Of a DNA stretch of 41,288 bases, positions 1 through 41,288 are shown one piece after another (position 1 is the first letter of the stretch; each line of letters begins with the position of its first letter). The translations under genes and the position numbers were made by a program. The notes beneath the pieces were generated by a model. That model did not search any database. It saw only the letters and a program-made list of their open reading frames with translations, and was not told where the DNA came from. The DNA is taken from positions 1 to 41,288 of IMG/VR virus record IMGVR_UViG_3300025687_000104, one strand, 5' to 3'. This stretch comes from a virus.

Positions 1-168
1 TCCAGTCCGCGTGTCGCTTCCACATTCCAGGCGTCGAAAACGCCAACTGCATGGTTGCAGCGCACATCAGGAACATCTGAATCAGCGCCCTCTCGTCCCT
101 GATACCCATTTTCACGAGCGCCTCTGCACCGACACGCTCCAATTCCCAAACCAAATCACAAAAGTCAT
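1..168. repeat. Left copy of terminal redundancy
   Basis: The first 168 bases recur at the right end (41121-41288). The only difference is base 116 (G here, A at 41236). The same gene runs through both copies, so the window is a circular molecule opened inside a gene with a short overlap. This need not be the packaged end: it could be assembly overlap of a circularly permuted genome or a true direct terminal repeat. The mismatch changes one leucine codon for another (CTC/CTT), which looks like natural variation rather than random error. Confidence 0.97.
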
Positions 169-247
169 TCATGCCGCCCGGTGTTTCGCCGAACATCTCA
201 GCGCCCAGCGCCTCAATGGCCCGCATCTTTTCTTCCATATCCATCAT
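1..247 (-). CDS. Hypothetical protein, 5' part of gene crossing the join
   Basis: This is the N-terminal part of a 100-residue protein that continues at the other end of the window (3' part at 41065-41120; stop at 41065). It starts ATG ATG GAT ATG; the first ATG overlaps the stop of the upstream gene as ATGA, so translation is probably coupled. The protein is mostly helical, Met-rich and acidic at its N-terminus (MDMEEKMRAIEALGAEM). I recognise no family. Being in the replication operon it may be a replication accessory protein, but nothing in the sequence proves that. Confidence 0.8.
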   Translation of the reverse strand, partial: MMDMEEKMRAIEALGAEMFGETPGGMNDFCDLVWELERVGAEALVKMGIRDERALIQMFLMCAATMQLAFSTPGMWKRHADW

Positions 248-807
248 GCCAGTCCCTTCCCTTCCTTCAGGATTGCAATTGCAGCCGCAGCCATGTCGGC
301 CATCCCGGTACGCTCGGCCTTCGTCGGCCAATGGCGTTCAGGTTTCTCCGGCGTCGGGTTCCGCAACTGCTCGGCGCGGCGCAACATCGCCCGTCGCTCG
401 GCAAGTTTCGGCTCCATCAGGTCCAGCAGGTCGGAAGGCGTAGGCCACCACCGCTCGTTCCGTATCCAGTGGGTGAATCCTTCCTCCAGAATGTCAGCGG
501 GCATTTCGGCCAACTGCAAACACATCTCCGCCTGGACAATCCCCCATTCCGTGTCGCTCTTTCCCTTCGAGACCGTCGAAGCCTTGACCCGTGTCAGCCA
601 CTTCAAAATCGTCTGCCTGCCCGCAGGTTCCAGAGATGAGCGTAAGGCGGGGATAGCCGCTTCCAACGCTGTCATCTGCTCCGGTGTCACCGCTATCGGC
701 CTCACCCATGTCAGCCCTTCCGCGTAGGTCGGAGTCTCCAGCAAGGTTTTTGCGGAGGGCGGTAAAGAAGGGGTCTTCAGGTTCGCTAGCTGGTTCGTCT
801 GGTTCAT
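244..807 (-). CDS. Replication-associated protein (P/DnaC-loader-like position)
   Basis: A 187-residue soluble protein. The central part (ILKWLTRVKAS, then EMPADILEEGFTHWIR, then WWPTPSDLLDLMEPK) resembles phage proteins that follow the DUF1376 replication initiator in many alphaproteobacterial phages, where the second gene is often treated as a helicase-loading or P-like protein. There is no Walker motif, so loader ATPase activity is not supported. The chosen ATG is preceded by AAAGGA. The first 104 codons lie in a different frame inside the 3' end of the DUF1376 reading frame; third-position GC and protein character favour this frame there. It ends in an ATGA overlap with the next gene. Confidence 0.75.
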   Translation of the reverse strand: MNQTNQLANLKTPSLPPSAKTLLETPTYAEGLTWVRPIAVTPEQMTALEAAIPALRSSLEPAGRQTILKWLTRVKASTVSKGKSDTEWGIVQAEMCLQLAEMPADILEEGFTHWIRNERWWPTPSDLLDLMEPKLAERRAMLRRAEQLRNPTPEKPERHWPTKAERTGMADMAAAAIAILKEGKGLA

Positions 808-1462
808 CTGTCCAACATCCTTTGTTCAACCACGTGGCGGGGTTCTTCACCCACTTTTCTGGATTGGCGTCACACTCGGCGGCGTAGCGCATCATCCCGG
901 CGATCAGTTCGTCCGCGGTCGCCAACTTGAGCGCATTCACCCATGCACGTTGCGCGGCCAGCTTCTCTTTCTTCTTCGGGACAAGACCCCAAAACTCAGG
1001 GAACCTGTCTGGGGGACTAATAGGGGGATTCTTCTGGCTTCTGGCTTCTGGCTTCTGGTAGGCATCCGATCCGCATATGCCCCCGGTATGCGGTTGCATG
1101 GGAGGTGCATTGTTTCCATTGGGTTTTTTGGCCTCTTTGCTCCACCGAACGTGCGCAGCACGTGCTGACTTTGTGCTGACTTCGTTTCGAGTTTCGTTCT
1201 CTTTTTCGACACGTGCGTTGCTCAAACACCCATCAATGCGGTGCAGCTTCCCAGCTTGGCAGAGTGCATCCAGGGCCTTCCGACAGGCTGAAACACGCAT
1301 GTTGACCCGCCGCGAAATTCTCTCCGGCTCATCCGGTATTGGCCCGCCTTCGTCGTACATCCGCATAATGCAAACCGTGTAAACGGCAAGCTCTGCTGGC
1401 GAGAGGTCAACGACGCCGTTCAGAAAGTCGCTGGGGTAGCATTTGAACCACGGGCTGTTCAT
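494..1462 (-). CDS. DUF1376 (YdaU-type) replication initiator-like protein
   Basis: Residues 1-75 match DUF1376: the opening MNSPWFKCYPSDFLNG, then a helical core with a winged-helix-like segment (ISRRVNMRVSACRKALDAL). DUF1376 proteins stand where lambda O stands and are presumed to start phage replication. A basic, polar linker follows. A second helical domain (about 150-220) ends ATWLNKGCWTDEP, which is where homologues normally stop. Here the frame stays open for about 95 more residues of Gly/Asp-rich, shadow-like sequence that overlaps the next gene. The start overlaps the upstream stop as ATGA, with AAGGAG behind it. Confidence 0.8.
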   Translation of the reverse strand: MNSPWFKCYPSDFLNGVVDLSPAELAVYTVCIMRMYDEGGPIPDEPERISRRVNMRVSACRKALDALCQAGKLHRIDGCLSNARVEKENETRNEVSTKSARAAHVRWSKEAKKPNGNNAPPMQPHTGGICGSDAYQKPEARSQKNPPISPPDRFPEFWGLVPKKKEKLAAQRAWVNALKLATADELIAGMMRYAAECDANPEKWVKNPATWLNKGCWTDEPDEPASEPEDPFFTALRKNLAGDSDLRGRADMGEADSGDTGADDSVGSGYPRLTLISGTCGQADDFEVADTGQGFDGLEGKERHGMGDCPGGDVFAVGRNAR

Positions 1463-1998
1463 GCGGCAACTCCTTCCAAGTGGCCCATTGACCGCCGTGT
1501 ATCACGGCATGAGGTCTTGTTGCAACGCCTGTTGCCCGGTCCCGATGACATGAAGGTGTCGCCACAACTCAGGCAGGTGCGTTCCTTCTGGGGCGAGACT
1601 TTCGCGGGTGGGAATCCACCGGGGGGAATGTAGGTAACGACACGCGGGGGGACTTCAGCAGGTTTGCCCTTCCACACTTCAACACAGGGCGGGCAACCTT
1701 TAGTGGAAAGGTAGTCATCCAAAGCGGCTTCGTATTCAGCGCACAAGTCAACGATCCGCTGGTCGCCGTCTTCGAGGCGCTTTTTCACCACCTTAACCGC
1801 GTGGAGGATGGTGGTGTGGTCACGGCCACCCATCACCCTGGCGATCTTGGGAAGGCTTGCGCCGGTCTTGGTATATGCAAAGTAGCAGATGACCTGACGG
1901 CGGCGGGCAAGGGAGCCCATCTTTCGCTCGCCCGTGATCTGCTCTTCTGACAAATTCCAACGTTTCGCGCCAATCCTGATGAAATCAGCAGTTCTCAT
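1459..1998 (-). CDS. DnaA domain IV-like DNA-binding protein with C-terminal zinc ribbon
   Basis: A 179-residue protein. Residues about 18-75 are the DNA-binding domain IV of the bacterial replication initiator DnaA, including the family signature GGRDHTTILHA at 57-67 and the preceding basic helix (GERKMGSLARRRQ). The AAA+ ATPase domain is absent, so it can bind DNA but not act as a full initiator. A proline-rich linker leads to a zinc ribbon with C142, C145, C159 and C164 around GPGNRRC. The same ribbon ends the upstream neighbour. It could recruit replication proteins to a phage origin or occupy host DnaA boxes; I saw no obvious DnaA-box cluster in the window. ATGA overlaps occur at both ends. 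Confidence 0.88.
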   Translation of the reverse strand: MRTADFIRIGAKRWNLSEEQITGERKMGSLARRRQVICYFAYTKTGASLPKIARVMGGRDHTTILHAVKVVKKRLEDGDQRIVDLCAEYEAALDDYLSTKGCPPCVEVWKGKPAEVPPRVVTYIPPGGFPPAKVSPQKERTCLSCGDTFMSSGPGNRRCNKTSCRDTRRSMGHLEGVAA

Positions 1999-2324
1999 GA
2001 TGCCACTCCCTCAATGCACACGCCGTCCATGTGGGACAGTTCGTTGACAGTATCAGTGCAGCCGCCGCAAATCCGATTGCCGGGGCCTTCGCTCATGAAC
2101 CGACCACCGCAACAGAGACACTTGCGCTGCTCGGGCTTGATGATGGCGGCAGGTTTGGTGATGGATTCCGGTGATGGCTTGGGGTTCTGCAATAGTCCCC
2201 ATTTGGCTTGAACCGCTGAAACGGGTCGGCCCATGATGCGGGCAATGTCCTTGTGTTTGACTTTATCAGCCCGCAACGCTTTCAACTGGTCAACGTCGGC
2301 CTGTGTCCAGGCTTGCCATGTCAT
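1995..2324 (-). CDS. SANT/GcrA-like helix-turn-helix protein with zinc ribbon
   Basis: A 109-residue protein. Residues 1-45 (MTWQAWTQADVDQLKALRAD, then IARIMGRPVSAVQAKW) form a Trp-bearing three-helix domain like Myb/SANT and GcrA DNA-binding folds. The C-terminus carries a zinc ribbon with C69, C72, C86 and C89 around FMSEGPGNRIC. This ribbon and the terminal GVAS resemble the end of the downstream DnaA-like protein (GPGNRRC, GVAA), implying domain duplication. It is probably a DNA-binding regulator or replication accessory factor. The ATG follows GGGAG at 7 bases and lies inside the end of the upstream gene. Confidence 0.75.
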   Translation of the reverse strand: MTWQAWTQADVDQLKALRADKVKHKDIARIMGRPVSAVQAKWGLLQNPKPSPESITKPAAIIKPEQRKCLCCGGRFMSEGPGNRICGGCTDTVNELSHMDGVCIEGVAS

Positions 2325-2478
2325 TTAAAATCTCCCGATAAACGAGGACGCTGTGGCGTCCGTGGTGAGTGCCTACAAATGCAGGCTCGTTGTGTGGCCC
2401 CTCGGCCACCTTCCAGCCGTCAGCCAGGTACATCAGAAAGCGGTCCAGAAGGGCATAGAACAGGTCGCGTTCTGTCAT
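2290..2478 (-). CDS. Small hypothetical protein downstream of methyltransferase
   Basis: 62 residues beginning MTERDLFYALLDRFLMYLAD. The ATG overlaps the methyltransferase stop (ATGA), and the last 35 bases overlap the next gene. It is a compact alpha/beta-looking protein with aromatic residues and an HHGRHS stretch. I do not recognise the family. Tight packing on both sides supports it being real. Confidence 0.65.
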   Translation of the reverse strand: MTERDLFYALLDRFLMYLADGWKVAEGPHNEPAFVGTHHGRHSVLVYREILNDMASLDTGRR

Positions 2479-3446
2479 GGGACCGCACAAGAGAAAAGAT
2501 CATTATCTCCCCTTCGGGTAGCACTCGCGACGTTGCGCTCTGCTTGGGCATAATATGACGGCTTCAATTCGATCCCGACGCCGAACCTATCCATCTCGAC
2601 GGCAGAATAAACCTCACTTCCAATACCCATGAATGGTGTGAACACGATATCCCCTGGGTTGCTCCACAGATGAATGCAACGCTCGATCACGTCGAGTTGC
2701 AGTGGTGAAATATGCTTCTCATCGTCTTCGGCTCGGCCTCCGCGGTATGCTAGAACCCTGCCTTGGTTGATGTCCATCCAGACCGGCGATGCGTACCGCT
2801 GCCAGACCTCAATCGAATACCAGTTGCGACGGTCGTCCTTGCTCGTGAACTTGGCTCGATCGGGCTCGCACTCGGATTCGCCGACGAACTGGTCAAAACC
2901 GCCACTCACTCGTTCGGGATTGTCGCCTGGCTTGCGAAACGTCACTACATAGTCGGCCAATCCCTGCCCAGACATGGCACTGTCCTTGACTACCTGTTTA
3001 TGGAGCAGGCGCAGGCTCTTGGTGCGCTGCTGTGCTACCACGGGGTTTTTCCATATGCACACCTCGCTATGGAATATCCATCCGGCGTCGGTGTATGCGC
3101 GTACAATTTCGCCCCGGAAATCACGGATGCCGATGTATCCGTCGCGCGTCTTACTCGTGGGTAGTTGCATACAATGCACGGACACACACCGGCCCGGCAT
3201 TGTCACCCGGAGCATTTCCGCGATCAGGAAACCATAGTGACGCCAGAAGTCCTCACCTTCGTTGTTGCTGATGTCACGCGGGTCATTGCTGAACTTGTAC
3301 AGCCCCTCAAACGGCGGTGAGTGAATGCCGAAGTGGATCGAGTTGTCGGGAATGGCTTTGATGATTTCACAGCTATCGCCCCGATAAATTGCGTAATCGT
3401 CGCTCACTTCTTGATCGAACGCCTTAATGTTTGATATCTGGTTCAT
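2475..3446 (-). CDS. DNA methyltransferase (SPPF type, beta-class order)
   Basis: 323 residues. The catalytic motif IV is SPPF (43-46), followed by EGLYKFSNDPRDISN. The SAM-binding motif I, FMGIGS, lies near the C-terminus (272-277), after the HISPLQLDVIERCI helix. This permuted order is the beta class, and SPP[YF] is more typical of N4-cytosine than N6-adenine enzymes, though the target base cannot be fixed from sequence. It probably protects phage DNA from host restriction or modifies regulatory sites. The start is the ATG behind GGGAGAA, overlapping the helicase stop as ATGA. Pairing of this enzyme family with an SNF2 helicase is common in phages. Confidence 0.9.
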   Translation of the reverse strand: MNQISNIKAFDQEVSDDYAIYRGDSCEIIKAIPDNSIHFGIHSPPFEGLYKFSNDPRDISNNEGEDFWRHYGFLIAEMLRVTMPGRCVSVHCMQLPTSKTRDGYIGIRDFRGEIVRAYTDAGWIFHSEVCIWKNPVVAQQRTKSLRLLHKQVVKDSAMSGQGLADYVVTFRKPGDNPERVSGGFDQFVGESECEPDRAKFTSKDDRRNWYSIEVWQRYASPVWMDINQGRVLAYRGGRAEDDEKHISPLQLDVIERCIHLWSNPGDIVFTPFMGIGSEVYSAVEMDRFGVGIELKPSYYAQAERNVASATRRGDNDLFSCAVP

Positions 3447-4846
3447 GATAGTTCTCCCATTATCCATGACGGCAACACCACATGCTCCGTCGGTTGGTAG
3501 TCAGGACGGTCCCTCTGTGACCCTCGTATCTCATCACTGGTCAGGTCCGCCATATGTTGCACCATGGCTCGTGCCATGCGCTCTGCGTCCGCTTCCTTCC
3601 TGCGGATATTTGACACCACAGCGCCTTCTGTTTCAGCTGCGATGAAGTGGACGTTGACGGGTTTGGTCTGGCCGAACCGCCAGAATCGCCGGATGGCCTG
3701 GAACACCTGCTCGAAGCTGTCATTGAGGCCAACAAATCCAGTATCGGCGCAATGCTGCCAGTTCATGCCGAACCCGCATATTGACGGTTTAGTGACCAGA
3801 ACGCGAATACGACCTTCGCTGAAGTCAATGAGCTTGCGTTCCTTAGCTTCCTCACTATCAGATCCCCGAACCTCGACAGCGCCCGGAATAGCGCGGGCCA
3901 ATCCATCGCTTTCGGTATTGAGATTGCACCACCAAACCATGGGCCTGTCTGTTGGAGTAATTGAAGCGGCATGGGCGACACGCTCATCAGCAGTGTCCCG
4001 TCGAGTAGAAATCCTCTCGCTCATGGTCCGTGCCTCGACTGGGAAAAGCATCCCGGTTTCTATGCTCGGCACGTATTCAACCGCGACCGTATGCTGGGTC
4101 TGATTGAGCGGCGGAAGGTCAAACCCGTCCGATGGATAACCCAGATCGGACGGGTTTCGGAGCATCACAGACCACGAACACATCCAACGCCAGAACGCGC
4201 CCCCGGCGTAGCCCTTCAGACGCCATGCCTGCGTCTCGCTGCTGTCGTGAGTGAAGAACGTCGCCAGCATGTCGGTATATGACATTACGCCCAGGAACTC
4301 GGCATGGTTCCCAAGTTCCATATAATCGTTGGGCGAAGGCGTTGCAGTCGCGGCCAGCCGGAACGGGATCGACTGGCAAGCGGCAATCAGCATCGTGCGC
4401 GTCTTGCCATCGTAGGACTTGAGAATACTACTTTCATCAAGAACAACGCCGCCAAACCTCGATAGATCAAAGTGGGCCAGCTTCTCGTAATTGGTGACAG
4501 TAACTCCAGATTCTACGTCATCATCGGACTTGCATTGCTTAACCGGGATGCCAAACTTATTGCCCTCACGAACAAACTGGGCCGCGACTGCTAATGGGGT
4601 TAAGATGATGACGTCATGCCCTGTCGTTTTATGGATCGCCTGCGCCCAGGCCAACGCCATGAGGGTCTTCCCCAATCCAGTACCCGCGAATAGTGCCGCG
4701 CGGCCTCGTCGGAGTGCCCAACGCACTATGTCAGATTGAAAGTCAAACAAACATCCCGGCAATGGTGGAATTTCATGCATGCCGGTTGGCGGGTCAATTA
4801 TGGCCTTTTGGGCCAAAAACTCGTCGTATCTGATATTTAGATCCAT
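3443..4846 (-). CDS. SNF2/superfamily 2 DNA helicase
   Basis: 467 residues. Walker A is GTGLGKT (55-61); motif II is LDESS (about 136-140, a DExx box with DESS); motif III is the ATATPSPND region; the C-terminal helicase lobe has the QAIRRFWRFGQ arginine-finger motif. These mark a SNF2-family double-stranded DNA translocase, used by phages in replication or recombination. The ATG is preceded by GGAGAGGG and lies two bases after the previous stop; an in-frame TTG 15 bases upstream is less likely. Downstream it overlaps the methyltransferase start. Confidence 0.93.
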   Translation of the reverse strand: MDLNIRYDEFLAQKAIIDPPTGMHEIPPLPGCLFDFQSDIVRWALRRGRAALFAGTGLGKTLMALAWAQAIHKTTGHDVIILTPLAVAAQFVREGNKFGIPVKQCKSDDDVESGVTVTNYEKLAHFDLSRFGGVVLDESSILKSYDGKTRTMLIAACQSIPFRLAATATPSPNDYMELGNHAEFLGVMSYTDMLATFFTHDSSETQAWRLKGYAGGAFWRWMCSWSVMLRNPSDLGYPSDGFDLPPLNQTQHTVAVEYVPSIETGMLFPVEARTMSERISTRRDTADERVAHAASITPTDRPMVWWCNLNTESDGLARAIPGAVEVRGSDSEEAKERKLIDFSEGRIRVLVTKPSICGFGMNWQHCADTGFVGLNDSFEQVFQAIRRFWRFGQTKPVNVHFIAAETEGAVVSNIRRKEADAERMARAMVQHMADLTSDEIRGSQRDRPDYQPTEHVVLPSWIMGELS

Positions 4847-4848
4847 TG

Positions 4849-5148
4849 TTACCCTCTCCAATTACAATACAAATCTCGCGCATAAGCCCTGAAGGCGTCA
4901 CGAATGAGCCAGTCGGGGGCATGGGTGCGCAGCATCGTCACCTCGCCGCTGCTATGCCCCTCTACGTGTAAGGAATGGCGTATCGGAAGCGCCTCATTGT
5001 CCGGTGACTTCATGCCCTTGCCTGCGGTGCCGATATGGCAGGGGTCCACCGCCTCAAACTCTGTGGCGTGGAAGCCGGTCAGGATGCATGGCTGTGTGCG
5101 GAGCCAGTCCAGGTAGGCGCGGTCACGCAGGGGGGGCTGTTTCAACAC
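4849..5148 (-). CDS. DUF968/HNH-like nuclease candidate
   Basis: 99 residues. After YLDWLRTQPCILTGF comes a His-rich core (DPCHIG, then GMKSPDNEALPIRHSLHVEG and HSSGE), the pattern of the small HNH/His-Me nuclease-like proteins annotated as DUF968 or recombination endonucleases beside rusA in phages. Potential metal or active-site residues are the His of DPCHIG, the Asp-Asn of SPDN and the following His residues. The likely start is GTG at 5148, or TTG at 5145 overlapping the rusA stop. Nuclease activity is an inference. Confidence 0.6.
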   Translation of the reverse strand: MLKQPPLRDRAYLDWLRTQPCILTGFHATEFEAVDPCHIGTAGKGMKSPDNEALPIRHSLHVEGHSSGEVTMLRTHAPDWLIRDAFRAYARDLYCNWRG

Positions 5149-5567
5149 GCCGACCTCACAACAACAGTGCAGTGCTTCTTGTCGTTGGCGCGGTCCAGCT
5201 TTGTGACGTGTAGAACCGTGATATATCGGTCGTCATCAATTAGCTTGTGCATCACAAGTAGGTCCAACGTGGCCTTGCAATAATTGTCAATATCTCGGCG
5301 GTTGTCGCGCGGCACGAAGATGGACACCTCCACGTCGCCGTGGATGGGGTGTGTCTCTTGTGCCGCAATCGCATTGCCCGCTGCCCGCTGCCATGTCAGG
5401 TAGCGTTGCGTCTTGACGCGCCCACGGCCCTGCACGTTGCGGTATAGGGCGTTGGTGGATGGCGGGATGGGGATGCACTCAAGGCGAAGGGTGACGGCGC
5501 TGGCAGGGGAGGAACTACCAGCGCCGTCTATGACGCGCTCAACGCACGGAGAAACGGAGCGCGTCAT
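5142..5567 (-). CDS. rusA: RusA-type Holliday junction resolvase
   Basis: 141 residues. It shows the RusA layout: PIPPSTNALYRN substrate-binding strand, then RRDIDNYCKATLDLL (catalytic D92 and D94), then the acidic DDDRYI (D111-D113). RusA enzymes cut four-way DNA junctions as dimers and in phages resolve branched intermediates before packaging. The first about 25 residues are low-complexity and precede the usual RusA start, but the ATG is overlapped by the upstream stop (ATGA) and no better start is nearby. Confidence 0.92.
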   Translation of the reverse strand: MTRSVSPCVERVIDGAGSSSPASAVTLRLECIPIPPSTNALYRNVQGRGRVKTQRYLTWQRAAGNAIAAQETHPIHGDVEVSIFVPRDNRRDIDNYCKATLDLLVMHKLIDDDRYITVLHVTKLDRANDKKHCTVVVRSAC

Positions 5568-5812
5568 TTGGATTTCTTGAATGCGTCAGGATTGGGTTTT
5601 CCTGAACGCGCATGGAACGGGTTTTTGCCCATCCGATAGGGCCACAAGGCGCAATCGTGCATCGTGCAATCTGTGATGGCAGGCAAATACCCTGCGCAGC
5701 AATCGACACACTTCCGCCTGATGGCATCCACCGGGGAATGCCCTTGCGGGAAGCTGGCCGCGTTATTTGCGGTCCATGCGAGATTTAACGCGAGGCTCTT
5801 GTGGTGATCCAT
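5564..5812 (-). CDS. Cys-rich small phage protein
   Basis: 82 residues. Residues about 34-65 carry KCVDCCAGYLPAITDC, then MHDCALWPYRMGKNPF, a Cys-x2-Cys-Cys plus downstream Cys pattern seen in small phage zinc-finger-like proteins of unknown function. The ATG is chosen because AGGAGG lies 7 bases upstream; the GTG at 5818 is too close to it. It ends in an ATGA overlap with rusA. Confidence 0.72.
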   Translation of the reverse strand: MDHHKSLALNLAWTANNAASFPQGHSPVDAIRRKCVDCCAGYLPAITDCTMHDCALWPYRMGKNPFHARSGKPNPDAFKKSK

Positions 5813-5814
5813 GG

Positions 5815-5856
5815 TCACTCCTCCTGTCTGATGTTGTCGATGTTGGCGGGGATCAT
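5815..5856 (-). CDS. 13-codon bridging micro-ORF
   Basis: ATG ATC CCC onward encodes MIPANIDNIRQEE. It starts in the ATGA overlap with the repressor stop and ends two bases before the next gene's ATG; its last codons contain that gene's AGGAGG. It may only keep ribosomes moving between repressor and the next gene (translational coupling), rather than encode a functional peptide. Confidence 0.35.
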   Translation of the reverse strand: MIPANIDNIRQEE

Positions 5857-6062
5857 GCCGCCCTCACAATGTCATCAATCGCGACACGCATGGGCAAATT
5901 ATGTTCAGCCACCAACGCAACAATGCGCTTTGCCGTGTGGTAGGAAGGGAACATCTTTCCGCTTTCCCATCTGGACACCGTTGCCTGCGATACCGCGAGG
6001 GCTTCGGCCAGTTGTTTCTGGTCCATGCCTAGGCTGGCCCGTATGTCGTGGAGTGTTTTCAT
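5853..6062 (-). CDS. Cro/CI-type (XRE) repressor
   Basis: 69 residues, essentially one helix-turn-helix domain: MKTLHDIRASLGMDQKQLAE, then ALAVSQATVSRWESG as the recognition turn. It lacks a C-terminal cleavage/dimerisation domain, so it is Cro-like in size. It lies at the head of the leftward operon, back to back with the early rightward operon, and probably controls both promoters. There is no Shine-Dalgarno sequence: the predicted start site coincides with the ATG, so the mRNA is probably leaderless, as lambda cI is from its maintenance promoter. Confidence 0.88.
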   Translation of the reverse strand: MKTLHDIRASLGMDQKQLAEALAVSQATVSRWESGKMFPSYHTAKRIVALVAEHNLPMRVAIDDIVRAA

Positions 6063-6068
6063 GCCAAC

Positions 6069-6097
6069 GTTATACGCCTTAGCAATGGGCCATGCAA
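6069..6097 (-). promoter_or_regulatory. Leftward promoter (repressor/replication operon)
   Basis: On the minus strand, -35 TTGCAT (6097-6092) and -10 TATAAC (6074-6069) are separated by exactly 17 bases. The seventh base after the -10 box is the A of the repressor ATG at 6062, predicting a leaderless message. It is the only good promoter seen for the operon running to 40301 through the join. Confidence 0.7.
6082..6095. promoter_or_regulatory. Candidate operator over the leftward promoter
   Basis: A 14-base imperfect palindrome (GCAATGGGCCATGC) with a perfect ATGG-G-CCAT core covers the leftward spacer and part of its -35 box. Its size and position suit a Cro-like repressor operator, but no consensus is available. 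Confidence 0.35.
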
Positions 6098-6134
6098 GCA
6101 AGAAATGCAAAAATCGTATCCCATCGCGTATTTT

Positions 6135-6145
6135 ATTGTTGCAAT
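6135..6145. promoter_or_regulatory. Candidate operator over the rightward promoter
   Basis: ATTG-TTG-CAAT is a perfect interrupted palindrome overlapping the -35 box of the rightward promoter. Its TTGCA core also occurs around the leftward promoter, so one repressor could bind both. Inferred from position only. Confidence 0.35.
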
Positions 6146-6167
6146 CCCAATTACCGCCGCGTATATT
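6139..6167 (+). promoter_or_regulatory. Rightward early promoter
   Basis: -35 TTGCAA (6139-6144) and -10 TATATT (6162-6167) with a 17-base spacer, divergent from the repressor promoter. Transcription should begin near 6174, leaving a leader of about 120 bases before the first gene at 6296. Confidence 0.7.
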
Positions 6168-6246
6168 CCTTTCATCACCAGCACGGTGAAGGGAACGCTC
6201 GACCACACAGGGCAACACGTAACAGGAGAAAGTTCAGGGTTGATAT

Positions 6247-6275
6247 GGGGCGCGGTATTACAAGGGCCGCGCCCC
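6247..6275 (+). promoter_or_regulatory. GC-rich hairpin in the early leader
   Basis: A perfect 9-base stem (GGGGCGCGG with CCGCGCCCC) closes an 11-base loop 20 bases before the first early gene. It has no trailing T-run, so it is not a canonical terminator; it could be a processing site, pause site or part of an attenuator/antitermination signal. The gene's GGGAGG ribosome site lies just downstream, outside the stem. Confidence 0.5.
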
Positions 6276-6295
6276 GCCTGAACCGGGAGGGATTT

Positions 6296-6697
6296 ATGGA
6301 CACATTCAAATACTTTTTCTGCGTGAGCAGCGAGGCCCACGGAATTAACGACCTGGAAGGCCAGATTGAGGTCAGCATTGTCAGTTATGGCGAACCGGCC
6401 CGCATCAACTGCCTGCCAGAACACGCAGATCCGGGATGTGCGCCCGAGTTTGAATTGGGCGCAATCGAAGTCATTACTGGCTACGACCGCGATGACAGCG
6501 GCCACTTCATCTGGCATTATGCGCCGATGCCGGAAGGGCCTTTAAGTGATGCTCTTGCCGCGCTTATCCGTGAATCCATCGACATGGCCGACGTTGAAAC
6601 CGCCGCCATGGAAAACGCGGCAGGTGATCGCGAAGACCGGGGAGACTGGTTGCGCGACCAGAAGCGCGATGAACTGGCCGAAAGGAGCGCGGCATGA
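6296..6697 (+). CDS. Early hypothetical protein (133 aa)
   Basis: First gene of the rightward operon, with a strong GGGAGG site 5 bases before the ATG. It begins MDTFKYFFCVSSEAHGIN; the C-terminus is acidic and helical and ends in a charged coiled segment (DREDRGDWLRDQKRDELAER). I recognise no family. First early genes of phages often modify host functions, but there is no evidence for a specific role. It ends in an ATGA overlap with the next gene. Confidence 0.75.
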   Translation: MDTFKYFFCVSSEAHGINDLEGQIEVSIVSYGEPARINCLPEHADPGCAPEFELGAIEVITGYDRDDSGHFIWHYAPMPEGPLSDALAALIRESIDMADVETAAMENAAGDREDRGDWLRDQKRDELAERSAA

Positions 6698-6909
6698 AAC
6701 TCCCAAACATCAAGACCGGCCTGCCATGGCGTCTGGAATACGGCCTCAAGTGGCACGTGATCCACACGCAATTGGCGCGGAACTACCTGAACATGGCAAA
6801 GCGCCACGCGGACGATGACGGCCTCAAACGTGATTGCCTCAGATACGCGCGGGAAGAGGCAGCGGAGGCACGTGATGCTCTGGATGTCGCCTTTGCGATG
6901 GAGAATTAA
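6694..6909 (+). CDS. Early hypothetical helical protein (71 aa)
   Basis: Begins [20 protein letters not shown] and continues as amphipathic helices rich in Ala, Arg and Glu ([19 protein letters not shown]). The start overlaps the preceding stop (ATGA). No recognised family or membrane segment. Confidence 0.7.
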
Positions 6910-6910
6910 C

Positions 6911-7546
6911 ATGAAGATCGAAATTAAGCACAGGTTCACAGCAGGCGTTCTGTTTTCCGTCGAGGCGGGAGATATGAAAGCCGCGCTGCAAATAGCGGTT
7001 AAGGAAGGGGCCGATCTGGACGGTGCCTATCTGGACGGTGCCAATCTGGGCGGTGCCAATCTGCGCGACGCCAATCTGGACGGTGCCAATCTGGACGGTG
7101 CCAATCTGGGCGGTGCCAATCTGCGCGGTGCCTATCTGGGCGGTGCCTATCTGCGCGGTGCCGATCTGCGCGACGCCAATCTGGACGGTGCCAATCTGGA
7201 CGGTGCCAATCTGGTCTGTGCCAATCTGCGCGGTGCCTATCTGCGCGGTGCCGATCTGCGCGACGCCAATCTGGGCGGTGCCAATCTGCGCGGTGCCTAT
7301 CTGGGCGGTGCCTCAATCATCGACGCGGGGCGCGACTCACGCGGCCATCGCTTTCTCGCCCGCGACGGCAAGCCCGTCATGATCCATGCGGGATGCCGCT
7401 GGTTCACGCTTGAGGAAGCCAAGGCGCATTGGGTAGAAGCCCACAAAACCGACACCGCCCTCCACGCTGAATGCAACGCCAAGATCAAGCTGATCGAGGC
7501 CGTGGCAACGGCGCGTGGCTGGATCACAGATAACAAGGGAGAGTGA
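6911..7546 (+). CDS. Pentapeptide-repeat protein
   Basis: 211 residues. A 33-residue beta-like N-terminus ([20 protein letters not shown]) is followed by 20 uninterrupted A(D/N/Y)LxG-type pentapeptides (residues 34-133), which should fold as a right-handed quadrilateral beta-helix. The last 78 residues form a separate domain ([20 protein letters not shown], then an [12 protein letters not shown] helix) that accompanies pentapeptide repeats in other phages. Such helices can mimic DNA (for example gyrase-binding Qnr/MfpA), but the helix here carries many Arg as well as Asp, so mimicry is not certain. Confidence 0.92.
7010..7309 (+). repeat. 15-bp tandem repeat array (20 units)
   Basis: Twenty units of GCC-AAT/TAT/GAT-CTG-xxx-GGT encode the pentapeptide helix. 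Identity between units is very high, with higher-order repetition of the block [25 protein letters not shown]. The periodicity leaves other frames open on both strands; those are artefacts. Unit number is likely to vary between relatives through recombination or slippage. Confidence 0.95.
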
Positions 7547-7547
7547 C

Positions 7548-7727
7548 ATGATCAAAGAACTGTACATCGCGGCACACGAAGAACTGATTGAGGAAATGCT
7601 TGAGGCCAACCCGAACATGAGTGAGGCGGAGGCTTACGACAAGACAGCAGACGCCTCCTACAACCGCATGACCGACAAGATTGCGGATCAGATTGATTAC
7701 CTGCGGGCAGTCAGGAAGGAGGGGTGA
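7548..7727 (+). CDS. Small acidic protein, paralogue A
   Basis: 59 residues, MIKELYIAAHEELIEEMLEA, then NPNMSEAEAYDKTADASYNR. The ATG follows AAGGGAGAG. It resembles the 58-residue protein at 8647-8823 (E-x-IE-x-LL/ML, then A(N/D)P-x-M(S/T)-x-EA), so the two are probably paralogues. Function unknown; the small acidic form would suit an early host-protein binder, but this is a guess. Confidence 0.7.
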   Translation: MIKELYIAAHEELIEEMLEANPNMSEAEAYDKTADASYNRMTDKIADQIDYLRAVRKEG

Positions 7728-7888
7728 TGCGCGACCTATTAGCCTACTGGCACCGCCGCCGCATGGCAGCGAAACACTGGGAAGCCGAACGCGCCAAGCT
7801 GATGGCCTTCCGCACACCCCTCAACATGCGCTTGCTGGAGGTCATGCACCTTCGGCACACACACAAACCGACAGGAGAATGGTCATGA
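7727..7888 (+). CDS. Small basic protein (53 aa)
   Basis: Encodes MRDLLAYWHRRRMAAKHWEA and continues to HLRHTHKPTGEWS. It starts in a TGATG overlap with the previous stop behind AGGAGGGG and ends in an ATGA overlap with the ERF gene, which makes it convincing despite its size. Strongly basic, His/Arg-rich and helical; possibly a nucleic-acid or protein-binding peptide. Family not recognised. Confidence 0.65.
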   Translation: MRDLLAYWHRRRMAAKHWEAERAKLMAFRTPLNMRLLEVMHLRHTHKPTGEWS

Positions 7889-8637
7889 CAGACCTTATGG
7901 TATCCGACCAACTTAACAGCCGCGCGGCAATCCCGCCGAAAGTCGCCGCCGCAATCTGTGCGGTGATGGGTGACGTTCCGAAGCTCGGAAAGGGCGAGAA
8001 GAACAGCCACGGCAATTACAACTTCGCTTCCATTGACGACTTCCTGGAAGCGGTGCGGCCCTTGTGTTCCAAGCACGGCCTCATCATCGCTCAAGATGAA
8101 GAGTCGGTCGAGAACGTCAACGGGTGGCTGATTATCCGCTTTGCATTCACGCTGGCGCATTCGTCGGGCGAGACATGGGCGCACCGCCAGACGCGGACGG
8201 CAATGGTCAACGCCAAGATGGGATCGCAGGCATTCGGTGCGGCGCAATCCTACGCATTGAAGCAGTACATGCGGGCGCTGTTCCAGATTGCCACGGGCGA
8301 GAAAGGCAACGACGCGGACGAGCATCGGCCCGCCGATCTGCCCGATCTGCCCCGTGGGAAAACCTCACGGGATGCAGACTGGGCGGGACCACTCACCAAA
8401 ACAAAATTGACTCAGGAATTTCACGAGATTCAGGCCGACGTGGACGCAGTGGAAGATGAGGCCAGCCTTGATGATATTATTAAACACGCCAAGCCCCTGA
8501 TTGCACAGGCGCTGAAAGACATGCCTGTTTTGGTCGATGGCGATGGGGGTGACGTTCTTGGGTTGAAAGGCACTGTTGAGCGCCGCCGCGAGTATCTCAA
8601 GGCCCGTGAGGCCGACAACATTTCATTCGCAGCATAG
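7885..8637 (+). CDS. erf: ERF-family single-strand annealing protein
   Basis: 250 residues. The ERF core is clear: KNSHGNYNFASIDDFLEAV, the central beta strands, then GAAQSYALKQYMRALFQIAT followed by GEKGNDAD. ERF proteins form rings that anneal complementary single strands during phage recombination. It sits immediately before SSB and a NinB-like gene, the usual recombination module. The C-terminal tail is acidic and charged. Start chosen at the ATG overlapping the upstream stop; an AGGAGAA site precedes it. Confidence 0.93.
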   Translation: MTDLMVSDQLNSRAAIPPKVAAAICAVMGDVPKLGKGEKNSHGNYNFASIDDFLEAVRPLCSKHGLIIAQDEESVENVNGWLIIRFAFTLAHSSGETWAHRQTRTAMVNAKMGSQAFGAAQSYALKQYMRALFQIATGEKGNDADEHRPADLPDLPRGKTSRDADWAGPLTKTKLTQEFHEIQADVDAVEDEASLDDIIKHAKPLIAQALKDMPVLVDGDGGDVLGLKGTVERRREYLKAREADNISFAA

Positions 8638-8646
8638 GAGGCGACA

Positions 8647-8823
8647 ATGGGACGGGTCAAAGACTGGTGGATGGAACAGCAGGACGAAGCCATTGAGGCC
8701 CTGCTTGATGCAGACCCCACAATGACCGCCGAAGAGGCGCACGAAATCGTATGGGGATCACCCTACATGGAAGCCGCGATGGCGGACGAAATGGACAACT
8801 TTCAACATCAGAAGGAACTCTGA
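8647..8823 (+). CDS. Small acidic protein, paralogue B
   Basis: 58 residues, [20 protein letters not shown], then [16 protein letters not shown]. Preceded by GGAGG. Similar in length and pattern to the product of 7548-7727, so a duplicated early gene family flanks the ERF gene. No known domain. Confidence 0.68.
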
Positions 8824-8824
8824 C

Positions 8825-9289
8825 ATGGCTGGATCAGTCAATCGCGTGACCCTTATCGGCAATCTTGGGAAAGACCCTGAAATCCGCAGGATGCAATCAG
8901 GTGATGCCGTCGCCAACATCACGTTGGCAACTTCGGAAACCTGGAACGACAAGCAGACCGGCGAGAAGAAGGAAAAGACCGAATGGCACCGCGTGGTGAT
9001 CTTCGGCAAGCTCGCCGATATTGCCGAGCGTTACCTGAAGAAGGGCTCCAAGGTCTATGTTGAGGGCGCTTTGCAGACCCGCAAGTGGCAGGACCAGAGC
9101 GGCCAGGACAAGTACAGCACCGAAGTCGTCCTACGTGGTTTCGGCGGCACGTTGGTTATGCTGGATGGGAAGCAGGAAGGCGGGCAGTCGTCATATGACA
9201 GTGGCGGCAGTCAAGGTGGTGCGCAGTCCTACAACGGCGGCGGTCCCGACCTGTCGGATGACATTCCGTTTGCCCCGGAGACGCGCTGA
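8825..9289 (+). CDS. ssb: Single-stranded DNA-binding protein
   Basis: 154 residues with a full OB-fold: [18 protein letters not shown] at the N-terminus, then [20 protein letters not shown] and [16 protein letters not shown] Gly/Ser/Gln-rich linker leads to the acidic tip [13 protein letters not shown], which contains the DDIPF core that docks partner proteins, although it is followed by five further residues. It coats single strands in phage replication and recombination. Confidence 0.97.
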
Positions 9290-9312
9290 TGGACGCGGCG
9301 AAGCAGCCATGA
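9289..9312 (+). CDS. 7-codon bridging micro-ORF
   Basis: ATG GAC GCG GCG AAG CAG CCA TGA starts within the SSB stop (TGATG) and ends in an ATGA overlap with the NinB-like start. The exact fit at both ends suggests translational coupling rather than a functional peptide. Confidence 0.3.
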   Translation: MDAAKQP

Positions 9313-9752
9313 CAACTCGCATCATTGACACCCCCAACGATCTGGTGACGCTCCATGTGTTTCTCTCAACACACAAGCGCCCATTCACTGTCGAAATCAC
9401 CAAGGGTAAGAAACGCTCCAACGAGCAGAACTACTTGCAGCGCCTTTGGATCAACGAAATATCCGCGCAACTGGGCGACCAGACACCGGAGCAGGTACGT
9501 GGCGAATGCAAGCTGACGTTGGGCGTCCCCATCATGCGGGCAGAAAATGAACGGTTTTGCGCGGAGTACGACAGGGTAGTTAAGCCCCTGCCCTATGAAA
9601 CCAAGCTGGCACTTATGATGGAACCGCTCGACCTGCCTGTGACACGTCTAATGACGACAGATCAAAAGTCGCGATACCTGGACGCCATCGCCCAGCACTA
9701 CGGACAGCAAGGGGTTGTTTTAACGCAGCCCGATGGAAGGAATGAATCATGA
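9309..9752 (+). CDS. ninB: NinB-like recombination protein
   Basis: 147 residues. It has the NinB (lambda Orf) pattern: a strand with PFTVEITKGKKRSNEQN, then YLQRLWINEISAQLGDQTPE, the ECKLTLGVP strand and a helical C-terminus (MTTDQKSRYLDAIAQHY). Lambda Orf binds DNA and SSB and replaces RecFOR; its position right after ssb fits. It ends in an ATGA overlap. Confidence 0.85.
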   Translation: MTTRIIDTPNDLVTLHVFLSTHKRPFTVEITKGKKRSNEQNYLQRLWINEISAQLGDQTPEQVRGECKLTLGVPIMRAENERFCAEYDRVVKPLPYETKLALMMEPLDLPVTRLMTTDQKSRYLDAIAQHYGQQGVVLTQPDGRNES

Positions 9753-10084
9753 CTGACCTCATAACCCGCCTTGGAAGCGCCGCCGAAGGGTCGCGCGAGT
9801 TGAGTGATGAGGTGTTGAGGGCGATGGGCTGGCGCAATACGTGGCCCATGAAAAGCGACGGCGGGAAGCCCGACCCCACTCGCAGCGTGGATGACGCGCT
9901 GGCGCTGGTGCCTGATGGGTGGCACACCGGTTCCGCATTTGAAAGAGGTAGCCGGGGCCGGTGGCTCTGGGTTCTCGGAAGGGGGGGGGGAGATCATCGT
10001 GACGACACCACGGGGCGCGGAGACACCCCCGCCCTCGCTCTATGCGCCGCGCTGCTACGCATGAAGGAGAACGAAGATGGATGA
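9749..10084 (+). CDS. Conserved phage protein of unknown function (111 aa)
   Basis: Begins MTDLITRLGSAAEGSRELSD and ends with TPALALCAALLRMKE, a pattern common in small phage proteins: PDPTRSVDDALALVPDGW, then an aromatic strand. Preceded by GGAAGGAAT and coupled by ATGA. It contains an uninterrupted run of ten G bases (9981-9990) in the coding frame, encoding the RGGG stretch. Confidence 0.78.
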   Translation: MTDLITRLGSAAEGSRELSDEVLRAMGWRNTWPMKSDGGKPDPTRSVDDALALVPDGWHTGSAFERGSRGRWLWVLGRGGGDHRDDTTGRGDTPALALCAALLRMKENEDG

Positions 10085-10298
10085 ACCCCTCGACCTGGAA
10101 GCGGAAGATTGGCCCGAGCATGTCAAAACAATCATGAAAAGGCGAAAAGAACGGGATGCAATAGCGATAACCCACAAGCCCGAGTATTGCTTCTATGGTG
10201 CCTGCGATAACTGCCCTATGGGCATTGCTCGGCATGGCTATTGCCAACAGGCTGCCATGATTAACAATGGCGATGACGACATTCCGGGACACCGATGA
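10077..10298 (+). CDS. Small Cys-containing hypothetical protein (73 aa)
   Basis: MDEPLDLEAEDWPEHVKTIM, then EYCFYGACDNCPMGIARHGY and C again. The C-x5-C-x2-C plus a later Cys could bind a metal. It overlaps the previous stop by 8 bases and follows AAGGAGAACGAAG. Last gene before a break with a promoter-like region. Confidence 0.6.
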   Translation: MDEPLDLEAEDWPEHVKTIMKRRKERDAIAITHKPEYCFYGACDNCPMGIARHGYCQQAAMINNGDDDIPGHR

Positions 10299-10352
10299 AA
10301 TACGCCCGCCACCCTGTTAGCTGCGATGGGTGGAAATAATCGCATTTCCCGC

Positions 10353-10381
10353 TTGCAATGTGTGTGACTAGTCACTATGTA
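10353..10381 (+). promoter_or_regulatory. Possible internal rightward promoter with palindromic operator
   Basis: TTGCAA (10353-10358), a 17-base spacer and TATGTA (10376-10381). The -10 box is weak, but the -35 box and spacing match the two control-region promoters. The spacer ends in the perfect 12-base palindrome GTGACTAGTCAC (10364-10375), directly abutting the -10 box, where a bound regulator would block RNA polymerase. A short CGGGGA/TCCCCG hairpin (10389-10403) follows. Confidence 0.4.
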
Positions 10382-10416
10382 TTGTGTACGGGGATGGTCC
10401 CCGATGGGAGAGAGAA

Positions 10417-10584
10417 ATGTTCCACCCGATGAAACAGGAAACAGCAGACCGCCGCCGCCGCGAGCATGTAGAGCGCCGTCAATCGCAAACAATAGAGTTG
10501 CGCCGCCGCCTTGCTGAAAAGGCTGCGAATGATCCCGAAGGCGAAAGCGGGATATGGGCCGAAATGCTCCGCGAGCATGAATAA
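10417..10584 (+). CDS. Small basic helical protein (55 aa)
   Basis: MFHPMKQETADRRRREHVER followed by more Arg/Glu-rich helix. The ATG follows GGGAGAGAG. It sits alone after the possible internal promoter and before a stable hairpin, so it may be separately regulated. No recognised family. Confidence 0.55.
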   Translation: MFHPMKQETADRRRREHVERRQSQTIELRRRLAEKAANDPEGESGIWAEMLREHE

Positions 10585-10592
10585 CCCCCACC

Positions 10593-10619
10593 GGCCCGCT
10601 CCCAGAAATGGGGCGGGCC
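10593..10619 (+). terminator. Stable hairpin, terminator-like but lacking a T-run
   Basis: GGCCCGC pairs with GCGGGCC, with an inner CCC/GGG and a six-base loop. It follows the stop at 10584 closely, as terminators do, but the next bases (TTAGGGGG) contain no T-run. It could be a weak terminator or a stabilising 3' end. Confidence 0.4.
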
Positions 10620-10656
10620 TTAGGGGGTATCAACTAAGGGAGGAGGAGAGCGACAC

Positions 10657-11058
10657 ATGACCCGCATCATCAAAAACGAATCATGGCACGGCAGCGCGGA
10701 AGGCGCTGCCGACGCCTTGCTGCCATATCGACCTGGACCCGATTGGGAAGAAATCACTTGGGCGTGGCGCATGGCGCTCCAGCGCAAAGAAAAAAATGAA
10801 AAGTCGCCGTTCAGGATCATGCGAGAAAAGTCGCCGTTCAGGATCATGCAAGAAAACCCGTATAAGGTCGGCGACATCATTCGATGTAATGCAGGCATCT
10901 GCCGCATTTATGAAATCGTCTCGTACGACATGGTGCGCCACGACTATTACATCCCGTGCTACCGTGTGCAGTGGATCACGAAGTCGGGCAACTGGTCGCG
11001 TCAATGGCGCGCGACCTATCCGGGATGGATCGAACGGGCTTATCAGGAGGCTGCATGA
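10657..11058 (+). CDS. Early hypothetical protein with internal duplication (133 aa)
   Basis: MTRIIKNESWHGSAEGAADA, a Trp-rich helical region, then a tandem EKSPFRIM repeat (27-base duplication at 10798-10851), then a beta-rich C-terminus (YKVGDIIRCNAGICRIYEIV, then a Tyr-rich segment) that looks like a small SH3-like or DUF-type fold. A GGGAGGAGGAGAG ribosome site precedes the ATG. Function unknown. Confidence 0.7.
   Translation: MTRIIKNESWHGSAEGAADALLPYRPGPDWEEITWAWRMALQRKEKNEKSPFRIMREKSPFRIMQENPYKVGDIIRCNAGICRIYEIVSYDMVRHDYYIPCYRVQWITKSGNWSRQWRATYPGWIERAYQEAA
10798..10851 (+). repeat. 27-bp tandem duplication inside a gene
   Basis: Two adjacent 27-base copies beginning GAAAAGTCGCCGTTCAGGAT differ only near their ends (CGA versus CAA). 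The unit is a multiple of three, so the frame is kept and the protein gains a second EKSPFRIM motif. Near identity indicates a recent duplication. Confidence 0.92.
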
Positions 11059-11102
11059 TCAAGATCGAGGAACGCGGTGCGTCTATGGCTATTGGAAGCT
11101 AG
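11055..11102 (+). CDS. 15-codon micro-ORF
   Basis: Encodes MIKIEERGASMAIGS. It starts in an ATGA overlap with the upstream gene, behind AGGAGG, and ends four bases before the next ATG. The strong ribosome site makes translation likely; function unknown. Confidence 0.35.
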   Translation: MIKIEERGASMAIGS

Positions 11103-11106
11103 TCCC

Positions 11107-11262
11107 ATGACTGACACCGCCGCCGAACGCAAAGCCCTAGAGCGCGAAGGCAAACGCGCTCGGGGCCTTCGCCCCATGGAAGTATGGGTGCCGGAACAGT
11201 GCAAGGATGAAGTCAGGGAGTTTGTAGCGAAGCTGCTGGAATGTCAGCACGTCACCGAATGA
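11107..11262 (+). CDS. Last early gene, small RHH-like candidate (51 aa)
   Basis: MTDTAAERKALEREGKRARG, then LRPMEVWVPEQCKDEVREFV. The strand LRPMEVWVPEQ followed by two helices resembles a ribbon-helix-helix DNA-binding unit, but the match is short and unproven. Its 3' end overlaps the end of the convergent o-spanin gene by 19 bases. Confidence 0.6.
   Translation: MTDTAAERKALEREGKRARGLRPMEVWVPEQCKDEVREFVAKLLECQHVTE
11140..11175. terminator. Two adjacent hairpins at the convergent operon ends
   Basis: GAGCGCG/CGCGCTC (11140-11146 with 11155-11161) and GGGGC/GCCCC around a four-base loop (11162-11175) lie back to back inside the last early gene, about 70 bases past the end of the late operon. 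Neither has a T-run. They could slow or stop transcription from either side where the operons converge. Confidence 0.3.
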
Positions 11263-11432
11263 ACAGCGAGAAAATCATCCAACCACCCATGCGGATCACC
11301 CTCTGCCGGTATCATATCAGCAGGCGGTGGGCCGATGATGCAGAACGGGTCAGGGGTTCCGGTAGCGGTCGCGCAACTGCTCGCGCTTGTCAGCATCAAG
11401 CCGAGCATCATCACGAGCCTTAATGGCTTCAT
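11244..11432 (-). CDS. Outer-membrane spanin (Rz1-like lipoprotein)
   Basis: 62 residues: MKPLRLVMMLGLMLTSASSC has a lipoprotein-type signal ending at Cys20 (ASSC, a slightly atypical lipobox), followed by a short polar region with PPPAD. It starts inside the i-spanin gene in another frame and extends past it, the classical Rz/Rz1 layout. With the i-spanin it would fuse inner and outer membranes at lysis. Chosen start follows GGAAG. Confidence 0.78.
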   Translation of the reverse strand: MKPLRLVMMLGLMLTSASSCATATGTPDPFCIIGPPPADMIPAEGDPHGWLDDFLAVHSVTC

Positions 11433-11565
11433 TGATTGCTTCCAATGCTTTGTCGGCATGGTCTGCCCTCTCCGCGTTGCGTCCTGCACGTTCACCGCGC
11501 AAGAGAAAGAAGCCGATCCCAACCACAAGGGCGAGACCGGCTCCCATCACAAGCCAAACTGTCAC
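11350..11565 (-). CDS. Inner-membrane spanin (Rz-like)
   Basis: 71 residues: one N-terminal membrane segment (about 3-22, WLVMGAGLALVVGIGFFLL) followed by a charged periplasmic coiled coil (ERADHADKALEAINEAIKAR). GTG start overlapping the holin stop (GTGA). Nesting of the o-spanin gene inside it supports the assignment. Confidence 0.85.
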   Translation of the reverse strand: MTVWLVMGAGLALVVGIGFFLLRGERAGRNAERADHADKALEAINEAIKARDDARLDADKREQLRDRYRNP

Positions 11566-11747
11566 TTCTCAAGGCCCTGAGTGGTGACAAGGCGAAGGGC
11601 GATATTCACAACGACCATCACGCCAGCAACAACCTGCGCCTGTGCCTCTGCGTCCAGACCAAGATCCAGACCGAAGGCCGTTGCAACAGTGACGCCACCT
11701 GCGAGCAGGTTGGCCCAAAGGGTTTTGGATGCGTACCAAGGTTTCAT
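11562..11747 (-). CDS. Holin
   Basis: 61 residues. After MKPWYASKTLWANLLAGGVT come two hydrophobic segments (about 10-28 and 38-54) separated by DLGLDAEAQ, a pattern typical of small phage holins that begin MK.WYxSKTxWAN. AAAGGAG lies 6 bases before the ATG. It would permeabilise the inner membrane and start lysis; the endolysin is upstream and the spanins downstream. Confidence 0.85.
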   Translation of the reverse strand: MKPWYASKTLWANLLAGGVTVATAFGLDLGLDAEAQAQVVAGVMVVVNIALRLVTTQGLEK

Positions 11748-11868
11748 GTCAGTCTCCTTTGATGATGTGGCCCGCGCGTTCGTAAAATGCGGGTTACGTT
11801 TCGGGGCGCTTTTCCACTTTCAGAGAGCAATCGGCCCAAATGGTGGAAAGATGTTCAAATACATGCGC
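11748..11868 (-). other. 121-base gap between endolysin and holin
   Basis: No gene on standard criteria. The endolysin frame, after its TAG stop, remains open for 24 more codons (AHVFEHLSTIWADCSLKVEK and on to a TAA). A separate 14-codon ORF (MYLNIFPPFGPIAL) also starts here. The holin ribosome site AAAGGAG is at the 3' end. I see no promoter or terminator. Confidence 0.5.
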
Positions 11869-12336
11869 CTATGCAGCGCATAAGGCCGAAGCCTGCGCAT
11901 AGAACGCGGGCCATGTCTCCGCTTTCGGCTTACCCGGACGCCATGCGTCGATGTACTGCGCCCAACCCTCTTCTGAGGTCGTAGGAAGGGGGCTGGGTAG
12001 CGTCCAGAGCAACAGACGGGCGAACACACACGCCAACGTGTCGTTGTGCTCTATGGCTTCGTATGCTTCAGCAGAACTCAATGTGTAATTTAGCGTCAAC
12101 AATGCGTCATGGGCGTGTGGTGCCGATGCGTAGTGGCTAAGAACACCCTTAACACCGCCGCCCTTCTCGAATTGCCAGAACGATTTTGCCGGGCCGCGTA
12201 TCTGCGCCCGATGATTGAACCGGGATTCCTGCAAGCCAATGGCAAGCAACATCACCCGCGCCTCTGGTGTGTCCATCTTCTCAGGGAGCAATGAGAACGC
12301 GGCGGGGAACACATAGTCGTTGATGTGGTCAATCAT
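11869..12336 (-). CDS. Endolysin (lytic transglycosylase/muramidase-like)
   Basis: 155 residues. ARVMLLAIGLQESRFNHRAQ gives the catalytic-type Glu (E37) in a GLQES context, followed by RGPAKSFWQFEKGGGVKGVL, a widely shared phage lysin motif. The fold is probably lysozyme-like and degrades peptidoglycan. It has no signal peptide, so it depends on the holin. The start overlaps the preceding gene by 8 bases. Stop is TAG (see the open frame after it). Confidence 0.85.
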   Translation of the reverse strand: MIDHINDYVFPAAFSLLPEKMDTPEARVMLLAIGLQESRFNHRAQIRGPAKSFWQFEKGGGVKGVLSHYASAPHAHDALLTLNYTLSSAEAYEAIEHNDTLACVFARLLLWTLPSPLPTTSEEGWAQYIDAWRPGKPKAETWPAFYAQASALCAA

Positions 12337-12583
12337 GCTCGCCCCCAAGTGCGGCGTATCCGGCAAGATCAACGTAGGAATCTTGGTGGGGGCCGCGTTT
12401 AAGCCGCACCAGCTTCAGCGCCGCCATGCACAGCGTCACGTCGCGGGGCTGGATTTCCGTTCCCAAGATCACCGACCACATGGCCGCGATGTCTCGGGAG
12501 TTGTCCGCCCAGGAACCGTATTCCTTGTCCCTGTCACCCTCTGTCAGATCGGCGGCGCGGTTCAGGATGTCGCGGCGGTTCAT
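12329..12583 (-). CDS. DUF6378 (MazG-like) protein
   Basis: 84 residues: MNRRDILNRAADLTEGDRDK, then EYGSWADNSRDIAAMWSVIL, then HQDSYVDLAGYAAL. This is the compact all-helical DUF6378/MazG-related fold with conserved acidic residues suited to metal-dependent nucleotide pyrophosphohydrolysis. It would clean or tune nucleotide pools, or lower the alarmone response, during infection; activity is inferred. Confidence 0.85.
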   Translation of the reverse strand: MNRRDILNRAADLTEGDRDKEYGSWADNSRDIAAMWSVILGTEIQPRDVTLCMAALKLVRLKRGPHQDSYVDLAGYAALGGEHD

Positions 12584-12636
12584 AAATGATGCCTATACGC
12601 GGCATAGGTGCGGTTTATGTAGCGTGTAGCGGTCAT
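12580..12636 (-). CDS. 18-codon bridging micro-ORF
   Basis: Encodes MTATRYINRTYAAYRHHL. It begins in an ATGA overlap with the phosphoesterase stop and ends in an ATGA overlap with the DUF6378 start, exactly filling the 49-base gap. Either a translational bridge or a real tiny basic, Tyr-rich peptide. Confidence 0.4.
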   Translation of the reverse strand: MTATRYINRTYAAYRHHL

Positions 12637-13781
12637 GCGGCGTCCCTCAGCATGTCAATGGAACAGGTCGTACGGCCCACCTCGCCGTGCTCCGAGTGCA
12701 TGACGATCAGCTTCATATCCCTGCCGGACAGATACCCACCGCCTGCGGCATAGGCATCGTTCGCGGCGAGTGTTCTCACCTGCTCCACGATGCAACCGTT
12801 GAACTCAACCCTTGAGTCGTGGTGGTGGTGGCCACGGAAGAAATACCGATGCCGGGTCTTGCCCCAGTCTTCAGGTTTCTCTGTCGCCATGATGCCAGGA
12901 AGGTTCGCATCCTTCGTTTTGTCGCCATGCACGAAGCCGAGCAGGGTCTTTCCGTGCCTGATGTAATGTCGAAGGGTTGGCGCATCGTGGACAATCACCC
13001 GTGGCTCGTTTTCATAGACGTTCGCCAAAAGAACGCCCATCGCCATTCCAAGCACCGGGTCGTGGTTGCCCACCACCGGCACGAAATGCACCGTTTCATG
13101 GCGTTCCAAGGCCGTGTGGATGCACTGACGGACGGCAGACACACCAATCCGCATGACACGCTGCAAACGGGTGTCCACGTCCAGCACGTTGCCGTGGCCG
13201 GGGGTCATTCCTGCGTGGTTGTCTGCATGGAAAAAATCGCCAAGGTTCGCAATGACGCATTGCTTTGAACGCGGGCCTTGAGACACCAGATAGTCAACGG
13301 CTGCGCACAGATCGCGCTTGGCAATGTCCGTGTCGAAATCTTCGCCGCCCGTTTCCTCGCCCCAGGCATAACAACCAAAATGCGGATCACCCCATGGGAT
13401 CACCGTCATCAGTTCGTCGTTGTAGGCTTTGTCTTTAATAGGGCGCGGCCTTAATTTAGGCAAAGCCTTGGCGCTTTCCTTAACCGCCTCCATGGCGATT
13501 TCCAGCAGCCGTTCCCGGTCTGCCGTGGTCTTGACCCATTCGGCCTTAACCTCGCCATCCGGCCCGTACAGTGTGGAACGGCCCTTGACCATGTAACCAT
13601 CGGGCGAGGAACCATCGACACCCGCCCTGCCTGCAAAGCGGGTGTTACCGCTGGCAAGCCTGCTGCGGAATGTCTCGTAGGGAAGCCCAAGAACCTTCGC
13701 GGCCTCGGCCTTGGTGCCGTGCATGGCAAGGGCACTGGTGCAGTCCTGCCATTGTTCGTAAGTCACACCGGGATTGGCCAC
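12633..13781 (-). CDS. Calcineurin-like metallophosphoesterase with N-terminal HTH
   Basis: 382 residues. Residues about 5-45 form a helix-turn-helix (THGTKAEAAKVLG-type, with LPYETFRSRLASG). The rest is a metallophosphoesterase: GDPHFG (D132, H134), GDFFHADN (D182), GNHD (N239, H240), VHGD (H285) and GHHHH (318-321). Such proteins are frequent in phage late regions, and their substrate (nucleotide, nucleic acid or protein) is unknown. GTG start chosen, with AAAGG 8 bases before. Confidence 0.9.
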   Translation of the reverse strand: MANPGVTYEQWQDCTSALAMHGTKAEAAKVLGLPYETFRSRLASGNTRFAGRAGVDGSSPDGYMVKGRSTLYGPDGEVKAEWVKTTADRERLLEIAMEAVKESAKALPKLRPRPIKDKAYNDELMTVIPWGDPHFGCYAWGEETGGEDFDTDIAKRDLCAAVDYLVSQGPRSKQCVIANLGDFFHADNHAGMTPGHGNVLDVDTRLQRVMRIGVSAVRQCIHTALERHETVHFVPVVGNHDPVLGMAMGVLLANVYENEPRVIVHDAPTLRHYIRHGKTLLGFVHGDKTKDANLPGIMATEKPEDWGKTRHRYFFRGHHHHDSRVEFNGCIVEQVRTLAANDAYAAGGGYLSGRDMKLIVMHSEHGEVGRTTCSIDMLRDAA

Positions 13782-13793
13782 ATCAGGGCCTTT

Positions 13794-14027
13794 CTATTGT
13801 GTCTTGTCAACAAGCCATAAAATCAACGTGAACTCTGCGGAAACGACGGCAAGAATAGCATAAATCATCCACCGTCTCAATGCCGTTACGTCTTCACGCA
13901 GCCCGCGCATTTCCTTACGGGCTTCAGTCCATCGCTCTCCGCAACGGTCTTCGTGCGTGTCGATCTTTTGTTCTGCCCGCCGCGCGGTCTCCCGCGCTTC
14001 AAAGTCAACGCTATCATTCGCAAGCAT
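13794..14027 (-). CDS. XhlA-like membrane protein (holin accessory)
   Basis: 77 residues: an N-terminal charged coiled coil (ETARRAEQKIDTHEDRCGER and on to REDVTALRRW) and a C-terminal membrane segment (MIYAILAVVSAEFTLILWLV). This is the hemolysin XhlA-type layout found near phage lysis genes. Starts in a TGATG overlap with the upstream gene. Confidence 0.72.
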   Translation of the reverse strand: MLANDSVDFEARETARRAEQKIDTHEDRCGERWTEARKEMRGLREDVTALRRWMIYAILAVVSAEFTLILWLVDKTQ

Positions 14028-14305
14028 CACGCGCCCTCGCCAAGAACCATATCAGCGGAAACCTCGAAATAGTCCGCAAGGCACCAGACGCCGTTCACAT
14101 CAACATAGGCAAACGTCAGCAATGTGGGGACGCCATCAGCGCCGAAGGCAATGAACAGGTCGCCCGCGATTTCCTCGCGCATGACTTCGACCGCATCGGG
14201 ATACATGACGGCCATATCGTCATGCACTTCCTCTGGCGGTGTGCATTCCTGGGCGTGAGCAACAGACGCGAAAAAAACAAACAAAGCGGAGATGAGGAAC
14301 TTCAT
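14027..14305 (-). CDS. Exported small protein with Sec signal peptide
   Basis: 92 residues. MKFLISALFVFFASVAHAQE is a textbook signal peptide (cleavage after AHA). The mature part begins ECTPPEEVHDD and ends with a beta-rich segment (LLTFAYVDVNGVWCLADYFE) holding a second Cys, so a disulfide in the periplasm is likely. Similar small periplasmic proteins occur in other phages, function unknown. AAGGAG precedes the ATG. Confidence 0.75.
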   Translation of the reverse strand: MKFLISALFVFFASVAHAQECTPPEEVHDDMAVMYPDAVEVMREEIAGDLFIAFGADGVPTLLTFAYVDVNGVWCLADYFEVSADMVLGEGA

Positions 14306-14359
14306 GTCAGACTCCTTGCGCGCCACATTTAGCGCATGAATTGGTGATATGCGCAACCT

Positions 14360-14524
14360 TTAGTTGTCAATCGGAACGATGCAAAGGGCCGGATCATCGC
14401 CGCATTCCGAACACATGACGGAACCATCTTCGTACAGGTGCCACGCAGAGCAACCGCAATCACAGTGGTATTGCGCGGCTTCCTCTGGTTCATCAGCGCC
14501 GGGGAAAACGAAGATGTCAGCCAT
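14360..14524 (-). CDS. Small zinc-ribbon protein (54 aa)
   Basis: MADIFVFPGADEPEEAAQYH, then CDCGC, SAWHLYEDGSVMCSECGDDP and a short tail. The paired CxCxC and CSEC cysteines form a likely zinc ribbon; the CxCGxxxWHLxxDGxVxCxxC pattern is common in small phage proteins. It starts in a TAATG overlap with the fibre gene. The 54 bases downstream (14306-14359) hold the next gene's ribosome site and nothing else evident. Confidence 0.78.
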   Translation of the reverse strand: MADIFVFPGADEPEEAAQYHCDCGCSAWHLYEDGSVMCSECGDDPALCIVPIDN

Positions 14525-15525
14525 TACTGATCTCCAAAGCAGATCACGTTAACCGCCGCCGGGTCGCCTGCGGTTCCGACTGAGTTCTGCACCAGAACGG
14601 TCAGTGCGCCCGCTGTAATGGCGGTGATGTAGGGCGCATTCGTTCCGCTTGGAACTTGAGTAGTTGCTGTGCATGTGTATGTGGCCGATGAGAAGTCTGT
14701 ATCCCATTCCACAGTGTAGTTTCCAGTCCCGTTGTACGCCACAGACGCTACATTCTGCCCAGTCACATTGCCGATGGCTGAGCCGGGGACAGTGAACCGA
14801 ACAAACCCCTTCGCGGCGTAGGGTGAAGCAACAACCTGATCTGGTGTAACTGTCCTGGTGGACGCGAGGCTTTCCATATCAGACTGGTCAGCGTTTTCCT
14901 GAACGCCTGTTACCGAAGTGGACGCCACAGGAAGGTTGCTCCATGACGCATTTGCGCCGTTCGAGTACAAGAACTGGCCTGGCGTGCCTATGGGTAGGCG
15001 CGCCCCATCGCCGGAACTATTGCCTCGAATCAAATCCCCTTCATTTGCGATAAGCTCGTTAATGCTCGTTGTGATAACTGGGGAAAGAAGCTGAAAACTC
15101 GACCCGTTATAGACCACTTCGGCCTTCATACCTGTGTCAAGGTCGCCCGCCTCCAGATTCGCGCCGTTCTCCTTGCGGATTGCGACTGCGCCGAGGCTAT
15201 CGACGTTCAAAGTCACAGCACCGTCGTTATCCGTGTGAACATCAAAGCACAGCTTTAGCCCATCATAGTAACTCGTCAGTGTCCGTGCGGCGGAAAGCGT
15301 CCAGGCAGACGAAGACCCGGCAGAAGCAATGGAACAGGATTGGTCCTGCGACCACCGGGCGTTCGCGCCCTGCACGGCCCTGATTGCATCATTAACCAAC
15401 GCAGGCGACATATTTTCGGGGGCCAAATCGACATTGGAATTGTCAACGGCGTTCCAGTCCTGCACTTCAGCGGCAAGGGCGGGGATGGCAAGAAGTGCAA
15501 GCGCCGCGATAATGTAGCGTTTCAT
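14524..15525 (-). CDS. Tail-fibre-type protein with a Sec signal peptide
   Basis: 333 residues. MKRYIIAALALLAIPALAAE is a clear signal peptide. The next part (NVDLAPENMSPALVNDAIRA) is the motif of phage fibre proteins (EGMxPSxVNxxxRA), followed by the beta-rich segments TSYYDGLKLCFDVHTDNDGA and TLNVDSLGAVAIRKENGANL, also typical fibre repeats. The C-terminal third is beta-rich (TVEWDTDFSSATYTC) and may bind ligand. A fibre module behind an export signal is unexpected in a virion protein: it may be secreted or surface-displayed. GAGG precedes the ATG. Confidence 0.8.
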   Translation of the reverse strand: MKRYIIAALALLAIPALAAEVQDWNAVDNSNVDLAPENMSPALVNDAIRAVQGANARWSQDQSCSIASAGSSSAWTLSAARTLTSYYDGLKLCFDVHTDNDGAVTLNVDSLGAVAIRKENGANLEAGDLDTGMKAEVVYNGSSFQLLSPVITTSINELIANEGDLIRGNSSGDGARLPIGTPGQFLYSNGANASWSNLPVASTSVTGVQENADQSDMESLASTRTVTPDQVVASPYAAKGFVRFTVPGSAIGNVTGQNVASVAYNGTGNYTVEWDTDFSSATYTCTATTQVPSGTNAPYITAITAGALTVLVQNSVGTAGDPAAVNVICFGDQ

Positions 15526-15532
15526 GTGAACC

Positions 15533-17698
15533 TCAATATGGGGAAAGAAGGCCGCTCATAGGAGAGGCTTGCTGTGCGGGAGGGGGGGCAGACAGAAGGC
15601 CACGGTTCATTCCCGCAGAAGGAGACTGCAACATGGGCTGCACTGCCGAAGGCGGCGCAGATTGCGTTGATTCTGGCGCGGGATTGACAGGATGACTGGC
15701 TTCAATGAGCTGGTGGATTTCATCTGCAATGGTCGGCTCAGCTTCTGCAACCATATAAAGGCGACCAAGCCATGAAGCCGCCTCATCAATCGCGCCGCGC
15801 CCACGGGCCATTGTCAGGTTCCCGGAACCCAATGGAACGTCTGCAAGCCATCGAACAAAGCGGGGATTTGTCAGTAGCTTTGCAGCGGTGCGCGGGGCAA
15901 TCAATGACCCGACAAGGGCGTATGCGCCGTCTCTGGGGTCGCCGGTCATGGCCGTACCTGCGCCCGAGAACAACAGCGCGGAAATCAGGGTTCGCGTAGT
16001 GCCGGACGAGTTCCGTAAAAGGTCAAGGTTCCGCTCTGACCCAAGAACCTTAGCAAGATTGTCCAATTCCGATTTCAGGTCACCGTAGCGTGTGCCAGAA
16101 AAAACAGCGTTCTTGGCCGAATCAGACATCTTTCGCCAGTTGGTGAGGAACGAAGCTGCGCTGAAATCCTCTGCACTCGCACCAGGTTTGGCACCGCCCA
16201 TGTCCTCAAGAAGTCCAAGAACGTAAACGTCCCATGACTCTTCCGGCATTGACGATCTGATCTGGAACAGCGATGAAATGTCTTCAGACGCCCGCCCGCT
16301 TGTCGCGAGCCGTTGAACCCTGCCGAAAACAGATTCGCCCGCCATATCCGGCTTGAGAATGTCAGACAGCGCCCCTTCAATTCTGGATATTCCGGCGCTG
16401 TGAAAGTCGTTGGCCTGCCTAAATGCGGTTACGGCATCCGGCCCTGCCGCTTCGGCAGCGGCTTCAAGATCGCGGGACAGTGCGGCATAGATGGAATTTA
16501 GATCGGCACGTTTAGCGCCGTTAGTCATGATGGAAGGTGAAGACAACTCCCTGCCGATGAAAGACCGCAACTCCTTCGCCTGCGCCCACGTCAGAGTCCC
16601 GCCCGCCTCCTCAATCGCCGTAGCAAATTTAGCCATAATCGGGTCGGTTAGAGCAGCACCTAAAGCGGGCGCGGGGTTGGCCGGGTCTGAGAACACCTTT
16701 GCCCTGGAAGAAAGGGCTTCTGCGGTATTCGTCATCTGCAATACGGAATTATCAGGCAGGGCGCTATCAAGTGCGCCGTATAATTCAGTGGCCCTAGCGG
16801 TGAAGTCGGAAACGAAATCACTGCCCCCCTGCTGCAATGCCTCACCTGCGCCAACCCGTCCGGGGCGAAGGCCAACTGAAGATGCCGTCGGGACGTTGCC
16901 GCCGATCCTTTCGACTGCGGCTTCGATTTCATTGAGGCGCGTTAGGCGGGCTTGCTCAATGACACCCATGCTGCCGGGAATGTTGGCAAGACCCTGCTCC
17001 ATGGCCTGAAGTGTGTTGTTTCCCGTCACCGCACCGGCAGAGTTGGGCGTCACGCCCGCCCGGTCATAGCCTCGCAAGGCATTTTGTATGTTGTCGCCAA
17101 ATGCGGTATTTCGCAGCCCCGCAGCGGTTTTGCGAAGTGCAGTTGTTGCGGCTTGCCCAAGACCTTCGCCCACCGCGCCGCCGAAAACATCAACGCCGCC
17201 CTGCAAGACCTTTTCGCCGGTGCCGCGTGTGTCTACGGTGCCAAGTAATGGCCCGGCCAAAAAATCATAAAGGCTTCCGGCCATGCCGGTTCCTACACCA
17301 GCACCGACGACAGCACCCAGACCTGGCCCAACAGGACCAGAGACGACAGCACTCGGCGCTGCCATCACTGCGCCAGCTCCCGCACCGATGCCGCCACCCA
17401 CCATTTCAGCGGTTTCCCGGCCAACGCTCGCAACGTCGCCAATGTCAAGCCCCTCGGGATTGTAGAGTGTCAAGCGCCCCGTGTTGCCGTTGAAGAACAT
17501 GAAATTATCTTCACCGAACGGCTGTGCGTCAGGGTAGAAATTACGAAGCGTTGCAAGACGGTCTTCAGGCGTGTGGGCAGAACCAACGGACTGGCGGACA
17601 CCAGCGGGCGCACCCGTGGTCTTGTCCATGATCTTTTCAAGGTCAATCTGAACATCCGAAAGGTAGGAATTGCCAAGTTCAATAATTTCTTCAGCCAT
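15533..17698 (-). CDS. Large internal virion/ejection protein
   Basis: 721 residues. Glycine/alanine-rich hydrophobic stretches (about 97-145, GGGIGAGAGAVMAAPSAVV and on) suggest insertion into the host membrane; long helical regions follow (ELRSFIGRELSS, DLEAAAEAAGPDAVTAFRQA), with a Pro/Ser/Gln-rich tail. This is the pattern of podovirus proteins ejected with the DNA to make a channel across the envelope. Starts in an 8-base overlap (GATGGCTGA) with the preceding gene. No lytic motif seen. Confidence 0.75.
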   Translation of the reverse strand: MAEEIIELGNSYLSDVQIDLEKIMDKTTGAPAGVRQSVGSAHTPEDRLATLRNFYPDAQPFGEDNFMFFNGNTGRLTLYNPEGLDIGDVASVGRETAEMVGGGIGAGAGAVMAAPSAVVSGPVGPGLGAVVGAGVGTGMAGSLYDFLAGPLLGTVDTRGTGEKVLQGGVDVFGGAVGEGLGQAATTALRKTAAGLRNTAFGDNIQNALRGYDRAGVTPNSAGAVTGNNTLQAMEQGLANIPGSMGVIEQARLTRLNEIEAAVERIGGNVPTASSVGLRPGRVGAGEALQQGGSDFVSDFTARATELYGALDSALPDNSVLQMTNTAEALSSRAKVFSDPANPAPALGAALTDPIMAKFATAIEEAGGTLTWAQAKELRSFIGRELSSPSIMTNGAKRADLNSIYAALSRDLEAAAEAAGPDAVTAFRQANDFHSAGISRIEGALSDILKPDMAGESVFGRVQRLATSGRASEDISSLFQIRSSMPEESWDVYVLGLLEDMGGAKPGASAEDFSAASFLTNWRKMSDSAKNAVFSGTRYGDLKSELDNLAKVLGSERNLDLLRNSSGTTRTLISALLFSGAGTAMTGDPRDGAYALVGSLIAPRTAAKLLTNPRFVRWLADVPLGSGNLTMARGRGAIDEAASWLGRLYMVAEAEPTIADEIHQLIEASHPVNPAPESTQSAPPSAVQPMLQSPSAGMNRGLLSAPPPAQQASPMSGLLSPY

Positions 17699-19262
17699 CG
17701 TTGTTCACCAGGGCAAATGAGGTTCCATCAGGGCGAATGTAGACCGGGTAGCCCTCGGGCGTATAAGTTCCCGTGAATGTGCCGTCGTCTCGCACGGGTG
17801 CCGGTGCAGTTGGTGCGTCCTGGGCCGACCCACCGTCCTGCGCGGGCTGAGCGATACCATATTGTTCGTCAAGGATAGTTCGGGCTGCACCGAGTTTCTC
17901 TGAGATAACGTCAAACTGCGCTGCGAACCCCTCTGGTCCCATCAGTATTCCTCTGGAAAAGAATGATGTTGGGTCGGCTGTCATGTCTTCGAGCAAATCC
18001 ATGTCAGGCCCAGTGAGGACGCCAAGTTCAAACAGCTCTTTCATTTCCATCATCAGGTCTGTTCTGGCTGCGGCTACTTTAATGCTTGCTGGAGAAGTCG
18101 GGTCCAGAAGTTCTTCCCTGCCGAGCATTTGCCCGTTTGGCATTAGAATACTCCGGTAGGCGTTAAGGGCCGCCTCGACCCTGCTAATAACTGTGTTGCC
18201 TGCGTTATAGGCGCGCTGATCCTCCAGCGGGAGTTCATCAGATTTCACGACTTGAACGCCACCGCTCCTGTCGTTCACCGTAGGCGTCTCTGCTACCGGA
18301 GATGCGTCTGTTGGCATCGGGGGCGCACCAATAGTCCCATCGGATGGCAAAATGAACGTAGGCTCAGGAAACATGCTCATGTCCGGCGTGATGTACGTTG
18401 TTGTATTTGTTGCTGGATTGTAGCTGTATTTCGGAGCGCCCAAAATGCTATAAGCAATAGCATAATCCTGAGAGTTGGAGTCGGCGGTGCGGAGAGTGTT
18501 GATGAGTTGAATGTCCATCGCGCTCCCACCAAAAGGAGAGCCGCCGCCATCTTCAGGCATACCTGAAACCATGCCAACGGCATCGGTGTCCCACATAAAC
18601 GTCTTTTGCCCCGTGTTTGGGTCAACCACTTCCACCAACCTCCGCGCGGGGGGAGCATCAGGCGTTTTCCCATAGTTGGGGTCATAACCCGGAAGCGGCT
18701 GGATGCCCGCTGCGGGATTGTTCGGGTCCACAGGGCCAAAGCCTGTTGGGATGTTGATGCCGTCCCACGGGTCGGTTTCTCGGTATTCCGTCCATCCGTT
18801 TGCAATTGCGTCGTTATACGTTCCCATCACAATTTCGCCTGTTGGCGTCTTAAATGTGCCGGTCTGATTGGATTTAAGCAGGTCCGGCTGCGCAAACAGA
18901 CTGTCACCCAGCAAGCCCATACCGATTTCAGGCGGCGCGAGGCGGATAAACTCCATCTGTTCGGGCGACATTCCAGCGCCAAACTCGGGGCTTTCCATGT
19001 AAGCCTGCATAGCAGCCTCACGTTCACGCTCTGCCATCATGTCCTGCATCTGCATCTGCTGGTCAAGGCTCTGCTGCATCATCGGGCCAGCCTGTGCCAA
19101 TCCCTGCGCCATGATCCTGCCGTATTGGCCGGGGTCGGTTGAGGGCGCGCCCGCTGCCATCATTGTACCGCCCAACAGCCCAAGGGACTGCATACCGGCC
19201 TTGTAACGCATATCTTCTGGATACGGGCTGTTCGTCTGCTGGAAGAAATCAAGAATACCCAT
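17691..19262 (-). CDS. Internal virion/ejection protein
   Basis: 523 residues. N-terminus MGILDFFQQTNSPYPEDMRY, then a Gly/Met-rich hydrophobic helix (LGLLGGTMMAAGAP), a Met/Gln-rich helix (MMQQSLDQQMQMQDMMAERE), a Pro/Asp/Gly-rich middle and a helical C-terminal half (AYNAGNTVISRVEAALNAYR). Second member of the ejection set. TAATG overlap with the upstream gene. Confidence 0.72.
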   Translation of the reverse strand: MGILDFFQQTNSPYPEDMRYKAGMQSLGLLGGTMMAAGAPSTDPGQYGRIMAQGLAQAGPMMQQSLDQQMQMQDMMAEREREAAMQAYMESPEFGAGMSPEQMEFIRLAPPEIGMGLLGDSLFAQPDLLKSNQTGTFKTPTGEIVMGTYNDAIANGWTEYRETDPWDGINIPTGFGPVDPNNPAAGIQPLPGYDPNYGKTPDAPPARRLVEVVDPNTGQKTFMWDTDAVGMVSGMPEDGGGSPFGGSAMDIQLINTLRTADSNSQDYAIAYSILGAPKYSYNPATNTTTYITPDMSMFPEPTFILPSDGTIGAPPMPTDASPVAETPTVNDRSGGVQVVKSDELPLEDQRAYNAGNTVISRVEAALNAYRSILMPNGQMLGREELLDPTSPASIKVAAARTDLMMEMKELFELGVLTGPDMDLLEDMTADPTSFFSRGILMGPEGFAAQFDVISEKLGAARTILDEQYGIAQPAQDGGSAQDAPTAPAPVRDDGTFTGTYTPEGYPVYIRPDGTSFALVNNDG

Positions 19263-20086
19263 TAGCCTATCAAACCTCCAAGGAGTCCAACACCTGCGCC
19301 GATACCTGCACCCCACGGTCCTGGGGCAATCATTGCGCCCGTTGATGCGCCCGAAAGCGCACCGCCAAGGCCCATTGCAAGACCGTTGCTGTAGATCGGC
19401 TGATTGGCCGCGCCGGTCGTGGTGCCGCCATAGTTGCCGCCGATACGTGCCAAGTAGTCATTCAAGAGCATGTCAGGCATCGTTTCGTTGTAGTTGAACC
19501 GGGCGATGTCTGCATTGAGCACGTTCTGTGCCTGACCCTGCCGCTGTGCGCCGACCTGACCAAGCTGGGCAATGTCAACGTAATCCTGGTTCGCAAGGCC
19601 CGGTGCAAGCTGCGCCGCCTGCATCTGCCGCCCGCGCTCGTTCTCGTATGCACCAAACTCCACAGGGGCCAGCCCTTCGGTGATGCCGCGCCCAAGGCTT
19701 TCGGCATACCCGGCAGACGGGCCACGGTTGCCCGCGTTGTAGATCGAATCCACACGCTGGCGCACGTCACCCGCGACACGATCCGACAGTGCCGGAATGG
19801 CCTCGTTCATGTAGCCACCGTTCAGGGTGTCATAAACGCTGCTCTGTGCCGCGAAGTTTAGGGGGTTGCCCTGCATGGCGCGGTTTTCACCGGCCTGCAA
19901 CGCCATCTCTGTCTGAGGCGCGAACGGCGTAACCGTGGATTCAGGGAAATAGGCAGGACCGCCGCTGCGGTAGCGGTTCTGTGACTCCCTGAAAATGTCC
20001 TGAAGGTAGGGAGCCTGTGCCGACCACGGCTCTGCCGTCTCGGTCCGCGTGGTTGTTTGCTGTCCGCTCTGTCCACCGCCAGCCAT
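19262..20086 (-). CDS. Internal virion protein, Gly-rich C-terminus
   Basis: 274 residues. ETAEPWSAQAPYLQDIFRES, then YFPESTVTPFAPQTEMAL is a recognisable opening in podovirus internal proteins. The end is a glycine zipper (GGALSGASTGAMIAPGPW, then GAGIGAGVGLLGGLIG) able to enter membranes. Third member of the ejection cassette; TAATG overlap with upstream. Confidence 0.75.
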   Translation of the reverse strand: MAGGGQSGQQTTTRTETAEPWSAQAPYLQDIFRESQNRYRSGGPAYFPESTVTPFAPQTEMALQAGENRAMQGNPLNFAAQSSVYDTLNGGYMNEAIPALSDRVAGDVRQRVDSIYNAGNRGPSAGYAESLGRGITEGLAPVEFGAYENERGRQMQAAQLAPGLANQDYVDIAQLGQVGAQRQGQAQNVLNADIARFNYNETMPDMLLNDYLARIGGNYGGTTTGAANQPIYSNGLAMGLGGALSGASTGAMIAPGPWGAGIGAGVGLLGGLIG

Positions 20087-20508
20087 TAGTAACGCCCTCC
20101 ACCGCCAGCGGGGCCGCCGCTCTGGCCTCCCGGTCCTCCGGGAGTGCCCCGGCCTCTGTTCATGCCGGGGCCAATACCGGGACCGGACGGCCTGCCTCTG
20201 TTCACGTTGGGGCCAAGCCCTGCGGGGCCACGCTGCCCACCACCGAAGCCACCGCCACGACCGGGACCGGCAGCGCCATCACGGCCACCCTGCCCACGGA
20301 ACGGCGCACGGGGCGACAACAGGCCCTGCGGCTGCATAAGTGCCATGGGTGCCTGAGTCGGCATCACACGCTGCTGCTGCGGCACGTTGAACGTGCGCGG
20401 GATGATGGGTGCCGACTGATTCGCGAACATCTGGTTCCCGCTGGGCTGATACCCGTTAAGGAAACGAGCCGTCCCGAAATTCAGTGGATTTCCGATGAAG
20501 GGATACAT
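20086..20508 (-). CDS. Gly/Arg/Pro-rich low-complexity protein
   Basis: 140 residues. Start chosen at MYPFIGNPLNFGTARFLNGY, behind AAGGAAG. The N-terminal half is Gln/Pro-rich; the C-terminal half is an RG/PG-rich, disordered tail (GRGGGFGGGQRGPAGLGPNV and on). RGG-like tails can bind nucleic acid. Between the tail and ejection genes, so it may be packaged and associated with DNA, which is inference. Confidence 0.65.
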   Translation of the reverse strand: MYPFIGNPLNFGTARFLNGYQPSGNQMFANQSAPIIPRTFNVPQQQRVMPTQAPMALMQPQGLLSPRAPFRGQGGRDGAAGPGRGGGFGGGQRGPAGLGPNVNRGRPSGPGIGPGMNRGRGTPGGPGGQSGGPAGGGGRY

Positions 20509-20885
20509 GGTAGGGTCTTCCTTACGTGGACTTGACATTGTTCATAATCAGGGAGGGCGCGGAGCCATCCCTTGCGGCCCATGACTTCGACTGCATCGCA
20601 CTCGTGCCAAACGGCCCATTCCTCCACAAACGGGAGGTTTTCTCTCAGGTCATCCAGATCACCGCCCGCCAGGACAATCAGGCACGTCCTGCGGCGCGGG
20701 TACTGAACTAGGGTTGTGACGGCCACAGACTTGTCCGTGGCCCACATCTGCATTTGCCCCGCCCTGACGGCATCAAAAATGTCTGTCAGTTCGTATTCGC
20801 CGTTTCCGTAGGACAGAGCCTCTTCGATCCTGCTAACGTGCTTGGGCCACGCCTCTGTGATCCCGCTTGATGGTACGCCGATCAT
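20481..20885 (-). CDS. GNAT-like phage protein
   Basis: 134 residues, start MIGVPSSGITEAW. The core (AVRAGQMQMWATDKSVAVTT, then LIVLAGGDLDDLRENLPFVE, CDAVEVMGRKGWLRAL) matches a widespread phage family next to tail and internal-protein genes, sometimes described as acetyltransferase-like (T7 gp13 type). Whether it acetylates anything is unknown. Its 3' end overlaps the next gene by 28 bases. Confidence 0.72.
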   Translation of the reverse strand: MIGVPSSGITEAWPKHVSRIEEALSYGNGEYELTDIFDAVRAGQMQMWATDKSVAVTTLVQYPRRRTCLIVLAGGDLDDLRENLPFVEEWAVWHECDAVEVMGRKGWLRALPDYEQCQVHVRKTLPCIPSSEIH

Positions 20886-20974
20886 GGATTGAATGCCCTC
20901 GATTTTATTAAGCCTGCGGCGGAAATGGCGGGAGCCGCGCACAATGGCGGGACGATGATATATGTGTAAATCAT
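20882..20974 (-). CDS. 30-residue hydrophobic bridging peptide
   Basis: MIYTYIIVPPLCAAPAISAA, then GLIKSRAFNP. ATGA overlaps the tailspike stop at its start and the GNAT-like gene start at its end, so it exactly fills the gap. The first 22 residues are hydrophobic enough for one membrane span. Either a coupling ORF or a real micro-membrane protein. Confidence 0.45.
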   Translation of the reverse strand: MIYTYIIVPPLCAAPAISAAGLIKSRAFNP

Positions 20975-22818
20975 ACCGATGCCGTCCAGTACCAGACAGG
21001 CTCGCCGGAGGTGGCCCATGTCACAGGAATAATCGTCGATGTCATTGTTCCGGCATACCAATCGCCAACAGTCGTCCCCGGCGTTAGCTGCACCTTGGTC
21101 GGGGTGCGGCTCAGACCATGGGTAATATTGTCGGTGGTGGCCGCGCCGGAGACTGTGTGGACGCCCTCGGCTCGCATAACGATGCCGGTGTCAACGCCGA
21201 ATTTGTAGCTGGCCGCGGTGGAGTAGCTGGCAGGGGCAGTCGTGTGCCACGCATTGTTATCGAACTGGTACTCGCCAAAATTTGAAGCATGGCTTGAGCG
21301 CGTGTTCCATGACCCAGCGGAAGGCGTTCCACGGTCAATGTTATTGGTGATGACTGCGTGATTGACACTATCCATATCAATGCAGCAAACCGTGGCGTTT
21401 TGAAAACCGCACCCGACAACGTGCAGGGTGTCGAGCTGCTCGTCAGCGTCAGCCTCGACTAGAATAGCGATGGTGGCGTAGTTGAAGAAGCACGATGAAA
21501 ACATCACGCTGCTACCGACATCTTTCTTTATTCGAACAGCGGTGAGGCCCGCACTGCCGCCAATGTAGCAGGAGTTGAAGATGTAGTTCGTCGCCTTGTT
21601 GTCCATTAAGATTTGGTTGGTCCCACCTTCAGAAATCCAGCATCCGTTAAACGTCAGAAACAGGCTCTCTGAAGCGTAGATGTTATAACTCCCAGTGCAG
21701 TACATATGGCAATCCGTGAAGGTGATGCCCTGCGGCCTGTCACTGGAGGCGACCAACGTACTTTGGTAGTCTGTTGAGATTTTGACGCCGCTACAGGAAT
21801 TACCAAAGCGGCAGTGATGGATGTTGCTGTCGATCATACGTCCGCGGATATGGAAATTAACGCCAGAAGCGTTTGCGACTGAGAACGAGCAATCTCCGAT
21901 ATTGCCGAAATCTCCGTAGGTGTCGAAGAGCGTAACGGCGGCAGTACTGGAGAAGTGACAACGGGCGATGTTAAATTGCCACGCGCCCTTGCCAACCAGA
22001 ACGGCTCCAGTGACACCCGTCGTAGCGATGGAGAGGTCCAGCATCTGGAACCGCAGGGACAACTCGGTAGAAGTGCCGAAGGCGACATAGGCTTCCGTGT
22101 GGTCGCTCGACCCATCTGCGTTGACGGTAACGCTGTCGATCCGGCCATTGGCGTCGATAGTGCAGGTGGCCGTGGGGTCGGTAGAGCCATCACCAAATAG
22201 CGTGACGGTCGGTGGGCTGGTGTAATAGCCGGGGTAGGCTACCGTTACGGAATCAATCACGCCCGCCGTAATACCCGCCGAGCCGTAAGCCGTACCTTCC
22301 AGTTTGATGACGGCATCGAAATTTGTGGACGCCCTCAGAACAGTAGCGCCAGGGCCTGCGCCCATCAGCGTGACAGGCACAGACCCAGAGTGTGTGATGG
22401 CCTCAGTGATCTTGATCGATCCCGCAGGCAACACAACAACACCGCCGCCGTTGGCAACTGCTGCATCCATCGCCGCCTGGACGGCTGCGGTGTCATCCGT
22501 GGAACCATCGGCTGTAACACCATAATCCTCTGCTGAGATATTATAGCTATGCCGGGATGCCAGGCGGACCCATTCTGTGCCATCGAAAAATGCAGGAGTA
22601 ACGCCCGCAGCCTCATTGTTGATGTAGGCCAACGAACCCTCAAAATCCGATGATGACGGCAGCGTTGCCGCAGTGTAACTCGGGAGGGGGACCGCGCTTT
22701 CAAGATGCAAGGACAGCAGAAACTCGGAAATCTTGCGGACCCATTCATCCGTGTCGGCGTACTCCCTCGGGACGCCCGAATCCTTCAACGAGACAAGCGA
22801 TCGCGGTGAATCAACCAT
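20971..22818 (-). CDS. Beta-helix tailspike (pectate-lyase-3 type)
   Basis: 615 residues. An N-terminal virion-attachment region is followed from about 96 by AEDYGVTADGSTDDTAAVQA, the hallmark start of the Pectate_lyase_3/tailspike beta-helix. The helix runs to about 530 with short strands and Asn/Cys ladders. A small inserted module (about 185-255) has SVTVAYPGYYTSPPTVTLFG, a common adhesive repeat. The C-terminal sandwich (HGLSRTPTKVQLTPGTTVGD) may trimerise or bind. It probably recognises and may cut host surface polysaccharide. TAATG overlap upstream. Confidence 0.9.
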   Translation of the reverse strand: MVDSPRSLVSLKDSGVPREYADTDEWVRKISEFLLSLHLESAVPLPSYTAATLPSSSDFEGSLAYINNEAAGVTPAFFDGTEWVRLASRHSYNISAEDYGVTADGSTDDTAAVQAAMDAAVANGGGVVVLPAGSIKITEAITHSGSVPVTLMGAGPGATVLRASTNFDAVIKLEGTAYGSAGITAGVIDSVTVAYPGYYTSPPTVTLFGDGSTDPTATCTIDANGRIDSVTVNADGSSDHTEAYVAFGTSTELSLRFQMLDLSIATTGVTGAVLVGKGAWQFNIARCHFSSTAAVTLFDTYGDFGNIGDCSFSVANASGVNFHIRGRMIDSNIHHCRFGNSCSGVKISTDYQSTLVASSDRPQGITFTDCHMYCTGSYNIYASESLFLTFNGCWISEGGTNQILMDNKATNYIFNSCYIGGSAGLTAVRIKKDVGSSVMFSSCFFNYATIAILVEADADEQLDTLHVVGCGFQNATVCCIDMDSVNHAVITNNIDRGTPSAGSWNTRSSHASNFGEYQFDNNAWHTTAPASYSTAASYKFGVDTGIVMRAEGVHTVSGAATTDNITHGLSRTPTKVQLTPGTTVGDWYAGTMTSTIIPVTWATSGEPVWYWTASV

Positions 22819-24305
22819 TAGCGCCTGCCCTGTCGAACGAACTCAACGTCAATTCCTTGCGCGTGTGTCCATGTCCCGCCGGCTGCGACTGTCGTGGTGA
22901 AATCATGGTACCTGCCTGAGTTGTTTTGTGCAGTATCACCGATGTCATTGACCGAAGCCGCTGCGTCGAACGACTGCGTATCAAACAAGTCCTCACGACC
23001 TGCGACCTGCGTTGTGACAGTGCCGCCGTCAACCAGAGGTCTGACCCTTTGAACCCTGGACAATGCGCCCTTGTTCAATTCCATCGACCCTGTGGTGAAC
23101 GTCGCGGCAAGGTTCGCGCCGTTGAACTGGCCGTATTGACTTGACGTATCGAACGCCGCCAGGAGCCTATCCCCACCCGTCCATGAAATCGCATCCAGAG
23201 TGAACGGGACTGTTTCCAGATCAGGATACAACGCCCCGACTTCCTCAAGCGTCGTGCCAAGCGAAAGGCCGTCACCGATGCACTCGGCCTCAATATCAGC
23301 CGATGACCAGCGGTTTTCGGGCCAGTGGTAGATGAACATCTTGTTTGGCGTCCCGTTGGTGTTTCCTGTGCCGGGGAATGACCAGATGATCGTCTTGTTC
23401 AGCGGGTCGATTGCCGCCGAGACGCGGGTACGGTTGGAAATGTCGAACTGCGCCCAGAACTCATTATCAACTTTGTTTTCCCCGATAGGGTGCGACTGCA
23501 CACCGTCCGAGACATAGAACCCTTCGTCCGAAATGAAGTAAGTCAGCCGCCCAAGGGACACAACGGAACCCGGAATGGGCGTCCCGCGCTTCCTGTCGAT
23601 AGGGTCGAACCTGAACACCAGAGGCGGGCCGACATACGTCATGCGATAGATCGCGCGTTCGCAGAAAACTAGCCCGTATTCGACACCGCCCACGATGCGC
23701 TGAACGTCCCCGCCCTCTTTCAAATCTTCATAATCACACTGCGTATCAGCGTCGGGGTCAAAGTCCGTTTGGTCACGGATACCTGACCACCACACGCGGG
23801 ACCGCTTTACGCCGTCCGTGGTGTCGTTGGTATGCCCCAGAACCAGGAACTGCCCGACAACATCAAGCGTCCGCGCCTTGGGTTTGTTCGTGGACGTAAT
23901 CATGTCAGCGAAGGCAGAACCACCTGGCGTAATGGACTGCACGGGGTCATCGTAGTTCGTTGCCACGAATGTCGGGCCGAACTGCGTAAACTGCCAATCG
24001 GAATCGTCAGACAGGGAATACCCGCCCGCCTTGGAAACGTCGTTCCATGTGTCGGCAATCAGGCTATATAGCTTGCTTGCGTCCCCAGCGTAAGCGTAGG
24101 TCTGGTGTCCTGCACCCACAGCACCAGAAAAGCCCCGGCAACGCGCATCAAGTGCGCTTGACGTTCCAGACAGGGCCTTCATGGGCTGATAGCTGAAACG
24201 GTCGGGAATGACGTTCGTTGCTTCTCTCAGGCCGGGATTGCCGAAGTCGGGGAGGTCGGGGAGCCATTCCCCGAAGGGAATAGTTTTCATCTGGCGGCTC
24301 TTCAT
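22818..24305 (-). CDS. Tail nozzle / DNA stabilisation protein (P22 gp10-like propeller)
   Basis: 495 residues. Repeated beta motifs with aromatic-Asp blades (FGEWLPDLPDFGNPGLREAT; FVATNYDDPVQSITPG; FLVLGHTND; NRWSS) fit the beta-propeller nozzle proteins that close the portal channel in podoviruses. The order adaptor, small proteins, nozzle, tailspike agrees. The start is the ATG overlapping the upstream stop (ATGA). Confidence 0.78.
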   Translation of the reverse strand: MKSRQMKTIPFGEWLPDLPDFGNPGLREATNVIPDRFSYQPMKALSGTSSALDARCRGFSGAVGAGHQTYAYAGDASKLYSLIADTWNDVSKAGGYSLSDDSDWQFTQFGPTFVATNYDDPVQSITPGGSAFADMITSTNKPKARTLDVVGQFLVLGHTNDTTDGVKRSRVWWSGIRDQTDFDPDADTQCDYEDLKEGGDVQRIVGGVEYGLVFCERAIYRMTYVGPPLVFRFDPIDRKRGTPIPGSVVSLGRLTYFISDEGFYVSDGVQSHPIGENKVDNEFWAQFDISNRTRVSAAIDPLNKTIIWSFPGTGNTNGTPNKMFIYHWPENRWSSADIEAECIGDGLSLGTTLEEVGALYPDLETVPFTLDAISWTGGDRLLAAFDTSSQYGQFNGANLAATFTTGSMELNKGALSRVQRVRPLVDGGTVTTQVAGREDLFDTQSFDAAASVNDIGDTAQNNSGRYHDFTTTVAAGGTWTHAQGIDVEFVRQGRR

Positions 24306-25672
24306 TGTGCGGCCTCTGCGTCGTTGGATAGAAGGCCCGCGCCTGTAACACCGCCAAGCAGTCCGCTTGCCAAGAGATTGCGGCTGTTCAGGTTCCGGGG
24401 ATCGAAGCGGGCAAACCGGGATCGGATTTGATTCGCATTATCATCAAACACGATGAAATGCCGCGCATCCTGAGTCCCCGCCATTCCAGGCAGTTTTACG
24501 CCGCCGAATCCCTGTCTATTACTGAATACGGAAGCATCCATGTCGATGCTGTCAAATCCGGCCTTCTTGAAAATGTCGGCAATGACAGCGCCGGGAGATG
24601 CCATTTCGCCCGTGAAATCGTCGTAAACCTCATTGATGTTTGCCCGCAGAATGGCGTCAAAGTCTGACGCAGATATGCCCCCATCAACAGCGTCATCGTA
24701 CAGTTTTGCCAAAACGTCATCGCGGGTGAATTGGTCAATCTGCCATTCGTCAAAACTTTCCTGCGTTGCCCGCAGAAGGTCCATGAACGAGCCGCCCTCG
24801 CCCACAATGTCTTCCCCGTCATCGCTGTATTTTATGGCATAATCGAAAAATGTTTCACCATCACCGCCAACCCTGACCGGGTTCTCCATGCGCAACCGAG
24901 CCGGGTAAACAGTTCCATCATTCTGGATGCCAAGCCGTTCACGAGCGATGGCGTCTAGGGCTTCATCAATCTGGCCTTGAGACAGGTCTGCGGCGTCATC
25001 AACATCAACACCCCGGAACGCCCAATAGTCCAGAAGATCATCTGCATCCCCGTCAAACATAGCATCGGCGGACGATTCAATTTCTCTCTGGATTCTGCTT
25101 GTAATATCGGGTCCACCGAGGCCCGCGTAATTCTCGTTTACGTCTTCAAGGCTATTGGTGAAGTAATGGTGTGGGCCATAATGCCCCTCCGGGGTGCTGT
25201 AGGTATTCCGAAATTCGGTAATATTGCGTGGTGATCCATGCCACGCATCAACCGGAAAATATTGGTCTGCCCGCGCCATCTGACTCGCTGTGTCCATGGG
25301 TAGATCATCCGCCACACCCGAAAGCGCGTTGCCCACCTTGCCAACGGTCCCCATCACTCCCGGACCCGGCATCAGGGCGCTATCACCAAACGCCTGCAAA
25401 TACTCAGGCGACAACCCGCCGTACTCATCAGACACGCCCTGCAATCGCGCCATCTCCTGCGGAATCGTGTTCATGCCAAACCAGCCGCTGCCCTCGCCCT
25501 GTCCCGTCAGGCCCTGCCACCAGTTATCGTAGGCGGCAAGCATCGGATCGTTCGGCGTTGTCATGGTCGCCGCGAGCGGGCCTAAACGTGTTTCCATGTT
25601 CATGCGCTGGTCGCCATTAGGCGGTGCCATAGCCCTGATCCGGTCCAGTGCGTACTGATAAGCAGGCTTCAT
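24302..25672 (-). CDS. Virion-cassette protein with ADP-ribosyltransferase-like domain
   Basis: 456 residues, start MKPAYQYALDRIRAMAPPNG. An N-terminal helical region is followed by AWHGSPRNITEF (about 143-154) and GHYGPHHYFTNSLEDVNENY (163-182), the H and Y motifs of the phage ADP-ribosyltransferase fold; VYPARLRMENPVRV (about 255-268) is another typical element. The end (HFIVFDDNANQIRSRFARFD) is the common terminus of these domains. It may be ejected to modify host protein or nucleic acid. The third catalytic residue cannot be assigned. ATGA overlaps at both ends. Confidence 0.75.
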   Translation of the reverse strand: MKPAYQYALDRIRAMAPPNGDQRMNMETRLGPLAATMTTPNDPMLAAYDNWWQGLTGQGEGSGWFGMNTIPQEMARLQGVSDEYGGLSPEYLQAFGDSALMPGPGVMGTVGKVGNALSGVADDLPMDTASQMARADQYFPVDAWHGSPRNITEFRNTYSTPEGHYGPHHYFTNSLEDVNENYAGLGGPDITSRIQREIESSADAMFDGDADDLLDYWAFRGVDVDDAADLSQGQIDEALDAIARERLGIQNDGTVYPARLRMENPVRVGGDGETFFDYAIKYSDDGEDIVGEGGSFMDLLRATQESFDEWQIDQFTRDDVLAKLYDDAVDGGISASDFDAILRANINEVYDDFTGEMASPGAVIADIFKKAGFDSIDMDASVFSNRQGFGGVKLPGMAGTQDARHFIVFDDNANQIRSRFARFDPRNLNSRNLLASGLLGGVTGAGLLSNDAEAAQ

Positions 25673-26286
25673 GGCGTCGGAACCTCCGAACGCATCGACG
25701 CACCAACGGGGAAGCGGTCGCGCTTGTCGGACTTCATCACGCGGGCCTTGCTGTCTTCGTACAACCGACCCCAACGTGCGGCGGCTTCGTCATCCTCCAG
25801 GTACATGGCAAGTTCCATCAGGGAGCCGTAAAGCAACAACCCCCGTGCGTTGGAGAACAGCCAATTCGTGTCAGCATCGTCTGAGAGGTCAGTGAACCGC
25901 GCCCAATAGAACAGTTTGCCCGTGTGGCTACCGCTTGCGGGATACGGACCAAAGACGAAGTTCTCACCTTCAATGGTGAACGCCTTGGGTGTGCCTTCTG
26001 TCCGTGCAATCCTTCGCATCCAGAACTGCTCTGGATTGAGGTAGGTCAAGCGTGATGCGTCGTTGTCCAGAACGAACCGGCGAACGCCAAGAAACCCCGT
26101 GGGCAGTGCTGCAGTCTGGGCTGAAATGGTCACGTCTGCGCTGGTTTCCATCGCACGAACGCGGAGGTCCATGGCAATGCGATCCTGCGCCAGTGCGACA
26201 AACTCGGGGATGCGCGAGGTCAGGTCGTCACGCTCCGCCCAGTTGGCGATGGCGGATTTTAGTTCGCCGTAATTCGTCAGACTCAT
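25669..26286 (-). CDS. Head-tail adaptor protein (SU10/podovirus type)
   Basis: 205 residues: SLTNYGELKSAIANWAERDD, then IPEFVALAQDRIAMDLRVRA and MET, with TALPTGFLGVRRFVLD in the middle and a helical end. This is the phage adaptor family that docks beneath the portal. Coupled by ATGA to genes on both sides. Confidence 0.85.
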   Translation of the reverse strand: MSLTNYGELKSAIANWAERDDLTSRIPEFVALAQDRIAMDLRVRAMETSADVTISAQTAALPTGFLGVRRFVLDNDASRLTYLNPEQFWMRRIARTEGTPKAFTIEGENFVFGPYPASGSHTGKLFYWARFTDLSDDADTNWLFSNARGLLLYGSLMELAMYLEDDEAAARWGRLYEDSKARVMKSDKRDRFPVGASMRSEVPTP

Positions 26287-26780
26287 TGGAACAACTCCGC
26301 GCTGCCGTCATAGCCGTAACGCTTGGGGGGATGGATCACCCGCTGCAAATGGCTGTCGGGGTGGAATGTGACTTTAAGCCCACGGGCACGGGCCAAACCC
26401 GCAAGATAGGCAATCGTCGGGACTTGGTATTCATACGCCTCAGAGTTGCCCGGAACGCCCCACACGGCCATATCGTCGGCCTGGAGCATCGCCATTGCCA
26501 TCATGTAGGCAATCGAACAACTCATGTTCACGCCGGTCATCGCCGCGACTTCGGTCAGCGGGTACGGCTCGGCGGTGTTAATCTCGTGGAACCGCTCCTG
26601 CATGATAACGGGGCAGTCAAAGCCGTTCAGGTGTTCGATACGGTCGCACCATTTCTCCCGGCGGTGCATTTCAAACACCAGATCGGCGTCACGGTCGAAG
26701 GACTTGTTCATGACCCACCGCGCGTCGTGTTCGGGCGGGTTGTCCTGATAGTCGGGGTGTCCGCCAACGATCAGGATCAT
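26283..26780 (-). CDS. Rossmann-like phage protein (MptE-like candidate)
   Basis: 165 residues. DADLVFEMHRREKW, QERFHEINTAEPYPLTEVAA, SCSIAYMMAMAMLQADDMAV and WGVPGNSEAYEYQ match a common phage family with a Rossmann-type, MptE-like or sialyltransferase-like nucleotide-binding core, often within structural clusters. Substrate unknown. Its closeness to the O-antigen ligase-like gene is suggestive, but the family also occurs without such genes. Confidence 0.5.
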   Translation of the reverse strand: MILIVGGHPDYQDNPPEHDARWVMNKSFDRDADLVFEMHRREKWCDRIEHLNGFDCPVIMQERFHEINTAEPYPLTEVAAMTGVNMSCSIAYMMAMAMLQADDMAVWGVPGNSEAYEYQVPTIAYLAGLARARGLKVTFHPDSHLQRVIHPPKRYGYDGSAELFQ

Positions 26781-27121
26781 ATTTTGCCGTCCACGGCCCG
26801 TAGGTTCTTATAGTCGGGATCGTTCAGGAACTTGGCGCAAAACGCGCGTTTCTCCTTCGCCTTCCAGCGCATGAAGTCCTGCACACGAACACCCTTCTGA
26901 TGGCACCATTCCATCCAGATCACGGCGGGAATCTCGGCCACCTTCCTGCCGAGCGCCTCGCTGTCGGTCTGACCATCAGCCCGAAAGGCTGCATTGCGGT
27001 CGAGGATGCTGGAAACGTCCTGGTGGTAGCTGAGATACGACTTCTCGGTGTCGGGGTCGAAGTGATAGCGCGTCTCCACGCCACCATGCAGGCCCACAGT
27101 CTTGTCTGTGATCCAACTCAT
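26777..27121 (-). CDS. Conserved phage structural-cluster protein (114 aa)
   Basis: MSWITDKTVGLHGGVETRYH, then helical regions and the ending FLNDPDYKNLRAVDGKI, a pattern (LNDPDxxxxR) common in short-tailed phages beside capsid and adaptor genes. Function unknown. ATGA overlaps at both ends. Confidence 0.68.
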   Translation of the reverse strand: MSWITDKTVGLHGGVETRYHFDPDTEKSYLSYHQDVSSILDRNAAFRADGQTDSEALGRKVAEIPAVIWMEWCHQKGVRVQDFMRWKAKEKRAFCAKFLNDPDYKNLRAVDGKI

Positions 27122-27498
27122 TTTGGAACCTCAATCTTGCTTGCATGTAACAATGGCGACCACGGGGAAGCCGATGCGGACACATTCCATGCCCACTGTT
27201 CGGAAGCCTCGTCCATCACCACATTTCGTTTCATTGTCAGGTTGCGAAGGCTCAAATAGACCTGCTGCCGGATTTCCCAATCCCACGGGTACGCATAGAA
27301 AGCGTCGATATTCAGTTGTAGCGCGTCTGTCGGTTCCGCCACCAGGAGAGTGTAGGATTGCCCGAACTTGACGTGGCCCCGCCATTCCTGAAGGCCCATC
27401 CATCCGTTTGCCACAACGGCAGCGAACAGCACGACCCCAAGGCATAGGCGAGCAATGCGCCGGTAACTGGCATTTGTGCCGGGAAGCCAATCAAGCAC
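27118..27498 (-). CDS. Single-span membrane protein overlapping the ligase-like gene
   Basis: About 126 residues with the proposed GTG start at 27498 (the frame is open to 27603). A basic N-terminus (ASYRRIARL) precedes one span (CLGVVLFAAVVANGWMGL), then a soluble helical domain (TDALQLNIDAFYAYPWDWEI). It shares 187 bases in another frame with the end of the ligase-like gene. Such a domain resembles the periplasmic extension of some O-antigen ligases, so it may be a detached part or partner of that protein. The start has no strong ribosome site. Confidence 0.6.
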   Translation of the reverse strand: MLDWLPGTNASYRRIARLCLGVVLFAAVVANGWMGLQEWRGHVKFGQSYTLLVAEPTDALQLNIDAFYAYPWDWEIRQQVYLSLRNLTMKRNVVMDEASEQWAWNVSASASPWSPLLHASKIEVPK

Positions 27499-28466
27499 AT
27501 CACCGCACCGAGAATCAAAATCACTGACGGGGCCGCGCGGGTAAAGATCAGCCATAGACACAAACCACCCAATCCAAGGCCAATTAGACCGGCCTCGGCC
27601 CAAAGTTGCAGATAATCGTTGTGTGCCGCGCCCGCGTGATGCCCGATCTGGACCTCTACACGGTCAAACAGCGCCAAATGTTCCGCCCCGAAGCGGGGGT
27701 AGTGGTAGTTGAACGACCCGAAGCCCTGCCCGAGCAGTGGATGCTCCAGAATCATATGCCCCGTGTTCCACCATAATTCGAGACGGGCCAGAGCCGAACC
27801 GCTCACCACGTCCCACGCCTCTGGAACCGCGAACAGTGTCACCACAGGGACAGCCGCCGCGAACACCGCCGCACTTCGCACGTGTGTCCACAGAAGCCAC
27901 AAAAACAGGCCATAGAACGCAATGAACTCAATTCTGCTGGGCAGGTGCATCAGGTAGGCGATTGACGCACCCAGAAGGGCTAAATGCGCAATCCTGACCC
28001 ATCTGTGTTCGCTATTTGATCCAAACCAGAGAACTGGCAACAAAAGCACAACATACTCGGTCGCGAAGTTCTCATTCCCGAAGGAACCGAACCAGCCAAA
28101 CGTCAGCTCAAAGACCAGAACACCGGCCACACAAAGCCCTGCAACGCGAATGACGGGCTTCAGCCCGTACACCCTCCCGGCAAAGAAACACGCCGCCAGG
28201 GGCAGGATTTTGTGAAGCTGGTGCAGGCTCTGCCGTTGATCCTCTGACCAGAGAACCGACAGGCAGAGCCAGCCCAGAAACAACAGCACGGACGCCGTGA
28301 CGGCATCCCACTGAAACTTCAGGAACGGCAGCGCGAGGCAGAAGGCATAAAGCACCATCCACTTGGGAAGATGCCCTGCAATCAGCCCCGGCCACCATGC
28401 CATGGTAGCAAGGAAAAGGGCGGCTGAGATAACCCAACCGCCCAGATCATTACTGACCTTCAACAC
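27312..28466 (-). CDS. O-antigen ligase/polymerase-like membrane protein (Wzy_C/WaaL family)
   Basis: 384 residues with roughly ten membrane spans. Family marks: GSFGNENFATEYVVLLLPVL (128-147); a large periplasmic loop with ARLELWWNTGHMILEHPLLG (227-246) and QGFGSFNY; then HNDYLQLWAEAGLIGLGL (282-299), the hallmark of O-antigen ligases and polymerases. These enzymes join or extend undecaprenyl-linked glycan at the periplasmic face of the inner membrane. TTG start at 28466, overlapping the upstream stop; weak ribosome site. Its last 62 codons overlap the next gene. A host-envelope enzyme gene inside a virion cassette is very unusual. Confidence 0.85.
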   Translation of the reverse strand: MLKVSNDLGGWVISAALFLATMAWWPGLIAGHLPKWMVLYAFCLALPFLKFQWDAVTASVLLFLGWLCLSVLWSEDQRQSLHQLHKILPLAACFFAGRVYGLKPVIRVAGLCVAGVLVFELTFGWFGSFGNENFATEYVVLLLPVLWFGSNSEHRWVRIAHLALLGASIAYLMHLPSRIEFIAFYGLFLWLLWTHVRSAAVFAAAVPVVTLFAVPEAWDVVSGSALARLELWWNTGHMILEHPLLGQGFGSFNYHYPRFGAEHLALFDRVEVQIGHHAGAAHNDYLQLWAEAGLIGLGLGGLCLWLIFTRAAPSVILILGAVMCLIGFPAQMPVTGALLAYALGSCCSLPLWQTDGWAFRNGGATSSSGNPTLSWWRNRQTRYN

Positions 28467-28929
28467 GGATCACCAGAACCGCGTCAATGTCGTTCGTCGA
28501 ATAGCCCGACGTGGTGATGGCGATAACGTCACCAACCGCAACGGCCTGATCCGACAGTGTGAGCGTATCCACGTCACCAGCGGCAGAGTTGCTGAACGCG
28601 ATGTCCAGCGTGGTGCCGTAGTCCGTGAACGCCGTGGTTCCGACAGAAGCCACGCTCACAGTCAGGGAAATGTCATGCGTGGCAATCGCGCCAAACAGGA
28701 CACTCTGAATCTGTGCAAGGTCGCCCGCAATCGGGGAAACCATGAACGTGGTCGATGCCGTGGAGACATTCTCCAGCAAGACGGTCAGATCGCGGCCAAC
28801 GGGGATTGTGTCCCCGTCGCCATTGACCCAATCTACTGTGCCGTCGTCACTCTGGCGAATGTTCCAGCCCGCAAACGCGAGGCTGGGAACAAGCACCAGA
28901 GCGACCAGCAAGGGAAGAAAACGCTTCAT
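28450..28929 (-). CDS. Exported beta-rich protein following the capsid gene
   Basis: 159 residues. MKRFLPLLVALVLVPSLAFA is a strong signal peptide. The mature part is Thr/Ser/Val-rich beta sandwich (STASTTFMVSPIAGD, TLSDQAVAVGDVIAITTSGY) and would suit a capsid decoration domain were it not exported. It may be periplasmic or surface-bound. TAAGGAG lies just behind the capsid stop. Last 17 bases overlap the ligase-like gene. Confidence 0.75.
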   Translation of the reverse strand: MKRFLPLLVALVLVPSLAFAGWNIRQSDDGTVDWVNGDGDTIPVGRDLTVLLENVSTASTTFMVSPIAGDLAQIQSVLFGAIATHDISLTVSVASVGTTAFTDYGTTLDIAFSNSAAGDVDTLTLSDQAVAVGDVIAITTSGYSTNDIDAVLVIRVEGQ

Positions 28930-28938
28930 GACCGCTCC

Positions 28939-29889
28939 TTACGAGGTTGTTAGATCGGCAACGATGCCCGAAGCCGCTTCGTTGCGGGATTCAAGCGTGA
29001 ACTCCACCAGAAGCTGTGAACGCTCACTGTCGCCGGTCTTCGCCAGCTTGTTGGTCGTGAACGGACGCAGGTAGGCCAAGGCCCACATGTCGTTCTGGAG
29101 AATCCAGCAATCACGAGCACGCATGAAGCGGTTCGGGATCACTTCGAGTTCACCGAAGTCCGAGTCATACAAATCAATGGAAGCCATCAATTTGCTGTCT
29201 TCAGCCGTCTTGAAGCGGGTTGCATTACCGGTGAAGGTCGAGAACTTCTGCTTGTTGAAGCTGCCGACATAGATCGTGTCCGGCTCACCGCCCGAGTTCC
29301 AGGCAGAGGCCAGAACGGCCTTCACCTGTGCTTCGGTAAAGGCACGCTGCGTGCCATCGGTGCGGGCGGTGTTACCCAGACCCGTGCCGTTGGCGGCAGC
29401 ACCCGTGCCAATGTCGGTGTTGGTGATGACCCACGAAGGCAGAGCGCCCAGTGTGCGAGCCGTCGAAACGTCACCGGCTGCCTCGGCCTGCAATGCGCAG
29501 ATCGTGGCTTCCATGTCTCGCTTCAGTTCCTTGCCGTTCTTGGCGACCTGGTACGAAAGTTCGTTCTTGCGACCGGCCTTGGAAACGACCTGCTGCGTAC
29601 CCGTCACACGGCTCACCTTGTCCATGATCTGGCAGGTGTTCGAGAGACGGACAGTGGGGGTCACGGCGTCGGTGGTTGCATCAGCACCTTCCTTGACCGC
29701 GTTCGAGGTGGACGCAGCGGCGAGTGCGTCGGTCTGCCACTCGTGCAGAACGGCGGTTGCCTTGGAGCGTCCGATGGACGACATGATGGGACATTCAACG
29801 GGCGAAATGTCATAGATCGCGTCGGAGAGGTCTTCACGGTTGCCGACAGCATCAAACGTGCTGAAGGTATCTGCGGGTTCAATAGCCAT
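28939..29889 (-). CDS. Major capsid protein (SU10 family)
   Basis: 316 residues. The opening (TFDAVGNREDLSDAIYDISP, then VECPIMSSIGRSKATAVLHE) and the WQTDALAAA segment are typical of SU10-type HK97-fold capsid proteins, as is PTVRLSNTCQIMDKVSRVTG. The C-terminus ends LAYLRPFTTNKLAKTGDSER and VEFTLESRNE. It forms the icosahedral head. Scaffold gene lies upstream. Confidence 0.92.
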   Translation of the reverse strand: MAIEPADTFSTFDAVGNREDLSDAIYDISPVECPIMSSIGRSKATAVLHEWQTDALAAASTSNAVKEGADATTDAVTPTVRLSNTCQIMDKVSRVTGTQQVVSKAGRKNELSYQVAKNGKELKRDMEATICALQAEAAGDVSTARTLGALPSWVITNTDIGTGAAANGTGLGNTARTDGTQRAFTEAQVKAVLASAWNSGGEPDTIYVGSFNKQKFSTFTGNATRFKTAEDSKLMASIDLYDSDFGELEVIPNRFMRARDCWILQNDMWALAYLRPFTTNKLAKTGDSERSQLLVEFTLESRNEAASGIVADLTTS

Positions 29890-29901
29890 TGGAGATATTC
29901 C

Positions 29902-31008
29902 CTATTGGGCAAAAATCCGGTTGATCCGCTCTGCGGCGGCATCAAGGCTTCTCGGATTTCTGCGATGGAGGCGACGCGCATTCGCGACCTTTTCGGCCTT
30001 CGCATCCTCACCATTTCTCGGCGTCCCCGGCTTAATCGTCCGGGTCGGCTTGACCAGCTTCTTTTCAGGGTTCGATGACTGAACCTTCCGCCCGCCGATA
30101 GCGTCCTTGAGGACACCAATCATGCGATGGTCGGCCAGTGCGTCGATTTCCTGTTCGTTGAAGCCCCGCTCTGCGAGATAGGAACGCATTTCCGACGCCG
30201 CCTGCCCTTTCGGGTCTGACAGTTCCGGCCAATTCGTCACCATCCGCTTATGTTCTTCAGCAAGATGCTGCTGCATCTGTTCCTGCTGTTGGGCCATCTG
30301 CTGCTGCACGAGACGGTTGCGTTCGGCCTGAGCGCTTTGGAGCGTCTGGGTCTTCTGCTGCCATTCTCGCTGTGCCTGCAAGTATGCCTGCGGGTTCTTC
30401 TGGAGTTCGGCCCAGTTGGGTTCCGCTCCAGTCAACTGCTGTTCGAGAGTTTGGGTAAGGGTTGCGAGCCTTGTGGCACGCGTTTGCAATTCAGCTTCAG
30501 CACTCGTAACAGCCTGCTCGAAAGCCTTGGTCTGTTCCGAAAGCTCTGTTGTCTTGCGGGTGTAATCCTGGGTCCGCGAATAGCCGTTCAGGGCTTCCGC
30601 CAGGGTGACTTCCTCGGTCTCGCCGTTGACCTTGATAGCAACCTTAACGTCATCCAGCGCATCGCGCTCAATGCCGTAGGATGCTGCAATTTCATCCAGC
30701 GTGGAGGGGAGTTCCGGCTTCTGCTCGTCGTCTTTCGCGTCTTCGGGTTCATCCTCAGACGTTTCGGGTTCGTCACCTTCGGCCTTGGCCTCGGGTTCTT
30801 CGCCCTTGCTGCCCTCGTCCGCTTCCTCTTGGATTGGCGGCTCGGGTTCGTCGCTCGGGGTCTCGGTTGGCTCTTCGGCTCCGATCAGTCCGGCGATCCG
30901 TTCGGCTGCAAAGTTGACACTCTGAGCCTCGTCCCGCGACACCGGCTTGGGTGCCACGGCTTCAGGCGCGGTTCCCGTTTCCGGGGTCGCCGCAATTTCT
31001 TCTGACAT
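29902..31008 (-). CDS. Scaffolding protein
   Basis: 368 residues: a long acidic Glu/Asp/Pro-rich N-terminal half, a central coiled coil rich in Gln (EWQQKTQTLQSAQAERNRLV, QQQMAQQQEQMQQHLAEEHK) and a basic, helical C-terminus (EKKLVKPTRTIKPGTPRN, then RRLHRRNPRSLDAAAERINR) that would bind the capsid protein. Placement directly before the capsid gene is standard. Confidence 0.85.
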   Translation of the reverse strand: MSEEIAATPETGTAPEAVAPKPVSRDEAQSVNFAAERIAGLIGAEEPTETPSDEPEPPIQEEADEGSKGEEPEAKAEGDEPETSEDEPEDAKDDEQKPELPSTLDEIAASYGIERDALDDVKVAIKVNGETEEVTLAEALNGYSRTQDYTRKTTELSEQTKAFEQAVTSAEAELQTRATRLATLTQTLEQQLTGAEPNWAELQKNPQAYLQAQREWQQKTQTLQSAQAERNRLVQQQMAQQQEQMQQHLAEEHKRMVTNWPELSDPKGQAASEMRSYLAERGFNEQEIDALADHRMIGVLKDAIGGRKVQSSNPEKKLVKPTRTIKPGTPRNGEDAKAEKVANARRLHRRNPRSLDAAAERINRIFAQ

Positions 31009-31059
31009 TTGTCACTCATTATTAGGAACGCCACATTCTGGTTCCAGCCCCTCCCATTG

Positions 31060-31160
31060 GTTTTGACCGTGCGCCCTTTGGCGTGGACTGACCCACGCTT
31101 ATTCAGTCGCCGTTTTCGGGAGTAGCAAATACCGCTGCCGTGAGGCTTGGCGGTCAAAAC
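31060..31160 (-). other. Structured intergenic RNA candidate
   Basis: A perfect 10-base inverted repeat (GTTTTGACCG with CGGTCAAAAC) closes an 81-base interior. On the minus strand the interior holds a GCGTGG-GTCAGT-CCACGC hairpin and a short CCG-AAAA-CGG hairpin. The left arm includes the stop of the upstream gene; the right arm is 51 bases before the scaffold start. Genes on both sides are otherwise tightly coupled, so this gap stands out. No clear promoter or T-run. Confidence 0.5.
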
Positions 31161-31429
31161 ACGGACTTTTTGCCCGTGATAAGTTCCTTCAATTTCCGCT
31201 CTGACAGATCGCCTTTCTTGACGATGCCCTCAATAGCGTTGCGTGTGTGTTCGAGGGACTGCAACCGAAGCCACATGCCCTCCCGAATGTCTGCGTTCTT
31301 TGCCTCGGCCCATAGCCGGTGGCATTCCGATTCCACCTTGTCGAAGGCTTCTTTCAGAATCTTGTTCTCAAGCAGCGCCTTGGCCTGCTGGCCCCGGTGC
31401 TGGTCCTTGCGAAGTTCGTCTTCGTCCAT
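31154..31429 (-). CDS. Helical phage protein of unknown function (91 aa)
   Basis: MDEDELRKDQHRGQQAKALL, then KEAFDKVESECHRLWAEAK and LRLQSLEHTRNAIEGIV. An all-helical protein with this layout is often found just before the scaffold gene in phages. Role unknown. Starts 5 bases after the preceding stop, with GAGG before the ATG. Confidence 0.72.
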   Translation of the reverse strand: MDEDELRKDQHRGQQAKALLENKILKEAFDKVESECHRLWAEAKNADIREGMWLRLQSLEHTRNAIEGIVKKGDLSERKLKELITGKKSVF

Positions 31430-31434
31430 GTGCC

Positions 31435-31680
31435 TCAGATGTGCGCTAGAATGAATAACAGGGCGTCATCGTCAGAACGCCGTTTGGGTGTGTCAGGCTC
31501 CGGTGTTCGATAAATGAACGTGTCAGGCCCGGTCTGGATTTCCTCGACAACCTCAACAGGGGCATCCTGGGCCGCTGCCCGCGCCTCCTCAAGACTGTCA
31601 AAGTTCCCGAATCTGTTTCGCCACTTGATCCGGCGTGGACCAGGGACAAATGGGAAGTTACAAAGCAGAGAAGCAAGCAT
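31435..31680 (-). CDS. Small hypothetical protein (81 aa)
   Basis: MLASLLCNFPFVPGPRRIKW, then a helix (SLEEARAAAQDA), a strand and a charged end. Starts in a TGATG overlap with the upstream gene. No known family or clear membrane segment. Confidence 0.65.
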   Translation of the reverse strand: MLASLLCNFPFVPGPRRIKWRNRFGNFDSLEEARAAAQDAPVEVVEEIQTGPDTFIYRTPEPDTPKRRSDDDALLFILAHI

Positions 31681-32993
31681 CAGGCCCGCTGGTACGTGTT
31701 CAGGCTGAAACGCATGTTAATCAGCGTAGCGTTGGTATCTGTGTCCGCCACAAAGTACAGAACATCAGTCGGACCAAGATCGAGCCCGATAGGCTCATCA
31801 ATGACAAGGAATGTCTCTGTTTGGGTATCAATCAACGCACGGAAAATCTCGTAGGTCGTTGCTGCGGGGCTTCTGTTGTACACGTAGCCCTTCACAGTGA
31901 CCTTGGCATTGCCGCCACCCGGCTTGCGCACGTTCATAAAGAGGAACTTGGCGACCCCATCGTGGCTCGCGCCCATATGGAAAATTGCCTGTTGCGCAAC
32001 TGACTCCCCGGCAGGGATGATGGCGTGTTTGTCACCACTTGTCGTGTGCGTCACCGTGATGGCGCTTGTGTTCTTCTTTGCCGTGCCGCTGGATGCTACC
32101 GCAATCCGGTTGATGCCGTACCCGCTGAAACTCGTGGTGTCCGTCCCATCGGTCTCCAGCGTGTGAACGCTCACGGCCTCGTTGCCGTCCCCATCAATAT
32201 AGTAGAAAGCAAGGGTCAATGCGCCTGTGGTGCCCGCGCCGTCCGTTGACCCACCCGCCGTGCCATCATACGCGATATTCCACGTATCTGCCGACGTAGC
32301 CGGGGTGTAGTTCCCCGTGGTGGCCCAAATGGTTTCTTCACCGTTCGCCGCAGTCAATTCAGTCCTATACCCGGACTTGGTCCATCCTGTAATGCCCGAC
32401 CGCCGACCGATGCGAACCTCGTCCTGGAACGATGTGGGGCGCACATGCGCCGCGTTTGTATCCAGGCCGACAGTCTGGTTTAGCGGGCTGTTGCCCTGCC
32501 GGAAAGTGCCGTAATAGGTGTAAAGCCTCAGATATGATTGCGCATCGGAGCGATTAACCAGACGCGCACGGAAATAGCGCGGCCCCTTCACTGCCTCATG
32601 AAACTCATGGATACCCGCCGCAACGGCAAAGCCATTGACCGGGAATGTCGTCCAATTCGTGCCGTCAACGGAAAAGTCAAAATACAACGTACCCGCCGCG
32701 TCGGTCTGGCACGACACCATCACGTCGGGGTAGTCGTTCTGCTCACCCGTTCCGGTGTAGGTCGCATCACCCTCAAGGGCGTCTGTTGACGTGTTACCCG
32801 TGGACGCCACACCCACCGTGGACGTGTAGCTTATGCCATCAGCAGACACCTTCTGCCGGTTCGCAAGTGTCTCCGGGTCGGTGATAACCACGGCCTCACG
32901 TTCCGCAACCGTGCCGTCCGTCTGTGTGACCTGCGTGGTATCAAGTACCTTGTCGGTCGGCTTGCCAATGGGAAGGCTGGATTCAACCGTCAT
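31680..32993 (-). CDS. Beta-rich virion structural protein
   Basis: 437 residues. MTVESSLPIGKPTDKVLDTT begins like phage head-associated proteins; then come repeated beta segments (QNDYPDVMVSCQTDAAGTLY, TNWTTFPVNGFAVAAGIHEF), RYFRARLVNRSDAQSY and, in the C-terminal half, a jelly-roll-like region (VAKFLFMNVRKPGGGNAKV). Likely a head fibre, decoration or appendage protein. Shares an 11-base overlap with the gene upstream. Confidence 0.7.
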   Translation of the reverse strand: MTVESSLPIGKPTDKVLDTTQVTQTDGTVAEREAVVITDPETLANRQKVSADGISYTSTVGVASTGNTSTDALEGDATYTGTGEQNDYPDVMVSCQTDAAGTLYFDFSVDGTNWTTFPVNGFAVAAGIHEFHEAVKGPRYFRARLVNRSDAQSYLRLYTYYGTFRQGNSPLNQTVGLDTNAAHVRPTSFQDEVRIGRRSGITGWTKSGYRTELTAANGEETIWATTGNYTPATSADTWNIAYDGTAGGSTDGAGTTGALTLAFYYIDGDGNEAVSVHTLETDGTDTTSFSGYGINRIAVASSGTAKKNTSAITVTHTTSGDKHAIIPAGESVAQQAIFHMGASHDGVAKFLFMNVRKPGGGNAKVTVKGYVYNRSPAATTYEIFRALIDTQTETFLVIDEPIGLDLGPTDVLYFVADTDTNATLINMRFSLNTYQRA

Positions 32994-33174
32994 GTGCGTT
33001 CCAACCGTTCACTTCATCCCAAATCCGCCCGTCTTCGGTCACGAAGCTGTGCATCCCGAAGTTGGTGGCAATCTCCACCAGGCCAGCGTCGGTGCTGCCT
33101 GTTGAACGGGGGTACACGTCGAACCACGTTCCGCCTTCTTCGCGGGTGTAGCGTTCCATGTAGCTAGTCGTCAT
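32983..33174 (-). CDS. Small hypothetical protein after portal (63 aa)
   Basis: MTTSYMERYTREEGGTWFDV, then TDAGLVEIATNFGMHSFVTE. The start overlaps the portal stop by 11 bases; a second ATG (MERY) lies 15 bases downstream. Beta-rich; unknown role in the head or neck. Confidence 0.65.
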   Translation of the reverse strand: MTTSYMERYTREEGGTWFDVYPRSTGSTDAGLVEIATNFGMHSFVTEDGRIWDEVNGWNAHDG

Positions 33175-35515
33175 CTTCCACCACCGCGCCCATGATTGAA
33201 CCTTCGCCGTCACGCTCCAAATTCACCCTGCGGCGCTTGTTGCCGTTCAGAATGGTGATGCTGGGCATGGGTGCTTCCTTGGGCGTCTCAGCAGGCTTGT
33301 TTGCTGCCTGTGCGGCCAATCCGGCCTTCTGCTGCGATTCCGATGCACGAAGGCGGGCGTTAAACTCGGCCTCCTGGCGTTTCAGCGCCATTTCCTGGTC
33401 GAACTTCTCGCGGTCCATCGCCATTTCCTGCTGATGTTCCTCGCGCTTCATCGCCATTTCGTTGGCGGCTGCGGCTTGCTCCATCTCAAGTTTCTTATAT
33501 TCGAGCTGCATCTTCTGGATTTCAAGCTGGGCCTTACGTTCCTCGGCCTGGGCCTTCATCTGAAGTTCAGCCTGCTTGGCTTGTACGCCAACCTGCGCCT
33601 TCTGTTGCTCAAGCTGACCCTTCATCTGCATTTCGGCCTGCTTGGTCTGCATGTCCATCTGGAATTTCTGCATCTCAGGATTCGGGCCGGGATCGGGCGG
33701 GGGCTGACGGGCCTGCTCCGGGTCAACGTCCATGACATAGGCATCGGGCTGCTGCTCGCCAGCGGCCTCGATGAACTTCTTGAACGCATGGGAAATATGG
33801 TCGGCGTAGATAATCGGGCCGTTCACACCGCCCTGCAATTCAACCGCCGACTTCTGCAAGTCAAGAATCTGACGACGTGCCACAAGCTGCTGCTCACGGT
33901 TGCCATACCCGAGCCCGACATTCACCGTCACGTCCATCTGGGCGTTCCACGACGCCGGATCGACCTCAACCAACTGGTTGCGCAGGCGGATCATCTTGGG
34001 CTTGTCCTGGTACTTCACCGACATGCGGAGAATCTTGCGGAACATGTCCCGGATTCCGGTCTGTGCGAACACACGGGCAATCAGCATGATGCGGCGCTGC
34101 GAGGCCGTCATCAGCATATTCATACCCGAAGCGGTGTCGTTCAGCGCGTCAGGGTTCAGGCCCTGGTTCAGACGCGACACACCAGCACGGCTTTCCTTCA
34201 TCTGGTCCGCGTATTCGACCATCGGGAAGATGTGATGGGCAATGGAGGGCGTCACCATCGGGACGATATGCCCGTTCACGTCACCTGACTGTGTATCAAC
34301 CAGAACAGTGCCGCCAACCGCGTTGTTCAACAGGCTATCAAGGTCAACCTTGTCAGATACCGCGCTGCGGGCGTTGTTCACGTTGTAGATGTTGTCATTC
34401 AACTGGCGCAGGAGGGTCGATTTCCACTCCTGAATGTCCATCACCTGATCCGCAACGCTGTCGCCAACAAGCGTGTGTGGCATCGGGATCGGTGTGATGG
34501 TAACGAAGGGCTGTTCGTCGATTTCCTCGTTTTCAAGGATCGTGTGACCGTTGCCACCCACCAGAATCTTGCGGGTTTCGGCAATGCCGTCGCCGTCCAT
34601 ATCGACACGAAGGTAGCACTCATGCAGCCAAATGGTCCGCATGGAGGCGTTCAGTTCGATGTCGTCAAGGTCCGCGTCGTCAAAACGCTCTGTGCGCTCC
34701 TGGTTGTATTCCCCGTCATCAGACGAAGGGATGTCCGCCAGAAGCTTCCGGTCATAGCCTTCCGCAATCAGGTCGGAAATGGTCTTCTTCACCCGATGGC
34801 AGACGAACGGGACAATCATGTGACCCGCTTCGTCTTCCAGCTTCACTGCACGGCGCGAGAACATGAACTCCTCGGGCGGAACGCTATCAATGCGCACACA
34901 GCCCTTGGTCTCTGTGTGGATGAAACGCGCGTCCAGCACCTTGACCATCTGCGGGACAAGCTGCCCCGTCTCGGGGTCAGGCATGGCGATTTCTTCCTCG
35001 CGCTCCGTCACCTCATCCAGTTCCAGACCTTCCTCACCTTCCAGCTTGGCGAGTTCTTCGGCGGTCAGACCCTTGTATCGCTTGATGGTCGAGTGTTCGC
35101 GGTCTTCCCAGCAGACCTTCGCAACGCCCATCTTCTGGAGCAGCGAGTCGAAGATAATATCGTAGAGCACCTGGAAGCCATCGTTCTCTTTGTGGAACAC
35201 ATGATTCACGTATTCCGTGGCCTGCTTGGCGTTCTGTTCGTCTTCCGGGCCAACGGGATCGAAACGCACCGCGTCATCGCCCGCCGTGAAGACCTCGAGG
35301 ATCGAGGGCATCATCCAATTAACTGTGTCTGCGACATCCCGCGACACGATCTTGGAACGACCGTCCACCTCATTGCCGAACGGCTCGCCACGGTAGTACT
35401 CCAGCGCCTTCTGGCGTTGGTCTGACAGGCTTGTGCCGCCCGCAAGGTGTGAGCCTTCAGCGGACGCAATATGGGCCTTGAGGATAGCCTTTAGCGTCTG
35501 CTCCTGCATTTTCAT
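33164..35515 (-). CDS. Portal protein
   Basis: 783 residues. The core (about 20-600) has portal signatures: EYYRGEPFGNEVDGRSKIVS, DVADTVNWMMPSILEVFTAG, IDSVPPEEFMFSRRA and LVGDSVADQVMDIQEWKSTL, with SRLNQGLNPDALNDTASGMN as the tunnel/clip region. A long Gln/Met/Glu/Lys coiled coil (about 635-750) forms an extended C-terminal barrel or crown as in podovirus portals. The dodecamer feeds DNA from terminase into the head. TGATG overlap upstream. Confidence 0.95.
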   Translation of the reverse strand: MKMQEQTLKAILKAHIASAEGSHLAGGTSLSDQRQKALEYYRGEPFGNEVDGRSKIVSRDVADTVNWMMPSILEVFTAGDDAVRFDPVGPEDEQNAKQATEYVNHVFHKENDGFQVLYDIIFDSLLQKMGVAKVCWEDREHSTIKRYKGLTAEELAKLEGEEGLELDEVTEREEEIAMPDPETGQLVPQMVKVLDARFIHTETKGCVRIDSVPPEEFMFSRRAVKLEDEAGHMIVPFVCHRVKKTISDLIAEGYDRKLLADIPSSDDGEYNQERTERFDDADLDDIELNASMRTIWLHECYLRVDMDGDGIAETRKILVGGNGHTILENEEIDEQPFVTITPIPMPHTLVGDSVADQVMDIQEWKSTLLRQLNDNIYNVNNARSAVSDKVDLDSLLNNAVGGTVLVDTQSGDVNGHIVPMVTPSIAHHIFPMVEYADQMKESRAGVSRLNQGLNPDALNDTASGMNMLMTASQRRIMLIARVFAQTGIRDMFRKILRMSVKYQDKPKMIRLRNQLVEVDPASWNAQMDVTVNVGLGYGNREQQLVARRQILDLQKSAVELQGGVNGPIIYADHISHAFKKFIEAAGEQQPDAYVMDVDPEQARQPPPDPGPNPEMQKFQMDMQTKQAEMQMKGQLEQQKAQVGVQAKQAELQMKAQAEERKAQLEIQKMQLEYKKLEMEQAAAANEMAMKREEHQQEMAMDREKFDQEMALKRQEAEFNARLRASESQQKAGLAAQAANKPAETPKEAPMPSITILNGNKRRRVNLERDGEGSIMGAVVEDDD

Positions 35516-35655
35516 CAGGCTGCTTCTTTCTCGCCGTGGAGTTCAACCAGCAACTCATTCAACGCGGCCTCAAGCGCAGCCAGACGCCGGTCGTGGTCGC
35601 GGATAATCTTGCGCAGGGAGCCGATTTCGTTGTTGTCGGGTGTGCGGTCAGCCAT
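35515..35655 (-). CDS. Small coiled-coil protein before portal (46 aa)
   Basis: MADRTPDNNEIGSLRKIIRD, then HDRRLAALEAALNELLVELH: one charged coiled coil. GAGGA precedes the ATG, which overlaps the preceding stop by 8 bases. Possibly a dimeric packaging accessory, but no family is recognised. Confidence 0.65.
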   Translation of the reverse strand: MADRTPDNNEIGSLRKIIRDHDRRLAALEAALNELLVELHGEKEAA

Positions 35656-35845
35656 CAATGTAATCCTCAAATCGTTTGGCAAGGGCAAGCACAACGTCAC
35701 CGGCTTCCACCGGGCCATACTGCTTCACAGCGTCACCCATCAGGCTTACTGCGTGGGCAATGGCGGCGCGGCGGGCCGTGCTGTCGTTCGGGTTCTCTGC
35801 GTGTGTCATCGCGGCGGTGGTCGCCGCTTTGTTCGGTCGTGCCAT
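35648..35845 (-). CDS. Small hypothetical protein (65 aa)
   Basis: MARPNKAATTAAMTHAENPN, then a helical end (VEAGDVVLALAKRFEDYIDG). It overlaps the end of the preceding gene by 40 bases; AGGTGA is near the ATG. Unknown function. Confidence 0.6.
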   Translation of the reverse strand: MARPNKAATTAAMTHAENPNDSTARRAAIAHAVSLMGDAVKQYGPVEAGDVVLALAKRFEDYIDG

Positions 35846-36207
35846 TGTTCACCTGTGTCCGTTAAGTCTCGCCATACGGCGTTCGACGCCTGCATGTTCA
35901 GTGCGTCTTCATGGGCTGCGCACCAAAGTTCAAATGCCTGCCTGTTTTTCTCCGCCCAATCATGACCGGGGACATCCTGTAGTCTTTTCGAGCATTCTGC
36001 TGGTTCGGGCGATTCCCTGCGCCGACGATGCCTAATCCGCGAAGCCCTAGTGCTGAAATCATCGTGCGATTGCCAAACAACCGGGTCGGGCGTGATGTAG
36101 CCGTGTTCAGCGATTGAACGCAGCCACATATCCTGGCTGTCGTCCTGGTCAAAGCCCCTGTCAATAACGCGGGAGTCAAGAATGTCGGAATGACGCCGAT
36201 CCATCAT
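35806..36207 (-). CDS. Hypothetical protein after terminase (133 aa)
   Basis: Starts MMDRRHSDILDSRVIDRGFD in a TGATG overlap with the terminase stop. Basic middle (RASRIRHRRRRESPEPAE) and a helical C-terminal half with conserved-looking Trp residues. Not recognised; position between terminase and portal suggests a packaging role, unproven. Confidence 0.55.
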   Translation of the reverse strand: MMDRRHSDILDSRVIDRGFDQDDSQDMWLRSIAEHGYITPDPVVWQSHDDFSTRASRIRHRRRRESPEPAECSKRLQDVPGHDWAEKNRQAFELWCAAHEDALNMQASNAVWRDLTDTGEQWHDRTKRRPPPR

Positions 36208-37475
36208 CACACCATTGCTATTTTGGGTGAGAGCGAGCGTTCAGCCCGCTTTGCCTTCGCTGCAATCTTCGTGATTGCGCCGTATCTGAATGCGTCCGCG
36301 CCGTGTGATGCCCAGTTGTGCAAGGGCTTCTGGCGGAATGTCCGGTTGATGCTGTCGTAGTCCTTGGCGTACTGCCTCAATGACTCAATGCCGCGCTCAC
36401 ACCTTTCGGCATCCCACCAGCACCGGCCCATGATCTGCCGCGCCGCGTTGATGCCATCCACGACCGATTGACTTGGGGCAATCATCGTCTTGCAACCCAG
36501 CTTCTCTAGCGTCTCCTGTCGCGTGAGGCCGGTTGACAGTTCCCGCTGTCTTGCGTCGTGGGGCAGGATCAGGTCGCCCATCCTGCAACCGTTCTTGTTC
36601 ACCCGCTTTTCAATCTCACCGACGTAGTGCGCCAGGGCCTCCCCGTTGTTCTCGTAGTAATCGACGAGGTGGATCTCTTTGCCGGCGTACTGCACGAACC
36701 AAATGGCCGTGCTGTCGTCAATGCCCAAATCCCAGAACGTGTCTACCGCAAACTCGGACTGATACGGCACAGAACCAATGCGCCCCTGCTCAGAAGCCAA
36801 TGCCATCTGTGGGCCGTAGTAAGCACCCTTGATTGCGGCCTCAAAGCTGCATTCGTATTCCTGCTCGTACTCGTCAGGCGTCATGACCGCCCTTGCATCG
36901 ACAAGTTCAGCGGCATCAACAATCCCAGTCTCAGACGCCTTATACATCGCGCCCAACCAGCCCTCAGACTTCAGGGCGTGTTGGTAGATGTCATAGAAGG
37001 CGTTCTTGCCCTTCGGCGTACCGATGAACACCGCCCAGCCCTTGCGGTCACTCAAGGCGGGGCGGATGATCTCGCTCCACACCCTCGGGTCCATCTCGGC
37101 ATATTCGTCCAAAATCACGCCGTCGAGATAGATACCCCGCAAGGCGTCCGGGTTGTCGCCGCCAAAGAGCCGGATACGCTGACCCAGGAAGTCAACGCGC
37201 AATTCACTTTCGTTGAACACCCTGCCGGGGATGGGGTCCGTGTAATGCTTCAGATAGTCCCACGCGACCGTCTTGGCCTGCTTGTAAAATGGTGCAATGT
37301 AACCGTAGCGCCCGTCTTTCTTGCCGTCCTTCAGCGCGCGCATAATCAGCTCGTTCACCATCGCAACGGTCTTGCCGAAGCGGCGGTGACAAACCAGCAC
37401 GTTGAAACGCTCTAGCCCCTTGTGGACTTCGGCCTGGTGTTCCCGTGGGTCATACGGGATGACGATCTCAACCAC
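36207..37475 (-). CDS. terL: Terminase large subunit
   Basis: 422 residues from the GTG at 37475. ATPase: Walker A-like CHRRFGKT (29-36) and Walker B VILDEYAEM (120-128), with IGTPKGKN as coupling motif. Nuclease: FWDLGIDDSTAIWFV (247-261, acidic D249) and SHGADAFRYG near the end. It cuts and pumps phage DNA into the prohead. The start overlaps the small-subunit-like gene by 8 bases; the open frame continues 78 bases upstream but without support. Confidence 0.95.
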   Translation of the reverse strand: MVEIVIPYDPREHQAEVHKGLERFNVLVCHRRFGKTVAMVNELIMRALKDGKKDGRYGYIAPFYKQAKTVAWDYLKHYTDPIPGRVFNESELRVDFLGQRIRLFGGDNPDALRGIYLDGVILDEYAEMDPRVWSEIIRPALSDRKGWAVFIGTPKGKNAFYDIYQHALKSEGWLGAMYKASETGIVDAAELVDARAVMTPDEYEQEYECSFEAAIKGAYYGPQMALASEQGRIGSVPYQSEFAVDTFWDLGIDDSTAIWFVQYAGKEIHLVDYYENNGEALAHYVGEIEKRVNKNGCRMGDLILPHDARQRELSTGLTRQETLEKLGCKTMIAPSQSVVDGINAARQIMGRCWWDAERCERGIESLRQYAKDYDSINRTFRQKPLHNWASHGADAFRYGAITKIAAKAKRAERSLSPKIAMV

Positions 37476-37734
37476 CGAGCCACCTGAACACAAATTCGCC
37501 GTCAGTCCCTGACCCCTCAACAGGCTGAATGGCCTTGCCGTCCACTCGTTCAAAGATCAGCTTGATCATTTCGCGGTCGTCACCCAGGGCCATGTCAACG
37601 ACACGCTCTGCGATGATTGCGAAGTTCTTTCGGTCGGGGTCTTGGGTTGAAGGACGTTTCAGCGCGACCATTAAAGCATCGCGCATCATTTTATCGCCTT
37701 TCGGTCCCTTGGATGGGGTTGCCGAAGCGGCCAT
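37468..37734 (-). CDS. Small terminase subunit candidate
   Basis: 88 residues: MAASATPSKGPKGDKMMRDA, then LMVALKRPSTQDPDRKNFAI, helix VVDMALGDDREMIKLIFERV and DGKAIQPVEGSG. Small helical proteins with this ending lie directly before terL in many phages and are presumed DNA-recognition subunits. ATAGGAG precedes the ATG. A short GTTTC/GAAAC palindrome (37756-37770) lies just upstream. Confidence 0.65.
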   Translation of the reverse strand: MAASATPSKGPKGDKMMRDALMVALKRPSTQDPDRKNFAIIAERVVDMALGDDREMIKLIFERVDGKAIQPVEGSGTDGEFVFRWLGG

Positions 37735-37779
37735 GAGATTGGCTCCTATGTGACTGTTTCAAAACGAAACTTGGTCGGT

Positions 37780-38196
37780 TTATCCAACACCTGCGACAAC
37801 AAACGCCGGGGGCGTACCCTCTGGGATCGTGACGATGTAATCAGCCAGGGCGTCCAGCAGGGCACCGCCCCAGATCGGGTTCTCGTCTTCGTCGTATCCC
37901 GTGACCTCAATCAGATCGCCCGTCAGGTAGGCGTCAACGTGCCATTCCCTACCCTTGCGGGATCGCATGACCGCGCCGGGGTTCATGATGGGCAGCCCGT
38001 CCTCGTCCACCTCACCCGAAGGCGTGGGGCGTCCGAAGATTTGGGCGCGGAGCATCAGGAACGAACCATTTGGATGGCGCACGGTTTTCAGTTCAAACGG
38101 ATTGCCGTTCTCGTCCGTGGTGTCGAACACAAAGCCGTGGGCCTCGAAGACTTGCTTTGCCGCCGCACGATTGGGAAAGGCGAGGTCTACTCTCAT
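37780..38196 (-). CDS. Hypothetical structural-region protein (138 aa)
   Basis: MRVDLAFPNRAAAKQVFEAH, then FELKTVRHPNGSFLMLRAQI and WHVDAYLTGDLIEVTGYDED. Alpha/beta with an acidic middle; starts in an ATGA overlap with the fibre-like gene. Not recognised. Confidence 0.65.
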   Translation of the reverse strand: MRVDLAFPNRAAAKQVFEAHGFVFDTTDENGNPFELKTVRHPNGSFLMLRAQIFGRPTPSGEVDEDGLPIMNPGAVMRSRKGREWHVDAYLTGDLIEVTGYDEDENPIWGGALLDALADYIVTIPEGTPPAFVVAGVG

Positions 38197-39515
38197 GACG
38201 ACAACCCCGCGAGTGCGTCGTCTGACAGAGCGGCAGTCCATTCGCCCACAACAGCCAGAGAACCGCCCCACGTCTTGGTGTTCGCCACATTATCCCCGGC
38301 GCGAAATGTCGTGATGCCCGATGGCAGTGTGCCTGCGCCGTCCGTAGCAACCGAAGCACCATCCAGAGATGCAGCGAAGTCGCTGGCAGAGATACGCAAC
38401 GCAATCGCGAAATCCGTGTCATCGGCAATCGTCGCACCACTGTCAAAGTCAGCCTGCGATGCACCGCCGTCCACTACCTGCACGGCAATCTCGCCCTGCG
38501 TGGAACTGCCACGGCGCAACACCGTCACACGGTTGTCTTCGGTTCCGTCATCCCACTGCGCAACCACCTGATCGGTTGATCCGATTGATGGAGCAGTGCG
38601 GCCCTTGAGCAGAATTGTGCCAGGAAGGCTTGTCGTTGCCCGCGTCACGTCATCCACCGTCCGCGTCACCGCGCTGGCGACGGTTTCTATGGGGGTTGTG
38701 GGGGTGGAGGTGTTGAGTTCAATCGTGGCATAGTCCATCGCAGTCGATCCTGTCGCTGCGTTATCCAATGTCGTGCCGTTGGTAGACCCAGCAGGGTTCA
38801 AAAGCATACGCGCGGTGGTGTTGCCCGTGGAATTATTCAGCACTGTTGACCACCACAGCCAGTGATCGTCAAAGTCTTCAGCCTGAGAGGTGACTGTGCC
38901 TGTCTCTGTAATGGCGGTGACTACACCTGTATCCGTGTCGAGAATGGCTACCACCTGCTGTGCGGTCCCCCCCGTGAGTAGCGCCTGCATCATCGGGAAG
39001 TGGCTCGCACCAGAGGTCTTTGGAACCCTTAGCGAAAACAGGTTCACGTTGCTGTCGTTAGGGCAGGATGTATTTATGTATTTGTTAAGCCGCGCCGCAC
39101 CGCTGTCGTCAGTCAGAACAATGTTTCTTGTGGCACCATCAACGACACTGACGCCGGAAGACACTGACGCCGCGGCTGTATGCAGCCACGCCGCGTTAGA
39201 AAAGTCCCGGCTGTAGGTCAGGCTGTTGGCACTCTCCCCCTCCACCAGCAGGCCCTTGTTGACCCACACTGAACCGTCATAAACGTAATTGAACCTGGCA
39301 ACATTGATGGCGGCAGACTGGAGAACGCCACCAGCGTCGAAATAATTGGCCGTACTGGAACGCTCGAACGTATGCGGGCCACCACGCACAACGGCGTCGT
39401 CTAATGTTTCGCTGCCCGCGTAGTCGTAATAGGCCGATGGCTCACCAGCGCCACGGTAAAGCTGGTACTTCTGCACCAACCCACCACGCCGGATATTGCC
39501 GCCCATAATGGCCAT
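38193..39515 (-). CDS. Fibre/spike-like protein with lectin-type module
   Basis: 440 residues. FERSSTANYFDAGGVLQSAA, then NVARFNYVYDG and VEGESANSLTYSRDFSNAAW is a sequence pattern common in phage fibre and appendage proteins. The C-terminal part (GEIAVQVVDGGASQADFDSG, DTDFAIALRISASDFAASLD) looks like a concanavalin/LamG-type jelly roll. Likely glycan-binding, on virion or tail. TAATG overlap with the signal-peptide gene upstream. Confidence 0.75.
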   Translation of the reverse strand: MAIMGGNIRRGGLVQKYQLYRGAGEPSAYYDYAGSETLDDAVVRGGPHTFERSSTANYFDAGGVLQSAAINVARFNYVYDGSVWVNKGLLVEGESANSLTYSRDFSNAAWLHTAAASVSSGVSVVDGATRNIVLTDDSGAARLNKYINTSCPNDSNVNLFSLRVPKTSGASHFPMMQALLTGGTAQQVVAILDTDTGVVTAITETGTVTSQAEDFDDHWLWWSTVLNNSTGNTTARMLLNPAGSTNGTTLDNAATGSTAMDYATIELNTSTPTTPIETVASAVTRTVDDVTRATTSLPGTILLKGRTAPSIGSTDQVVAQWDDGTEDNRVTVLRRGSSTQGEIAVQVVDGGASQADFDSGATIADDTDFAIALRISASDFAASLDGASVATDGAGTLPSGITTFRAGDNVANTKTWGGSLAVVGEWTAALSDDALAGLSS

Positions 39516-39859
39516 TACTGGAGCATCTCCGTCACGTACACAGTGCCGCTTGATGACACGGAGAACACCGCAACCTGCTCGCCCGCGCCGATGTTCAGAT
39601 ATTCAGGCGTGAAGGCGGGGACGTACATGTGGGTGACGCCCGCGCTTGCGTTCGGACTCACTCCGACATTAAAGAAAACGTCGGTGGTCGAAAGAACGCG
39701 AATCGTGCGAATCTGCGAGGTCGGCACTGTGGTCGCCGCCGTCGAGGCGTAAGGGTTTGAATCAATCGTAAACGTCGCGCCGGGGCGAAAGATGACTTCC
39801 CCGGCAAACGCGGTGGACGCCACCAGAAGCAGCGCCAGGACGGTGATGATGCGCTTCAT
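39515..39859 (-). CDS. First late gene: exported small protein
   Basis: 114 residues: MKRIITVLALLLVASTAFAG is a Sec signal peptide; the mature part is beta-rich (RPGATFTIDSNPYASTAATT and a YVPAFTPEYLNIGAGEQVAV segment) like a small virion or secreted sandwich protein. Start follows AAGGAGA by 7 bases. One of four signal-peptide proteins in the late operon. Confidence 0.75.
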   Translation of the reverse strand: MKRIITVLALLLVASTAFAGEVIFRPGATFTIDSNPYASTAATTVPTSQIRTIRVLSTTDVFFNVGVSPNASAGVTHMYVPAFTPEYLNIGAGEQVAVFSVSSSGTVYVTEMLQ

Positions 39860-40032
39860 TGAGCGTCTCCTTGGTTGATAGTGGCCCCAGCCGTCAAGCC
39901 TCGTCGCCCTTATGTCTGAGCGTGTGGACGGTTCGCCTGTGGGCTGGGGGAGGATAGCCCCACTGAGGCGCATCGTTGAGAGGCGTGTGGGACGTTGTTA
40001 AGCGACTTTGGCCGATCTTTTGGCCGATCATG
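39860..40032 (-). promoter_or_regulatory. Late-operon leader/control region
   Basis: 173 bases without a gene. It holds the ribosome site of the first late gene, a hairpin with GTGGGCT and AGCCCCAC arms (39939-39963) extended by GCCT/AGGC, and a tandem 12-base repeat (40007-40029). A TTGACG box on the minus strand has no well-placed -10 box, so I cannot name the late promoter; it may need a phage-encoded activator. Confidence 0.5.
40007..40029. repeat. Tandem 12-bp repeat next to the terminator
   Basis: TTTGGCCGATC occurs twice with a 12-base period (40007-40017 and 40019-40029), just upstream of the leftward late operon and next to the terminator of the replication operon. It could be a site for a late activator; that is inference from position. 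Confidence 0.7.
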
Positions 40033-40063
40033 AAAAACGCCCCGCTCCGGGAGGAACGAGGCG
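40033..40063 (-). terminator. Rho-independent terminator of the leftward replication operon
   Basis: On the minus strand an 11-base stem (CGCCTCGTTCC with GGAGCGGGGCG, two G-T pairs) with a four-base loop is followed by TTTTT. It closes the transcript that comes through the join from the repressor promoter and insulates the late operon. Confidence 0.88.
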
Positions 40064-40082
40064 CTTGGTGATGACGTGAGGC

Positions 40083-40292
40083 CTATCCGATATTCAGGAC
40101 CGCAGGGACATCGCGCGATGCGTTGCACCGTATGCCCGAATCACACGGGTCAGACGGATATTGGCAGAGGATGATCAGTCCCCGCCCCTGCGGTCGTGAA
40201 TGTCGGGCGCAGAAACCCAACTTCCAGATTACCCTATCACCCAGCGGCTGGGCCGTCAATAACTTTCTGGGTTTGTTTTTCTGTGTGTTCAT
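40083..40292 (-). CDS. Possible small terminal gene of the replication operon (69 aa)
   Basis: MNTQKNKPRKLLTAQPLGDR, then VIWKLGFCARHSRPQGRGLI and four Cys overall. It lies between the DUF6456 gene and the terminator, with no strong ribosome site. It could be a Cys-rich small protein or untranslated trailer. Confidence 0.4.
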   Translation of the reverse strand: MNTQKNKPRKLLTAQPLGDRVIWKLGFCARHSRPQGRGLIILCQYPSDPCDSGIRCNASRDVPAVLNIG

Positions 40293-40300
40293 GGAACGTC

Positions 40301-40753
40301 TCAGACACCGTAAAACTCATCCAGAACGTCCAGGGCTTCCCGCAACCGCCCCATGCCGTATTCCTTGCGCTCCCCTCGTGAGTGCGCCCAGTCGTTTGCC
40401 GCCATGTTCTCGCAGCACACCCTGATGCACACATCGGCACCGATGGGGCCAAGGGCCTGCACCGCGTCACGCCACCTCTCAGCGGCCCGCAATTCGCCTT
40501 CCTGATGGCCCGTGTGGGATGGCTCCTGGCGTTCATAGGCGCAGGTTGTTGATGCACCAGATACACCGCGCTCGTAGTCCCGTTGGAACTGTGACCCTGC
40601 CAGCCACTGTTCGTGCGTGATGGCCCCGCGTGATTCGTAGTGGTCCAACTTGTCGGCATTGGTGCGGACAACCTTTCCCACACCCAGAAGGGATGTGACG
40701 GACAGCCCGCCCTTGAAACGCGGCTCGTCTACGCTGAATGCGGGCTTGGTCAT
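40301..40753 (-). CDS. DUF6456-like protein
   Basis: 150 residues. ESRGAITHEQWLAGSQFQRD, then ERWRDAVQALGPIGADVCIR, VCC and EALDVLDEFYG match the DUF6456 pattern known from alphaproteobacteria and their phages (sometimes thought to bind DNA). Starts in an ATGA overlap with the small gene upstream. Useful as a host-group marker. Confidence 0.75.
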   Translation of the reverse strand: MTKPAFSVDEPRFKGGLSVTSLLGVGKVVRTNADKLDHYESRGAITHEQWLAGSQFQRDYERGVSGASTTCAYERQEPSHTGHQEGELRAAERWRDAVQALGPIGADVCIRVCCENMAANDWAHSRGERKEYGMGRLREALDVLDEFYGV

Positions 40754-40887
40754 GTGTCCTCCAAAGTGGGATTTGCGGACGTTTGCCGGTCTTCCTCCAA
40801 TGCTGATTGCCGGTTAACGGCCTGTGTGCGCTCCTGACACCGTTCAAGGTCGGTTAAGGGGCGGGTGATGCCGGGGACTTCAGTCAT
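40750..40887 (-). CDS. Small hypothetical protein (45 aa)
   Basis: MTEVPGITRPLTDLERCQER, then a polar end (SALEEDRQTSANPTLEDT). ATGA-type overlaps at both ends (ATGACTGA upstream). No family; the tight fit supports translation. Confidence 0.6.
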   Translation of the reverse strand: MTEVPGITRPLTDLERCQERTQAVNRQSALEEDRQTSANPTLEDT

Positions 40888-41068
40888 CGCCCAAACCCTT
40901 GTAGTAAACCGCGCCCGTACTCTCTGCGGTCTCCCGTCGTGCCCACAACTTGCGGCGCTCCTGGCGGTCCAGCCAAAGCCATGCGGCACCGTTCGACTGA
41001 GCGCGGTGCAGGATGTCGCCATTCCCGCCAATGACGGCCCATTCGCCGGATTCAAGATGCTTAATCAA
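40880..41068 (-). CDS. Small hypothetical protein with TTG start (62 aa)
   Basis: Starts at TTG (41068), overlapping the previous stop as TTGA, behind GAGGGGG. Sequence LIKHLESGEWAVIGGNGDIL, then WLWLDRQERRKLWARRE. An in-frame upstream ATG exists only far inside the preceding gene and is unlikely. Unknown function. Confidence 0.6.
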   Translation of the reverse strand: MIKHLESGEWAVIGGNGDILHRAQSNGAAWLWLDRQERRKLWARRETAESTGAVYYKGLGDD

Positions 41069-41288
41069 TGCGTCACCCCCTCGCCGCCCGCGTCCGAAAT
41101 TGTCTCCGAAACGGTCGTCATCCAGTCCGCGTGTCGCTTCCACATTCCAGGCGTCGAAAACGCCAACTGCATGGTTGCAGCGCACATCAGGAACATCTGA
41201 ATCAGCGCCCTCTCGTCCCTGATACCCATTTTCACAAGCGCCTCTGCACCGACACGCTCCAATTCCCAAACCAAATCACAAAAGTCAT
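41065..41288 (-). CDS. Hypothetical protein, 3' part of gene crossing the join
   Basis: Continuation and end (stop at 41065) of the 100-residue protein whose start is at position 247. The part to the right of 41120 is the redundant copy. The variant base at 41236 is silent (Leu). The 3' sequence ends SETISDAGGEGVTH and couples to the TTG-start gene. Confidence 0.8.
   Translation of the reverse strand, partial: DFCDLVWELERVGAEALVKMGIRDERALIQMFLMCAATMQLAFSTPGMWKRHADWMTTVSETISDAGGEGVTH
41121..41288. repeat. Right copy of terminal redundancy
   Basis: 168 bases equal to 1-168 apart from base 41236. Removing one copy gives a closed circle of 41120 bases in which every reading frame stays intact. 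Confidence 0.97.

Follow-up and report, generated by a model that had tools for sequence, protein, structure and literature searches.

A two-piece Wzy-family enzyme beside exported virion-type proteins in the late cassette of a phage

Introduction

The Wzy enzymes of phages are familiar as serotype converters. What, then, might such an enzyme act on when its gene lies in the middle of a virion cassette? The question is raised by the window analyzed here, the whole 41,288-nucleotide stretch of IMG/VR virus record IMGVR_UViG_3300025687_000104, in which three overlapping minus-strand ORFs are flanked by an SU10-type capsid gene on one side and by the adaptor genes on the other. A Wzy in this position, next to proteins with export signals, suggests that, late in infection, the phage decorates either the proteins it exports or the surface of its host. 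In the following we describe the block, the enzyme and its unusual division, the exported proteins and their distribution, and weigh the possible acceptors.

A Wzy locus within the virion cassette

The block and its flanks comprise the following features:

28939-29889, minus strand: SU10-type major capsid protein, upstream flank (PF17236, E 6.6e-100)
28450-28929, minus strand: gene 1, beta-rich protein of 159 aa with a Sec signal (MKRFLPLLVALVLVPSLAFA, then G), homolog of HTVC106P gp61
27312-28466, minus strand: core of a polytopic enzyme of the Wzy_C/O-antigen-ligase family, 384 aa (PF04932), conserved as protein to about G344
27118-27603, minus strand, -1 frame relative to Wzy: gene 3 ORF, putative last transmembrane helix and periplasmic tail split from Wzy
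26777-27121, minus strand: phrog_3982-type gene, downstream flank, found near the capsid gene in relatives without the block (PHROG match and synteny)
25669-26286, minus strand: SU10-type adaptor (PF24175, E 9.9e-33)

The three ORFs have the coordinates given in the first-pass annotation and all lie on the minus strand. Their packing is tight, with overlaps of 17 bp, of 292 bp (counting whole ORFs) and, with the gene that follows, of 4 bp. Portal, scaffold and terminase genes were also identified in this phage, no LPS genes were seen near the block, and the wzy locus is that of a late virion cassette. Its placement is indeed unlike serotype conversion by prophages, as had been noted, and no integrase was found among the ORFs scanned, which are part of all ORFs of a possibly incomplete record. 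The survey of relatives that the annotation had proposed recovered the three-gene block in related viral contigs at 100, 96, 86 and 76% identity as well as in more distant phages. In HTVC106P, Venkman, ppBeUSDA76-2 and spring-water contigs, the capsid-adaptor interval holds small genes only and no membrane enzyme.

The surroundings offer some further observations. Between the phrog_3982-type and adaptor genes lies a conserved 165-aa protein (26283-26780) that matches no family; it has homologs in L004 and its relatives and is absent from this position in HTVC106P. Among the virion genes, 24302-25774 weakly matches ART-PolyVal (E 4e-4, short of the cut-off) and is possibly an ADP-ribosyltransferase-type polyvalent protein. 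In the clade at 76% identity (L004:2842-3459 and L005, L007 and L008), gene 1 is immediately preceded by a gene for an HNH-type endonuclease. Concerning the host, 40301-40753 encodes a DUF6456 protein (E 1.6e-11), which we take to be an alphaproteobacterial family and hence a hint. Two phage contigs 74-75% alike to this phage, L033 and L232, were binned in a Verrucomicrobiota MAG; we rejected a Verrucomicrobiota host drawn from the binning of L033, likely a case of misbinning or contamination by a phage contig.

A polytopic enzyme of the Wzy/WaaL superfamily

The assignment of 27312-28466 to the Wzy/WaaL family, originally made from motifs (GNENFATEYVV, EHPLLGQGFGSF and HNDYLQ), is borne out by a profile search, in which the protein matches PF04932 (Wzy_C) with E 2.1e-11 and 44.3 bits against a curated cut-off of 31.7. 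The same family is matched by 9 of 14 phage homologs. Aligning these 14 revealed N131, R228, W232, H282-N283, F328-P329 and P333 as invariant, and R178 is kept in all but one (13/14). Essential residues are R215, R288 and H338 in Escherichia coli WaaL and R224, R298 and H349 in Neisseria meningitidis PglL (PMC3643930); by order and motif, R178, R228 and H282 were assigned as their counterparts.

An AlphaFold2 model of the enzyme core, of modest quality (pLDDT 66), contains many long helices, and a Foldseek search with it gave RodA as the best PDB match (probability 0.97 but E 0.037, with no other match above 0.16). WaaL is absent from the matches of this pLDDT-66 model; RodA and the O-antigen ligases both belong to the GT-CB class (PMC10920833). 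A sequence search of the PDB with Wzy returned no match. The superfamily assignment is nonetheless firm from the PF04932 match and the conserved residues, and we regard 27312-28466 as a true membrane protein of the Wzy_C/O-antigen-ligase superfamily. Within it, the sequence fits a ligase, a polymerase or a protein transferase alike. The PglL_A motif (PF15864) has no match in any of the 14 homologs; PilO of Pseudomonas aeruginosa likewise lacks it (PMC3643930).

An enzyme encoded in two ORFs

The third ORF, 27118-27603, had been described as a separate single-span membrane protein. Its single hydrophobic span stands (161 aa in total); its independence does not. Only about 27118-27435 is the conserved coding part, and the rest of the ORF is not conserved as protein. 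Comparing this phage with L004, at about 24% DNA difference, changes at the three codon positions number 10/5/23 before G344, with third positions in excess when the Wzy frame is read. After G344 they number 9/9/15, and 13/7/26 beyond the Wzy stop, with third positions now in excess in the frame of gene 3. From its residue 56 on, gene 3 can be aligned by BLASTP (E 6e-11) with the C-terminal end of the Wzy of the contig L123, a single chain of 564 aa, and the core can be aligned only up to G344 with L123 (34%) and with an alphaproteobacterial chromosomal homolog (27%). Because the codon-position switch at G344 coincides with the L123 matches of both pieces, the last helix and the periplasmic tail appear to be encoded separately. 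Judged in this way, gene 3 is the C-terminal piece of Wzy itself and no independent gene family, a point that the first-pass annotation had missed.

The split into overlapping ORFs occurs in two phage lineages, in the -1 frame here and in the +1 frame in epsilon15-like phages, where 9 of 10 Wzy carriers have the two-ORF design. A sequencing error as its source is ruled out, since the split is also found at 76% identity and, in the other frame, in a separate lineage. No conserved slippery heptamer X XXY YYZ was found in the overlap between wzy and gene 3, which together with the opposite shifts in the two lineages disfavors a programmed -1 frameshift. A fusion by frameshift at the switch point is similarly disfavored, as it would delete a cytoplasmic loop that is present in L123. 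A separate start inside wzy is therefore the simplest reading of the sequences and the one we favor over a frameshift that joins both ORFs into one chain. Separately, the large terminase ORF of L123 (859-3102) contains an apparent intein, a Hint-like and homing-endonuclease-like insert ending in HNT.

Virion-type proteins with export signals

The neighbor of the enzyme, gene 1, had been called an exported beta-rich protein, and it does combine a Sec signal with a subsequent beta region; its AlphaFold2 model is all-beta (pLDDT 80). Fold searches returned generic beta-protein matches and no functional name. What had been overlooked is its relationship to the Pelagibacter phage HTVC106P, whose gp61, the gene after the capsid gene, is 45% identical over residues 48-122 (tblastn, E 2e-5) and carries no signal. 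To judge from this homology, gene 1 is a normally unexported virion-cassette protein to which a Sec signal has been added. Two more signal-bearing late proteins had also escaped notice:

39515-39859, minus strand: second virion-type beta protein with a Sec signal (MKRIITVLALLLVASTAFAGEV...), HTVC106P gp60 homolog (HMM survey)
14524-15525, minus strand: tail-fibre-like protein with a Sec signal (MKRYIIAALALLAIPALAAEVQDW...) (PHROG tail families, tblastn)

The gp60-like protein is unexported in relatives without Wzy, and in 14524-15525 the signal precedes a fibre-type N-terminus whose homolog in ppBeUSDA76-2 has none. As a refuting outcome, the first-pass annotation had named the genes of the block being ordinary virion components with no effect on glycans. 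For gene 1 this holds by half, its relatives resembling ordinary phage genes; for the enzyme it does not hold. Phage capsids assemble in the cytoplasm, so the export of virion-type proteins calls for an explanation; the exported proteins may attach to the virion at lysis or may act at the cell surface.

How closely do signal and enzyme travel together? We surveyed capsid relatives in IMG/VR, detecting gp61 and gp60 homologs by HMM and signals by a simple hydropathy rule rather than SignalP. Homologs are found in most surveyed contigs, directly after the SU10-type capsid gene in HTVC106P and its relatives, and start directly at MRTLNDYF or similar. Of the contigs that lack Wzy, 64 have a complete interval, and in none of these does either protein carry a signal; unlike this phage, HTVC106P and some 70 relatives have neither export signal nor Wzy. 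The gp61 homolog carries a signal in all four Wzy contigs (this phage, L071, L072 and L123), and so does the gp60 homolog in both Wzy contigs where it was found. In a quick capsid tree, however, the SU10-type Wzy carriers fall into a single clade with 98% SH-aLRT support, and the signal and Wzy may thus represent only one event. The comparison phages without Wzy probably infect other hosts, and the association in the SU10 set could be one historical coincidence or could follow the host. Serine plus threonine content of the gp61 homologs is slightly higher with Wzy (25% versus 23%).

Recurrence in epsilon15-like phages

A second phage type provides a further comparison. The contigs L011, L031 and L032 encode an epsilon15/phiV10-like capsid protein, a capsid type unrelated to the SU10 type, and present the same order of an exported beta-rich protein, wzy and gene 3. 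Among 80 epsilon15-like capsid relatives, 10 have a Wzy close to the capsid. In the clade of this phage, in L123 and in most epsilon15-like Wzy carriers, wzy comes immediately after the exported gene, which overlaps or abuts it. Sec-signal late proteins are common in epsilon15-like contigs with or without Wzy, and most of the Wzy-less ones have many. This survey indicates that Wzy carriers have exported neighbors, yet late export needs no Wzy. A strict rule of signal if and only if Wzy was accordingly rejected, given these signals without Wzy and the single clade of SU10-type carriers.

Following the signal, the exported proteins ahead of wzy in both phage types (L031:5558-6001, L011:1742-2176 and gene 1) have in common a loose N-terminal pattern of about (L/I)xQxxxG...NGxxxP, perhaps a shared element for recognition or anchoring. 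Up to 9 kb past the capsid gene, most of the epsilon15-like contigs L152-L231 encode several Sec-signal late proteins, including fibre-like proteins of 400-700 aa (MKRLLLALALLLLPSLAFAQCNGVF...), whether Wzy is present or not. The sources of these contigs are, as far as can be told, mainly soil metagenomes, and this pattern of late-cassette export in epsilon15-like phages apparently has no description in the literature searched. Such late clusters were not seen in alphaproteobacterial prophages with epsilon15-like capsid genes (41-55% capsid identity).

Possible acceptors of the glycan

Wzy_C enzymes act on the periplasmic side on lipid-linked glycans, as established for WaaL and PglL. Building on what can be read from the DNA itself, namely the family, the catalytic residues, the gene order, the signals added relative to homologs, and the split with its conservation, our tentative first choice is that a late, periplasm-facing enzyme loads a host lipid-linked glycan onto exported phage proteins. 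The block would be expressed late in infection. The enzyme would be an inner-membrane GT-C glycan transferase of two pieces, a core and a separately encoded last helix with periplasmic tail, with its active site predicted to face the periplasm. Sec would take gene 1, the gp60-like and the fibre-like proteins there, and a glycan, most likely host Und-PP-linked, would be passed to one or more of them as acceptors. We place this reading first because wzy consistently follows an exported gene, in the manner of PglL-type transferases beside their acceptors, 21 of 31 of which lie next to a pilin-type acceptor gene (PMC3643930). Gene 1, with its Sec signal directly upstream of wzy, is the candidate acceptor by adjacency. 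With the protein O-oligosaccharyltransferases of the PglL, PilO (TfpO) and PglS type, the phage enzyme shares the PF04932 superfamily, the R...R...H residues and an exported neighbor that is possibly the acceptor. Unlike them, it lacks the PglL_A motif, is split in two ORFs, lies in a late cassette beside a virion-type beta protein instead of a type IV pilin, and its activity is a prediction. Against glycan transfer to exported proteins stand the absent PglL_A motif, the single clade of SU10-type Wzy carriers, the epsilon15-like export without Wzy and the small serine/threonine difference.

A late change of the host O-antigen or another surface polymer, through altered polymerization or ligation, is a possible alternative that ranks close behind. 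It would keep progeny from re-adsorbing to debris or exclude rival phages, and the exported proteins would be a separate matter. The superfamily includes both WaaL and Wzy, and with WaaL the phage enzyme shares PF04932, the catalytic residues and likely the GT-C (GT-CB) fold. The pectate-lyase-type tailspike of this phage (PF12708) is probably glycan-binding, and the epsilon15 relatives belong to a group of phages with known O-antigen conversion. Wzy_C genes also occur in D3, phi297 and VarioGold, with serotype conversion known for D3, and the VarioGold protein VG_p25 even adjoins a signal-peptide protein, VG_p26 (PMC9658991). However, those genes belong to a conversion or moron cluster whose transcription is separate from that of the late genes, whereas here wzy is found among virion genes in the capsid-adaptor interval. 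Unlike waaL, it lies outside any LPS locus, and a second ORF supplies the C-terminal helix and tail. Moreover, tblastn of the enzyme against the INPHARED phage records (50,697) gave no match, D3-type Wzy included, and the recurring exported virion-type neighbor is left without explanation. Considering the added signals on three proteins and gene 3 as a piece of the enzyme, we rate O-antigen alteration as no likelier than protein glycosylation.

Less probable is a host-envelope module in which exported virion-type proteins, for instance receptor-blocking decoy fibres, and Wzy serve the same layer with neither acting on the other. The many late proteins exported in epsilon15-like soil phages irrespective of Wzy, and the signal on the fibre-like 14524-15525, would fit such a module, but by itself it gives no reason for wzy to lie directly after an exported gene in unrelated phages. 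An origin of the block as a mere passive moron, or as a bacterial import in decay with a broken ligase and overlapping debris, is very improbable and already largely refuted by conservation: the closest non-phage homologs are bacterial, the alphaproteobacterial chromosomal one (L245) is a single 604-aa ORF and the phage gene is split, but codon-position constraint acts in both frames over 24% divergence, the split is maintained at 76% identity and independently in the epsilon15-like carriers, and the active-site residues are kept.

Implications

Phage Wzy enzymes as such are already known. As far as the literature was searched, three features are new: the position of the gene in a virion cassette, its exported partners of virion type and the division of the enzyme between two ORFs. 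A Wzy inside the virion cassette beside virion-type proteins with gained export signals recurs in two unrelated phage types. We also consider, as an unlikely extension of glycan transfer to exported proteins, that in both capsid types Sec-exported virion-type proteins are glycosylated by a two-piece Wzy-family transferase and then coat the particles at lysis with host sugar. The split enzyme would represent a natural two-part GT-C transferase and is directly testable. If the exported proteins are the acceptors, these phages would glycosylate proteins in the periplasm by themselves and may carry host glycan on display. Such a display, if true, would matter for adsorption and for recognition by grazers and by other phages.
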